Below are positions 1 to 64,000 of a stretch of DNA of 64,000 nt, one piece after another (the stretch's first letter is position 1; each line of letters opens with the position of its first letter). The stretch covers positions 90,814 through 154,813 of the forward strand of contig JBBHKE010002820.1 of the NCBI GenBank assembly GCA_037447655.1. Reading direction: 5' to 3'. This stretch comes from Zygnema cylindricum. Lineage: Eukaryota > Streptophyta > Zygnematophyceae > Zygnematales > Zygnemataceae. Position numbers and translations under genes: made by a program. The notes under the pieces were generated by a model. The model worked only from the letters and a program-made list of their open reading frames with translations, was not told the origin of the DNA and ran no database searches.

Positions 1-1770
1 TTAATTTTTTTTTGGGGTTTCTTGTGATTTTTCAGCTTTTTGCATTTTTCAGAATTTTTTTATTTCAGTATTTTCAGTTTTTTGATTTTGCACATTCCAC
101 TTTTCCAATTTTCCCAGTTCTTCAAGCCCACATTATTTTATGAATTTTCCGTTTTCCAATTTCAGTGTTCTTTGGGGTTTTTTTTTAATTTCAGTGTTTC
201 GATTTTTTAGTTTTCCGTTTTCCAACTTACCAATCTTAAAACTACTCACATTGAGATTTCCCATTTTAACATTTATTTCAATTTCTCTTTTCCCAATTTC
301 CCAAACTTTCCCATTTCCCAGTTTTCCCAATTTTCTCAAATTTCATAATGTTCTCAACTTTCCTAAATTTCTCAATTTCCTAATTTTCCCAATTTCCTCA
401 TTTTCCCAATTTCTTAATTTTCTCAATTTACTGATCTTCTTAGTTTCCAATTTCCTTATCGCCAAATTCCTAATCTCCTAGCCTCCCAATTTCTCAGTTC
501 TCGATTTCCCCGTTTCCCTGATCTTCCATACTCAAAAATTAAAAATCTCAAAATTTCATAATTTCCTAGTTCCCAAAAATCTCTTAATTCCCAAATTCCC
601 CAATCTCCCAAACCCAAAATTTTAAAATCTCTCAGTTTACCAAATTGCCCAATTCCCCGCTTCCCACGATACTCCCAATCTACTAATTCCACTATTATGC
701 AACCTCCTAATCAAAAAATTTTCATATTCCTCAATTCCCCAATTTCCCAATTTTGTGACTTTCCAAATCTCCCATTTCCAATTTCCCCAATTTCGCCATT
801 TTCCCCAATTTCCTCAATTTCGTCAATTCTCAAATCTTCCCACCTCCCCGTTTCCAATTTCCCTCTTTTCCAGTCTCCCAATATGTTTCATTCCCCAATT
901 CCCAAATTTCCCTAAATCCAATTTCCTCAATTCTCCAGATTTCTCAATTCAGATCTCCCAATCTTTCAGTGTCCCAAACTTCCCCTTCCCGGAATTCCCC
1001 AATCCTCAAACTCGGTACCTTCTGATCCCAAAATTTCCCTAATTTCTCTAATTTCCCTGATTTCTCTAATTTCCTAATTTCTCTAATTTCCCTAATTTGC
1101 CATTTCGACCCCGCATCTTAATCCTAATTACGATTTTCCAGTTTTCGAATCTTTAAATCTCCAATTCCCCAATTCCCCAATCTCTCAACCCCTTAATCTC
1201 ATCATCTCCCAATTTCCCATTTCCCCATTGCCCAAATACCCAATCTCTCTTTCATAAATTCCCCAATTCCCAACTTCCTTCCTTCCCCCATTCGCCCTTC
1301 ACACCTAAACCTCCCAACCTCCCAATCTCAAAATATCCCAATTCCCCAACTTCCCAATTCGCCATATCTCTAAATACCCCTAATTTCTCTATTTTCCCTA
1401 TTTCCCCATTTTTCCAATCTCCAAATCTCCTCACCTCCCCGTCTCAACTTCCCAATTTCCAGATGTCCCAATTTCTCAATTCCCCAATTTCCCAATTTCC
1501 CAATTTCCCAAATTTCCCAATTTCCTAAATTTCCCAATTTTCCATTTCCCCAATTTCCCATCCCAATTCCACAATCGGCAATTTCCCAGTTTCCCAATTT
1601 CCAAATTCCCTAAAATTCTAATTTCCTCATTTCCTAATTTCCAAAGTCCCCGATTCCCCAATTTCCCCATTTCCCGAATTCCCAATTTCCCAACTTTCCA
1701 ATTCTCTAATTTCACAATTTCCCAATTTCCCAATCCACCAACTTCCCAATCTCCCAAAATCCCAATTTCT
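1..1770. repeat. Degenerate AATTTCCC low-complexity tract
   Basis: Almost the whole stretch is built of imperfect copies of an 8-base unit AATTTCCC (GGGAAATT on the other strand), with variants such as AATTCCCC and AATCTCCC. It is cleanest around 1476-1560. Long reading frames on both strands here are low-complexity by-products (Phe/Pro/Ile/Ser-rich one way, Gly/Asn/Trp/Glu/Lys-rich the other) and are not genes. It is not the plant telomere repeat. The array runs off the left edge and ends just before a poly-T run at about 1775-1796. Confidence 0.85.
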
Positions 1771-1973
1771 TAGGGTTTTTTTTTTTTTTTTTTTCCGGTT
1801 TTAGATCTCCAATTCCCCAATTTTCACATTTCTCCAATTCTCTCAATTCCTCCATCTCCCAGAAGCCCAAAATCCCAATCCATCAATTTCACATATTCTT
1901 GTTTTCCAATTTTATGATTTTCTCGATCTCCCCAACTTTTAAATTTCCCATTTTTCCCCATCTCCCAAACTTG

Positions 1974-2072
1974 CAAGAGAGAGAAAACGAGAGGGAAGGA
2001 GAGAGAGAGAGACCCACTCTCCCCCTCTCTTTCTCCATCTTTGCAAAAACCAGATTTGAGAGAGAGAGCGAG

Positions 2073-2107
<35 letters not shown>
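1974..2107. repeat. GA/AG microsatellite
   Basis: A purine-rich tract with near-perfect (GA)n at about 1974-2011 and 2056-2106. Both strands give low-complexity reading frames (Arg/Glu or Ser/Leu) that I do not call as genes. Confidence 0.9.
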
Positions 2108-2108
<1 letters not shown>

Positions 2109-2409
2109 TTTCATTATTTTGTCAATTAACTTTCTTTCTTTGTTTTATCCCCCGTTTCCCCCATTTCCCAATTTCTATCCCACCTGGTGGGAGGAGAGGA
2201 GGGAGGAGGGGTTAGCCTTCAAGACCTCCCCCATCTTTCCGTCCCTTTTGGCGGAATCCACACTAATAAGGGTGTGGCGAGGAGCGTGCAATATGAGAGT
2301 GCCACGTGGCAGGGGACAGCTTGCAGCCAGGCCTCGCCTGAAAGGGACAAAAGGGGGGGTAGAGTGAGAGAGGGAGGGAAAAAATCGGAGGTTGTTGGTG
2401 GCTTGGAGG

Positions 2410-2450
2410 GAGGGAGGGAAGGAGGAAGAGAGAGAAAGAGAGAGAGAGTT

Positions 2451-2506
<56 letters not shown>

Positions 2507-2519
2507 TTAGAGAGAGAGA
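2410..2519. repeat. GA microsatellite
   Basis: About 100 bases of (GA)n with a few GGGA and GTTA interruptions. It lies between two G-box palindromes and has no coding content. Confidence 0.9.
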
Positions 2520-2699
2520 ACCTCTTACCCTCCGCCTGCATCTCCAAAATCCGCCACTGTCAATCTCCGACCCAAACTGCCACTTGGCACATTCCGCACG
2601 TGCGAAAATCCGGCCTCTGGGGAACTGCCACGTGGCAAGCTTTGAGGGTCGTCCGTGATGCCCTCCTCAGCCGCCCAGTGGAGGAGATCCTCCATAGGG

Positions 2700-2893
2700 G
2701 GGATGGAGGGAGCGAGAGAGAGGGCGAGGGAGAGGAGAGGGAGAGGGAGAGGGAGAGGGAGAAGTGGAGGGACGGGGGGGAGAGGGGGGAGAGGGAGGGG
2801 GGGGAGAGGGAGAGGGAGAGGGAGAGGTGGAGGGACCGGGAGGAGAGGGGGGAGAGGGAAAGGGAGAGGGAGAGAGAGAGGGAGAGGGATGAA
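2700..2893. repeat. GGGAGA polypurine tract
   Basis: Almost 200 bases are purine on the + strand, mostly GGGAGA/GAGGGA units. The strand bias flips downstream: 3050-3135 is polypyrimidine, made of units complementary to these. Confidence 0.9.
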
Positions 2894-3049
2894 TTCTCAT
2901 TCACATTTTGAAACCGAAACCCTAATTTTATTTTATTTTAGTAATTTTAATTTTCCTCAACTAACCCTAAAAACGGAACATCTCCTCTCCCTTCTCCTCC
3001 TAAACCCTAAACCTTCAAACCTCTTTATCTTCCTAAAGGAATAAAAGAA

Positions 3050-3135
3050 CCTTCTCTCTCACCCTCTCCCTCCCTCCCTCTCCCTCTCCCTCTTCTCCTC
3101 CCTTTTCCTCTCCCTCTCCCTCCCTCCCTCCACCC
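3050..3135. repeat. CCCTCT polypyrimidine tract
   Basis: Pyrimidine-only tract of CTCCCT units, the inverse complement in composition of 2700-2893. The two could pair across about 150 bases. Confidence 0.85.
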
Positions 3136-3299
3136 CATGGCGTCCCTCTGGCCCTCCCTCTTCCGTACATGCGTCCACGCAATGTACGGAAACGCTCTTT
3201 TGACAATTGTCATCGTGACGTACGTCACAGCGCCGTACGGAAGCCACGTGGCAATCGGCTGGGGTCCCTCCATGTCCCCAAAATTAGGGTGGATAATCA

Positions 3300-3900
3300 T
3301 GGAAAGCCCCTCCGTCTGGTTTTTTTCGACCGTTTTTTTTGGGTTCGGGAAAAACCGTTTTAATTTTGTACCCCTTTTTTTGGGATCCCTTTTTTTATTC
3401 CATTATTTGCACCGATCGGGTTTGTACCCCTTTCGGATTTCGTCGAGAAAAGGGGGAGAAGGGAAAAAAATGCCGATTTTGGTCGTTTTTTTGGCGTTTT
3501 TGTTTAATATCCACAATTCCTTCATTCAAGCGAGCCAGTGAGTTTTCTTCTTTTTTCTCTTTTTTTTTGGGTTTTTTTTTAGGATTTTTTTTCAGGATTT
3601 TAAGAGGATATTTCAGGGTTTTTTTAAGGATTTTTTAGGGATTTTTAACGATTTTTTTAAGGTTTTCTTAGATTTTTTTTAGAGGTTTTCAATTTTTAGG
3701 GTTTTGCTGGATTATTTTAGAGTTTTTTTGGGTTTAGGGTTTTAATGTTTGTTTCGGTTTTAAGGGTGTTTCAGTTTTTTTCAGTACCATTTTCATTTGA
3801 ACCGGTGTTTTCTCATTTTTTCCTTCCTAATTTTTGCAATTTATTTGAACGCCAATTTTAGTGGAAAAATAAAATCTCTATGAAATATTTCATCACCCAA
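3300..3900. other. T-rich DNA, no gene seen
   Basis: T-rich with short interspersed TTTAGGG-like strings (for example near 3700-3745) and no sustained reading frame of normal composition. I see no gene or repeat boundary. Confidence 0.6.
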
Positions 3901-5810
3901 AGCTGTTATTATGCGGATCTCATCCGGATCAGCGCCTAAAATGCATCAGGCGCGAACGGCGCGTCGGCAGGCGCGTCAAGCAGAATAAAGAATCAGAGAG
4001 AAGAAACAAGGGAGGAAGGAAAAATGAGTAGGAAGAAAAAAGGAAGAAAGGAAGAAATGAGAAGAAAAAAAGCAAATAGTAGAGAATAGAAAAAAAAAAG
4101 AAAAAAAAAAAAATATATGTATATATAAAAATAATAATATATATATATAAGAAAAAAAAAATCGAGATAGTATTTTTTGTGTATTGATTTTTTAATTTTG
4201 GTTCCAAGAAAAGAAATTAAAAAGATGAAAAAATAAATAAATCAATCAATGATTGTTTTTTATTATTCAAGAGAAACAGATTGCAGATTTGAGTTTAGGA
4301 ATTATGGAGTTCGATTTGATTTTTGGAATGTCATTTTTTTTTTAATCTATGAGTATTAATATTTTCAAAGAGTTCCTGGAATTTAAAGTTTATATTGTTT
4401 GACTGCTTTTTATAAATAAATTTATTTATTATACTTACGGATTTAATTATTTTTATTTATGTATTTATTTATTTATTTGCTGTAAAGGTCGTTTTAAAAC
4501 TGCACCTTTCCACATCCTTTTTTTGTATGTTCTCTTTTATTTTCTAGGTTTCCTTTTTTTTCTCCTGACTTCCAATTTTATTATTTTTTTGTCATTATTT
4601 TTCTCTCTTTTCTTTTTTTGTCTTTGTCTTGACGACGCAACGGAGTTTATGGAAGCTGACGAGCGATGTCGACGAAGAGAACTGATCGATCCATCGATCC
4701 ACTGATCGATGACGATACGAGCGACGGAGATGAGCCTTTTGCGATTCCATGTGGATAAAATTGTGATAAGATTTGTCCCCATGATTTAATACCATATGGA
4801 TTTTTGTATAATTACATTAGTTGCCCAAACTATTTTGGAGAAATAATCGAATGGTTTGGATGGTCCATTATGTGTTGGTCTTTCGCAAGTTTTTCATTTT
4901 TTATATACACAATGGCAAATCTCGTTCCCAGAGCAATATCACACCATTTATGGTACTTGAAAAAGTTCGAGGATTACCCCACATCTCGAAAAGCAATTTT
5001 TCCTTTTTTTTTATGATTGGTTTTCATCGAGGCGTTTTTTTATTATTTGACGAAATTTAGTTCGCTTTATCGACATGTATTTTAAATGTTAGAGGTATTG
5101 TGAACAACTATCCAATACCTTGCCTAATTTGAATATTTGGTTGTTACGAGTTTTCGATTACCACATTCCTTTAGTTTCAAAATAGAAAATTGTGACAAAT
5201 TATGTATTTTTGTAAAGATGATGTAGAAATTATGTAAATTTATAAACCATAAAGAGGATTTGTATATTGGTGGCTGATAATTATAGTGGGTCACAACAAA
5301 CTTCCGAAACTTTGTCGCCAACAACTTTATTTGTCATTGTTGATGGGCGCAAATGGGTATTCTTCACGAGAATATTTATGTCAGTAATACATTCCTCGAA
5401 AAAAAAATTAAGTTGTTGAAAAAATTTCAAAGTGATGTAGTGTTTGAGTATGTCTTACGTTGTTTTTACGGTACATATATTTGCACCTAAATTCTAAAAA
5501 TTAATGTTCTCCCGTAGTTAACTTTTTGAGTAATTTTTAAACCAAACATATGACATTATACAATCTAACGTCATCAAGTCTTGAATTGAACGATTTTGAT
5601 TCATAAAATTTCTGGTATATGTCATTTTAATATTTTTGTTTTTGTTAAAAAGTAAGCTTAAATCTACTTAGTTTCTCAAACTAGTGATATAGACTTTCAA
5701 GACAATAAATTTTTGGGCAATTCTAGTTTCATATTTTTGTAATCCATACAAGAGTGACCTCAAAAAAACCGAAAATCTTCACTGAACAAGTAGATTAAAT
5801 AGCTCGAGAG
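3900..5810. other. AT-rich DNA, no gene seen
   Basis: Mostly AT-rich. A short GC-rich patch lies at about 3945-3985, purine-rich DNA at 3990-4110, and a GATCGAT-rich cluster at about 4684-4712. Open frames are short, overlapping and not recognisable. Very old transposon or gene remnants cannot be excluded. Confidence 0.5.
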
Positions 5811-5850
5811 TACGAATCAAGACCAGACTGAATACGAATCAAGACCAGAC
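5811..5850. repeat. 22-bp tandem duplication flanking A1
   Basis: TACGAATCAAGACCAGAC occurs at 5811-5828 and again at 5833-5850, a 22-base period ending exactly at the first base of the A1 LTR. It may be flanking DNA duplicated at or after insertion. Confidence 0.75.
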
Positions 5851-6923
5851 TGTAGAAATTAATGTTTTTAAGCATTTTCTAGGTCTGGATAGAAATAAAG
5901 AAGCCGAGGCAGTCTACCTCTAACTTCTCTCTCTAACTCTCAAACTTGTCGCAGTCACTCAGAAATTGGAGAGGAAGCTAGAGCCATGGCTACCTAGGCT
6001 ATCCTCAGGTTTACGGGAAATTTATATTAGTATAGGGATTAATTACTAAAACGTATGTGCCGGCGACAGGATTTGATCCTGGTACCTGCCAGCCGTCAAG
6101 GAGAAGATAGCCAGTAGCCTTAGCCGTTAAGTCTAGAAGTACTGTTACATAGTATATAGTACGATAATGATTTAAACATGTACACGTAGGATAAATCATT
6201 TAACTATAACTGTAGGATACATAGATATGGTAGTGTAAAAGTAAGAATTGCGGTACGGATAACAAATCAATACCGCGCGTTGATTTCGTAAGCGAAACAA
6301 ATACCGCGCATTGATTTCGTAAGCGAAACAAATACCGCGCATGTATTTATTACGGCTACGATCAAATGCGAGTTTAATCGGACGGCCGGAATTAGCGCCG
6401 AGATCTTGGATGGAGAATTCGGCGGTTTGTGGGCATCGCCACATCGATGACACGTGGCGATGTAACATTGGAGCACGGCATCTCCGAGGATTAAAGGAGC
6501 GAATCCGGATATTCCACGTGTGGACATTTAGGCCATGTCGTACAATGTCCGTACATAAAGTACACCGGCAGCTGTACTTTTGCGTACGGAACAGTAATGT
6601 GATTGGTTCCGTACATCAGTAGATAGAGTCTGTGAGAGAGATAGGACTTAGAAAAATTAGAAGATAAGACCCACTCTCTCAGAGAGCTTCTATACAAAAG
6701 GTCAACTTTGACCCTTCATAACTTACTGCTCAGGGGAGCAAATTCAGAGATTCTTTTTGCTATCGACTCAGGGGAGTCTTCCCTTCACAGGGGTGAAGGT
6801 GGTCAGAGTTTTTGTCTGCCAGGGTGGCAGTTATTTTTGCTTAAACACAAAGGGGTGAGGATTATCCTAGAGGCTTCTTAGAAGCTGTTCACTCTGAGGA
6901 CTTATGGAGGTCTCAAAGTTTCA
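5851..6923 (+). repeat. 5' LTR of copia element A1
   Basis: This 1,073-base LTR starts TGTAGAAATT and ends GTTTCA directly before a GGTTATAGGCCC primer site. It is recognised because an inverted relative lies at 15229-16276 with matching ends. It holds an antisense tRNA-like module, CACGTG G-boxes near 6450 and 6515, and a palindromic GTACGG/GTACTTT region near 6538-6615. The last 20 bases carry the gag start codon (ATG at 6904). No 3' partner LTR was found because A1 is truncated at 10633. Confidence 0.85.
6050..6140 (-). other. Antisense tRNA-like module in A1 LTR
   Basis: On the minus strand the module has a box-A-like string TTAACGGCTAAGGC followed after about 40 bases by AGGATCAAATCCT (complement of 6068-6080). 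This can form a T-arm: a CAGG/CCTG stem with a 7-base loop ATCAAAT, like the tRNA T-loop and Pol III box B. It sits antisense to the LTR. The same module is present in the solo LTR, in both E LTRs and, more diverged, in A3. Confidence 0.5.
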
Positions 6924-8010
6924 GGTTATAGGCCCACCCTCTACGGTACCAATCTTTAATCGAACTGGCTTCATATTCTGGGAAAATATGATGATAGGAG
7001 CTCTATGCGAAAAAAGGTTTTGGGGGATAGTGAGTGGACGATTGGGGCGTCCATCAACTCTTGGAATTCCTCTAGGATTAAAAAGAAGCAGATTCACCAG
7101 AAAGAGGATTCACCTTCAACAGAGGAAACAAAGGAAGGAGAGGTGGTGGACAAAGGAAAAAAGAAGGAGGCGACCACACCAATAGCAACTGGTTTGGCAT
7201 TCATGTCACCTATTCCAAGGAACGAGGAGAATGATACTGAAATCTAGGACTTCAACAATATGGCGGCAAAGCACTTCATTCTACGCCATCTCACTCAAGG
7301 ACTTGCATGTCCTCATTTGCAAGTAGAGAGGGCATCCGATCTTTGGATGGCTCTCATAGAGATGTACCAAAGTGGTACGATTCAGCAACAACAGTTGGCT
7401 GATCAGAAAGTTAAGGAGTATGTATACAAAGGGGGAAATATGTTGGATTTTTGCAATGAGCTTGCTACACTCTTCATGGAGCTAGAGAGTGCAGGAAAAG
7501 TTTTTAGTGAAAAAGAAAAGGTTAACTGTTTACTAATGAAGTTACCTGATATGTTCGAGAACATAGTCAACCGTGTGCAAGACTTGCCGGACTCAAGGTG
7601 GATATGGAACTCAGTGGTAGGGATGATTCTCGTTGAGAGAATACAATTGAGATCCGAAGGGGAGGAAAGAGTGCCCAAGCCTTGGCAACAACGAGCGATA
7701 GGAGGAAGAAGGATTCCCGGAAACCAGTCGGAAACTATGGAGGTAGGGAGCAGAAAAAACATGCTGACGAGTTCGAACCAAGGGCTCCCAAAGGTTTATG
7801 TCATTTTTGTAAGAAACCGGGGCACTATATGGCAGAGTGCACTAAGCTAACCGAGCTTCGGTTAAAGGAGGGGCAGACCAGTGGTACCCCGAGAGGAAAG
7901 AAAAAGGCCGTTGTCACACAGATACTTGAGGCGAAATCCGAGGATGAGGACGATGAGCTCCTTTTGGATGAGGAGTTGGAGGCGAAAATTGAGGTTGAAA
8001 TTCCACGAAG
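6904..8010 (+). pseudogene. gag: A1 gag (capsid/nucleocapsid), frameshifted
   Basis: Ty1/copia Gag, which packages the element RNA in virus-like particles. The start chosen is the ATG at 6904, inside the LTR, giving MEVSKF and then the translated primer site. The frame continues through FWENMMIGALCEK, shifts near 7190-7260, and runs on as a capsid-like stretch (AAKHFILRHLTQG to about 7850). After another shift it reads the zinc knuckle CHFCKKPGHYMAEC (CX2CX4HX4C, about 7800-7841), followed by an acidic linker and the PRRQKC string that precedes protease. At least two frameshifts make it non-functional. A3 encodes a close relative in the same order. Confidence 0.85.
6924..6938 (+). promoter_or_regulatory. 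A1 primer-binding site, half-tRNA(iMet) type
   Basis: GGTTATAGGCCC follows the LTR end immediately. Drosophila copia has a closely similar site, paired with the anticodon region of initiator Met tRNA rather than its 3' CCA end. In this window the same position reads GGTTATGGGCC (A3, B2, B3, E) or GGTTAGGGGCC (C). It lies inside the gag reading frame. Confidence 0.65.
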
Positions 8011-8716
8011 GCAGAAATGTGCTTATGGTGGATTGAAAAGTGAAGCAGGCTGGATTATTGATTCAGGTGCCTCAATTCACATGTGTAAGGATAGGCACTC
8101 ATTCACTAAGATAAGAAAGATTCCCACCGTAGAGATAGAGTACGGGGATGGGAGGATAGTCACCACTACTCTTGTAGGATCAGTAGATCTGAAAGTGTTA
8201 GTAGAAAGAAAGACATCCATATTAACATTCTCCGATGTATTGTTTATTCCGGAGCTGAACAAAAACCTTATCTCTACATCTGTATTAGATGATAAGGGTT
8301 TTTTCACTAGCACTAGGGAAGGAGTCTTTACTGCTAGTTTTGAAGAGGATGTCTATTTCATTGCTGAGAAAGGTAGCCATGGGATGTTTAGGCTGATCTT
8401 AAGTAATGAAACGAAGAAACTTTATTATGCTGGTGTTCTTGATATTATGATGTGGCATAAGAGGCTTGGGCATGTGAATCTAGATAAGTTAAGAGAGATT
8501 GAAAAGATGGGAGTGGTGGAAGGGATTCAGTTTAGTGAGAGTGATGATATAAGTGATTGTAGTGGGTGTGCTCAAGGTAAAGCACACAGATTACCCTTTC
8601 CTAAAACAGCCACCTACAACAGAGAAAAACTTCTAGATCTAGTACACACAGATATTTGGGGACCGACTAGAGTGCCCTCACCGGGGGGGGAAGAGATTTA
8701 TGATGACTATAACTGA
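8010..8716 (+). pseudogene. pol: A1 protease and GAG-pre-integrase domain
   Basis: The aspartic protease motif GWIIDSGASIHMC starts near 8050, with the active-site D-S-G-A intact. It is followed by the zinc-binding N-terminal integrase region: MWHKRLGHVN (histidines) and CSGCAQGKAHRLPFP (CX2C), then the first catalytic Asp in VHTDIWGP near 8650. The frame is shifted at the G-run CCGGGGGGGG (8681-8690), where sister copies read a Gly-Gly codon pair. The frame is otherwise open over 344 residues, the best preserved part of A1. Confidence 0.88.
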
Positions 8717-9803
8717 TGATTGGTCTCGGTATTCGCAGGTGTATTTTTTGAAAAACAAGTCAGAAGCTGAGGACTGTTTTAGACAATATAAAGCATGGAG
8801 CGAAAAACTCCATGAAACTCCAATCAAGAGAGTAAGGAGTGACAATGGTGGAGAGTATACTTCTAACCAGTTTGAGGATTTTTTGAGGGAAGATGGGGTT
8901 CAACACCAAAAGATAGTTCCAAAAAATCCGGAACAGAATGGGGTAGCTAAAAGGTTAAATATAACACTAAGTGATAGTGCTAGAAGTATGTTGTCGGATA
9001 AGAAGATAGGAAAAAGGTTATGGGCAGAATCAATGAACTGTGCTAATTACCTCAAAAATAGAGTTCTTACTTCAGCTATAAAAGATCAAACACCTTATGA
9101 GAGATGGACAGGCCGGAAACCAGACTTATCTCATTTAAAGGATTTCGGCAGTCAAGTGTTCAGTCTTGATACTGATCGGTCCAATTGGAAGCTAGATCCT
9201 AAAGGAAAACCGGGATACTTATTAGGATATGATGAAGATGTTAAAGGATATAGAGTTTATAATCTAAAAAGGGAAGATATATTCTTAGTAAAGCATCTAG
9301 TAGTTATGGATGAAGGAAAGTCCGTGGATCCCTTCAAATATACGAAGTCAGTAAAAATCAGATTTGGGTCAGAAAATTCCGATGACTTTGAGCTTCCTAA
9401 CTACCCAGGTTTTAGAGTAGATGACACTCTTGCAGGAACAAATCAGACCGAAAAGGACTCATCTGTGGAAACTCCAGTGACAACTCTACCCGAAGCGGAA
9501 GACGTGGTGGAAATTGATTCGGAATCAAGCGATAGGGGAGAAACCGAGTTTGTTCGAAAGAATCCACGAGAACCATCTATTCCGTCCTCAGATTTTGAAG
9601 GGGGAAGGAGAAGTAGTAAAAGACTACAAGAAAAACAGGTTAATAACAAGGTAACAAAACTATCTCATCAAGATGAATCTCAAACTTATGGAGAGGCGAT
9701 GACTTGTCCAGAAAGAAATCGGTGGAAGACAGCCATCAATGAAGAGATGGCCTCAATTATGGCAGCCGATACTTGGGAGCTGGTTGATTGTCCACCTAAC
9801 TGA
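8700..9803 (+). pseudogene. pol: A1 integrase core to RT start
   Basis: The 367-residue frame holds the integrase core: TDDWSRYSQVYF, the second catalytic Asp in RSDNGGEYTSN, then PEQNGVAKRLN. In this family the residue before the last Arg is the catalytic Glu (VAER/VSER in sister copies); here it is Lys, so the D,D-35-E triad is broken. Downstream are KPDLSHLKDFGSQVF and a Glu/Ser-rich linker. The RT start (NRWKTAINEEMASIM) ends at a stop where sister copies encode a basic residue after the PP(N/D) string. Confidence 0.88.
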
Positions 9804-10633
9804 AAACTAATCGGTTGTAAGTGGGTTTTCAAATAAAAACTGAACCCAGATAACACAATCAAGCGCTACAAGGCCCGACTAGTGGCAAAGGAATTTACAC
9901 AAAAGGAGGGAATTGACTACGAGGAAACCTTTGCCTCGGTGGTCAGATTTCCCTCTATCCGCATACTTCTCAGCTTGGCAGCAGCGGAAGACATGAAAGT
10001 GCACCAGATGGACATAAAAACAGCCTTTTTGCATAGAGAATTGGAAGAGGAGATTTTCATGCGACAACCCGAAGGGTTTGTGGAAGAAGGAGAGGAGAGT
10101 AAGGTATGCCGGCTGATTAAATCTCTTTATGGTTTGAAACAGGCGCCTCGACAGTGGAATAAAAAGCTTGATGAGTTTTCTTACCGGTCTGGGACATATC
10201 CGGATCAGCTGAGATCACTTTATCTATGTTTTCCAAAATGAGGAAGGTTTTATATTTATTGCAATTTATGTTGATGATTTGCTTGTTTTAAGTAAATCAA
10301 TGGAAAAAATTAATAAATTGAAAACCGATCTTAAGGGGGGATTTGAAATGAACGATATGGGGGAAGCAAAATATATTTTGGGAATTCAAGTAGAGAGAGA
10401 CCGAAAAAGAAAAATTATAAGATTGACTCAAAAGGAAGCAATAGGGAACATGCTTGAAAAATTTCAAATTGATAAAGCTAATAGTTGTACAACTCCAATG
10501 AAATTGAAGAAGGGAAGTGAGGGGAGTGAGGAAGAAGGAGTCATAGTCTTAGACGAGGAATTATCTCCTGAAAAACAGAAGTTCATGTAGACTATTCCTT
10601 ACAGGCAAGTAGTGGGAAGTCTAATCTATTTTA
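9804..10633 (+). pseudogene. pol: A1 reverse transcriptase, 3' truncated
   Basis: Copia RT in pieces: [52 protein letters not shown], then after a frameshift the catalytic IYVDDLLVLSK near 10265-10297 and YILGIQVERDRKRK. A stop interrupts the string before YRQVVGSLIYF. Similarity ends at about 10633, at the very start of RNase H, where the DNA changes to the 5' region of the gypsy element. There is therefore no RNase H, polypurine tract or 3' LTR for A1. Confidence 0.88.
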
Positions 10634-10904
10634 AAGATTGCGAGCCAACAGATTGGAATAATTTACAGTATCCAGCGGGTACCACTAGAAGCTTGAATCC
10701 TTACCGTGGACCGGCCAAGGATTCCATCCCAGTCGGATCTTCTCCGCTACAGTCACCCTATCCTACTCATCAATCTCGGTTTATGGGTACGCCCGAACCC
10801 AGATCTGGTCTTACTCACACAGATAGAACCACATCATCCATCTCTTAGTCCTATTCAGTCTATTCGGTGCTATTCAGACTAATAGTGGTCCCTTTAGTGT
10901 GGAC
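10634..10904 (+). other. 5' untranslated region of gypsy element G (partial)
   Basis: Sequence between the A1 break and the first gag ATG at 10905. I find no LTR end, primer site or match to the 3' flank of G, so the 5' LTR is missing or unrecognised. Short CTATTCAG/CTATTCGG strings repeat near 10851-10878. Confidence 0.4.
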
Positions 10905-11944
10905 ATGGCCTCTTCCATGGACACAGGAGGAGGTAGAAATCAGTTTTGTTTTTAAGGGCTAAAGGACACTATTTCCTTGTCGCACTTCCAGATGCTTTTT
11001 GATATCGAGATGCGCGATCTCGCATTCTTGTATCGAGACCGTTATGACTTACGGGTATCGTTCTCTCTACTAAGGCGATACCTAAGGGGATCCGCCCTAT
11101 CTCTTTACACTCAGAAATATGCAGCGATTTGCGCAATGACTGAAATGGCACCTGCCTTTTCGGGATTGCTAGCCATAATTGGCAACCTGTAAATTCTTTT
11201 CTAACCCACGGTTCTCGCAGTTTATAACTCTTCCAGAAATGAGATCTCACCAAAGATACCAAAGATTCCTCATCAATTCGCAGTAGCACCTCGAGTAACA
11301 ATACTGGCTCGGGCAGCTATGTTGGTTCCCTTACGGGATCCGGTATCATTTGTTTTTAGCTCGCTTCAGGAGGAATACAGAATGCACAACCCCGATGAGG
11401 TTAAAGAACTAATGAATTTTGAACGCAAACCAGGCGAAACTGCTCCTGCATTGTGATCATGTATGGAAACCTTACGTGAAGCCCTGCCTGACCTAATGTC
11501 GGATCCAGAGGCAGTACAAAAATTAGTGGGACAATTTCCCACCCAATCTCGGCGTTTCATTCAAAGTCATCTAACTGAAGCATATGGCCTAAAATTCAAC
11601 TTCGAGCACGCTGCAGAATATGCCCTGAGGTATGAAATATAGACCAGCTGGTGGGTTGCTCACGAGCGGCCTAAGCCATCCCCTAGGGATCCCCAGAATC
11701 CAAATCCGAATTCAGATCTTAACCCGTGCACATGGCCAAATCCCAAATTTGCGAGAATCTCGGCTATGGGATCTCTCCCAACAACCCCGGGACGCGTATT
11801 TGCTTCCGGTGGGGTAACACAGGTCAAGATGCACGCAGCTGTCTAAATAAGACAGCTACGTGTGCTCATTGTAACCAAACAGGTCATTATATTCACAGAT
11901 GTCACATTAAAAACCCTAATTTCAGTTATCAAAATCAAATCTGA
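10905..11944 (+). pseudogene. gag: Gypsy G gag with zinc knuckles
   Basis: The ATG at 10905 opens MASSMDTGGG; one stop later the same frame continues to 11190 (FLYRDRYDLRVSFSLLRRY). A second block (about 11340-11640) contains EEYRMHNPDEVKELMNFERK and PTQSRRFIQSHL, typical of a helical gypsy capsid. The nucleocapsid end has two zinc knuckles: a damaged one (CFRWGNTGQDARSC, with the second Cys and the His replaced) and an intact CAHCNQTGHYIHRC (about 11863-11904). Several stops and frameshifts show it is dead. Gag would bind the element RNA and form particles. Confidence 0.75.
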
Positions 11945-12540
11945 AATGGCGGTAAACCTGCCCGCTCGGCAAAATTGGTCACTACACCTAAAGGTGTAGA
12001 GAAAGACACACCTCCTAGAATCAGCCGGAGGTATCGAGACAAAGTCGAGATGCAAGCTACCGTTGCGGCCATGATGAAGGAGCAAGCTACCGTTGCGGCC
12101 ATGATGAAGGAGCAGTTTGCCGCGTTGATGGCGCAGGTCAAACTGCAATTATCTGGAATGCCTCGAACCATGGTTCACATACCCTTCTTTGCGGGCTGAT
12201 CTCCACGAGAGTGAACTTTTCAACAGCGGGCAGCTCAGTTCAAAGGGAGTCCCGATTCATAATCGAGAGTCAAATTCTATTAACACCTGTATCCCATTAT
12301 CCTTTGCTAAAGAACCATTCTAACCTATTCCAGAAACCGCCTTCAGCATCACGGCTGAGGCACTAAGAATCCTAGATAAGAACATTCAAGACACCAATAC
12401 GGTCAACGAGCGGTTATCAATACTGTCCACCATGCTTCGGGATCTGGTACTTGACACCAAATCGGTGGATCTGACTCAATGTGAGCAATCTGCACATGCA
12501 TTACAAGCCCTTCAAAATAACCGAAACTCACTCTCTCTTC
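11945..12540 (+). pseudogene. Gypsy G gag-protease linker
   Basis: Contains a 33-base perfect tandem repeat (ATGCAAGCTACC... / GAGCAAGCTACC..., about 12050-12115) encoding QATVAAMMKE twice, a predicted helical or coiled-coil stretch. A broken linker follows, with LDKNIQDTNTVNE-like sequence near 12375-12410. No catalytic motif was seen. Confidence 0.55.
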
Positions 12541-12945
12541 ACGGAATCACTCTTCAAGAGCGAGCCAGTCTTAGATCACACATAAGTTTTTGGGATAACA
12601 AAATAGGAGTATTCATAGTTAATGGGGTTGCTCTGGCATTACCTCTTATGGACATTGGCGCTAAACCAATTATCCTTGGGTCAAATTTTGCATTCAAAAT
12701 AGGTCTTACAACAGACAAATTATAACCTGGAACCACACGTTTGTTGACCTCTGCAGGCACCACAGGCACCACAGTACCTGTCCTCGGAATTACAAAGGAA
12801 CCACTCTGTTTCCAAATCCAAAGTCATTCAGAGACAGATTTCGCAGAGATATATGCCTACGCCTTGGTCACAAAGCGTAGTGATTATGAATGCCTCGTTG
12901 GCCAAGATGTGATTTTCCGCGCAGGGGGTGGGGGGGGGGGTTGAT
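12541..12945 (+). pseudogene. pol: Gypsy G retropepsin-like protease
   Basis: The segment at 12620-12700 reads VNGVALALPLMDIGAKPIIL. This fits the retropepsin active-site strand with D-T-G changed to D-I-G, followed by the usual small-residue/loop pattern. After one stop, VPVLGITKEPLC and YECLVGQDVIF correspond to the second half of the fold. The frame is destroyed at the G-run of 12924-12940 (five G, T, eleven G). It would have cleaved the Gag-Pol polyprotein. Confidence 0.6.
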
Positions 12946-12990
12946 ATGCATGATCAAACATTTTCGTACAGACCAAACAATTTTTTGAAG

Positions 12991-13115
12991 TGACTACAAC
13001 AAGTATGGGGGCTAGAGAGCGGAGGTGGAGGCAGGCTGTCCGTCCTTTTTCTTTTTCCTTTTATAAAACCATATTTAAACCTAGAAAATACTCTAGAAAT
13101 CTATAAATTTCAACA
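12991..13115 (-). mobile_element. LTR fragment of copia A/E type inside G
   Basis: The right end TTTCAACA and preceding CCTAGAAAATAC, plus TGACTACAACAAGTATGGGG on the left, match the terminal 130 bases of the E LTRs (right ends at 18154 and 21397) and the A3 LTR start. It is only the U3 tip of an LTR in reverse orientation. The protease-side frame of G resumes directly after it, so this is an insertion that later lost most of its length. Confidence 0.7.
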
Positions 13116-13330
13116 GTAGTTGGCATAGGAGCTGATATTCTTGAATCTTTAACCGCAGAAGAAATCTCGATAGATCCTCCGGGAAAACCATAATTATTAA
13201 GCACACCCGGATTTATCGTAAATTCTTTAGATTATGACCAACTTCATAAGTTCACTGTATCAATTCCTTTATTAAGCATTCAGGATCCACCCTCCATAAA
13301 AAAAGATTTGTGCGGGTTCTTGCCCATTAA
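13116..13330 (+). pseudogene. Gypsy G protease/methyltransferase junction
   Basis: The frame resumes as VVGIGADILESLTAEEI, continuing toward the methyltransferase through SLDYDQLHKFTVSIPLL and a proline-rich junction. No separate start codon or splice boundary is evident, which suggests one polyprotein. Confidence 0.5.
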
Positions 13331-14130
13331 TTGGAAACCGCTCAATTTGCAACCTCACCAAAATGGTCTAGATATCTTAGACCTTTTTGCGGGAATAGGA
13401 ACTTCACTCCTCTCTTGCCTACGAAATAGTCTTTGTATAAAGCATGACTATTCCGTAGATATTGACCCCTTCGCCAGACGCGCTCATTTGCATCACTATC
13501 AAGTCTTACACGAACAGGATTCCCATCTCTTCCCTCAGTCCGCGTTTCACGATATGCATTCAGCTTTCCCACAGGATATTCGGCAAGTAGGAAATCGTCA
13601 CTTAATGGAATAAGAACCAATCGATCTCCTCTTTGCGGCATGGGAATGTCAAGGTATGTCTAGGGCCAGGAAAGGGTTACGACTTGCGGATCCGCGTACT
13701 AAGTTGTTCTTCGAGGTGGTTCGTCTGATTCACTTCTTCCAAAAACTAGATCGTCCGTTCGGATACATCCTAGAAAATATCGCAGCTTATAATGATCCAC
13801 GACCCACGGTGCTCGCATATTACAAACGTATTAAATCATTGATTGGACCAGCGTTAGTCGTTGATGTCGCACGCCACGGTTCGCTAGCCCACCGAGTTCG
13901 TTCCAAGTGGACTAACCTGGTGGACATGGGCCGGCTCGGAGAAGCAAACCTCGTTGTCCGACCACCTAACCTCTTCATTCAGGATGCACTTCTTCCATTT
14001 TATAAGGTCCTGACATGTATATAAATAGACTATCCCCATGCATTTGGTCTTAACATTCTGGGTCAGCTACTACGTGCACTGCCTACACTCGTTGCACATC
14101 CACATTCTCACGCACACTCTCACAAGGTAC
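13331..14130 (+). pseudogene. Gypsy G cytosine-5 DNA methyltransferase domain
   Basis: Motif I DLFAGIG (13380-13400) is the AdoMet-binding loop. After one in-frame TAA (13611) the same frame reads the motif IV region LLFAAWECQGMS. The candidate catalytic Cys codon is at 13647-13649, but the usual preceding Pro is Glu. RKGL, KLFFEVVRLIHFF and motif VI YILENIA (Glu codon 13773-13775) follow, then LAHRVRSKWTNL (from 13887) at the position of the usual substrate-contacting Arg motif. After a frameshift near 14020, FGLNILGQLLRALPTLVAH is compatible with the motif IX-X end. The RKGL/FFE/RLIH pattern resembles DNMT3-type enzymes more than DNMT1 or CMT. It lies between protease and RT, so it belongs to the element. 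It would add methyl groups to cytosine; the stop, the frameshift and the lost Pro make this copy inactive. Confidence 0.8.
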
Positions 14131-14774
14131 CTGGCATACTTTAAAATACTCATACAGGCAAATTGGAAGAACCTATTGCTGCTGAACGAGAACATCTTTT
14201 ACATTTCATTCGAAGCACTATTGCCGCCCCAGGAGTCACCGAGCGGCAACGTTGCACCTTACTCGGTCGAGTCATGAATCCTCAGTCACTTTCATTTGTC
14301 TTGGGCATGGGATTTGCAGCCAGTCGATACGCACAGAACAATCCGTCTCAATCGGTTGGGGGGGGGCACACACCATGTAAACACAGAGCATCTAAGTCTT
14401 CACTTTCTCTCTGGGGTACAACCTTTGAACTCTATCTTTTCCCTTCCTCTGCTAAGTCTGATACAACGCACACTATTTATGATTTTTTGGTTCTTAGTAA
14501 CCTAAGTTGGTCTCTCCAGCATAGCATCCCAGCATACACGGCCGCTAGGTCTCAGGCACCAACAGAGGTATCTCCACACTGGACAGATGCATACCTGTCT
14601 AGAAGTTGGCATCACGTAGTAAACTGTTTGCACCAGCTCCGGGTCGAGTATGAGTTGGGTCACTCCTTGATAACGGACGAACAACTAGCGTTTGCACAAG
14701 CCATGGAAGCAATGACAATTAGTACTCCTGAAAAACCGAAATGGAAATTCGGACCTGTACTAAAAAAGACTTAA
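14131..14774 (+). pseudogene. Gypsy G unknown domain before RT
   Basis: An open frame of about 200 residues starting near 14163 (EEPIAAEREHLLHFIRS), containing SFVLGMGFAASRYAQN, a G-run (14358-14366), SRSWHHVVNCLHQLRVEYELG and an ending KPKWKFGPVLKK. It abuts the RT N-terminus. I recognise no catalytic motif. It could be the C-terminal part of the methyltransferase module, a tether, or an RT N-terminal extension. The middle part may be out of frame after the G-run. Confidence 0.5.
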
Positions 14775-15228
14775 TACGAACTTTTAGATGGAGTCATAAA
14801 CGGACATCTAGACGCATTCGCTTTCTCCATGAAAGACTTAACACGACACAACATGTACAGAATGTCGATTGAACTGGAAGATGAAAGACCCATATTCAAG
14901 CCCAAATATTGTCTATCAGAAACTGAATGGGAATTGGTCGACAAACGATGCCCGGAATTGGAAAGGGCAGGTCTGATTTATAGGTCCGATTCCACATTTG
15001 CGGCGCCCACCGTTATGCCTCGTAAAAAAGACGTAGAGGAAAATTTCACAGCACGTCGTATGTGTGGGGACTATCGAGAACTAAACTCACGTACGATCTA
15101 GGACCGACATCCAATGTCGTTGGTAGGGGACATATTTGATTATGTCGGAGGAGCTAAATATTTTAGTATTCTAGAGCTGCGAGAAGGGTTTGACCAATTG
15201 GAGATAGAGGAAAAGGACCGACAGAAGA
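14775..15228 (+). pseudogene. pol: Gypsy G reverse transcriptase, first part
   Basis: YELLDGVINGHLDAFAFSMKDL leads into the gypsy RT N-terminus: PIFKPKYCLSETEWELV, LERAGLIYRSDSTFAAP, MPRKKD and CGDYRELNSRTI. One stop is followed by HPMSLVGDIFDYVGGAKYF and EGFDQLEIEE. The frame is cut by the solo LTR at 15229; GAAGA at 15224-15228 is the left TSD. Confidence 0.85.
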
Positions 15229-16276
15229 TGAAACTCTAAGACCTCCATAAGTCCTTAGAGTGGACAGCTTCCAAAAAGCCTCTAGGATAATCTTGACCCC
15301 TTTGTGTTTAAGCAAAAATAACTGCCACCGTGGCAGACCAAAACTTTGACCACCTGCACCCCTGTGAAGGCAACACTCCCCTGAGTCGATAGCAAAAAGA
15401 ATCTCTAAATTTGCTCCCTTGAGCAGTAAGTTATGGAGGGTCAAAGTTGACCTTTTGTACAGAAGCTCTCTGGGAGAGAGGGTCCTATCTTCTAATTTTT
15501 CTAAGTCCTATCTCTCTCACAGACTCTATCTCCTGATGTACGGAACCAATCAAAATATAGTTCCGTACGCAAAAGTACAGCTGCAAGTGTACTTTATGTA
15601 CGGACATTGTACAACATGGCCTAAATGTCCACACGTGGAATATCCAGATTCGCTCCTTTAATCCTTGGAGATGCCGCGCTCCAATGTAACATCGCCACGT
15701 GTCATCTGATGTGGCGATGCCCACAAACCGCCGAATTCTTCTTCCGCGATCTCGGCGCTAATTTCGGCCGTCCGATTAAACTCGCATTTGATCGTAGCCG
15801 TAATAAATACATGTGCGGTATTTGTTTCGCTTATGAAATCAATGCGCGGTATTGATTTCTTATCCGTACCGCAATTCGTACTTTTACACTACCATATCTA
15901 TGTATCCCGTTAACAGTTATAGTTAAATGATTTATCCTACGTATATATTTTTAAATCATTATCAAACTATATACTATGTAACACTACTTCTAGACTTAAC
16001 GGCTAAGGCTATCCGCTATCTACTCTTTAACGGCCGACAAGTACCAGGATCAAATCCTGTCGCCCGCACATACCTTTTAGTAATTAATCCCTTAACTAAT
16101 ATAAATTTCCCGTAAACCTCAGGATAGCTCACGTAGCCATGGCTCTAGCTTCCTCTCCAATTTCTTAGTGACTGCGACAAGTTTGAGAGTTGGAGAGAGG
16201 AGTTAGAGGTAGACTGCCTCTGCTTCTTTATTTCTATTCAGACCTAGAAAATACTTAAAAACCATTAATTTCTACA
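15229..16276 (-). mobile_element. Solo LTR of copia family A, reverse strand
   Basis: 1,048 bases with ends TGAAACTC...TTTCTACA (TG...CA), flanked by a perfect 5-base TSD GAAGA (15224-15228 and 16277-16281). It is the inverted relative of the A1 LTR at 5851-6923, including G-box CACGTG motifs, GTACGG strings and the tRNA-like module, which here reads on the + strand (about 15990-16075, box B-like AGGATCAAATCCT at 16047-16058). With no internal region it is a product of LTR-LTR recombination. It inserted into the RT of G. Confidence 0.92.
15990..16075 (+). other. tRNA-like module in the solo LTR
   Basis: CTTAACGGCTAAGGC (15994-16008, box A-like) and CCAGGATCAAATCCTGT (16045-16060; T-arm stem with a 7-base loop). 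The LTR itself is on the minus strand, so the module is antisense to it, as in A1. Acceptor-stem pairing is not obvious. Confidence 0.5.
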
Positions 16277-16919
16277 GAAGACTGCATTTTGGGGTGGTGA
16301 CGGACGTTGGGAATGTGTTGTCATGCCTTTTGGACTGAAAAATGCACCGGCGGTATTCCTAAAGGTCATGGACTCAATCTTGTGGGGATGTAAGTTTGCC
16401 CGCTGCTACACATCAAGGATTTGATAATCGCTTTGGCGAATATAGGGGAACATGCAGTCCATATAGAGTGGGTGTTGAAGGAATTAAAAAAGGTAGGACT
16501 TAAATGTCATCCTGCCAAATGTACCTTTGGGGCCAAAGGGGTCCCATACCTCGGGCATTTTATCTCATATGAGGGAATTACTCCATTAGAGGTCAAAGTG
16601 GAAGCCATTAGTAAACTATTTGCCCCAACTGATCTGACCACCCTGCGGGCATTTCTTGGATTGGTGAATAATTACCGTAGGTTCATTCCCGGTTTCAGTA
16701 CACTCGCCTCTCCACTGAATGAACTTTTAAAATAATCGGTTCCGTTCTCTTGGGGACCAACTCAGATAAAAGCTTTCCAAGGATTAAAGGACGCGCTATC
16801 CACTGCTCCAAACCTTCGTCCCCCAAATCATAAATTACCTTTTTGTCTACATACTAACTTTGGTAAGCCCGGTATTGTTGCTATCCTAACTCAACGTGAA
16901 CTCACAGTTGAGGAATATG
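16277..16919 (+). pseudogene. pol: Gypsy G reverse transcriptase, second part, and RNase H start
   Basis: Continues directly from the frame cut at 15228: [20 protein letters not shown]. The YxDD site (about 16405-16430) is ruined by a frameshift, and the first Asp of the DD pair is Lys (reads IKDLII). Thumb and connection follow: KKVGLKCHPAKCTFG, YLGHFISYEGI, LRAFLGLVNNYRRFIPGFS. One stop precedes the RNase H start. ATATG at 16915-16919 is the left TSD of element E. Confidence 0.88.
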
Positions 16920-18154
16920 TGAAATTCTATGGGCTCTATTGCCCACAGAATTTGCAGATCCAAAAGAAGCTAATCTAGATAGTGCCGACACCAAGTTGAT
17001 ATAAACCCAAATGAATGATCCTTGATAATCATAACCCCAATGCAACTTCACCCCTGTGAAGATAAGACCTTGTGTGTGCTCAGTTCCACCACAGAATGCA
17101 AAGCTTGAATATGTGTTTTGGATAGTATTCCCCACTTTGACTTTCCCATTGAATAATTGCCACTCTGACACGCAAAAACCTCTAACCGATTACACCCTGT
17201 GTAGCCTAGACTCCCTTGAGTCTGCAGCAAAAAGAATCACTGAATTTTCTCACCCGAGCATTAAGTTATGGTTGGTCAAAGATGACCTTTATAGTTACAA
17301 GCCTTATTAGAGAGAGGTACCTAAATATTACTAAGTCTTGGTCTGCCTACTCACGACTACCTACTACTAAACCCTAGTCCAATAGGAACACTATATAGTA
17401 CAAGAAGGTACAATGGGCGATGTACTTATTGTACGTCCATTGTACGACAAGGTCTAGAAGGTGACACCTGTCAAATCGGAAGCCATGGTTCCTCCTTCCA
17501 TCTTCTCCGGTATCAAATAATGTGGTCCCACATGGCACCGCGTGACGCTATCTCCGTATGCCGCCAAAATCTCACTTCGCGTGGTGGCTATAATGTCGGC
17601 CGGCCGATCAAAACATATTTTACACGCTTCAGATTTGCGTACATTCATGAATTGCTCCTTTTGGTTAGTCTGCTTTTAATTAGCTCCTGCGTTAATGTTT
17701 ATATATCGTTGAAACCTGTCACGTGTATCGTTTTGATAACGCCTTATTGGTTAAGGCTTTCCTCTACAAATATAACTATAGATCATGGTTCAAATCTGGT
17801 TTAAAGCAGTTTTTGGTTATTTGTTAGTTTGTTTGAACTCTCCACTTCTACACTTATAAATACCTATTGTACCCCACATATGCCATCGTTGACTCTAAGC
17901 TATAGGCTAGAACTAATGGCTATTATAGGATGGTAGGTACCAGGATCAAATCTTGATTCCGGCATATCCATTTTGGTACAAACTACGATTAGCCTATCAT
18001 CTTTAGACAGCCATGGCTCTAGCTCTCTCTCTAGTCTTCAGTGACTGCAACAAGTATGGGGACCGGAGAGATTTGAGCGAGAAACAGGTTGCCTTTGCTG
18101 ACTTACTCTATTTATATTTCCAATACAGACCTAGAAAATACATAAATTTCAACA
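16920..18154 (-). repeat. 3' LTR of element E (reverse strand)
   Basis: 1,235 bases, the pair of 20162-21397, with TG...CA ends and TSD ATATG outside the pair. On the + strand it holds two tRNA-like modules: about 17734-17812 (TTGGTTAAGGC, then GGTTCAAATCT at 17787-17797) and about 17893-17970 (GGATCAAATCT at 17943-17953). It also has CACGTG near 17720, GTACGTCCATTGTACGAC near 17430, and an inverted CCATGGTTCC patch. The LTRs differ at scattered sites, so E is not a recent insertion. Confidence 0.9.
17734..17812 (+). other. tRNA-like A/B-box module in E 3' LTR
   Basis: TTATTGGTTAAGGC resembles the box A of tRNA-Ser/Leu-type genes (TGGTTAAGGC). GGTTCAAATCT about 30 bases later matches the box B consensus GGTTCRANYCC at most positions. 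The copy in the other LTR is at about 20978-21056. It is antisense to the LTR. I did not find a full cloverleaf. Confidence 0.5.
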
Positions 18155-18175
18155 CTCCCCTTATTTTCTAGTATA
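18155..18175 (-). promoter_or_regulatory. Element E polypurine tract
   Basis: Reading the minus strand, AAAATAAGGGGAG lies immediately before the 3' LTR start TGTTGAAATTT. This is the plus-strand primer expected at the end of the internal region. Families B and D have the related GCTTTAGGGGAG at the same place. Confidence 0.75.
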
Positions 18176-18219
18176 CTTTCTTTTCAACTCCCACTAAAAA
18201 TTCATATAAAATAATTTAT

Positions 18220-18834
18220 TTATTTTCTTCTTCTTTTCTCTTTCTTCTTTCTTTTCTCCTCATAAAACTTTAAGTGAATACTCTCGTATTTTAAAAGGTC
18301 CATTAGATGAGCTGAAATAAACATTCCATCTTGCTGATCACACATTTTATTAAGCATACCATTTTCCATAAATCGAAGCAAAGACTTTGTCCCACTTATC
18401 TCTTTTCCATCCACACAGAATCCGATTTCCCTCTTGCAATTAAAAAAACCAGCCCCATCTCCAATCTTTAACACACACCTAGATGCTAACCCTTTTACAA
18501 GCACACCTTCATAAATGGCATCACTCCCATTAGTGATGTCAAAACCATTACCCCCCAAATTTATCGTTATATCAAGAGTCCTTACTAAGTTCCTCATAAA
18601 ATCTACATCTTCCGAACTCATATTTTTATCCATGATACTCACCCAATTTTCTGAACTTTCCTCACTCTCTCCCATGGAATTCTTTTCACTATCACTTTCT
18701 ATAATGATTCCCAAAGAGCATTTCTCTTCCCCTAAACTTTTCATTAAATATTTCTTTTCTCCCCTATCCTTTAAAACCCCCTCTAGTTTTACTTCTCCCC
18801 TTTCCTCCAAATCCGTTGAAGTTTCCCTTTCCAA
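18220..18834 (-). CDS. Element E unknown C-terminal domain X
   Basis: An intact frame of about 204 residues, in the same phase as the upstream gag and separated from it by a single TAA just upstream (18841-18843). E therefore probably encoded one Gag-X protein. The N-terminal third is charged (ERETSTDLEERGE, SDSEKNSMGESEESSENW). The middle is folded-looking: MRNLVRTLDITINLGGNGFD, VLVKGLASRCVLKIGDGAGF, IGFCVDGKEISGTKSLLRFM. The end is a very basic tail (KRKKKEKRRRK). It begins where protease starts in A1 and A3, yet I see no protease, integrase or RT motif. I do not recognise the family. It may be a captured host fragment, or a gag-derived domain used by a non-autonomous element. Confidence 0.55.
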   Translation of the reverse strand: MERETSTDLEERGEVKLEGVLKDRGEKKYLMKSLGEEKCSLGIIIESDSEKNSMGESEESSENWVSIMDKNMSSEDVDFMRNLVRTLDITINLGGNGFDITNGSDAIYEGVLVKGLASRCVLKIGDGAGFFNCKREIGFCVDGKEISGTKSLLRFMENGMLNKMCDQQDGMFISAHLMDLLKYESIHLKFYEEKRKKKEKRRRK

Positions 18835-20161
18835 CCAGTTTTATGTTTCCCAAATATTTATAGAATTATCCTCATTATTTTTATATTTCCCTTTTTCATT
18901 TATGTATCCTAGATCTGACTTTCTCATTTCTAAGTCATCCTTTCTACACTCATTGACTTCCTCATCATTTCTAACTCCCTGAAGTACCTCCCTTCCCTTT
19001 ACTTCCCTTATACCTCCAAAAGCACATCGTTGCTTTCGTGTAATTTCTGTGTACTTCTCTCTCTTCTCCATTCTACCGATGTGAAGAAGCTCCAAAATTT
19101 CTTCATCCTCTTTCTCCTCTTCCCATTCTTCCTCCTCTTTCACATTCCAACTTCTAAGTTCTTCCAAACAAGGACACTCCTCCATATAGTGACCCGGTTC
19201 TCTACAAAAGAAACAAATACCCTTTTTCAAAACTCCCCTTTCTTTTCCTCTCCCTCTCTTTCCACAAAAGTTGCGATTAGGTTTACCTTCGTCTTTCTTC
19301 CTCTCATCATGCTTCCGCTCGTCACCGCCAATCCTCTCATCACGCTTTTGCCAATCACCACCAGATGTAAATGCATTCACTCTGTCACTTCCCCTACGAA
19401 GCTCCAAAGTGCTTTCCCTCACAAGAATTATCCCCATGGTAATGCTCTAAGTCTATGAGGAGCCATCCATTGCCTGCATACGACAAATGATGTTTTTGTA
19501 CTTATCTGGGAGTTTCATGAGTAGTGTATTAATCTTTCTCTCCTCAGATTCTACATATCCCGCACTAGCAAGCTCAACATATAGCGCAGCAATAACATTG
19601 CAAAATTCTATCATGCTACCGCCTTTATAAACATAGGCATCTATTTATTGTTTTACTAATAGCTGCCTCTGAATAGTCTCACTCTTATAAATCTGACTTA
19701 GTGCTTCCCATATCTTTGAAGACTTAGTTAAATTTATAAGAGTGATAGCTATAGACTTAGATACGTTTCTAAGTATTAGATGTTTTGTTATGGTGTTGTT
19801 AAACTCCCAGATTTTAATGTCACTTCTTTCAGTTTTAATTGTAACCCCTACAAGTGGAACCATAGTCGAGAGCTTAGCTCCCCTCACCATCGGTGTTCCT
19901 TTTCCCTTCTCCCATTTTTCCCCTTCCATGGCAATGATTTTCCCTTCACCTTCCTTTGCATCTGAACTCCGGTTGGTTTTCTGGACAACCCCATATAATT
20001 CTCCATAGTGAGTTCCTCCAAAGCCTGGTGGAGGACACCTCTCTTGTCCCGAAACAATTCCCCATAAGTGCTTCTCGAAAAGCAATCCCTCCATCGTAAA
20101 CTCCCAATAAGTGAAGTCTGCTCCATCGAACATAGGCACCCTAGATGGTTAGCCCATAACC
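18835..20161 (-). pseudogene. gag: Element E gag with zinc knuckle
   Basis: Reads leftward from MPMFDGADFTYWEFTMEGLL (20139) through EKHLWGIVSGQE and NTITKHLILRNVSKSIAITL. After TAA/TAG stops it continues as VYKGGSMIEFCNVIAALYVE and LLMKLPDKYKNIICRMQAM. The last segment has the intact zinc knuckle CFFCREPGHYMEEC and the QRCAFGGIREV string that directly precedes protease in A1/A3. It is therefore a copia-type Gag close to family A. Three or so stops break it. No pol follows, so E must have relied on enzymes from other copia elements. Confidence 0.85.
20147..20161 (-). promoter_or_regulatory. Element E primer-binding site
   Basis: On the minus strand GGTTATGGGCTAACC directly follows the LTR end, the same half-tRNA(iMet)-like site as in the other copia families here. 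Confidence 0.65.
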
Positions 20162-21397
20162 TGAAATACTATGGGCTCCATTGCCCACAGAATTCGCAGA
20201 TCCAAAAAAAGCCAATCTAGATAGTGCCGACTCCAAGTTGATATAAACCCAAATGAATGATACCTTGATAATCAAAACCCCAATACAACTTCACCCCTGT
20301 GAAGATAAGACCTTGTGTGTGCTCAGTTCCACCACAGAATGCAAAGCTTGAATATGTGTTTTGGATAGTATTCCCCACTTTGACTTTCCCATTGAATAAG
20401 TGCCACCCTGACACGCAAAAACCTATGACCGAGTACATTCGTGTGTAGCCTAGACTCCCTTGAGTTTGCAGCTAAAAGAATCACTGAATTTGCTCACCCG
20501 AGCATTAAGTTATGGCTGGTCAAAGATGACCTTTATAGTTACAAGCTCTATTAGAGAGAGGTACCTAAATATTACTAAGTCTTGGTCTGCCTACTCACGA
20601 ATACCTACTACTAAACCCTAGTCCAATAGGAACACTATATAGTAGAAGAAGGTAGAATGGGCGATGTACTTATTGTACGTCCATTGTACGACAAGGTCTA
20701 CAAGGTGACACCTGTCAAATCGGAAGCCATGGTTCCTCCTACCATCTTCTCCGGTATCAAATAACGTGGCGCCATGTGGCACCGCGTGACGCTATCACCG
20801 TATGCCGCCAAAAGCTCACTTCGCGTGGCGGCTATAATGTCGGCTGTCCGATCAAAACATATTTTACACGGTTCATATTCGCGTACATGCAAGAATTGCT
20901 CCTTTCGGTTAGTTTGCTGTTAATTAGCTATTGCGTTAATGTTTATATATCTTTGAAACCTGTCACGTGTATCGTTTTGATAACGCCTTGTTGGTTAAGG
21001 CTTACCTCTACAAATATAACTATAGATCATGGTTCAAATCTGGTTTAAAGCAGTTTTTGGTTATTTGTTAGTTTGTTTGAACTCTCTACTTCTACACTTA
21101 TAAATACCTATTGTACCCCACATATGCCATCGTTGACTCTAAGCTATAGGCTAGAACTAATGGCTATTATAGGATGGTAGGTACCAGGAACAAATCTTGA
21201 TTCGGCATATCCATTTTGGTACAAACTACGATTAGCCTATCCTCTTTAGACAGCTAGGGCTCTAGCTCTCTCTGTAGTCTGCAGTGACTGCAACAAGTAT
21301 GGGGACCGGAGAGATTTGAGCGAGAAACTGGCTGCCTTTGATGACTTACTCTATTTATTTTTCCAATACAGACCTAGAAAGTACATAAATTTCAACA
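20162..21397 (-). repeat. 5' LTR of element E (reverse strand)
   Basis: 1,236 bases, the pair of 16920-18154. Right end TTTCAACA, then the right TSD ATATG at 21398-21402, matching 16915-16919 exactly. Removing E restores the RNase H frame of G at that point. It carries the same two + strand tRNA-like modules at about 20978-21056 and 21137-21213. Confidence 0.92.
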
Positions 21398-22110
21398 ATA
21401 TGTGGTCGCCTACGCTAGTAGAAGCAACAATCAAGCGGAATCAAATTACAGTAGTTACGAGGGAGAATGCCTTGCCGTGGTTTGGGGTATTGTGCATTTC
21501 CGACATTATCTCTATGGCCAGCCTTTTACACTTCTTACTGACCATCAACCATTGCATTGGCTCATGACCAATGACAAGCTATCCGACAATTTAGCCCGTT
21601 GGGCCCTAATTTTACAAGAATATGATATGAAAATATTTCATTCACCCGGGCTCCTTAGCTTGAATGCCAACGGGCTCTCCAAGAATCCTTTGCCCAACTC
21701 TTTTGATAATCGTGTACGACAAGATTTTGATGGCGAAACGGTTGCCTCCCTATTGGCTAGAGCGCATTTGATCTACAGTTTTTTAAAAACACCTACATAT
21801 CACAAAACCGAACATGATCTATGGCGAGAAAGCGCTTTGATTTTATTTCTATCTACTCAGTCTTTTCGAGCGGGCACCCTACTAGGGGAAGAGGAGCGCG
21901 TGCGGAAGAGGGCCCAAAGTTACTTGTGGATGGGGGGCTCACTTATCCATCTTCTCGCAGATGGAAGTCATCTCCATTTTCCTTGGCCGACGGAACAGCT
22001 ATCACTTATAAACCAGATTCATATTGACCTCCGACACTATGGCACCAAACGGAATTTGAGCTTGGTAGAAGCACGGTATTGGTGGTCAGGCGTGCAGGCT
22101 AACGTGGCGG
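21398..22110 (+). pseudogene. pol: Gypsy G RNase H and integrase zinc domain
   Basis: RNase H resumes in VVAYASRSNNQAESNYSSYE, then ECLAVVWGIVHFRHYLYG, LLTDHQPLHWLM and LARWALILQEYDMKIFHSPG. After about 130 residues comes the integrase HHCC-type domain: QIHIDLRHYGTKRNLS and EARYWWSGVQANV, with CSTC just after a stop (about 22123-22134). The 239-residue frame is open, one of the better kept parts of G. Confidence 0.88.
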
Positions 22111-22700
22111 GGGTGTTGTAGGAATGCAGCACATGTGATCAGCTACGAAATTTGTTTTCAAATCGGCAAACCACCCTTCAGCTCCTACCTATTCAAGGGC
22201 TCTTCTATAGATGGTCGTGTGACTTGGCAGGTCCCTTTTCAATTTCGCGAAGGGCCAAGCAGTACATCATGATTATGATCAAAAATTTCAGCAAATCGAT
22301 GGAAGTGGTGGCTCTCACACAGAAAACTGCCAAACTCAAAGTACTTACAAACTAAGGAATTGAGTTCCGCAACGATTTTCAAGAGATGTTTTACAAGGCG
22401 TTAATTGATCATCGGCGCACAAGTGGAGATCATCCTCAAGCAGACGGTTTGGCGGAAAGAGGTGTCCAAACCTTTAAGCGTGCTTTGCGTAAACGTTGCT
22501 TAGAAAAACAGATTACCGTGTGGGATGAATCATTAGGGTATATCGTCATGGGTTATCGAATGTCGGTAGAAGCTAGTTTGGAAAATTTCAGCCCGTATTA
22601 TATGTTATTTGGTCAAAATCAACTGCTAGGCAAAATTGTGCAGAAAGCCGTTAGTTTGCCTCTACCTCTTCTGTCATATGCTCTTTATCTGGAATAACTG
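22111..22700 (+). pseudogene. pol: Gypsy G integrase core
   Basis: Catalytic core with YRWSCDLAGPFS (first Asp, codon about 22221-22223). The second-Asp site reads GIEFRNDF after a stop, so that Asp is not obvious. DHRRTSGDHPQADGLAERGVQ carries the conserved Glu region, followed by FKRALRKRCL. Then YIVMGYRMSVEASLENFSPYYMLFGQ, the usual post-core helix. Two stops break it. It would insert the cDNA into chromosomes. Confidence 0.83.
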
Positions 22701-23240
22701 ACTAACCGAGCATTGCTCTTTGCTAGGGAAATGCCCATGGCTTTTGAAAATTTGCAGGTTGCTCAACACCGCGACTCCTTATGGTTCGCAACGACCTGCA
22801 GTGGCATTTACCGTCCTCAACAAAACCCTTGTGGGTGGGAGACTATGTCTATTTGCGACAACAAACCTTTGACACCCTCGACACGGATGTTTCACCTCAT
22901 ATTTTGAGAATTACAAAAATCGACTCTAATGGATTATTGATATTACAACAGGCAGACACGCGAACCTTACGGGAGCTTTCAAAGAATTGTGCCCCTTGCT
23001 ACCTACATGATCTTTCCCACAGCAGGGACCCGTGGCGGATGCCAATTACCGAGGCCACCGAGTGTCAGTTATGCCGATGGTCCAATGGAGAAACATCAAT
23101 GCTTCATCTGTGACTATTGCAACCTAGGATTTCATATGGAGTGTTTGGTTTCACCTTTGCACGCTGTCCCAGCTGGACAATGGTTCTGTCACAGATGTCG
23201 CGACTTGCCTGCTGTCCTTCCTAGCTCTCCTGTAGACTAA
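22701..23240 (+). pseudogene. Gypsy G integrase C-terminus with PHD finger
   Basis: Integrase tail WVGDYVYLRQQTFDTLDTDV (beta-rich, GPF/Y-like position), then ILRITKIDSNGLLILQQADT. A Cys4-His-Cys3 finger follows: CQLC (Cys codons 23063-23065 and 23072-23074); after a frameshift CDYCNLGFHMEC; then PAGQWFCHRC ending at 23198. The spacing CX2C...CX2CX4HX2C...CX2C is that of a PHD finger, a module that usually reads the histone H3 tail. It occupies the place where chromoviruses carry a chromodomain, which suggests a targeting role. The frameshift between the second and third Cys pair makes this copy dead. Confidence 0.75.
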
Positions 23241-23257
23241 GGAGCTGGGGGGGGGGG
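23239..23257 (+). promoter_or_regulatory. Gypsy G candidate polypurine tract
   Basis: AAGGAGCT followed by eleven G, 19 bases long with only C and T at its sixth and eighth positions... it lies 20 bases after the last reading frame, where the plus-strand primer of an LTR element is expected. The 3' LTR would start at 23258. Confidence 0.5.
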
Positions 23258-24438
23258 TTACAACCTTACTTACCCAATCTTGCTTATCTTTTGTTTTTTT
23301 CCAGTTCTTATGTTTGGCATATTTGTTTTTCCGTCGAATTCATTTATTGATTCTTGAACTATATATGCTTTGCATGCTAGTTGTTGTCGCAAATATTGTA
23401 CACATATGTTGATTTACTGCATTCTGGTGATTATCGGCCGCTCAAGCTAGGTTTATTGCATGTCATTCACAGTAGCCCAGCCATGCACGACAGCTATCAT
23501 GCCGTAAGATGTCGGCGGGTATAATTGAGCCGACCCATACTAATTATGTCTTGGTGACGTCACAGGTCTGTACGGGAGCGTACAGCAAGAAATACGGACA
23601 GGACAAGGACCGGATTATGTACTTATGTACGATACCGAGTGAACACTATACGGAACCCACATAGAACCAGACTGCGGTACGACATTGGATGCCCCAAACT
23701 CAACGGCTTCGAAACGTGATGGATGTCGAAGTCATGGACCCTTTGAGGTTGATGCATTTATTTTTCTTAGTGTAGGGAGGGTTTTTTTCCTCGAGGTGTA
23801 GATGTAAGGCATCCCGAGGCGGCCACGTAGCGGTCGTCTCTAGGAAATGGCACCGTTTGAGCATAGAAAATTGCACGCTCAGAGACAGATAGGAATTAGT
23901 GTAGCTGTACAAATAGCACAAAGCATATGATAAATGCCAAATGGCAAGTTTGAACCATTTGTAAATTTAACACGGGAATCGAACATTGTGAAGTTGTCGT
24001 TTTCTGACAATCTTTTCTTCTCGAGATTTGTCGAACTTGTGATGCTTAGGGTTTTTCACCTTAATATTTAGTCACAGGCTAGTTTTGCGTTAGGTTTCTT
24101 TTTCTTTTCGGACCATAGTTCATGCTAGTAACTGTCTCATAGCTCTTGATCTTCTCCTGTATCAAGTCCTTACCTAATTTGCCGGCGCAAGCCAGCTTGC
24201 AAGGTTTCCCTCCAGACTGTTGTCTTCTTATTGTAGAATATGAATTCTGTTGTGTGGGTTAAGTGGTTTCTTGTTGTCAGAACGTTGACCTTACAGTCTA
24301 GCTCTTCTTTTAGTCCAATCACGGAGAACACCGACTATCTCGGTTTCTTCGTCTGGTTGGAGGAGAGTTATCTTCTGCTAGTTGGACTTCTATAGGGAAT
24401 GCTCCGAACTTGACTTTCACGCAACTAAAATTTTGGGG
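23258..24438 (+). repeat. Candidate 3' LTR of gypsy G
   Basis: Starts after the G-run. Its first 229 bases (23258-23486) recur at 24439-24666, which suggests a unit of about 1,181 bases followed by a truncated second copy. U3-like features include TGACGTCA near 23557 and GTACGGGAGCGTAC near 23573. No clear TG...CA ends and no 5' partner were found, so the call rests on position and on the tandem repeat. Short open frames inside are not genes I recognise. Confidence 0.4.
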
Positions 24439-24666
24439 TTCCACCTTACTTACCCAATCTTGCTTATCTTTTGTTTTTTTCCAGTTTTTGTGTTTGGCAT
24501 ATTGGTTTTTCTGTTGGATTCATTTATTGATTCTTGCAGTATATATGCTTTGCATGCTGGTTGTTGTCGCAAATATTGTACATATATGTTGATTGACTGC
24601 ATCCAGGGGTTACCGTCGGCTCAAGCTAGGTTTAATGCATTTCATTCACAGTAGCCCTGCCATGCT
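24439..24666 (+). repeat. Direct repeat of 23258-23486
   Basis: Shares ACCTTACTTACCCAATCTTG, TATATGCTTTGCATGCT, GTTGTTGTCGCAAATATTGT and CTCAAGCTAGGTTTA with the upstream copy in the same order. It ends abruptly at GCCATGC, where reverse-strand copia RNase H sequence begins. Confidence 0.8.
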
Positions 24667-24675
24667 TGATTGACT

Positions 24676-24860
24676 GCACAACAAGAGGCTATGTACTCAG
24701 CCTCTATAGTGGACTAAGCAACCACCTTTTGTTGCTCACTTCTCCGACAGGTAGCACCTATTCCAACATACTAAACATATCCAGATATACACCTTCTCAT
24801 TGGAGCATCTCTATAGTTGGCATCAGTCCAAGTGGTGATGTCAGTATTCTCCCCTCCCAG
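24676..24860 (-). pseudogene. pol: Copia RNase H scrap
   Basis: On the minus strand this reads TWTDANYRDAPMRRCISGYV, then after a stop TIEAEYIASCCAV. These are the copia RNase H strands holding catalytic Asp (TDA) and Glu (EAE). It differs clearly from families A-D here. It is an isolated fragment of about 60 codons with no LTR. Confidence 0.75.
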
Positions 24861-25984
24861 AGGCAAAATCTTTTACTTCTTCAAATTATTTGTTGTCTTG
24901 AATTTCTTCTTTTGTCGATTATCTAATCCAATGCCTAAGATATTTTATATTCCCACCATGACTTTACAAAATATCTTTGATGCAGTTGATCGTCCAACAA
25001 TAAACTCCATAGAATTACGTGTGATCTCACTTTGATGTCCCAGTCGTAACAATGTTATTAGAACTTGTTTCTCCGCGGTTAATCTCTATTAGAAATATAA
25101 AGAAATCTGAGATGGGGGTTTGTATCTAAGTCATTTTTTTTTCGTTTACTACAAATTGGACCATGTCTTTTTCTCGTCGAAATGATGATTTAAATCGTTT
25201 GTCGTTTTAACGTGGTAAATCATCGTCCACCAAATGTATATTCTTTGGTTCCATACAATAGGATTCATTCAGATCACCTTGGGAGTTGGTCTTTTGTTGG
25301 ATACACTTTGTAAAAGTCTGAGGCATTACTTTTGCAATAACGTTTTGGACCATTTGGTGGTCGTGATGGTCGTTAAATAACGGTGGGAACAGTTTTCTCA
25401 ACATCACTTGCAACACCGTCATCAATGCAAAAGTACCATTTTGAATCACTAATGTAACATATCATTTTTTTTTGGTGTTATATTGGAATATAATGCCAAC
25501 CCTTCAATGTTTTATCTTCCCCATTTGTTTTTCAATTCAACGATATTTTTTTGGATATTTAGTTCCATCCTCACTAACAATAGTAATATAAAATTTAGTT
25601 GGAAAATTGTATGAAATTTTGAAAAATCTTTCAAAATACAATTCCAAGGTTTATTTCGAATTTATATGATTAACTTTGGTAGGTTATTTTTTTTTTCAAG
25701 TGTTACGCATTGTTACATTTCCAATTTTCAAGGTATATTATAATTATTATATCGATTTCAATTCGAGATTTTCTTTATTTTTCAAACCTTTTTTTTTTAT
25801 CTTTATAGCGTTTTTGTTTTTTTCTTTATTTTTGGTGGTATATTACATCACCATTTTGTGTGAAATACAAATATGGTCGACTTTAATGTAAGCCAAATTT
25901 CAATTTGATGTTTCAACTCCTATTTGCTTTGTGTTAAATGGGGTCTACACAATACATAAATTGGTTATGTAACTCTGGACTTAC
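24861..25984. other. AT-rich DNA, no supported gene
   Basis: AT-rich. One reverse-strand frame of 80 codons (25207-25449, starting MIQNGTFALMTVLQ) has ordinary composition, but no motif or neighbour supports it. I see no repeat boundary except the D LTR at the right end. Confidence 0.5.
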
Positions 25985-26870
25985 TGTTGTTGTGAGACAA
26001 CTACTAGTACTGATGATGAAGAAGAAGCAGCAGTAGTAGTCATAGTAGAACAAGACAAGAGAGGAAGCTTCCACAAATACCAATGGCAAAACGGCAACTT
26101 TGACATACAATAAATTTGAACACAGGGACACAATAGTCCTACAAATCTACCAGAGTGTAGATATCATACAAAGGAATACACACATAAAATTTCGCTAGAT
26201 ATCATACAAAGGAATACACACATAAAATTTCGCTTAACTTTGCTCACAGATCTGTGAGATATTCAGAGGTGAATTTGCATAAAACTGAGTGTACAGTTTT
26301 TCATATCATTTGTTCCTAATGAATCAAAATTTACTAAGTCCTACTTCTATACACTGAAACTACACTAAGCTGTACGGAGGCATTCCAGCCGTACATCTAA
26401 CACTCTAACACAACAAATACTGTGAGTATACTTGTATACTGAAGGTATGTCATAAATCACATTCTCAACACTAAACAACTAATTCACTACAAACAAAATT
26501 CTATTCTATCAAATATTTACACCGAAGTTCCGAGAACGTAAAGTGATAGTGATCTAGTCATGCCTCGTCAGTATTTGATGGCGGCGGCTGTCAACAGTCC
26601 GATTAGAGGATTTGGCACCATAGATGTGACTTCACGAAGTACCGTGGTCCCGCCGAATTTCCATACGTCCACAGTGGACATACTCACGCATTTCTCTCAA
26701 GTGATGACGCGTGTCTTTAGTGTGAATGAACCGTGAACTCCCAACTTCACTGTCACACTAATTTCGGTAAGTACTGAATCAGACTCAACAAAAATAATCT
26801 TAAGTCCTAAACAGGTCTCTCTCCCACACAACTGAGGCATAGAGAGGATTAAAGCTTTCTAAAAACAACA
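25985..26870 (-). repeat. 3' LTR of copia element D (reverse strand)
   Basis: 886 bases with ends TGTTGTTGTGAG...AAACAACA, the pair of 30944-31789. It carries a 38-base tandem duplication (AGATATCATACAAAGGAATA..., at about 26159-26234) absent from the partner, which accounts for the 40-base length difference. The flanks CTTAC (left) and GATCT (right of the other LTR) do not match, so no TSD is visible. Confidence 0.88.
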
Positions 26871-26884
26871 CTCCCCTAAAGCTT
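26871..26884 (-). promoter_or_regulatory. Element D polypurine tract
   Basis: On the minus strand AAGCTTTAGGGGAG directly precedes the LTR start TGTTGTTTTT. The identical string occurs before the 3' LTRs of B1, B2 and B3. Confidence 0.8.
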
Positions 26885-27590
26885 TAGACTTTGCTAGTCA
26901 CTCAGTCCACATGCCTCCCTACAAAACTTTAATTTGGGTGCAGGGAAGAGTTTCGTCATCATATTAGCCACCATTTGCTCATCCGGTAAATAACTCAACT
27001 TCACGACTTTTCCCATCACCTTTTCTCTTACAAAATGTAGCTTAATATCAATGTGCTTACTCTTAAAGTGATGATTGGGATTAGATGCAATAGCAATTGT
27101 TGCCTCATTGTCACACCACACTATCTATGGTCCAGATTGCATAAATAGAAGCTCTTGGAGAATAGACTTTACCCAAAGTAACTCCTTAACTCCCGAGCTG
27201 GCAGCCATGTACTCAGCCTCTATGGTAGACTGAGCTGTTACCTTCTGAAATTTGCTGCTCCAGCAGCAAGTTCCACTTTCGATCTTTAGAATGTATCCGG
27301 TGGTGGAGCCTCGGCTGGGCATATCTCCGTAGCTCGCATCGCTCCATGTATGAATTTTGACTTCCTCTCCACCGAGAGAGAGTCTAAGATTTCGAGTTGC
27401 TGCAAGATAGCGAAGAACTCTCTTTGTTGCCTCATAGTCTGTCTTCCTTGGATTTTGCAGGCTTTGGCTCAAGGCTCCAACTGCGGCTGCGATGTCCGGA
27501 CGAGTACAGTTCATGAAATAGATGAGGCTTCTGACAATCTACATGTAAAGAATAGAGGACATAGAATCTGCCTCCCCTGAATCCAAAAAA
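26885..27590 (-). pseudogene. pol: Element D RNase H
   Basis: Two abutting reverse frames: IMNCTRPDIAAAVGALSQSL, RVLRYLAATRNLRLSLGGEE, TWSDASYGDMPSRGSTTGYI (Asp) and TIEAEYMAASSGVKELLWVK (Glu); then after one stop WCDNEATIAIASNPNHHFKS (Asp) and KHIDIKLHFVREK, ending MTKLFPAPKLKFCREACGL. The catalytic residues are intact. RNase H would remove the RNA strand during cDNA synthesis. Confidence 0.88.
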
Positions 27591-28440
27591 TCATCAACCA
27601 AAACACCACCATCCGTTTCCGTACCCTCCAACTTCTACCTGAATTCCATAGGGGTGGCACTCCCCTTTGCTTTTGACATACCAAACTTTTATAGCATGTT
27701 CTAGATTGCTTCTTTCTGAGTTAGATAAATAATTCTCTGTTTCCTATCTCTTTCTACCTAAATTCCTATAATATACTTAGCCTCACCCAAGTCTTTCAAT
27801 TCAAACTGAGAATTCAGATCTGGTTTTATTTTATTGATTTCATTGATAGATTTGCTAATCAACAGCAAATCATTTACATATACTGCCACATAAATCACTC
27901 CATCCTCACCTTACATAACATAGACTGAGTGATATGAACTGATCTTAGTAAAGCCAAGATTGGTTAAAAACTCAAATATCTTCAGGTTCCATTGTCTCGG
28001 AGCCTGTTTCAGACCATACAAGGACATCAACAGTTACAGACCAAATTTTCTTTCCCTTTTTCGGCATACATCTCTGGCTGCATCATATAAATTACTTCTT
28101 CCAAATCACCATGCAAGAAAGCCGTCTTAACGTCCATCTGATATAATTCCATATCCTCTATTGCAGCAAGAGACAGCAAAACTCTCACAGTAGGAAAACG
28201 AACCACAGGGGAGAAGGTCTCTTCATAATCAATTCCCTCCTTCTGACTAAATCCTTTAGACACTAGTCTAGCTTTATATCTTTCAATTGTATTATCACGA
28301 TTCAATTCAAATTTGAAGACCCACTTACAACCGATAGCTTTCTTGTTCGGTGAGAGCTCCACAAGTTCCCAAGTTTGGGCTTCCATAATTGACTTTATCT
28401 CATCATTTGCAGCCGAGATCGAATGATCCTTTTAAGGAAC
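27591..28440 (-). pseudogene. pol: Element D reverse transcriptase
   Basis: The reverse frame from 28386 reads [74 protein letters not shown]. The second half (27600-28026) is broken by stops and frameshifts, but the YVDD region (27865-27895 on the + strand as its complement) and the LTQKEAI-like region can be followed. It sits between integrase and RNase H as expected for Ty1/copia. Confidence 0.85.
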
Positions 28441-28906
28441 GGAAAAAACTTCTTGAACAGTAAGCGGCTCCCCTGTGTTTGCAGAAAAAGCACTCTCCAC
28501 TTGGTCGCCTCGAAGGCGGCTGCTTTGTCTTTCCCCCCCCCAGAAAATCTGACGCCAGAACTGTTGGTCCCCTAGTGTTCCGTAAAGGGCGTGAAGTGGT
28601 AGGAGCAGCTCCGAAAGTAGGATTTTACGGCCCAAACATTCGGAAGAGAGGTAGAGGAAGTAGAAGGAGATGGAGTAAAAGGTACCTGTTCAAGAATGGT
28701 ATACTCTTGTATTTTCTCATTTATTTCTGCTGCATCTATACTAAAAACATCCACAGATTGACTCTCTTATTTAATCTGAATATTCCTGGCTGTCTGAAGG
28801 CATCCTCTCTGAGGGTTATACACTCTATAGACTGCAGATTCATCATCATAGCCTAAGAAAACACGAGGTATAGATTTTGGACTAAGCTTCTAATTAGGAA
28901 GATTAT
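28441..28906 (-). pseudogene. Element D integrase-RT linker
   Basis: A low-conservation linker region including a C-run (28543-28552 on the + strand). The sequence corresponds to the Ser/Glu/Pro-rich spacer seen in the other copies. No conserved motif is expected here. Confidence 0.5.
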
Positions 28907-30256
28907 CTAAGATAAAGCATTTGCTACTGAAGACTCTAAAATGACCAACATTTTGTTTCCTACCTGTCCATACTTCATAAGTTGTTTTACCCTTAACAAC
29001 TCGCGTTTTACTCTATTTCTGATGTAGGAAGCACAATGAAAGGCTTCCCCCCAAAATTTTGGATCCACACCTTTATCGACCATCATAGAGCGAGCACATT
29101 CAGTCAAAGTTCGATTAAGTCTCTCGGCCACACCATTTTTTTCCGGTGTGTACGGAGTAGTAAATTCTTGAGAGATGCCATTTTCTTTCAAGAAATCAGC
29201 AAAGGCATGGGATACATACTCTCCACCATTATCCGTTCGCAAAGTAAGAATAGATTTGCTGTGAAGTTTCTCTGCCCAAATTTTGTAGTGCTTAAAGTGA
29301 GTGAAGACTTCGCTCTTCTCCTTCATGAAGTATAAGCGACTGTACCGAGAGTAGTCGTTTGTAAAGGTGACAAAATAGCGGCTGCCACCAAGAGAGAGAA
29401 CTTTGGAAGGGCCGAAGACATCAGAGTGAATAATACCAAGGAGATTTGTGGCTCGATGATAAGAAACTTGTGGGAGGGGAAGCCTGTGAAGCTTTTCGAG
29501 TGCACAACCATCACAAACATAAGACTTTTTTTGACCGAGCTTGACTCCCTCTATGATATCATTTTTTATCATCTTAGTAAGTCTCTCATGATGCACATGA
29601 TGAAGTTTTTTATGCCACAAAGCATTATCACATAGAACACTGGAGTAAGCAAAATCAATTTTATTAGCGAGGTCCATGCGATACAAGAAGTTTGGGCCTT
29701 TAGTTCCTACTAGAGCTACTCTTCTATCCTTGCTCACTATTTTCTTGCCATTTTTTTGGAAAACCTCAAAGCCTTTGCTTTCAGCTACCGACGTCGAAAA
29801 TATATTTTTCTTAAACTTTGGAACATACAAGACATCGTACAGAGTTCTCTTAATAACCTTTCCATCTATCACACAATCCAGATCTATATTTCCTTTGGCA
29901 TTTGATTCAACAGCATAGCCACAAGCATAAAAGATCTGACGTAAAGGAATAGAAGACATCTCCTTAAACCAAGACTTGTTCCAACACATGTGTGAAGAGC
30001 TGCCGGAATCCATTATCCATCCAAGGTCTTTTTCTCCTTCCATCATGTCGGGTTTGGCAAGAGCAAAGAACTCTTTGTCATCAGTTTTCGGAAAATTGGT
30101 CACATCAGGTTTTTCTTCCGCAATCTTTTTCTTCTCCAATTCTGTATTCTCCGCTGAAAACGCAACAATTTTATTCGGGGGGCTTTGAGGAATAGAAGGT
30201 CCGCGATGTCTCCATCCTTTCCGGAAGATACCTATTTCAAGAGCCTTTATATACAA
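28907..30256 (-). pseudogene. pol: Element D protease and integrase
   Basis: The longest open frame of the window (449 residues). Order: Gag tail, protease DLGWIMDSGSSSHMCWN (active D-S-G), pre-integrase LWHKKLHHVHHERL with CDGCALEKLHRLP (HHCC), then the core: IHSDVFGPSKV, TNDYSRYSRLYFMKEKSE, LRTDNGGEYVSHAFADFL, TPEKNGVAERLNRTL (D, D, E all present). It loses the family frame after SYIRNRVKREL, where sister copies continue toward a GxKP motif. The neighbouring frames are broken, so the element as a whole is inactive. Confidence 0.9.
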
Positions 30257-31068
30257 AGGACAAGCTCTGAAGGAGTGACCATCAGTATAGCAATAAACAC
30301 ATTTCTCAAACTAGGGATTAAACTGATTACCTTGATATCTAATTTCTCTCTGAAATTGAGCCGTGAAGGCTACAGCTGGTTTCCCACATCCTAAAACTGT
30401 TTGAGTGGCTTCTTATGACAAGATAAACTCTATAGTTGTTTGCAAGTTCCAAAGAGGTTTGGACAATTTTTTCATTTCATCTGAGGCTCCTTTATATTCA
30501 CTAGGTAGCCCCTTTAAGAGAATCATGGCCTGATGATAAGGGGAGAAAGTCCCCCCAGAACATGTATTTTCTGCCAATAACATTCGAAACTGATTAGTGT
30601 ATTCCACCATGCTACCGATTGTGTACTTATACTCATAGATCTGATCAGCAGTTATAATCTGATACTGGTCACTAGCTCTGACATAAGAAGATTTCAAAGC
30701 ATCCCACAAATCTGATGCCTTTGTAACATTAATACATATCATATGCAATTTTTTTGATATCATACGCTTCACTAAATGCAAAGCTTGGTCATTTTTCTAA
30801 TCAAAACTGGCATCACATTCTGCCAGCGATCCATTTAACACATCAATAAGTTTCACTTGCTTTAGTAAGACTTAACCAAATCTGCCCAATACACATATTC
30901 ACGGCCATAAAAGACAGGAATCCGTGAAGGCGGGCTCGTGACCTGTTGTTCTGGGACAACTGCTAGTACTGAAGATGAAGAAAAGCAGCAGTAGTAGTCA
31001 TTGTAGAACAAAACAAGAGAGGAAGCTTCCACAAATACCAATGGCAAAACGGCAATTTTTACAGACAA
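30257..31068 (-). pseudogene. gag: Element D gag, start codon in the LTR
   Basis: The reverse-strand start MSVKIAVLPLVFVEASSLVL at 31068 lies inside the 5' LTR; the frame crosses the LTR end (30944) as PEQQ and continues as VTSPPSRIPVFYGREYVYWA. After stops: HLVKRMISKKLHMICINVTK, DLWDALKSSYVRASDQYQII, LLKGLPSEYKGAS. The zinc knuckle CVYCYTDGHSFRAC (CX2CX4HX4C) lies near 30260-30305. Three or more stops interrupt it. Confidence 0.83.
30929..30943 (-). promoter_or_regulatory. Element D primer-binding site
   Basis: On the minus strand GGTCACGAGCCCGCC follows the LTR end ACAACA. It is a diverged version of the GGTTATGGGCC site of the other families. Confidence 0.5.
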
Positions 31069-31789
31069 TAACTTTCAACACAGAGACACAATAGTTCTAC
31101 AAATCTACTACAGGGTAGATATCATACAAAAGAAAACACACATAAAATTTAATTTAATTCTGCATATAGATCGCTGAGATATTCAGAGGTGAATTTGCAT
31201 AAAACTGAGTGTACAGTTTTTCATGTCATTTGTTCGTAATGAATCAAAATTTACTAAGTCCTACTTTTATACACTGAAACTACACTAAGCTGTACGGAGG
31301 CATTCCAGCCGTACTTCTAACATTCTAACACAACAAATACTGTGAGTATACCTGTATACTGAAGCTATGTGATAAATCACATTCTCAACACTAAACAACT
31401 AATTCACTACAAACAAAATTTTGTTCTACCAAATATTTACACCAAAGTTTCGACAACGTAAAGTGATAGTGATCTAGTCATGCCTCGTCAATATTTGTTC
31501 GCGGCGGCTGTCAGCCGTCCGGTTAGAGGATTTGGCACCATAGATGTGACTTTACGAAGTACCGTGGTCACGCCAAATTTTCGTACGTCCACGGAGGACA
31601 TACTCACGCATTTCTCTTAAGTGAGGACGCGTGTCCCAAGTGTGAATGAACCATGAACTCCCAACTTCACTGTCACACTAATTTTGGTAAGTATTGAACG
31701 GAACTCAACCAAAAATAACTTAAGTTTGAACAGCTCTCTCACCCTCACAACTGAGGCATAGAGAGGACTTAAGCTTTCTAAAAACAACA
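30944..31789 (-). repeat. 5' LTR of copia element D (reverse strand)
   Basis: 846 bases, the pair of 25985-26870. Its right end AAACAACA is followed at once by GATCTCAGTAGG, which lies about 500 bases inside a family B LTR. D therefore now abuts a truncated B1 LTR, and the true original flank on one side has been lost. Confidence 0.88.
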
Positions 31790-32176
31790 GATCTCAGTAG
31801 GTGGGTTGATTTTGGACATACCTCTTAGGTACACTTGTATCACAAGTAGAACACTGAGAGTATAAGACTTAGGACTTCGAGCATTTTATGTATGTAGACT
31901 TCCAAGTAATAGAACAGCAGACAATATTTAGGAAACTTCTAAGTGTTTTATCTTGAATGTTGTCGGGTCAATTATGCTAAAACTTTGGGAGTTGTCTGTG
32001 TTTATGCAGTTCTATAATGTGGTAGAGCTTTGTGAAGTTTAAATGCTTGTATAAGATTTGATGAGCACTTGAAAACAGTTGTTTGGTAGGATTCTTGAAA
32101 GGTTCTGAGAGTGTATCATGTTTACTTCTACTACTAGTGCTGCTCCTCCACCTGCACTGGTGGTTGTAAAACAACA
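31790..32176 (+). repeat. 5'-truncated 5' LTR of copia element B1
   Basis: Matches the last part of the family B LTRs (GGTGGGTTGATTTTGGAC, then TTGTCGGGTCAATT and GAGAGTGTATCATG), ending GTAAAACAACA before the primer site AGTTATGGGC. The first 500 or so bases are missing at the junction with D. Confidence 0.85.
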
Positions 32177-33040
32177 AGTTATGGGCATTTCATCGAGAAT
32201 TCTTATCTTCTCAGGAGAGAAATATGTTTATGGGGCGGATATGGTGGAGACTCACTTTCAGAATGTTAATCTTTTGGATATATTAGATGGTTCGCTGGAT
32301 GAATCTGATCCGTCATGGTTAAAGAAAAATACTCAGGCTCGGTCTATTTTGAAATTTTGTATATCAAAGGACTTAGCAATGTCACGATAAAAATGAAAAA
32401 AATCACTTGATATCAGGATATCTCTTAAAAATGATTATAAAAAAGCTAATGTCCAGGAAGAACTTCTCTTGGATGGAAAAATTTGGGACTATAAGTACAC
32501 TGGCAGTACAATGGCTGAATATTCTAACAAATTTAGCATCCTTTTAGATGCACATGCTTGTGCAAGAGGCGTGTTTCCTCACTTTCAGCAAACAGCATAA
32601 CTCATGAGGGATCTCCCTCGTAGTATGTAAAGAGCGTTTGATATGCTCAAACAAAAAGATAAGGCTAGCAAGGCTTTACATTTGGCAATTAATATTTGAC
32701 TAGAAGAGGAAGATACATCTAATATTCTCAATGTTGAGCAAGTGGAGGCTTTCAATTCAAATTTGAGAGAAAAAGACATTTTAATCAGAAAAAAAATCAG
32801 TTTACTTCACAAAATCAGTTTAGACAGTTTAATCAAGGTGGAAATAGACAGTCCAACAATGAATGTTTCTATTGTAGTGAGAGAGGTCATGGATATAAGT
32901 TCTATCCTTAGCTAAAAAAGGCTAACAAAACAAGTTTATAGAGGCCAGTATAGCAACAAAGTCAGTTCTACAAAAGCTTCATCGGCCTTCACCTCGTGGA
33001 AATGCTTTATTTTCGGCTTCTTCATCTCTCCTAGACAAGA
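32118..33040 (+). pseudogene. gag: Element B1 gag
   Basis: The ATG at 32118 is inside the LTR: MFTSTTSAAPPPALVVVKQQ, then VMGISSRILIFSGEKYVYGA and NVNLLDILDGSLDESDPSWL. Later pieces include KIWDYKYTGSTMAEYSNKFS, LLDAHACARGVFPHFQQ, LNVEQVEAFNS and a zinc-knuckle remnant near 32863-32910 (CFYCSERGHGYKF, last Cys lost). It has many stops, including TAA/TAG where B3 has sense codons, so it is a dead copy. Confidence 0.83.
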
Positions 33041-34440
33041 CTTTGAGGTTTTCTGAAGAAGATGAAACGGATCTATTTGCTATGGCAGCGGTAATGGAGG
33101 GCCCGAAGGACACTAGATGGATAATGGATATGGGAGCGTCAACTCACATGTGTTGGAACAAAGCTATCTTCAACAATCTGAAAACAACGCCGGAGAAAAA
33201 TATTTATTATGCTTGTGGGATGAGTGTCCAAACACGTGCTGTGGGTGATGTATCTTTGCTAGTTGATGTATAAAGAAAAGCAATTGAAATGACCTTTCAG
33301 AATGTCATTTTTGTTCCTGAATTTAAGAAAAATATGTTTTCTACGTCCTTGGTAAAGAGTAAAGGCTTTGAGGTCAATTTGAAAAATGGTCGGCAAGTTG
33401 TTAGCAAGAATGGCAAGGTTGTAGTTACAGGTACTAGAGATAGTAGCAAAATGTACCGCATGGATATGGCTAATACCAAGGAGAATGATGATTTGTACTT
33501 TGGTGATTTGCATTCAGATGAGTTATGGCATAAAATATTAGGCCATGTAAATTATGATAGTTTGAAAAAAATGGAAGTTGCTGGAAAAATAGATGGTGTA
33601 TCAATCACATATCAGCCGGTTAAAACATGTGATGGCTGGGCTTTAGGCAAAATCCACAGACTACCATTCCCTAAAGAGTGTGAACATCGGTCAACTAGAC
33701 TCTTACATCAAATTCATTCTGATGTTTTTAGTTTTGCGAATGTACCATTTGCTGGGGGGGTGAAATATATGGTCACCTTCACTGATAATTTTTCAAGGTT
33801 TACATAAGTTTAATCCATGAAAAAAAAGAGTGAAGTGTTTGGTCACTTCAAACACTATAAAGCATGGGTTGAAAAACTCCATAACTTACCAATTTTGGAG
33901 TTTAAATCAGACAATGGTGGGGAATATACTTCAAAGGAATTTGAAGCCTTTTTACTTGATGAAGGTATAAGTCATCTTTTGATTATTCCGTATTCACCGG
34001 AACAAAATGGGGTTTCAGAGAGATTATATAGAACCCTCACAAAGAGCTCTAGATCGATGCTTGCATAGAAAAATGTGGATCCGAAATTCTAGGCTGGGGC
34101 TCTAAATTGTGCGGTATATATTAATAATAGGATATGATCAAGATCCGTAGAGACTACACCTTACAAGATTTGGACAGGTAAAAAACTAGATGTTAGGCAT
34201 TTCAAAGTCTTTGGTAGTAAATGTTTTATCTTGGATACATCTAATGATAGATGAAAGATGGAACCGAAAGGATTACCGGGTATTCTATTAGGATATGATG
34301 ATCACTCAAAGGGTTATAGAGTTTTTGTGTTTGAAAGGCAGAAAATAATTGTAGCAAGAAACATCATTGTTAAAGATGAGCGAGACTCGAAAGATTTATT
34401 TGAAATGAGAGAGCAGGAAAAGCAGCAAAAAATATAGGAA
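33041..34440 (+). pseudogene. pol: Element B1 protease and integrase
   Basis: Protease RWIMDMGASTHMCWNKA near 33115 (the D-T/S-G triad reads D-M-G, so likely inactive); LWHKILGHVNYDSLKKM and CDGWALGKIHRLPFP (the second zinc Cys is Trp). Integrase: first-Asp region IHSDVFSFANVPF, then SDNGGEYTSKEFEAFL and PEQNGVSERLYRTL (Glu kept). A run of stops follows (for example TAG at the Trp of FWAEALNC), then LPGILLGYDDHSKGYRVFVF. A closely similar copy is in B2. Confidence 0.85.
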
Positions 34441-36290
34441 TATGTTATTCTAGATTGCATCTATAAAATTGTCCCACAAATACGAACTTCACCGGTTGTG
34501 ACACGGGAGTCTTAAATTCTCCATGTTCCTTCACAAGTTTAGTTCAAATCGGACCTACTGCGGTCAATGCCTAGTGATCCCAACTTGCGCAAAAAGCGCA
34601 ATAGAAGGAATCTGACAATTTCAGCCTCAGGATTTCCGGGAGGAAGAAGATCTAGTAGTTCCATGCAAGCAATCTCTAACTTCGCATACTCGGCAGCCTC
34701 ATGGGAGCCTCTAACCATTCGAGAGGCCTTCTAATCACGAGAGCGGATCTGTTGGATCGAGGCAGGAAATGATGAAATGAAGTCGATCATGGAAGCTCAG
34801 ACATGGGAGCTTGTGGACCTTCTTCCGGACTGAAAAGCGATCGGCAGTAAATGGGTATTTAAGGTGAAGTGAAATCCTGATAATACCATTGAACGATATA
34901 AAGCCAGACTTGTGGCAAAGGGGTAAAATCAGAAGGAGGGAATGTATTTTGGAGAAAAAAATTCTCCAGTTGTAAGATTTCCGACGGTTAAGATTTTGCT
35001 GTCCCTAGTTGCTATGGAAGATATCGAAATACATCAGATGGATGTGAAAATAGCCTTTTTGCATGGAGAACTAGAGGAGACCATTTACATACAGTAGCGT
35101 GAAATGTATGGAAAACCAGGAAAATAGCACTTAGTATGCAAATTGTAAAAATCTTTGTACAACCTAAAACAAGCCCCTAGATAATAGAATCTCAAACTTG
35201 ATGAATTTTTAACTAGCCTAGGATTTCAAATGATAATTTTTTATCACCGTGTCTATGTTCTAAATGGTGAAGATGGGATACTATATATACGGGTGTATGT
35301 AGATGATTTACTATTAATAATCAAATCGATGGCTGTAATTAACAAAATCAAAACTGCTCTAAATTAACGGTTCGAGATGAAAGACCCCGGTGAGGCAAAA
35401 TATATTTTGGGTATCCACGTACTGAGGGACACAAATAAAAAAGTAATAAAGTTGACTCAAAAAGAGGCTATTGGAAACATGTTAGATGAGTACGGAATGC
35501 GGAGGGCAAAAGGATGTCTAACTCCAATGGAGTTTCGACAGAAGTTAGAGGGAGAAGAGACAGAACCGGGTGTCATTGTTAGCGAGTATTTAGAGTCGAA
35601 GAGAATGATTCTATGACACTAATACCTTACAGACAGATAGTGGGAAGCTTAATATATTTCATGAACTGTACTCGTCTTGACATTGCTGCAGCAGTTCGGG
35701 AACTGAGCAGAAGTATAGAGAATAGGCAAAAATATGTTTTTGATGCAGCAAGGAGAGTCTTAAGATATTTGGCAAGAATGAAAGACCTCAAACTCACACT
35801 AGGCGGAGGAGCAGTAAAACTACATACATGGATTAATGCAAGCTATGGCGACATGCCAAGCCGAAAATCCACCACGCGATTCGTTCTACAAATTCGGAAC
35901 GGGACTTGCTCCTAGAGTAGCAAACTTCAAAAGGTTACAACAGAGTCGACAATGGAGTCAGAATATATGGCAGCAAGCTCAGCCCTCAAAGTCCTCTTAT
36001 GGGTAAAATCCATGTTACACAAAATAGGATACATGTAGGTTGTTCTATAGGTGACCTGTTGTGATAACCAGGCTGCCATTGCCATTGCCTCTAACCCAAA
36101 TCATCACTTCAAGAGTAAGCACATAGATGTAAGTTTACACTTTGTAAGAGAAAAAGTGTTCTTTAGGGTGATTAAATTATGCTATTTGGCAGACGCAAAA
36201 ATGATAGTTGATATGCTTACTAAAGCTCTTCCTGCTCCCAAGCTGAAGTATTATAGTAATGCAGTCAGATTGGGGGAATAGTCGAGTTGC
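34441..36290 (+). pseudogene. pol: Element B1 reverse transcriptase and RNase H
   Basis: RT is heavily broken: [14 protein letters not shown], stop, KAIGSKWVFKVK, then MDVKIAFLHGELEETIYI, then a stretch with five stops where B2 and B3 have Gln/Trp. YVDDLLLIIKSMAVINK follows near 35295-35345. A clean part at 35377-35915 reads EAKYILGIHVLRDTNKKVIK, IPYRQIVGSLIYFMNCTRLD and LHTWINASYGDMPSRKSTTR (RNase H Asp to Asn). The last frame, CCDNQAAIAIASNPNHHFKS, ends at 36281. Confidence 0.85.
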
Positions 36291-36484
36291 TGCACTGCTA
36301 TACTGCCATGCTGCACTAGTCCACAATCAGGGTGTAGTGGGACTAGGTGACTAGTTGATTTCGACGCTGCTATGTTGCCATGCTCCGCTGCTATATTGCC
36401 ATGCAACGCTAAGTGTGACATTGCAGCTACGCGGCTTTGACATCGTAGCTGTGTTGATATACTAAGTCTAAAGCTTTAGGGGAG
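36291..36484 (+). promoter_or_regulatory. B1 GCTGC-rich tail and polypurine tract
   Basis: After the last stop, repeats of GCTGC(T)ATG(T)TGCCATGCTGC run to about 36430. Then CTAAAGCTTTAGGGGAG (36468-36484) is the polypurine tract directly before the LTR. The GCTGC units are roughly complementary to the GCAGC units in the LTR U3. Confidence 0.7.
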
Positions 36485-37313
36485 TGTTGATTTTGGAAAA
36501 CTTTAAGTCTTAGTAAATTAGTGTGAGGGCAAAAAGGTAGTAATTTGTAGCGTAAGTTTCACAAGGACATGCGTCATCCTAGAGTGCAGTACAAGACAAC
36601 GTAACTGCCACACACACAGAACAGCGCAGCTACGACACAAAGAGAACAACGCAGATGCGGTTACTTAGGATATGATCCGTACAAACAACGCAGCTACTAG
36701 TATCTTGGATATGATTCGGTACAGGACACCGCAGCTGCGGGTGATATGAATGTGATTCGGTACGGAACAACGCACCTGCGATTGATATGAATCAACTCAA
36801 CGGACGAGATTCATAAGAGTATCACAAGTGACTTAACCGACAAGTATTTGTATAATCACTTAAAATAGATTCAAAGTAATATTGACTGTACGATGATAGA
36901 TAGGGTGGCAGAATTAGGAACACGTAGATCTTAGTAGGTGGGTTGATTTTGGACGTACCTCTGAGGTACACTTGTATAAGCGGTACAACACCAATAGTAT
37001 AAGACTTAGGACTTAGAGCATTTTATGTATCCAGACTTCCAAGTATTAAAACTGTAGACAGTTTTTGGGAAACTTTTGAGTGTTATATCTTGAGTGTTGT
37101 CGGGTCAATTGTGCTAAAACTTTCAAAGTTGTCAATGTTTATGCTGCTCTATAATTTGATAAGGCTTTTAGAAGTTTGGTTGCTTGTATAGGATTTGGTG
37201 AACACTTGAAAACAACTATTTGGTAGGATTCTTGATAGCTTCTGAGAGTGTATCATGTCTACTTCTACTACTACTGTTGCTCCTCGACCTACACCGGTGG
37301 TTGTAAATCAACA
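36485..37313 (+). repeat. 3' LTR of copia element B1
   Basis: 829 bases, TGTTGATTTTGG...AAATCAACA. It carries GCAGC/GTAGC-rich repeats in U3 (36590-36790), the shared GGTGGGTTGATTTTGGAC block, and an ATG at its end. The right flank AGTTT belongs to the integrase of element A2, into which B1 appears to have inserted. The left TSD is not available because the 5' LTR is truncated. Confidence 0.88.
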
Positions 37314-38800
37314 AGTTTATGTTGACAATTATCGATGACTGGTCTAGATACTCTAGTGTCTACTTCATAAAAATAGAGTCTGAAACATCAACTTACTTCA
37401 AAGAATATAAAGCTTGGAGTGAGAAGTTCCATCGAACCCCCGTTAAGAGGATAATGAGTGATAATGGGGGGGAATGTACCTCTAACCAGTTTGAGGATTA
37501 TTTGAGTGATGAGGGAGTTCATCACCAAAGAACCGTACCATATAACCTTGAACAAAATGGGGTAGCTTAGAGGTTAAACCAAACACTAGGAGATAGTGTA
37601 TTGCAGTATTTTCACCGACAGAAAAATACGAAAGAGATTCTGGGCAGAAGCCATGAACTCTGCAAACTACATTAAGAATATAGTCATAACCTCAGCCATA
37701 AAAGGAATGACACCTTATCAGAGATGGGTTGGAAGGAAACCAGATGTATCCACCTTAAAGAATTCGGTATCTAAGTTTACAATCTTGACACGGATAAGAA
37801 AAACTGGAAACTAGATGCTAAGGGAAAACCTCAACCTTGTAGAATATGATGAGGATATCAAGGGATATAGAGTCTATGACTTAGCAAAGAAAGATGTCAT
37901 TTTGGTTAAACACCTAGTTGTCATGGATGAAGGGAAGTCATTTGACCCCTTCAAATATACCAAGAAGATAATAATCAGTTTTGAGTCTGAGAGTGAGGAG
38001 AACTCGGTTGTTCCAGAAAAAAGACATGAGTGAAAAAGTGATTGCAGATTTAGGGGAGATCAAAGATACAGGAGATCCATCAAAAACCTAACATATTCTA
38101 TGGACTTCGAGGAGACAAGAGATGAGGAATCAGAATCGGGTTCTATGGATAGGGGAGCCGATGAGAGAATAAGGAGAAATCTAAGACTTCCCTCCATTTG
38201 GCTTTGGAGTTTGAGGTAGCGAGAAGGAGCATCAATAGGATACAAGAAAAACAGGCCGCCCATAAGGTAACTAAGCTATCTCACCTAGATGAGCCTCAGT
38301 CATACTCGGAGGTAGTGAACAATCCTTAGAAAGACAAATGGATTAGAGCCATATATGATGAGATGGCCTCCATCATGTAAGCAAATACTTGGGAACTAGC
38401 GGACTGTCATTCGGAGAGAAAACCGATTTGCTGTAAATAGGTGTTTAAACTAAAACAGAACCTAGATAATACCATTGAGAGATATAAGGCTCGATTGGTA
38501 GCAAATGGGTTCACCGAAAAAGAAGGGATTGATTATGAGGAGACTTTTTCTCTAGTTGTTATGTTCCCATCAGTAAGGATTCTCCTCAGTCAAGCAGCAG
38601 CAGAAGACATGGAAATACACGAGATGGTATTAAGATTGCTTTTCTTAATGATGAGTAAGAGTAAGAAATTTTCATGAGGTAACCAGAGGGGTTCATGGAG
38701 GAACGAGAAGAGAGCAAAGTTCGCAAGCTCATAAAGTTCTTATATGGACTGAAGCAGGCTCCCGGACAGTGGAATAAAAAACTAGATGAGTTTCTTATAT
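37314..38800 (+). pseudogene. pol: Copia A2 integrase to RT, first part
   Basis: Family A relative. Integrase core: LTIIDDWSRYSSVYFIKIES, KRIMSDNGGECTSNQFEDYL, LEQNGVA-stop-RLNQTL (the catalytic Glu codon is TAG). Then [93 protein letters not shown], a broken FLHGELEE region, and KFLYGLKQAPGQWNKKLDEF at 38800. Many frameshifts. The element resumes at 44684 after the insertion of C. Confidence 0.85.
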
Positions 38801-39686
38801 TGGATTTAACTTCAATCTGTAGCGATGAACTTTACTCGTCGCTGTAACAAATAGTTACCACGGAAATCACGGAACTATAGACGCGAACGAATGTCGATGA
38901 AAATATGATTCACTATTTTTGTACGCCGTTTAAATTCGAAAAGTTACATGTCAAATAAATATTTTTAAAAGTATGCCACGTCAAATACTTTCAAAAGGTA
39001 TGCCACGTCAAATTCTAAAAGGTACTACGTCACTGCAAAAGATAATCAAAACGACAAAGTACCGCGGGAAATTTAAAATTGAAATAGTACTTGGAAAGTC
39101 CGGTGTAACTCAGAAGAACTTTGAAATTCAAATTCTTGATTTCAAACTCATTCAAATTTCTTACTAAGCAAAATTTGAATGTTTCAATCCGATGTAGCTT
39201 AGTTCGTTATATTCAAGGAAGAACTGTGTTAGTTTAGGAAGTATATAATTACCATTGTAGGAAACTGAAAGATCATCAGATTAGTTTACATTGTATGTTT
39301 ACATTCTTCTATAATTTCAAGGAAATTTCATTTGCTTTGAGTTCTGTGTAAATCTGAATGTGAATATCGAAGTATAAATTTGATCAAGTATAATCTGAGA
39401 ATATCAGAAGGTTATTACTGTCAGAAGGGAAGTAATTATTTGAATGTCAGTAAGATAAATTGGCTTCAAGGTCTGAAATCTGATTTCTTTTAAAGCTAGA
39501 AGTCTTTAATAGATTTCAGGGGGACAGGTTATTTGTCCAAGGTCTATTTCAGTTAAAAGTTAATACTTAAGAATTTAAGATACCTTGAAGTAATTTGTTT
39601 GCAAGGGATTTGTGAGAGTATTGCTTTGGCAGTTTAAGGTTGCTTAGCTGTAAGTGATCAGTCAAGATGGACGATCAAAGTGTACA
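38801..39686 (+). repeat. 5' LTR of copia element C
   Basis: 886 bases, TGGATTTAAC...AGTGTACA, paired with 43800-44683. It contains GCCACGTCA repeats near 38975-39005 (ATGCCACGTCAAAT twice). The ATG at 39668 in its last 20 bases opens gag. The TSD is uncertain: with TG...CA ends the flanks are TATAT and CTTGT. If the LTR began two bases earlier (ATTGG) they would be CTTAT and CTTGT, a 4 of 5 match. Confidence 0.88.
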
Positions 39687-40570
39687 GGTTAGGGGCCCAC
39701 GCCCTAAACTGCCTGTATTCAATGGATCTAACTATCAGTTATGGAAGACAGTTATAGAAGGACACCTCGAGGAGAAATAACTTCTTCATGTGGTGGATAA
39801 ATCAGTTACAAGGATATCATCAGGATCAGATGATGAAAGATCAGAATAGATGGAAAATACAAAAGTAAGAAAAGTGCAAGAAGCATGTTGGCGGACAAAG
39901 GGATGGACTCAAAATTTTGGGCCGAAACATTTAATTGTGCGAATTATATCAAAAACATAGTAAGTACAAAAGCTATAGAAAATAGAAAACTCCAGCAACA
40001 GACTATAATAGATCAGATGATTCAGAATTACAAGTATACAAGAGGATTCCTGATTGGATATATTAATGGATTTCAGAAATTATATACAAAAGCTGTATGA
40101 GCAGGAAAAGTATATAAAGTTGATGAGCACGTTTTTCACTTAGTATGTCGTTTACCTCCATAATATAGATGTGTGTTGCAGCAGTTACAAATGCACAAAC
40201 AAGAAAATTGGAAATGGTCGCAAGCTGTAGGATTGATTCTAGTTGAAGAGTCAAATTTACAATTAATGGGAGGTGGCCCAGCAGTTCAGGCTCTGTCACC
40301 TCATTCTTAGAAACCGAAAATTACTTATCAGGGGAGCTATGATGAACCAAGGGACAAGACTTGTAACTATTGTCACAAACCAAGACATTTCAAGCGAAAC
40401 TGTTATTTGTATCTCAAAGAGAATAACAAAGGAAAGAAGCCTTTCAAACAGCAAAACAAAGAAGGAGTTCTTGTGAGCGAAAAGGAAGAAGATACCGAAG
40501 TGGCTTCATTCCCAGAGGAGTTTGTCTGCATGTCTAAAACAGGCGAAGACTCATTATTTTCCGGATGGAT
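39668..40570 (+). pseudogene. gag: Element C gag with integrase fragment inside
   Basis: The start MDDQSVQ in the LTR is followed by VRGPRPKLPVFNGSNYQLWK and IEGHLEEK. At 39876-39987 the sequence becomes a copy of this element's own integrase (SMLADKGMDSKFWAETFNCA...), also present at 41540-41651. It then returns to gag: QQTIIDQMIQNYKYTRGFLI, NWKWSQAVGLILVEESN. The zinc knuckle is CNYCHKPRHFKRNC (about 40359-40400). Stops at three or more positions. The insert replaces part of the capsid region. Confidence 0.83.
39687..39701 (+). promoter_or_regulatory. Element C primer-binding site
   Basis: GGTTAGGGGCCCACG directly after the LTR. One base differs from the GGTTATGGGCC core of the other families. 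It is translated as part of gag (VRGPR). Confidence 0.6.
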
Positions 40571-42300
40571 CATGGAGTCATGAGCATCTGCTCATATATG
40601 CAAAGATAAAGAACTTTTTGTTTCTCTTCAAAAAATAGCACCAACAAAAATTTATTGTGGTAATGGAACTAGTGCGATCTCTACGGCAAAAGGAAAAGTT
40701 ATTCTGCATGTGAACATAGGAAGTGATACAGTAAAAAGAAAGCTAGAAAATATGTTGTATGTTCCTAGCTTTACAAAAAAATTGTTTTCTACATCAGTTG
40801 CACCCAAAATAGGATTTAAAGTAATCATGAAAGGAAGTCGGTAGATTGTCAATAAGAATGGTAAAATGTTTTTGGAAGGCATTCCAAGCGAAAACAACAT
40901 GTTTAGGATTGTCATGGGAAATAACACTCAACAATTTGGACTGTACTCTGGAGAGTTGTCTGACCATGAATTGTGGCATAAACGTTTTGGTTATATAAAC
41001 TATGATAGACTTAATAAGATGTATAAGGAAAAAATGGTGGATGGCTTAAAGTGTTAAGTCACATCAGATGTTTGTGATGGCTGTGCTCTTGGAAAAATAC
41101 ATAAACTACCTTTTCCATAAGACAAGGCCAGTAGAGTAGACACAGTCCTAGAACTAATTCACTCAGATGTACGGGGACCCGCCAAAAATGAGTCACTTAG
41201 TAAGAAAAAATATATGGTTACTTTTACAGATGATTGGTCTAGATATAGCATGGTATATTTTATTCAAAACAAAAGAGAAGTTTTTTCAAAGTTTCAAGAG
41301 TTTAAGGCATTGGTGGAAAAACAACAAGAAGTATCAATATTACAACTACGAACCGACAATGGAGGTGAATACATAACAAAGGAGTTTGCTGCATACTTGA
41401 AAGAACAAGGAATTCATCACTGGCTAATTGTTCCCCATACACCTGGACAAAATGGAGAAGCAAACGACTCAACAAAATGTTCCCCATACACCTGAACAAA
41501 ATGGAGTAGCAAACGACTCAACAGAACTCTGACACAAAATGCAAGAAGCATGTTGGCAGACAAAGGGATGAACTCAAAATTTCGGGCAGAAGCATTTAAT
41601 TCTGCGAATTATATCAAGAACAAAGTAAGTAAAAAAGTTATAGAAAATGGAAAAACTCCATATGAATTGTGGACAGGAAAGAAACCAGATGTTAGTCATC
41701 TAAGGGTTTTCGGAAGCAAAGTATTCCATCTTGATAATGATCAAACTAAGTAGAAGATGGATCTAAAAGGAAAGCCTGGAATCTTAGTAGGATATGATGA
41801 AAATGCAAAAGGATTTAGAGTATATGATCTACTTGCTCATGATGTAAAGGTCATAAGAAATATGATAGTCAAAGACGAAGAAAAAACTAAAGACCTATTT
41901 CAGCAAATTCTTACTCTATCATACCAAAAGTACATTTTACTAGAGGAAGAAGATAAGAAAATCAAAGAACCCAACCAGGTACAAATAAATGACAAAAAGA
42001 CATCAACAGATGAGGAGACTTCAAATGATGAAGAAGAAGCTCATGAGGAAATCAGAGCACCAGGTGGGAGACAACGAAGCATACCAACTTCAGCATTTCC
42101 ACGAGGAAGGAGAACAAGTTCAAGACTCCAAGAAAACAATATGGTATTTGCTCTATCTGCCCAATCTAATGAACCACTTACTCTACAAGAAGCATTAGAA
42201 AGCCCGGAAAAGGAGAGATGGAAAGAAGCTATCCATGAGGAAATGAATTCTATTATGAAGGCACAAACTTGGGATTTAGTAGAATTATTTCCAAACTGAA
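40571..42300 (+). pseudogene. pol: Element C protease and integrase
   Basis: Protease GWIMES-stop-ASAHIC (the active Asp is Glu and the Gly codon is TGA). Pre-integrase: ELWHKRFGYINYDRL and CDGCALGKIHKLPFP. Core: LIHSDVRGPAKNE, FTDDWSRYSMVYFIQNKREV, LRTDNGGEYITKEFAAYL. At 41430-41527 a unit of about 49 bases is duplicated in tandem, and both copies lack the codon for the catalytic Glu (GVAN instead of a VAER-type string). Then FRAEAFNSANYIKNKVSKKV, PYELWTGKKPDVSHLRVFGS, FRVYDLLAHDVKVIRN, and a Glu-rich linker ending NEPLTLQEALESPEKERWKE. Confidence 0.86.
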
Positions 42301-43723
42301 AAGCTATTGGATGTAAATGGGTGTTTAAACTAAAACTAAATCCAGATAATACAATAGAGAGATATAGGGCAAGGTTGGTAGCTAAGGGATATAATCAAAA
42401 GGAGGGAATACATTAAGAAGAGACATTTTCCCTTATAGTAAGATTTCCATCTATCAGAATCCTCCTAAGTATAGCTGCTACAGAAGACATGGAAGTACAT
42501 GAAATGGACGTAAAGATCGCTTTTTTAAATGGAGAACTGGAAGAAGAAATATACATGGAACAACCGGAAGGATTTATTGAACAAGGAAAGGAAAGACTCG
42601 TATGTAAACTGATTAAATCTTTGTATGGGCTTAAACAAGTTCCTAAAAGATGGAATGCCAAACTAGATGAATTTTTGACTAAACTAGGATATCAAAGAAT
42701 TAGTTCAGATCATTCAGTATATGTACTAAACCGGAAGACAAAGATGGAGTGTTATATATCTCAGTTTATATAGATGACCTACGAATCATTAGTAAATGTA
42801 ATGAACGAATTCAAAAGCTAAAAGAAGAATTTTGTAAGGAATTTGATATGAAAGACATTGAAGAAGCAAAATATATCCTAGGAATACAAATGGAAAGAGA
42901 TAGAGAAAAGAAAATCATAAAATTAACACAGAAAGAGGCCATAAAGAATATGTTAAGAAAATTTAACTTCATTTCAGCTAACAGTTGTATTACACCTTTG
43001 GATACCAAGAAGAAAAAGGAGGAACAGGATGAAGAAGAGGATGAAAAGGTAAATGTACCTTATAGAGAAATTGTGGGAACCCTTATCTACTTCATGAATT
43101 GTACAAGACCGGACATAGCAGTTGCAGTGGGAATACTTAGCAAAAGTTTACAGGATCCAAGGAAATATGACTGGAATACAGTCAAGAGAGTCTTAAGATA
43201 TTATATTGGAACTACAAATTTATGGTTACTTTACTTGGGTGGAGATTCAATCAATATCAAAACTTGGAGCGATGCAAGTTATGGAGATGATATCACCAGG
43301 AAATCAACATCTGGTTACATTCTGAAGATTGGACAAGGAACGTGTTGTTGGGGGAGTAAACTTCAAAAGGTGACAGCAGAGTCAACAATGGAATCTGAAT
43401 TTTTAGCAGTCAGCATGGCAATAAAAGAAATCATTTGGGTAAAAGCCTTTTTACAAGAATTAGGATGGATGCAACATGGATCTCAAATTTTATACCGTGA
43501 CAATCAAGCCGCCATAGCTATAGCAAACAATCCTAAACATCGTTTCAAAATTAAACATATTAACATTAGACTCAGTTTCGTCAGAGAAAATATACAGGAC
43601 AAAGTTATTAAAATGCAGCATGTGTCAGACTCACAGATGGTAGCTGACATGATGACTAAGGCACTACCAGGTCCTAAGTTACACTTTTGCAGATCAGAAA
43701 GCAAATTACTCCCGAGTGGCTAA
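42301..43723 (+). pseudogene. pol: Element C reverse transcriptase and RNase H
   Basis: [20 protein letters not shown], then a stop. An open piece from 42489 reads MEVHEMDVKIAFLNGELEEE and KLIKSLYGLKQVPKRWNAKL. After a frameshift the 324-residue frame 42749-43723 begins with the catalytic SVYIDDLRIISK and continues EAKYILGIQMERDREKKIIK. RNase H: TWSDASYGDDITRKSTSGYI, TMESEFLAVSMAIKEIIWVK, YRDNQAAIAIANNPKHRFKI (Asp, Glu, Asp intact). It ends at MTKALPGPKLHFCRSESKLL. This is the best preserved RNase H of the window after that of B3. Confidence 0.9.
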
Positions 43724-43799
43724 AACTAATTATAGCAAAGATAAATAGTTTTGGGGAGTAATTCTGAAGAGAATACACAGATAAAATTTACGGGAGTAT

Positions 43800-44683
43800 T
43801 GGATTTAACTTCAATCTGTAGCGATGAACTTTACTCGTCGCTGTAACAAATAGTTTCTACGCAAATCACGGAACTATGGACGCCAACGAATGTCGGTGAA
43901 AAAACGATTCTTTTTTTTTTGTACGCCGTTTAAAATCGAAAAGTTACACGTCAAATAAGTATTTTAAAAGTATGCCACGTCGGATACTTTCAAAAAGTAT
44001 GCCATGTCAAATTCTAAAAGCTACGACGTCACTGCAAAAGATAATCGAAACGACAAAGTACCGAGGGAAATTTAAACTTGAAATAGTACCAAGAAAGTGC
44101 GGTGTAACTCAGAAGAATTTTGAAATTCAAATTTTTGATTTCAAACTCAGTAAAAAAAAATCAAATTTATTAGTAAGCAAAATTTGAATGTTTCAATTTG
44201 AATGTTTCAATCCGATGTAGCTTAGTTCGTTATATTCAAGGAAGAACTGTGTTAGTATAGGAAGTATATAATTACCATTGTAGGAAACACAAAAACTTAT
44301 CAGATTAGTTTACATTCTATGTTTACATTCTTATCAATATTAAAGAAATTTCATTTGCTTTGTGTTCTGTGTAAGTCTGAATGTGAATATTGTAGTGTTA
44401 ATGTGATCAAGTATAATCTGAGTGTTTCAGAAGGTTATTATGGTCAGAAGGGAAAAAATCATTTGAATGTTAGTAAGATAAATTGACTTCAAGGTCTGAC
44501 ATCTGATTTTTGTAAAGCAAGAAGTCTTTAATAGATATCACGGGACAGGTTATGTGTCCAAGGTATATTGTTTAATAAAAGTTGAGACTTAAGTCAAGAT
44601 ACTTTGAAGTACTTAAGGACCGGCGAGGTTGGCAGCATTAAGGTCGCTTAATGTAAGTGACCAATATGGACGACAAAGCTACA
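43800..44683 (+). repeat. 3' LTR of copia element C
   Basis: 884 bases, TGGATTTAAC...AAAGCTACA, paired with 38801-39686. The purine-rich ATAAAATTTACGGGAGTAT directly upstream is the probable plus-strand primer. After it the RT of A2 resumes. Confidence 0.88.
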
Positions 44684-45112
44684 CTTGTTGGGCTATATCT
44701 CGACCTAACCATTAGATGTATATGCTCAAGATGAAATGTGTGATTTTATTAAAATTTATGTGGATGATCCGTTGGTGTTAAGTAAGTTTTTAGAAAAGAT
44801 CAATAAGTTAAAGAAGATCTTACGAGCAGATTTGGTATGAAGGATTTAGTGGAGGTAAGATATATTTTGGGAATCTAAATGGAGAGAGATAGAGGGAAAA
44901 GGATTATCAGACTTACTCAAAATGATGCAATAAGTAATATGCTTGAGAAATTCCACATGAAAAAGGCAAACAGTTGTACCACTCCTATGGACTTGAAGAA
45001 AGTAAGTGATGGGAGTGTATAACGCGGAGTGATAATCTTAGATGATCAGATGAGTCTAGAACAGAGAGAGTTTATGAAGTCTATTCTTTATATATTATAA
45101 AAAGGTAGCCTA
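44684..45112 (+). pseudogene. pol: Copia A2 reverse transcriptase, second part
   Basis: Continues the frame interrupted at 38800: DEMCDFIKIYVDDPLVLSKF (catalytic YVDD kept), KINKLKKI, YILGI-stop-MERDRGKRIIRL, NAISNMLEKFHMKKANSCTT, EQREFMKSIL, ending in a GSL string. As in A1, family A sequence stops right at the beginning of RNase H. Confidence 0.85.
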
Positions 45113-45510
45113 GACACCACGTCCAACATGCACAGCGGAATTCTCTTAGAGATTCACTCGTAGCAACAACAAGGTTACATTATGTACACAACGAAAGCTT
45201 GAGCTTTATTAAACAGGAAGATATTACAAGATTGAATGCTCGCTGATAGAAACTTACTTGCAAAAAAGTGTCTCTTCATTAAATCTACTCTATATTTAAA
45301 CTAACTACTTGTTAGTCAATCCGGTACTACAACTAGTCAACTATGTACATGTGTACACTCTTGATTAATTGCATCCTATCCACAATAGGTTTAAGAACTA
45401 TACTGTACATTCAGCTACGTTGTTATACTGCTAAGTTGCGTTGCTATGCTGCGCTAGTTTGACATCGCAACAGCGCTACTCTAACATCGTAACTACAACA
45501 AATTTTCAAC
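45113..45510 (-). repeat. Possible LTR-like 3' region of U
   Basis: On the minus strand a purine string GAATGGAAGCGGAG is followed by TTGAAAATTTGTTG, resembling the polypurine tract/LTR start of E and B. Then GCAGC/GCTGC-like units, a TTTAAATATAGAG TATA-like string and AATAAAG occur before the end near 45113. No partner copy is visible in the window, so LTR identity is a guess. Confidence 0.3.
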
Positions 45511-46885
45511 TCCGCTTCCATTCTGTAACCCTGTTACAATGCCTCCCACTAAGAATTTAGCGTCCCGCTCAAAGTTGTTCATTAGGGAAACTACATTTGT
45601 CGAAGTATTTCGTCCATCTCGCTGCGATAATCCTAGAATTGTTGATGCAGCGCATCGAACCTCCGAAGAAGTTGTTGGTGGTTATTCTGCAGGTCATCGA
45701 TGTAGCTTTGTAGGTCTTTACATCTCTTTTCCAGGATTGTGGTGCGATGATCGACTGCTGCCAGCCGCCGCCGAGTGATTCGCCACCTCAGTTGTTCGTC
45801 TCCCTCCTTGGGGGCGCTCTCTAGTGCTATTGATTTTGGTCAGGTGAGTTCCAGTACACCTTCGACTGGTATTCGACTTGGGGAAGTCGGAGTCGCTTCC
45901 GCTAGTTCCTCCACTTCTTCCTCCACTTTGGCTTCCCACCGCGGTATGTTGCTCAATTTGAAGGAAAAGTGCATCCTGGCAGCTCAAGTCCCCTTGAACG
46001 TGTTCTTCTGAGCCAATTTAAGTGCTCGTACCTCGGGCGTGACTCCTGCCCGTGAGATAATATCATGGAGGCGGACATCTAATGAGTGATATTTTAGAAG
46101 CAACCCGGGACGTCCACCGTGTATCGCTAGTGGTCCTCGACCACCTCTACCAATGGCATGACGTGAGGGTTCAGCTAGACGTAACCCTTATGATTCTTCT
46201 GGAGGTCCTTTGTACGCATAGATTTCCACACGGGGTGAGAAGGTACGCCGGCAAGAATGTTGAGTGGTTCTTGGGTTTCCCCATACGCCACTCTGCAGGC
46301 CAGTATGTAGGGTCCTAGAAGAACCGTTTCGCAAAGTTGAAGGTGAGATCAGAGTTTTGGGAATCAATAGGTAGAGGAAATAGATAGTCGGGAAATTTTT
46401 CTTCCCTTTCACTCTCTTTCTCCCATTCCCTTTTTTCCCGTTGGAGGACGACTACGTCATCCTTGCTAAGATACTGCTCCTCCACATTTTTTTCGGAGCT
46501 CTCCGAAGATTGCTCATTGGAGGTACTTTCTTTGTCAAGGTCTCTCATCACTTCCACATCAGAGGCACCTTCCTCTTCTGCTGGGGGTGTCCGTTCTCGC
46601 TCTGGTTCTTCCGCATCTGAGAGCTCATGATCCTCCTCATCTTCGCAGTCACCCTCCTTGAATGGGTTGTACTCTAGGTCTTGCGAATTTTCAAATCCTT
46701 CCCCTCGAGTGCTTTCCCCTATATCCTCCTCGCCAACAACTGCTTCTACCTCTTTTCCTCTCTCCGTTACTGTTACACACCCGTCCGCCTACACCATGGC
46801 CTCGTCTACGGCCAGAAGCCTATCCAAATAGAGCATATCGTCATTTCTCTTGCGCACTAGTCTCCTTCCTTTCGGTGGTGGAGAG
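45511..46885 (-). pseudogene. Unidentified reverse-strand reading frame U, main part
   Basis: A coding-like frame, GC-richer than its surroundings, reading leftward from 59253 across the B2 insertion. N-terminal part: basic (KGRRLVRKRNDD), then acidic and disordered (EDEEDHELSDAEEPERERTP, SSESSEKNVEEQYL). A folded-looking middle reads PTYWPAEW/VAYGETQEPLNIL in overlapping frames. The C-terminal part is VTPEVRALKLAQKNTFKG, MHFSFKLSNIPRWEAKVEEE and a probable coiled coil (LEKRCKDLQSYIDDLQNNHQ). Several TAG stops and at least one frameshift. I recognise no family. It could be a host gene or the gag of an unknown non-autonomous LTR element. Confidence 0.5.
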
Positions 46886-47776
46886 TGTTGATTTGGAAAA
46901 CTTTAAGTCTCACTATATTAGTGTGACGGTAGAAAGGTAGTAATTTGTAGCTTAAGTTTCACAAAGACATGAGTCATCACTTGAAAGTAGTAGAGGACAA
47001 CGCAACTGCAACGCAGATTGAACAGTGCAGGTGCTATGCAAACAGAGCTGCGCAGCAGCGTAGCCGCTAGGCAGACAGAGCAGCCATCAGCGAAGCTGCA
47101 ACATAGACAGGACAACGCAGCTGCGGTTACTTTGGATATGATCCGTACAAACAATGCAGTTGTTGTTATCTTAGACATGATTCGGTATGGGACACCGCAA
47201 CCGCGCGTGATATGAATGTGATTTGGTACAGGACAACGCAGCTGCGATTGATATGAATCAAGTCAACGGACAGGATTCATAAGATTATTACAGGTGACTC
47301 AGCCGACGAGTATTTGTACAATCACTTAATATAGATTTTGAGTAATATTGACTGTACGATGATAGATTAGGTTAGAAGGATTACAAACACGTAGATCTCA
47401 CTAGGTGGGTTGATTTTGGATGTACCTCTGAAGTACACTTGTATTGGTGGTACAACACACAGAGTATAAGACGTAGGACTTAGATCATTTCATGTATCCA
47501 GACTTCCAAGTAGTAAAACTGCAGGTAGTTTTTGGGAAACTTCTGAGTGTTATATCTTAAATGTTGTCGAGTTAATTGTGCTGAAACTTTACGAGTTGCA
47601 GTATTTATGCTGCTCTATAATTTGATACAGCTTTGTGAAGTTTGGTTGCTAGTATAAGATTTGGTGAGCACTTAGAAACAATTGTTTGGTAAGATTCTTC
47701 ATAGCTTCTAAGAGTGTATCATGTCTACTTCTACTGCTACTTGTGCTCCACCTGCACAGGTGGTTGTAGAACAATA
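46886..47776 (+). repeat. 5' LTR of copia element B2
   Basis: 891 bases, TGTTGATTTGG...GAACAATA (terminal CA mutated to TA), paired with 58342-59234. The TSD GAGAG lies outside the pair (46881-46885 and 59235-59239). U3 holds GCAGC-rich repeats at 47000-47250. Confidence 0.92.
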
Positions 47777-48640
47777 GGTTATGGGCTTGTCATCTAGAAT
47801 TCCTATCTTCTCAAGGGAGAAATATGTTTATTGGGCGGATATGGTGGAGACTCACTTTGAGAATGTTAATCTTTTGGATATATTGGATGGTTCGCTAGAT
47901 GAATGTGATCCGTCATAGTCAAAGAAAAATACTCAGGCTCGGTCTATTATGAAATTCTGTATATCTGAGGACTTAGCAATGCCACAGATAAAAATGAAAA
48001 AAACACTTGATATCTAGATATCTCTTAAAAATGATTATGAAAAAGCTAATGTCGAGGAAGAACTTCTCTTCGGTGGAAAAATTTGGGACTATAAGTACAA
48101 TGGCAGTACAATGGCTGAATATTCTAACAAAATTTGCATCCTTGTAGATGCACATGCTTGTGTAGGAGGCATGTTTCCTCAATTTTAGCAAGCAGCATTA
48201 CTAATGAGGGATCTCCCTCGTAGTATGAAAAGAGTGTGTGATATGCTCAAACAGAAAGATAAAGCTAGCAGGACTTTACATTTGGCAATTAATATTTTAC
48301 TAGAAGAGGAAGCTATATCTAATATTCTCAATGTTGAGCAAGTAAAGGCTTTTAATTCAGACTTTGAGAGAAAAGGATAGTTTAATCAGTAAAGAAATCA
48401 GTTTACTTCAAAAAATCAGTTCAGAGAGTTTAATCAAGGTGGAAATAAACAGTCCAACAATACATGTTTCTATTGTAGTGAGAGAGGTTATGGATATAGG
48501 TCCTATCCTTAGCTAAAAAAGGCTAACGAAACAGGTTTATAGAGGCCAGTATAGCAACAAAGTCAGTTCTACAAAAGCTTCACGGGGCCTACACATCGTG
48601 GAAGTGCTTTATTTTCGGCTTCTTCGTCTCTCCAAGACAA
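47721..48640 (+). pseudogene. gag: Element B2 gag
   Basis: The ATG at about 47721 in the LTR opens MSTSTATCAPPAQVVVEQ, crossing GGTTATGGGC (primer site at 47777). Then IPIFSREKYVYWADMVETHF and NVNLLDILDGSLDECDPS. Later parts: DYKYNGSTMAEYSNK, LMRDLPRSMKRVCDMLKQKD and a zinc-knuckle remnant near 48465-48510 (CFYCSERGYGYRS; His to Tyr and last Cys lost). Stops occur at several positions shared with B1. Confidence 0.82.
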
Positions 48641-50130
48641 GACTAGGAGGTTTTCTGAAGAAGATGAAACGGATCTATTTGCTATGACAGCGGCAATGGA
48701 GGGCCCAAAGGACACTGGATGGATAATGGATATGGGAGCGTCAGCTCACATGTGTTGGAACAAAGTTATCTTCAACAATCTGAAAACAACGCCGGAGAAA
48801 AATATTTATTATGCTTGTGGGATGAGTGTCCAAACACGTGCTGTGGGTGATGTATCTTTGCTTGTTGATGTAGAAAGAAAAGCAGTTGAAAGGACCTTTC
48901 ACAATGTCCTTTTTGTTCCTGATTTTAAGAAAAAATTGTTTTCTACGTCCATGGTAGAGAGTAATGACTTTGAGGTCAATTTGAAAAATGGGTTCTACGT
49001 CCATGGTAGAGAGTAATGGCTTTGAGGTCAATTTGAAAAATGGTCCGCAGGTTGTTAGCAAGAATGGCAAGGTTTTAGTTACAGGTACTAGAGATAGTAG
49101 CAAAATGTACCGCATGGATATGGCTTATACCAAGGAGAATGATGTTCTGTACTCCGGTGATTTGCATTCAGATGAGTTATGGCATAAAAGATTAGGCCAT
49201 GTAAATTATGATAGTTTGAAAAAAATGGAAGTTAATAGAAAAAAAGATGGTGTATCAATCACATATCAGCCGGTTAAAACATGTGATGGCTGGGCTTTAG
49301 GCAAAATCCACAGACTACCATTCCCTAAAGAGTGTGAACATCGGTCAACTAGACTCTTACATCAAATTCATTCTGATGTTTTTGGTCCTACGAAGGTACC
49401 ATCTACCGGGGGGATGAAATATATGGTCACCTTCACTGATGATTTTTCAAGGTTTACAAAAGTTTACTTCATGAAAGAAAAGAGGGAAGTGTTTGGTCAC
49501 TTCAAACACTATAAAGCATGGGTTGAAAAACTCCATAAGTTACCAATTTTGGAGTTCAGATCAGACAATGGTGGGGAATATACTTCGAAGGAATTTGAAG
49601 CCTTTTTACTTGATGAAGGTATAAGTCATCTTTTGACTGTTCCGTATTCACCGGAACAAAATGGGGTTTTGGAGAGATTAAATAGAACCCTCACAAAGAG
49701 CTCTAGGTCGATGCTTGCAGATAAAAATGTGGATCCAAAATTTTAGGCTGAGGCTCTAAATTGTGCGGTTTATATTAAGAATAGGATATGATCAAGATCC
49801 GTAGAGACTACTCCTTACGAGATCTAGACAGGTAGAAAACTAGATGTTAGGCATTTCAAAGTCTTTGGTAGTAAATGTTTTATCTTGGATACATCTAATG
49901 ATAGATGGAAGATGGAACCGAAAGGATTACCAGGTATTCTATTAGGATATGATGATCACTCAAAGGGTTATAAAGTTTTTGTGTTTGAAAGGCAAAAAAT
50001 AATTGTAGCGAGAAACATCATTATTAAGGATGAGCTAGACTCAATAGATTTATTTGAAATAAAAGAGTAGGAAAAACAGCAAAAATTACAAAAATATGTT
50101 ATTCTAGATTTCATCCATAAAATGTCCAAC
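48641..50130 (+). pseudogene. pol: Element B2 protease and integrase
   Basis: Protease GWIMDMGASAHMCWNKV (D-M-G as in B1). A 51-base unit is duplicated in tandem at about 48941-49042, which breaks the frame. Integrase: LWHKRLGHVNYDSLKKM, CDGWALGKIHRLPFP, IHSDVFGPTKVPS (Asp), FTDDFSRFTKVYFMKEKREV, RSDNGGEYTSKEFEAFL (Asp), PEQNGVLERLNRTL (Glu). TAG replaces the Trp of FWAEALNC at 49743, then LPGILLGYDDHSKGYKVF. Very close to B1 and B3. Confidence 0.87.
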
Positions 50131-50653
50131 AGATACAAACTTCACCAGTGGTAATAAGGGAGTCTGAAATTCTCCAGGTTCCACTTCACTTCTGGTAATA
50201 AGGGAGTCTGAAATTCTCCAGGTTCTTTCACAAGTTCAGTTCCAACCGGACATACAATGGTCAATGCGTAGTGATCCCAACCAGCGCAACAAGCGCAATG
50301 CAAGGGATTCGACAATTTCAGCCTCAGAATTTCCGAGGGGGGAAAAGATCTAGTAGCTGCCTGCAAGCAAGCTCTCACATCACCTAGTCGACAACCATAT
50401 GGGAGCCTCTAGCCATTCGAGAGGCCTTCTCATCACTAGAGCGGAACCATTGGATCGAGGCAGCAAACGATGAAATGAAGCCGATCATGGAAGCTCAGAC
50501 ATGGGAGCTTGTGGACCTTCTTCCGGACCGAAAAGCGATTGGCAGCAAATGGGTATTTAAAGAGAAGTTAAACCCTTATAATACCATCGAACAATATAAA
50601 GCCAAACTTGTGGCAAAGGGGTATAATCAAAAGGAGGGAACTGATTTTGAAGA
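50131..50653 (+). pseudogene. pol: Element B2 integrase-RT linker and RT start
   Basis: Has a tandem duplication at about 50137-50222 (TGGTAATAAGGGAGTCTGAA twice, period 43). It then reads [72 protein letters not shown], where the TRIM-like insertion at 50654 cuts it. GAAGA at 50649-50653 is the left TSD. Confidence 0.83.
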
Positions 50654-50881
50654 TGTTAGATTTCTTAGAAATTCGAGATTCGGCATGTCCCACACTTGGG
50701 AAAATTGAGCCGGCCAGGGTTCGAACTTGGGACCTTTCACTTCAGCTGCAAACGCACTACCACTGTGCCACTAGCTCAATGTAGAGACTGGCGAGTCCGT
50801 ACCGATTTATTACAAGCGGCTCGAGTATGGATATTCCATATTCTACCCCGTATTGGACCGGCTTCAAGTGCGAATCTAACA
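50654..50881 (+). mobile_element. TRIM-like solo LTR carrying a tRNA-like sequence
   Basis: A 228-base insert absent from B1, B3 and the other copies. Ends TGTTAGATT...AATCTAACA are perfect 9-base inverted repeats and fit LTR termini (TG...CA). The flanks GAAGA (50649-50653) and TAAGA (50882-50886) form a 5-base TSD with one mismatch. Near the left end CATGTCCCACACTTGGG resembles the TCCCACATTGG string common in angiosperm LTRs. It contains a 75-base tRNA-like sequence on the minus strand. The small size suggests a solo LTR of a TRIM-type element. The alternative is a SINE, but the TG/CA ends and 5-base TSD argue against that. Confidence 0.75.
50705..50779 (-). other. tRNA-like sequence, anticodon possibly CTG
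   Basis: Reading the minus strand, TTGAGCT pairs with GGCTCAA as a full 7-bp acceptor stem (one G-T). GCAC/GTGC can form a D stem around AGTGGTA. TTTGC/GTGAA (with wobbles) encloses a 7-base loop AGCTGAA. CCAAG/CCTGG encloses the T-loop TTCGAAC. Box A TGGCACAGTGGT and box B AGTTCGAACCC are good Pol III promoter matches. The base before the anticodon is G rather than U, so it is more likely tRNA-derived than a working tRNA gene. Confidence 0.6.
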
Positions 50882-51965
50882 TAAGAACATTTTCTCTGGT
50901 TGTAAGATTTCTGACGGTTAGGATTTTGCTGTCCCTGGCTGCTATAGAAGATATCAAAATACATCAAATGGATGTGAAAACAACCTTTTTGCATGGAGAA
51001 CTAGAGGAGACCATTTACATGCAGCAACCTGAAATCTATGCAAAACCAAGAAAAGAGAACTTAGTATGCAAATTGTTAAAATCTCTGTACGACCTAAAAC
51101 ATGCCCTTAGGCAATGGAATCTGAAGCTTGATGAATTTTTAACTAGCCTAGGATTTCAAAGGATAAGTTCAAATCACTCTGTCTATGTTTTAAAGGGTAA
51201 CGATGCGATAATATATAAAGCGGTGTATGTAGATTATTTACTATTAATTAGCAAATCAATGGTTGAAATTAACAAAATCAAAACTGCTCTTAATTAACGG
51301 TTCGAGATGAAAGACCTCGATGAGGCAAAATATATTTTGGATATACACGTACTGAGGGACACAAATAAAAAAGTAATAAAGTTGACTCAAAAAGAGGTTA
51401 TTCGAAACATGTTATATGAGTACGAAATGCGGGGGGCAAAAGAATGTTTAACTCCAATGGAATTTCGGCCAAAGTTAGAGGGAGAAGAGACAAAAACCGG
51501 GTGTCATTGTTAGCAAGTATTTAAAGTCAGGGGAGAATGATTCTATGACACTAATACCTTATAGACAGATAGTGGGAAGCTTAATATATTTCATGAACTA
51601 TACCCGTCTTGACATTGCTGTAGTAGTTGGGGTACTGAGCAGAAGTCTAGAGAATCCGAGAAAATCTGATTTTGATGCAGCTAGGAGAGTCTTAAGATAT
51701 TTGGCAGGAACCAAAGACCTCAACTCACACTAGGCGGAGGAGAAGTAAAACTTTAAACGTGAAGTGATGCAAGCTATGGCGATATGCCAAGCAGGAAATC
51801 TACCACGAGATTCGTTCTACAAATTGGGAAAAAGATTTGCCGCTGGAGCAGCAAACTTCAAAAGGTTACAGCACAGTCGAAAATGGAGTCGGAATATATG
51901 GCAGCAAGCTCGGCCCTCAAAAACTCTTATGGGTAAAATCCATGTTACAACCACTAGGATACATG
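50882..51965 (+). pseudogene. pol: Element B2 reverse transcriptase and RNase H, before B3
   Basis: RT resumes: TFSLVVRFLTVRILLSLAAI, MDVKTTFLHGELEETIYMQQ, LKSLYDLKHALRQWNLKLDE. The catalytic YVDD is YVDYL (second Asp to Tyr) near 51228. After a stop: EAKYILDIHVLRDTNKKVIK. Then IPYRQIVGSLIYFMNYTRLD, frameshifts, and RNase H remnants ending at GGATACATG, where B3 inserted. ACATG at 51961-51965 is the left TSD of B3. Confidence 0.87.
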
Positions 51966-52755
51966 TGTTGTCTTTTTGGAAAGCTTTCAGTCTCGGAGCA
52001 GCGCAGCTGCTTTACAGACAAAGCAGCGCAGCTGCTATACAGACAGAGCAACGCAGCTGCTATACAACAGAGGAGCGCTGCAACAGAGCAGCTTCTATAC
52101 AGCAGAGCAGCTGCTATACAACAAAGCAGCTGCTATACAGCAGAGCAACGAGCAGCAGAGCAACGCAGTAGCAGAGCAACGCAGCAGCGAAGCTGCAACA
52201 CAGGTATGACAAGGCAACCACGATTATATTTGATATTGTCCGTACGGACAACGTTACGTCTGATATTCTTAATGTGATTCTGTACAGGATAGAGGAACTG
52301 CGATAGATACGATTCTAGTTAGCTTAGTGATAGCTCAGTGGTAGCTTAGTGATAGCTCAATAGTAGCTTGACAAATTAGTGGTAGCTTGGTGGTTTGATG
52401 TACCTCTCAAGTACACTGGTGTTGCCATTTCAACACAAGTATAAGACTTAAGACTCATAACATATTATGTATCTAGAATTCCAAGTAGTAAAACTATAGA
52501 CAGTTTTTGGGAAACTTCTGAGTATTATATCTTGAGTGTTGTCGGGTCAATTGTGCTATAACTTTAGGAGTTATAAGTGTTTATGCTACTCTATATTCAG
52601 ATAGAGTTTTGTGAGGTTTGAATGCTTGTATAAGAATTGGTGAGCACTTAAGAATAGTTGTTTGGTAGGATTCTTGATAGCTTTTGAGAGTGTATCATGT
52701 CTACTTCTACTACTACTGCTGCTCCTCCACCTGCACCGGTGGTTGTAGAACAACA
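51966..52755 (+). repeat. 5' LTR of copia element B3
   Basis: 790 bases, TGTTGTCTTTTTGG...GAACAACA, paired with 57073-57886. U3 (52000-52200) is a minisatellite of GCAGCTGCTATACA(A/G)CAGA-like units. The LTR also has repeats of TAGCTTAGTGATAGCTCA near 52318-52372. The ATG at 52697 opens gag. Confidence 0.93.
52000..52200 (+). repeat. GCAGCTGCTATACA minisatellite in B3 U3
   Basis: About ten imperfect tandem units of 14-22 bases with core GCAGCTGCTATACA(A/G)CAGAGCA, ending in a run of CAGCAGAGCAACG units. The 3' LTR has the same array (57105-57320) with a different unit order, consistent with repeat turnover after insertion. Confidence 0.85.
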
Positions 52756-53613
52756 GGTTATGGGCCTGTTATCAAGAATTCTTATCTTTTCCGGGGATAA
52801 GTATGTTTACTGGGCGGATATGGTGGAAACATATTTTGAAAATGTCAATCTTTTGGATATATTGGATGGTTCGCTGGATGAATCTGATCCGTCATGGTCT
52901 AAGAAAAATACGCAAGCTCGTTCTATTCTGAAATTTTGTATATCTGAGGACTTAGCTATGTGTCGGATAAAGATGAAAAAAGCAATTGATATGTGGAAAT
53001 CTCTTAAAAGTGATTATGAAAAGGCCAATGTCTAGGAAGAGCTTTTATTGACTGGAAAAATTTGGGACCATAAGTACACTGGCGGTATAATGGCTGAATA
53101 TTCTAACAAATTTCGTATCCTTGTAGATGCACATGCTTGTGCAGGTGGGGTGTTTCCTCCTTTTCAACAGGCGGCATTGCTCATGAGGGGTCTCCCTCGT
53201 AGTATGAAAGGAGCATCTGACATGCTCAAACAAAAAGATAAAGCTAGCTGGACTTTACAATTAGCCATCAATATTTTACTAGAGGAGGAAGCTACATCTA
53301 ATATTCTCAATGTTGAGCAAGTAGAGGCTTTTAATTCAGACTTTGAGAGAAAAGGACAATTTAATCAGCAAAGAAATCAGTATAATCAGTTCAGACATTT
53401 TAATCAAGGTGGAAATAGACAATCCAACAATGCATGCTTTTATTGTAGTGAGAGAGGTCATGGATACAATTTTTTTCCTAAGCTTAAAAAAGCTAATGAT
53501 ACAGGTTTATACCGGCCACAACGGCAATAAAGCCAGTTTTACAAAGGCTTCACGGGGACTACGCCTCGTGGAAATGCACTATTTCGGCTTCTTCGTCTCT
53601 CGAAGACGAGAAT
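52697..53613 (+). pseudogene. gag: Element B3 gag
   Basis: The best kept gag of family B. Start in the LTR: MSTSTTTAAPPPAPVVVEQQ, then ILIFSGDKYVYWADMVETYF, NVNLLDILDGSLDESDPSWS, KKAIDMWKSLKSDYEKANV. One TAG (53033-53035), then the frame 53048-53530: IWDHKYTGGIMAEYSNKFRI, LLMRGLPRSMKGASDMLKQK, LNVEQVEAFNSDFERKGQFN. The zinc knuckle is CFYCSERGHGYNFF (last Cys to Phe). A TAA and frameshifts follow before protease. Confidence 0.88.
52756..52770 (+). promoter_or_regulatory. Element B3 primer-binding site
   Basis: GGTTATGGGCCTGTT directly after the LTR; translated as VMGLL within gag. Confidence 0.65.
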
Positions 53614-55263
53614 TTGACGGTTTCTACGGAGGACGATACAGATCTATTCGCTATGGCGGCTGCAATGGAGGGCACGAAGGACCCCGGATGGATAATGGAT
53701 ACAGGAGCTTTAGCCCACATGTGCTGGAACAAGGCTATCTTCAAAAATCTGAAAGCAACGCCGGAGAAAAATATTTATTATGCTTGTGGAATGAGTGTCC
53801 AAACTCGTGCTGTGGGTGATGTGTCATTACTAGTTGATGTAGAAGGACAAGCAATTGAAAGGACTCTTCACAATGTCTTATTTGTGCCTGACTTTAAGAA
53901 AAATCTATTTCCTACGTCGTTGGTAGAGAGCAAAGGCTTTGAGGTTAATTTGAAAAATGGTCGGCAAGTTGTTAGCAAAAATGGCAAGGTTGCGGTTACA
54001 GGTACTAAAGATAGTAGCAAGATGTATCGCATGGATATGGCTAATACAAAGGAGAATGATGTTTTGTACTCTGGTGTTTTGCACTCAGATGAGTTGTGGC
54101 ATAAAAGATTAGGCCATGTAAATTATGATAGTTTGAGGAAAATTGTCATTGCTGGAAAAATAGAGGGTGTCTCAATCACAGATGGGCCGGTCAAAACTTG
54201 CGATGGTTGCGCTTTAGGCAAAATCCACAGATTGCCATTTCCTAAGGAGTCTGAGCATCGATCAACGTAACTTTTACAACAAATTCATTCGAATGTCTTT
54301 GGTCCGGCGAAGGTTCCATCTGTCGGAGGGATGAAATACATGGTCACCTTCACAGATGATTTCTCCAAGTTTACAAAAGTTTACTTCATGAAGGAGAAGA
54401 GTGAAGTGTTTGGTCACTTCAAACACTATAAAGCATGGGCTGAAAAACTTCATAATTCATCTATTCTACAGCTCAGATCGGACAATGGTGGTGAATATAC
54501 ATCGAAAGAATTTGAAACCTTTTTACTCGAGGAAGGCATTAGTCATCTATTGACTGTTCCATATTCACCGGAACAAAATGGGGTGTCGGAAAGACTGAAT
54601 AGAACTCTCACGGAAAGCTCTAGGTCTATGCTCGCAGATAAAAATGTGGATCCGAAATTCTGGGCTGAGGCTCTAAATTGTGCAGTTTATATTAAAAATA
54701 GGATAGGATCAAGATCGGTAGAAACAACTCCTTACGAAATCTGGACAGGTAGCAAACCACATGTTAGCCATTTCAAGGTCTTTGGTAGTCAATGCTTTAT
54801 ATTGGATACGTCTACAGATAGATGGAAAATGGAACCGAAGGGATTACCGGGTATTCTGTTAGGATATGATGATCAATCAAAAGGTTATAGAGTCTTTGTG
54901 TTTGAAAGGCAGAAAATAGTTGTAGCTAGAAACATCATTGTTAAGGATGAACTAGACTCCATAGATTTATTTCAAATGACAGAGCAGCAAAAGCAACAAA
55001 AAGTACAGGAGTATGTCATCTTAGATTGCATGCAGGAAATTGTCCCGCAGATTCCACAAACTCCAGTAATGACTCCGGAGTCAGAGCTTCTCCAAGTTCC
55101 TCACCAACTTCGGGTCCAGACGGACCAAGAGCAGTCAATACACACGGATCGCAACCAGCGTAATCACGAACACCCGGATCGCAACCAGCGCAATCAGCAA
55201 GACACGGATCGCAATCAGCGTAATCAGCGTAATGCGCGGCATGCGACGATCTCAGCCTCATAA
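53614..55263 (+). pseudogene. pol: Element B3 protease and integrase
   Basis: Two long frames, 53614-54270 and 54331-55263. Protease GWIMDTGALAHMCWNKA (D-T-G intact). Pre-integrase LWHKRLGHVNYDSLRK and CDGCALGKIHRLPFPKE, all zinc ligands kept. After one TAA the first core motif reads IHSNVFGPAKV (Asp to Asn). Then FTDDFSKFTKVYFMKEKSEV, RSDNGGEYTSKEFETFL, PEQNGVSERLNRTL, FWAEALNCAVYIKNRIG, LPGILLGYDDQSKGYRVFVF. The tail holds the tandem DRNQRN repeats (55146-55232) before RT. Confidence 0.9.
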
Positions 55264-56081
55264 TTTCCGGGGGGAAAAAGATCAAGTAGCCGCCTGTAAG
55301 CAAGCTCTCACTTTGCCTACTCGCAGTCATAGGGGAGCCCTTGACCATCCAAGAGGCTTTCTCATCACCAGAGCGGAATCACTGGATTGAGGCGGCAAAC
55401 GACGAAATGAAGTCGATCATGGAGGCTCAAACATGGGAGCTTGTGGACCTTCCTCCAGACCGAAAAGCGATCGGCAGCAAATGGGTATTCAAGGTGAAGT
55501 TAAATCCCGATAACACCATTGAACGCTATAAGGCCAGACTTGTGGCGAAGGGGTACAATCAAAAGGAAGGAATCGATTTTGTTGAAACATTTTCTCCGGT
55601 TGTAAGATTTCCAACAGTTAGGATTTTGCTATCCCTAGCTGCTATAGAAGATATGAAAATTCATTAGATGGATGTAAAAACGGCCTTTTTGCATGGAGAA
55701 CTAGAAGAGACCATTTACATGCAGTGGCCTGAAAAGTATGTGGAACCAGGAAAAGAGCACTTAGTATGAAAGTTGCTAAAATCTTTGTACGGCCTAAAAC
55801 ACGCCCCCAGATAGTGGAATATAAAGCTTGATGAATTCTTGACTAGTTTATGATTTCAAAGGATAAGTTCTGATCACTCTGTCTACGTTCTAAAGGGTGA
55901 AAATGGGATAGTGTATATAGCAGTATATGTAGATGATTTGCTATTAATTAGCAAATCAATGGTTGAAATTAACAAAATCAAAACTGCTCTAAACTCACGG
56001 TTCGAGATGAAAGACCTCGGTGAGGCAAAATATATTTTGGGTATCTAGGTAGAGAGGGACAGAAATAAGAAAATAATAACA
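55264..56081 (+). pseudogene. pol: Element B3 reverse transcriptase, first part
   Basis: The frame 55341-55667 reads [83 protein letters not shown] then replaces Gln before [20 protein letters not shown]. Three further stops follow (TGA, TAG, TGA) up to YVDDLLLISKSMVEINK (55925-55975, catalytic Asp pair intact) and EAKYILGI. Confidence 0.9.
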
Positions 56082-56912
56082 TTGACTCAAAAAGAGGCTA
56101 TTGGAAACATGTTAGATGAGTACGGAATGCGGGGGGCAAAAAGATGTTTAACTCGAATGGAGTTTCGGCAGAAGTTAGAGGGAGAAGAGACAGAACCAGG
56201 TGTCATTATTAGCGAGTATTTAGAGTCAGGGGAGAATTATCCTATGACAATAATACCTTATAGACAGATAGTGGGAAGCTTAATATATTTCATGAACTGT
56301 ACCCGTCTTGACATTGCTGTAGCAGTCGGGATACTGAGCAGGAGTCTAGAAAATCCGAGAAAATCTGATCTTGATCCAGCTAGGAGAGTCTTAAGATATT
56401 TGGCAGGAACTAAAGATCTCAAACTCACACTAGGCGGAGGAGAAGTCAAGCTGCAAACATGGAGTGATGCAAGCTATGGCGACATGCCAAGCCAGAAATC
56501 CACCACGCGATTCGTTCTACAAATTGGGAACGATACTTGTTGTTGGAGCAGCAAACTTCAAAAGGTTACAGCACAGTCGACAATGGAGTCAGAATATATG
56601 GCAGCAAGCTCGGCCCTCAAAGAACTCTTATGGGTAAAATCCATGTTACAAGAACTAGGATACATGCAAGTTGGTCCACAGGTGATCTGGTGTGATAACG
56701 AGGCTGCCATTGCCATTGCTTCTAACCCGTGTCATCACTTCAAAAGCAAGCACATGGATGTACGATTACACTTTGTAAGAGAAAAAGTGTACTCTAGAGT
56801 GATTAAATTATGTTATTTGCCAGATGCAAAAATGATTGCTGATATGCTCACTAAAGCCCTTCCTGCTCCTAAGCTGAAGTATTGTAGGGACGCAGTGGGA
56901 TTAAGTGAATAG
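56082..56912 (+). pseudogene. pol: Element B3 RT end and RNase H
   Basis: An open frame of 276 residues: TQKEAIGNMLDEYGMRGAKR, IPYRQIVGSLIYFMNCTRLD, RVLRYLAGTKDLKLTLGGGE, TWSDASYGDMPSQKSTTRFV (Asp), TMESEYMAASSALKELLWVK (Glu), WCDNEAAIAIASNPCHHFKS (Asp), ending MLTKALPAPKLKYCRDAVGL. The most complete RNase H domain of the window, with the catalytic residues present. Confidence 0.92.
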
Positions 56913-57072
56913 TTGAATTGCTGCAATGCTATACTGCCACTCTGCGATAATTCCACCATTGTGAGGTAGTGGGACTGGGTGACTTGCTAATTGCTATATT
57001 GCTATGCTGCAATGCTGCGCTAGTTTATCACCGTAGCTGCGCCGGGATACTGAGTCTAAAGCTTTAGGGGAG
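56913..57072 (+). promoter_or_regulatory. B3 GCTGC-rich tail and polypurine tract
   Basis: GCTGCAATGCTATACTGCC and similar units (56920-57045), then CTAAAGCTTTAGGGGAG (57056-57072) directly before the 3' LTR. The GCTGC units face the GCAGC minisatellite of U3 across the tract. Confidence 0.75.
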
Positions 57073-57886
57073 TGTTGTCTTTTTGGAAAGCTTTCAGTCT
57101 CAGAGCAGCCGCAGCTGCTTTACTGACAAAGCAGAGCAGCTGCTATACAGACAGAGCAGCGCAGCTGCTATACAACACAGCAACTTCTATACAGCAGAGC
57201 AGCTGCTACACAACAGAGCAGCTGCTATACAACAGAGCAGCTGCCATACAGCAGAGCAGCTACTATACAGCAGAGCAACGCAGCAGCAGAGCAGCGCAGC
57301 AGCAGAGCAATGCAGCAGCGAAGCTGCAACACAGGTATGACAAGGCAACCACGATTATATTTGATATTGTCCGTACGGACAACGTTACGTCTGATATTCT
57401 TAATGTGATTGTGTACAGGATGGAGGATTTGCGATAGATACGATTCTAGTTAGCTTAGTGATAGCTCAATGGTAGTTTAGTGATAGCTCAATGGTAGCTT
57501 GACAGATTAGTGGTAGCTTGGTGGTTTGATGTACCTCTCAAGTACACTGGTGTTGCCAGTTCAACACAAGTATAAGACTTAGGACTCATAACATATTATG
57601 TATCCAGACTTCCAAGTAGTAAAACTGCAGACAGTTTTTGGGAAACTTCTGAGTATTATATCTTGAGTGTTGTCGGGTCAATTGTGCTATAACTTTGGGA
57701 GTTATCAGTGTTTATGCTACTCTATATTCTGATAGAGTTTTGTGAGGTTTGGATGCTTGTATAAGAATTGGTGAGCACTTAAGAACAGCTGTTTGGTAGG
57801 ATTCTTGATAGCTTCTGAGAGTGTATCATGTCTACTTCTACTACTAATACTGCTCCTCCACCTGCACCGGTGGTTGTAGAACAACA
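57073..57886 (+). repeat. 3' LTR of copia element B3
   Basis: 814 bases, paired with 51966-52755. It ends GAACAACA and is followed by ACATG (57887-57891), identical to 51961-51965: a perfect 5-base TSD. B3 therefore inserted whole (5,921 bases) into the RNase H gene of B2. Confidence 0.95.
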
Positions 57887-57891
57887 ACATG

Positions 57892-58341
57892 CAGATTGGT
57901 CCACAGGTGATCTGGTGTGATAACCAGGTTGCCATTGCCATTGCCTCTAACCCAAGTCATCACTTCAAGAGTAAGCACATGAATGTAAGATTACACTTTG
58001 TAAGAGAAAAATTGTTCTCTAGGGTGATTAAATTATGCTATCTCGCAGACGTAAGAATGATTGTTGATATGCTTACTAAAGCTCCTCCTGCTCCCAAGCT
58101 GAAGTATTGTAGGGATGTAGTAGGATGGGGTGAATAGCTAGGTTGCTGCACTGCGATACTGCCAGGCTGTGCTAGTCCACAATCAAGGTGTAGTGGGACT
58201 AGGTGACTAGTTGATTTTCGGCCCTGCTATGTTGCCATGCTGCGCTGCTATGCAACCATGCTACGTTAAGAGTGATATCGCAGCAGCGTGGCTTTGACAT
58301 CACAACTGCGCTGATATAGTGAGTCTAAAGCTTTAGGGGAG
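57892..58341 (+). pseudogene. pol: Element B2 RNase H end, after B3
   Basis: Continues the frame cut at 51965: IGPQVIWCDNQVAIAIASNP (catalytic Asp), HHFKSKHMNVRLHFVREKLF, YLADVRMIVDMLTKAPPAPK, ending 58137. A GCTGC-rich tail and the polypurine tract CTAAAGCTTTAGGGGAG (58325-58341) follow. Confidence 0.9.
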
Positions 58342-59234
58342 TGTTTATTTTGGAGAACTTTAAGTCTCAGTAAATTAGTGTGTAGGTAGAAAGGTAGTGA
58401 TTGGTAGCGTAAGTTTCACAAAGACATGCGTCATCACTTGAAAGCAGTAGAGGACAACGCAACTGCGACGCAGATGGAACAGTGCAGCTGCTATGCAAAT
58501 AGAGCAGCGCAGCAGCGTAGCTGCTATGCAGACAGAGCACCGCAGCAACGAAGCTACGACACAGACCTGACAACGCAACTATAGTTACTCTGGATATGAT
58601 CCGTAGAGACAACGCAGCTGCTATTATCTTATGATTCGGTACGGGACACTGCATCCGCAGGTGATATTAATGTGATTCGGTACAGGATAACACAATTGCG
58701 ATTGATATGAATCAAGTCAACGGACGAGATTTATATGAGTTTCATGAGAGATTTAGCCACGAAGTATATGTACAATCACTTAATATAGATTCTGAGTAAA
58801 ATTGACTGTACGATGATAGATTCGGTTGGCACGATTACCAACACGTAGATCTCAGTAGGTGGGTTGATTTTGGACATACCTCTAAAGTACACTTATATCG
58901 GCGGTGGAACACACAGAGTATAAGACGTAGGACTTAGAGCATTTCATGTATCCAGACTTCCAAGTAGTAAAACTGCAAGTAGTTTTTGGGAAACTTCTGA
59001 GTGTTATATCTTGAGTGTTGTCGATTCAATTGTGCTGAAACTTTGGGAGATGTTGGTGTTTATGCTGCTTTATAATTTGATAGAGCTTTGTAAAGTTTGG
59101 TTGGTTGTATAAGATTTGGTGAGCATTTGAAAATAGTTGTTTAGTAGGATTCTTGATAGCTTTTGAGAGTGTATCATGTCACCTTCTACTACTACTGCTG
59201 CTCCTCCTCGTGCACCGATGGTTGTAGAACAACA
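58342..59234 (+). repeat. 3' LTR of copia element B2
   Basis: 893 bases, TGTTTATTTTGG...GAACAACA, paired with 46886-47776. Right flank GAGAG (59235-59239) is the TSD. The end carries an ATG, as in all family B LTRs. Confidence 0.93.
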
Positions 59235-59253
59235 GAGAGGATGATGAAGACAT
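59235..59253 (-). pseudogene. U reading frame, 5' end beyond B2
   Basis: The 5' tip of U: the ATG complement is at 59251-59253, reading MSSSSS. It continues into PPPKGRR at 46885 once B2 is taken out. GAGAG at 59235-59239 duplicates 46881-46885. The stretch 59254-59336 upstream shows no clear promoter. Confidence 0.5.
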
Positions 59254-59336
59254 GGACACTATTCTGGTTGAGATTTCCGGTCAATCAATAAGTGCATGTA
59301 AGATGTTGGTAAGAAGCGAGAGATTCTCAAAACTGC
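59254..59336. other. Old flank between B2 and A3
   Basis: About 80 bases left between the B2 TSD and the A3 LTR, lying upstream of the U start codon. Nothing recognisable in it. Confidence 0.5.
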
Positions 59337-60329
59337 TGTTGTTAGATTTGTTATAAGTTTAAATTATTAGATTTATAAGGTATTTTCTAGATCTGAATTT
59401 TTTTCTAAAAACACGAAAAGTAAAAGCGCAGGAAGCCTGCCTCCACATCTTCCCTCTCTCCCGATACTTGTTGTAGTCACAAAAAGATAGAAAGGGTGGT
59501 GGAGCCATGGCAGCCTCAGCTCCATAGGCAAGACTTAAGAGTGACCTAAGTCACTCTCAACAAAAGGTTGAATCCGGCAAGATTCGAACCTCTGATCGGC
59601 AGAGCCTGGCAAAGCCGTCAACTTTTACCTGTCTATCGTAGGAGTTTGTAACATGGGGTACAATATTTATTTAAACATTGAACAGAACACTAATCCGATA
59701 AACGTAATTATGAAAAGGAAACATAGACACATAACAGATTCAGTGCGTACATCTAATCCGCCGCACGAAATAAATGAGTCTGCCATTTATTTTAACGGCA
59801 TACTAATCGTCGCCAAGGTCCCGGAATGGTCACTTTGGCAGGTTTTGAGACGTGGCGTGACCTAGCGATACATGGCAAGATTGAATTGAGCAGCGGGGAT
59901 CCTGGACAACATAAAGATGATTTAGAAAGCGACACACGTCCACTCCATGGCCTTGTCCTATAGAGGCCGTACATAAAGTACATCGGCCACTGTACTTCTG
60001 GGTACTTTACAGTATCCCGATTGGAGCGTACTTTAGTAAATAGGGTTTGTGAGAGAGATGTAGGACTTAGAATATTTTTAGACAAACACCTCTCCCTTTG
60101 GAGCTTTGTATAAATTGGCATCTTTGCCAACTCATAACTAATCAACAGGTTGGCCGTTTTCAATGATTCTTTTTGCTACAAACTTAGGGGAGTCGACGCT
60201 GCACAGGGGTGCAGTCAAAATGTCAGTTTGCCTTCTTGGGCAGCAGTGGTTTTTGCTTGAAGTGGGTTAGCTAAAAACTATTTTGAGGCTTCTTGTATTC
60301 TGTAGTCTAATGGAGGACACAGAATTGTA
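59337..60329 (+). repeat. 5' LTR of copia element A3
   Basis: About 993 bases from TGTTGTTAGA to AGAATTGTA (terminal CA to TA), placed by its GGTTATGGGCCCAACC primer site and by similarity to the A1 LTR (GGTATTTTCTAG, TTGTTGTAGTCAC, GGAGCCATGGCAGCC). It holds the antisense tRNA-like module (about 59566-59640). The start is less certain than the end because the 3' LTR is outside the window. Confidence 0.75.
59566..59640 (-). other. Antisense tRNA-like module in A3 LTR
   Basis: On the minus strand TTGACGGCTTTGCCAGGC is followed by GAGGTTCGAATC (complement of 59581-59592), a perfect box B/T-loop core GGTTCGAATC, and then CTTGCCGG. It lies at the same place in the LTR as the modules of A1 and E but is clearly diverged, while the T-arm core is kept. 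Confidence 0.5.
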
Positions 60330-61741
60330 GGTTATGGGCCCAACCTCTTGGGTGCCCACCTTCAATGGATCTGGGTTCATCTATTGGGAAGCCATGATGA
60401 TGGGAGCTTTGTGCGAAAAATGATCAGTGGAAAAAAAAAAACGTCCACCTTCGGGAACTCCACTAGGATTTGGAGTAAGGTTTCCTGCAGCAACGCATGC
60501 CTTAGCAGAGGAGGCAGATAATGGGGAGAGCAGTGTGTCCGAAAAGGGGAAACGGAAGGAGACACCCCTCACTCTTATTGCCACAGTACCGTGAGCGGCG
60601 ACCGATAATACCGCGGAAAACGATACTCAAATGTGGGAGGATGTAAACATGGTTGCAAAGAACTTAATTCTGAGGCACCTCACTCAAGCTTTGGCCACCC
60701 CTCATCTTCACATTTACAAGGTCAAGTAGTTGTGGGTGAATTTGGTGGAGATCTATAGAGCAAGAACTATTTAGGTGCTCTAGTTAGCTGAGCAAAAGCT
60801 AGTGAGTTACACTTACAAATGAGGAAATATGTTAGACTACTGTAATGATCTCTCTTGTTTCTATATGGAGATGGAAAGTGCCGAATGGACAGGTACAATG
60901 AAAATGCAAGTTAACACTCTCATCATGAAGTTACCAAACGAGTATGAAAACATAGTGTACCGAGAACAAGAAATGACTAATAGTGCATGGAAGTGGAATA
61001 CACTTGTCCGGATGATGCTTGTGCAGGAAAACACTATAGAGATTAGGAGAGGAGGAAATAACATTCAAGCTCTAGCTCTAGGAGAGGACCGATGGGGGAA
61101 GGACTTGAAGAAACCGTACAATGGGAAAAGAGATCAGTCTGGAGGACCAAGGCCCCCAAAGGGCTTTTGTCATTTTTGCAAAAAGTCAGGACACTTTATT
61201 GCGAATTATGTCAAGCTACCGGAGCCGAGGCTCCAAGAGAACCTAGGAGGGGGGTCTTCCGGGGGGAAGAAAAAAACACTTGTGGTCACAAAAGTGATAG
61301 GAGAAACCGAGGATGAGTCTTCTAAGGAGGATGGGGAGTTTCTTCTTGACGACAGTCTGGAGGAGAAGGAGATCCCTCGGAGACAAAAGTGTGCTCTTGG
61401 AGCAATTCGAGAAGTTCCACAGGAAGGATGGATCATCTACTCAAGTGCATCCATGCATATATGTCATGATAAGGAACTCTTCACTAAGCTAAGAAAGATC
61501 CCTACTGTAGAGATATAGTATGGGGATGGGAGAGTGGTTACTACAAATTCAATGGGGTCAGTAGATCTGAAATTCTTAGTGGAGGGTAAGACTTCTATAC
61601 TCACATTCTCAGATGTACTCTGCATTCCTCAGTTGAGTAAAAATCTTGTCTCTAAGCCTATGTTAGATGACTAAGAGTTTGATACCTTACCTAGAAAGGG
61701 AGTCTTTACATCTAAGTATAGGGATGAAGTTTACTTCACGG
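60330..61741 (+). pseudogene. gag: Element A3 gag and protease, truncated
   Basis: After the primer site: FNGSGFIYWEAMMMGALCEK, stop, later NMVAKNLILRHLTQALATPH and several stops. The frame 60829-61518 reads MLDYCNDLSCFYMEMESAEW, LIMKLPNEYENIVYREQEMT, a knuckle CHFCKKSGHFIANYV (last Cys to Tyr), and PRRQKCALGAIREV. The protease site is WIIYSSASMHICHD, so the active D-S-G reads Y-S-S. The SVDLKFLVEGKTSILTFSDV region continues to about 61740, where the B5 LTR interrupts. The rest is outside the window. Confidence 0.87.
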
Positions 61742-62718
61742 TGTTGTTCTACGACCAGTGGAGCAGGTGGAGCATCAGTAGTAGTAGTGGAAGAAGACAT
61801 AATCTAACTCACAGAAGATTATCAAGAATTGTATCAAACAACTTTTTTCGACAGCTCACCAAATCTTATGCAATCAGCCAAACTGCTTCAAACTATACCA
61901 CAGTATAGAATATCACAAAGATTGACAACTCCCAAAATTTTCAGCTCAATTGATCCAACATAAACCAAGATATGCAACTCAGAAGTTTCCCAAAAACAGT
62001 CTGCAGATTACACAGTGTGGAAGTCTAGATACATAAAATGTTCTACGTCCTAAGTCTTATAGTCTTCACTCATTTGTCCTACTACATAGTGCTGTACCGC
62101 CAATACAAGTGTTCTTAAAAGATACGTTCAAAAGAACTAAACTGCCACTAAGGTCTAAGTGCTCCTAATCATGCTAAAACTAATGTTTCACCGTACAATC
62201 AATATTACTGAGAATCCTATACAGGTGATTTGTTCAAATACTTGTTGCCTAGCTTACTGACAATTGATTGGGTACATCCATCCGGTTGTTGCATAACATT
62301 TGTTAGCAAGTCACTTAATTATTCTCTTATGAATCTCGTCCGTTGACTCGATTCATATCAACCGTAGCAGCGCAGTCCAAATCATGATCACATTCAAATA
62401 TCAGCGGCTTCGTAGCAGCTACGCTGTCTCATACCAAAAACAGCCACAGCTGCGTTTATCTTGTTCTGTAGCAACTGCGTTGTCCTGTACCAAAATATCA
62501 GCAGTTGCGTTTGTCCCGTTGGGTCGCAGGCTGCGTTCGTCCGTACAGACCATATCAAAAATAACCACAGCTGCGTTTGTTCCATCTGCGTCGCAGCTGC
62601 GTTGTTGATACCATTCAAAAACATGCACTGTGCTTCAAGTGACGACGCGTGTCCCTATAGATCTATTTTTCCGCCGTCCTATAAATTTGCTGAGACTTAA
62701 AGCTTTCCAAAAACAACA
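61742..62718 (-). repeat. 3' LTR of copia element B5 (reverse strand)
   Basis: 977 bases, TGTTGTTCTACG...AAACAACA. On the minus strand it starts TGTTGTTTTTGGAAAGC like B3 and ends GTAGAACAACA. It contains GCAGCTGCG/CGCAGCTG-rich U3 units (62370-62610). It lies inside A3; the left flank is CACGG and the right partner LTR is outside the window. Confidence 0.88.
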
Positions 62719-63466
62719 CTCCCTTAAAGCTTTAGACTCAGTATGCCAGCGCAGCTTCGGTGTTTAACTAGCGCAACATCGCAACATAGCAACGTAGCAA
62801 TTTAGCAAGTCACCTAGTCCCACTACATCCACGTTATACGACTAGTGCAGCATGGCAGTATAGCAGTGGAGTAACTCAGCTATTCACTTAATCCCACAGC
62901 GTCCCTACAATACTTCAACTTAGGAGCAGGAAGGGCTTTAGTGAGCATATCAGCAACCATTTTTGCATTTGGCATATAGCATAATTTAATCACTCTAGAG
63001 AACACTTTTTCCCTTACAAAGTGTCATCTTACATCCATGTGCTTGCTTTTGAAGTGGTGACTTGGAATAGAAACTATGGCAATGGCATCCCGGTTATCAC
63101 ACTAGATCACCTGTGGACCAACCTGCATGTATCCCAATTCTTGCAACATGGATTTCACCCATAGGAGTTCTTTGAGGACCGAGCTTGCCGCCATATATTC
63201 TAACTCCATCATTGATTGTGCCGTTACCTTTTAAAATTTGCTACTACAACAGCAAGTCCCGTTCCCAATTTGCAGAACGAATCACGTGGTGGATTTTCAA
63301 CTTGGCATGTCGCCATAACTTGCATCACTCCATGTTTGCAGCTTCACTTCTCCTCCGCCTAGTATTAGTTTGAGGTCTTTGGTTCCTGCCAAGTATCTTA
63401 AAACTCTTCTTGGTGCATCATGGTCAGATTTCCTCGGATTCTTTAGACTTCTGCTCAGTACCCCAA
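62719..63466 (-). pseudogene. pol: Element B5 RNase H
   Basis: On the minus strand the polypurine tract AAAGCTTTAAGGGAG precedes the LTR. Upstream of it lie pieces of RNase H: WCD/DNRDAIAIVSIPSHHFKS, KHMDVR-like, MLTKALPAPKLKYC near 62890-63110. Then the frame 63297-63479 reads GVLSRSLKNPRKSDHDAPRR and LQTWSDASYGDMPS. Stops and frameshifts are present. Catalytic Asp (SDAS) is kept. Confidence 0.85.
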
Positions 63467-64000
63467 CTTGAATACCCATTTGCTACCAATCGCTTTTCGA
63501 TCCGGAGGAAGGTCCACAAGCTTCCATGTCTGAGCCTCCATGATCAACTTCATTTCATCGTTTACCGCCTCGATCCAGTGATTCCACTCTGGTGATGAGA
63601 AGGCTTCCTGGATGGTCAGAGGCTCCCCTAAGGCTGCCGAGTAGGCAAAGTGAGAACTTGCTTGCAGGCGGCTACTGGATTTTATTCCCCCCGGAAATTT
63701 TGAGGTTGGAATTGTCGAATTCCGTGCGTTGCGCTTGTTGCGTTGGTAGCGATCCGTAGGCAGTGGTTGTTGTTGTTGCGCTTCGAAGCGAACTTGTTGT
63801 GGAACCCGATTATGTTATGACTACGGTGGTACCATTGGTGAATTTTGCATCTGTGGGACAATATTATGGATGCTATCTAAAATGACATATTCTTGTACTT
63901 TTTGCTTCTTCTACTGTGTTGTTTTGGAAATCTTGATTCCTCTCTATATCTTGTTGCTATGCTGCCATGCTGCGCTAAGTCAGACATCGCAGCTAGAAAC
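63467..64000 (-). pseudogene. pol: Element B5 RT start and integrase-RT linker
   Basis: On the minus strand the sequence reads RKAIGSKWVF directly joined to the RNase H connection. About 830 bases of RT (equivalent to B3 55494-56325, including YVDD) are missing. Upstream are MEAQTWKLVDLPPDRK, EAFSSPEWNHWIEAVNDEMK, and a linker with NATN/RNKRN-like repeats (63720-63790). The last 50 bases include GCTGCCATGCTGCGCTA units like the pre-tract tail of family B, so another copy may begin at the right edge. Confidence 0.75.

Follow-up and report, generated by a model that had tools for sequence, protein, structure and literature searches.

The closest described system is KnitGypsy-Dnmt3 of the charophyte Klebsormidium nitens, an LTR gypsy element whose Pol ORF also encodes a Dnmt3-related cytosine-5 methyltransferase (MTase; de Mendoza et al. 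2018, PMC5890265). According to the consulted sections of that paper, the element combines gypsy domains with repeats like those of a DIRS element, exhibits Ka/Ks values below 0.2, and has key MTase residues that are reported to be conserved. The cloned domain yielded no methylation in yeast, a result regarded as inconclusive by its authors, and SymbioDIRS-Dnmt3 of Symbiodinium, which also carries a Dnmt3-type MTase in Pol together with a reverse transcriptase (RT) and has repeats in the order A-coding-B-A-B, established de novo CG methylation there. The same sections raise slower transposition as a possible host benefit. MTase-encoding transposons are stated not to be present in land plants such as tracheophytes in the part of a further paper available here (PMC6338049). 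Retrotransposons are usually targets of DNA methylation, yet the lineage described below retains a methyltransferase of its own.

The window, i.e. the whole stretch of 64,000 nucleotides analysed here (G000:C2114:90814-154813, in an assembly of 352.8 Mb and 2689 contigs), encodes a DNMT3-type cytosine-5 MTase at 13368..14320 (+), in the pol frame of a Ty3/gypsy element and between its protease (PR) and RT. With KnitGypsy-Dnmt3 it shares a Dnmt3-related MTase in the gypsy Pol of a probable charophyte, purifying selection and DIRS-like split repeats. Since gypsy domains are combined with DIRS-like repeats as in KnitGypsy-Dnmt3, the element very likely belongs to that kind as judged by description, which does not in itself prove common descent. 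The first-pass annotation had proposed that the domain order may be undescribed; given the K. nitens element, novelty lies at most in the details. These include a different genome with at least 150 scored matches, two diverged families (family A, which contains the window copy, and family B), a PHD finger after the integrase (the term PHD occurs 0 times in the main text of PMC5890265, as far as available) and a Glu-Cys-Gln (ECQ) active site in family A, for which KnitGypsy-Dnmt3 was compared by description only. SymbioDIRS-Dnmt3 differs in being a tyrosine-recombinase DIRS element, whereas the present lineage has an rve integrase and, in the single copy read at either end, TG...CA termini with a 4-bp duplication. 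Within the matches listed among open-licence PMC papers, no title or abstract described an element of this type from another streptophyte. The AlkB-like domain of certain orchid gypsy elements (PMC9289625, seen in part) is a different accessory domain, and these elements were rejected as relatives.

The methyltransferase domain and its element in the window

The MTase domain was delimited by Pfam searches, solved relatives, reading frame and alignment. The stop-free piece 13614-14021 alone matched PF00145 (DNA_methylase) with an E-value of 3.5e-6 and 27.1 bits, above the curated cut-off of 22 bits. The stop-free piece 13194-13610, searched alone, had no PF00145 match, and the stretch 13194-14021, read through one TAA, reached 7.9e-10 and 39.1 bits; in open copies elsewhere in the genome the profile scored 48.8 (L015, family A) and 52.4 bits (L017, family B). 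The best solved relatives by sequence in the PDB were DNMT3A chains (E 1.3e-9; HhaI 0.017), which were matched at 7.8e-11 by L015 and at 3e-14 by family B. The window contains the motifs DLFAGIG (I), WECQG (IV), LENI (VI), HRVRSKWTN (VIII) and LLGRVMNPQSLSF (X); in an alignment with phage enzymes motifs I, VI, VIII and X follow in order, an arrangement that is not rearranged, unlike that of DRM enzymes. By its closest solved enzyme and its motif order, the domain is assigned to the DNMT3 class. A tblastn search against phages matched 211 of 50,697 records at E<=0.01, all below 60% identity and with a best E-value of 3e-10 among the 20 of 211 matches listed. The phage MTases align mainly across motifs I to VIII, and motif X (TERQRCTLLGRVMNPQSLSF) was located at about 14238-14310 in an alignment with six phage enzymes, four of which hold the C-terminal end.

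The first-pass annotation had claimed a DNMT3-like cytosine MTase between the PR and RT of a gypsy element. PF00145 above its cut-off and DNMT3A as the nearest solved enzyme bear out the domain, and its placement was confirmed in the window and in sister copies. The annotated end at 14130 proved too early, although the domain lies where claimed, as it reaches about 14320; because motif X lies beyond 14130, part of the 'X' region assigned between MTase and RT is itself methyltransferase.

In-frame TAA codons at 13611, 14022 and 14142 break the domain. Over 12324-15160 the pol frame contains 10 stops, and the other two forward frames contain 52 and 58. All five stops in 13116-14774 are TAA, and a recoded TAA was therefore considered; it was rejected because, across 36 family A copies, the MTase pieces contain 17 TAG, 10 TGA and 5 TAA stops. 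An AlphaFold model of the single read-through MTase sequence had a pLDDT of 33.6.

The remaining parts of the element lie on the forward strand unless indicated otherwise. The gag region (10645..11944), recognized by DNA match to L023 from 10644 and to L015 from 10872 (79%), is frame-shifted, contains a weak CCHC knuckle near its end (PF00098 in the open copy L015: 6.1e-4, 20.2 bits versus a cut-off of 20.8) and is 5'-truncated at its junction with a Copia pol remnant near 10,640, as located by eye and from the starts of the DNA matches. The protease region (12324..12941), in the same frame as the MTase, contains MDIGAKP (MDTGAKP in relatives) and had no Pfam match in the window; the corresponding stretch ahead of the MTase was located in 32 other family A copies, with 50-79% identity to the window, and Asp_protease_2 matched L015 at 0.0011, below cut-off. 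A linker without Pfam match (14321..14771) separates the MTase from the first part of RT (14775..15223), which has no Pfam match by itself. This part was identified by comparison with the 31 other family A copies that contain it, in which the best matching piece is 70-87% identical in 30 cases and 43% in one; an RVT_1 match is present in L015. The second part of RT (16271..16735; RVT_1 0.0007 and 2.1e-5, both below cut-off) follows a 1.05-kb insertion (15224..16270) that DNA comparison showed to be absent from L015 and L016. This insertion is largely an inverted copy of sequence elsewhere in the window (5864-6923 versus 15229-16262, ~1 kb, 92-94% identity). RNase H is likewise divided into a first part (16736..16921; RT_RNaseH_2 8.5e-11) and a second part that continues into the start of the integrase H2C2 zinc domain (21394..22118; RT_RNaseH 3.8e-28, Integrase_H2C2 6.3e-5, below cut-off) by a 4.47-kb Copia-type insertion (16922..21393, minus strand) with 1.24-kb direct repeats (16920-18154 and 20162-21397, 94.8% identical) and a copia gag on the minus strand (Retrotran_gag_2 6e-7). 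The integrase core (22122..22694) is broken by a stop (rve 0.069, below cut-off, compared with 2.5e-12 in L015). A C-terminal PHD finger after the integrase, also noted in the first pass, was recovered above cut-off at 22941..23237 (PF00628 1.2e-6; 2.9e-10 in L015), with its N-terminal half frame-shifted. With three in-frame TAA in its MTase, two nested insertions and a lost 5' end, the window copy is dead.

Elsewhere in the window, 31764-59216 contains many repeated stretches with Copia-like reading frames, apparently several Copia copies, and 235-1700 and 2453-2908 are extended tracts of low complexity, made up of CCCAATTT-like units and runs rich in GA. A tRNA-Gln (CTG) at 50705-50778 is the sole tRNA found in the window. 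The stretch G000:C1832:10374-10712 is 100% identical to the window's second RT piece, perhaps as a haplotig or duplicated assembly stretch.

Copies across the genome, selection and origin

A search of the genome with the window MTase core gave 1166 candidates and at least 150 scored matches, 65-100% identical and including the window, some of which may be haplotigs. PF00145 gave 782 candidates, of which at least 123 were scored, all above cut-off and including at least one host-type gene (L013). After L011 and L032-L034 were dropped as repeats of copies already counted, 36 different family A copies were compared, most of them at loci extending only 1.5 kb each way; 33 of them have PR upstream and 32 have RT downstream, with 29 having both and 7 one of the two, and in none of the 36 did PR or RT lie on the wrong side or strand. 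Family B carries the MTase at the same place, with an RT match in seven of nine loci, and the RT pieces of the two families are only about 34-39% identical. Long open frames are present, the longest comprising 2,395 codons. The genome search for copies with the same domain order proposed in the first pass recovered the open copies L015 and L017, whose separate pieces yielded the Pfam order protease, DNA_methylase, RVT_1, RNase H, H2C2, rve and PHD, with protease below cut-off in both and PHD at 0.0045, below cut-off, in L017. As read from these profiles, the order is the Ty3/gypsy arrangement of PR, RT, RNase H and rve integrase.

Sister gypsy copies lacking the domain, which the first-pass annotation had named as a sign of accidental insertion, do exist, but mostly as deletions or truncations. 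Among the best 150 of 2453 RT candidates, an MTase precedes RT in the same orientation in at least 89, at a distance of 1.5-2.0 kb in 76 of these. Sixteen of the 61 copies without a listed MTase were examined: some of the catalytic core remains in eight, five retain nothing but the C-terminal (motif X) portion, and three (L066, L070 and L076) have no MTase part. Other sequence lies upstream of the motif X part in L072 and L068, a run of N lies upstream in L077, and L065 reaches the edge of the examined stretch. The partial cores, deletions and truncations argue that absence of the MTase is mostly secondary. In L071 (G000:C2216:584500-586500), motifs I-VIII were deleted in frame with the C-terminal part retained and the rest open, including a frame of 827 codons around RT. 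As this copy lost the core yet stays open, the domain may be dispensable for copying.

The MTase core is under purifying selection. Median dN/dS among the 36 family A copies was 0.172 in the first MTase piece (mt1; 351/353 pairs below 1) and 0.12 in the second (mt2; 466/466), compared with 0.174 for RT (315/315) and 0.176 for the protease (402/406), based on non-independent pairs with dS >0.05 and at least 60 codons. Among seven subfamily representatives (20 pairs each), median pN/pS was 0.163 and 0.157 in the MTase pieces and 0.084 in RT, which thus is more constrained than the MTase at this level. Stop-free sequences were found in 24/36 family A copies for mt2 and in 11/36 over all three MTase pieces.

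In a phylogenetic tree, families A and B group together in a single clade (100/99 support, but just 84/69 for family B), separate from one DNMT3A row and from 16 enzymes of phage or bacterial type; the DNMT3A row sits on a long branch, and the tree carries a warning that long branches meet. Between motifs II and IV both families have an insertion that, as judged by eye, is absent from the phage enzymes. The clade, the shared insertion and the diverged RTs would fit one old capture followed by co-divergence and do not indicate a donor; the capture of a land-plant DNMT3 suggested in the first pass is not shown by this topology. Protein searches for eukaryotic relatives gave none at E<=1e-3. A search with an alignment of mostly phage enzymes produced 7957 hits, and wherever the best 120 of these state a source, it is a phage or a bacterium; no K. 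nitens sequence was among the protein-search matches listed (the best 120 of 7957 in this search). Candidates of polyprotein length included no relative at E<=10, and none was found in viral_contigs.

An altered active site and its competing explanations

WECQG and its cysteine, seen in the first pass, are present in the window, but the active site reads ECQ, not PCQ. In family A the motif IV proline is replaced by glutamate in 36/36 copies, window included (codons GAA 31, GAG 5), and the catalytic Cys is present in all 36. These copies had been selected for their resemblance to the window or PF00145; six further family A copies found through RT have Glu in 6/6. A degenerate WECQGM pattern had 175 exact matches in the genome and its reversed control none. 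Family B has Pro-Cys-Gln in 9/9 loci, which represent eight copies (L012 and L017 being one copy), and in an alignment gathered with mostly phage sequences, database relatives have Pro in 51/51 and Cys in 50/51. With broken copies included, family A has motif I Phe in 32/32 and Gly in 24/32 copies read, motif VI Glu in 34/36 and Asn in 35/36, the two motif VIII Arg in 33/36 and 29/36, and motif X Asn replaced by Arg in 32/33 read. Within the matches listed among open-licence PMC papers, no title or abstract reported an ECQ DNMT3. A RID/Masc1-like enzyme was considered as a possible source of the ECQ and rejected, as RID is described with a PCQ motif IV and a changed motif VI in the part of the source consulted (PMC6709928).

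The window copy is a decayed member of a large Ty3/gypsy lineage in which at least one insertion is recent. For this lineage our best explanation is a Gag-Pol with a PHD finger and a DNMT3-type MTase, the latter acting on the element's own nucleic acid, followed by host silencing after insertion; we consider it about equally probable to be right or wrong. The MTase would be made as part of Gag-Pol, enter the particle with RT and act there on the nucleic acid of the element. In family B (PCQ) the likely product would be CG-methylated cDNA, by analogy with SymbioDIRS-Dnmt3, which made CG methylation in yeast (PMC5890265, in the sections consulted). The family A enzyme would most likely still methylate C5 of cytosine, but with an altered base recognition or on a different substrate such as, possibly, RNA or an RNA:DNA hybrid, and its ECQ active site makes self-methylation uncertain. 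The PHD finger probably guides integration via histone tails. After insertion, the host would silence the copies by CG and CHG methylation, and silenced copies would decay partly by C-to-T change. This explanation is favoured by the constant domain order, the purifying selection, the retained catalytic residues, the recent insertion, the activity of S. pombe Dnmt2 and the CG and CHG transitions. Against it stand the failure of the KnitGypsy-Dnmt3 domain to methylate in yeast, the predicted inactivity of OsDRM3, the changes at motifs X and I in family A, the stronger constraint on RT among subfamilies, the open frame of L071 and the raised transversions.

The family A domain may be either an altered-substrate enzyme or a conserved pseudoenzyme. 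That the lineage retained, under purifying selection, a DNMT3-type enzyme whose PCQ became ECQ, either as a C5-methyltransferase with a new substrate (e.g. element RNA or an RNA:DNA hybrid) or as a pseudoenzyme that manipulates host methylation, has in our estimate an even chance of being correct; either reading, if true, would give a methyltransferase of mobile elements a role not seen before. A catalytically dead but conserved domain, similar to DNMT3L and DRM3, could bind nucleic acid or host methyltransferases and so block, divert or recruit host methylation on the element. We regard this as possible but tentative: Glu precedes the catalytic Cys in every family A copy read, the motif X Asn is changed as well, and the motif IV proline, described as invariant, is reported to make contact with the target cytosine, with OsDRM3, which has the Cys without this proline, predicted to be inactive (PMC2965745, as far as consulted). 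DNMT3L and DRM3 also resemble family A in conserving a DNMT3-class domain without the Pro-Cys pair of motif IV. However, several catalytic motifs changed in DNMT3L and the DRM3 clade (PMC2965745, same part), whereas family A retains the Cys, the motif VI Glu and motif VIII Arg pair in most copies, and purifying selection. Furthermore, Dnmt2 (Pmt1) of S. pombe, in which the residue before the catalytic Cys is likewise no longer proline, still methylates tRNA (PMC5372726, in the part available), although it has serine rather than glutamate and is a tRNA enzyme of another family. Because family A retains the Cys throughout and the motif VI Glu in most copies, and because S. pombe Dnmt2 is active, we favour altered catalysis over a dead domain in this family, though only moderately.

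Two further explanations concern the presence of the domain itself. The MTase could be a passenger, retained chiefly because it benefits the host or contributes to the structure of the particle, with cDNA methylation having no part in transposition, as would agree with the in-frame loss of the catalytic core in L071 and with the slower transposition raised as a possible host benefit in the consulted sections of PMC5890265. The low dN/dS of the core and its retention across two families with such diverged RTs are hard to explain on these terms, and we consider a passenger role improbable. An accidental host DNMT fragment in one gypsy copy, or a chance motif match, might have been suspected from the window copy alone, broken as it is by stops and insertions, but is refuted, with a residual probability that we regard as negligible, by the at least 150 scored matches, PR and/or RT flanking the MTase in 36/36 family A copies, a second family with the domain at the same place, and dN/dS far below 1. 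With so many copies, open frames, a copy with identical repeats and both PCQ and ECQ versions, the function of such enzymes is directly testable.

Terminal repeats and a possible host methylation footprint

The 3' end of the window element consists of split terminal repeats on the forward strand: B1 (23254..23486), A2 (23487..24434), taken as the stretch between B1 and B2, pieces of which match A of a copy on contig C1344 at 75-81%, and B2 (24435..24665), which by comparison with B1 is 90.1% identical to it and forms the end of the element. A G-rich run lies just before B1 and at its start. In the C1344 copy, A1 (85514-86444) and A2 (94981-95911) are 931 bp long and 100% identical, and B1 (94737-94978) and B2 (95912-96154) are 99.6% identical. 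The order is thus A1-internal-B1-A2-B2 rather than two plain LTRs, and the window retains B1-A2-B2. TG...CA ends flanked on both sides by TTGG, a 4-bp duplication, were found in the C1344 copy (1/1 copy with both ends read), in which no purine run directly precedes A2. The C1407 copy is 5'-truncated, no right-hand repeat was found where one was looked for in the C783 copy, and the split repeat was not detected in the one family B 3' end examined. The 100% identical 931-bp repeats of C1344 show that at least one insertion in the lineage is recent; the 90.1% identity between B1 and B2 marks the window copy as an older insertion.

Host-type genes were also searched for in the genome. Land plants have both GRAS genes and LEAFY, and GRAS genes are also present in Zygnematophyceae. 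GRAS had 27 matches on 12 contigs, most places comprising at least two pieces, as introns would produce; the SAM_LFY profile had 0 matches in the genome, a weak negative since no control gave a match, and the RuBisCO large subunit likewise had 0. A CMT-like exon matched 4fsx, which we take to be maize ZMET2, with 102 bits, versus 51 for the best other DNMT1 chain. This exon and the GRAS matches indicate a streptophyte host, probably an alga and conceivably a zygnematophycean one.

In 29 copies, compared with the copy with identical terminal repeats and thus with subfamily divergence mixed into the figures, transitions affected 10.8% of CG, 11.0% of CHG, 5.3% of CHH and 4.5% of A/T sites, and transversions 4.9%, 3.6%, 2.7% and 3.1%, respectively. 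As the CG and CHG excess is partly seen in transversions too, not all of it is deamination. The pattern suggests past CG and CHG methylation of old copies, for which enzymes of the host were presumably responsible, and the C-to-T excess in these contexts suggests that the host methylates the same copies that carry the MTase.
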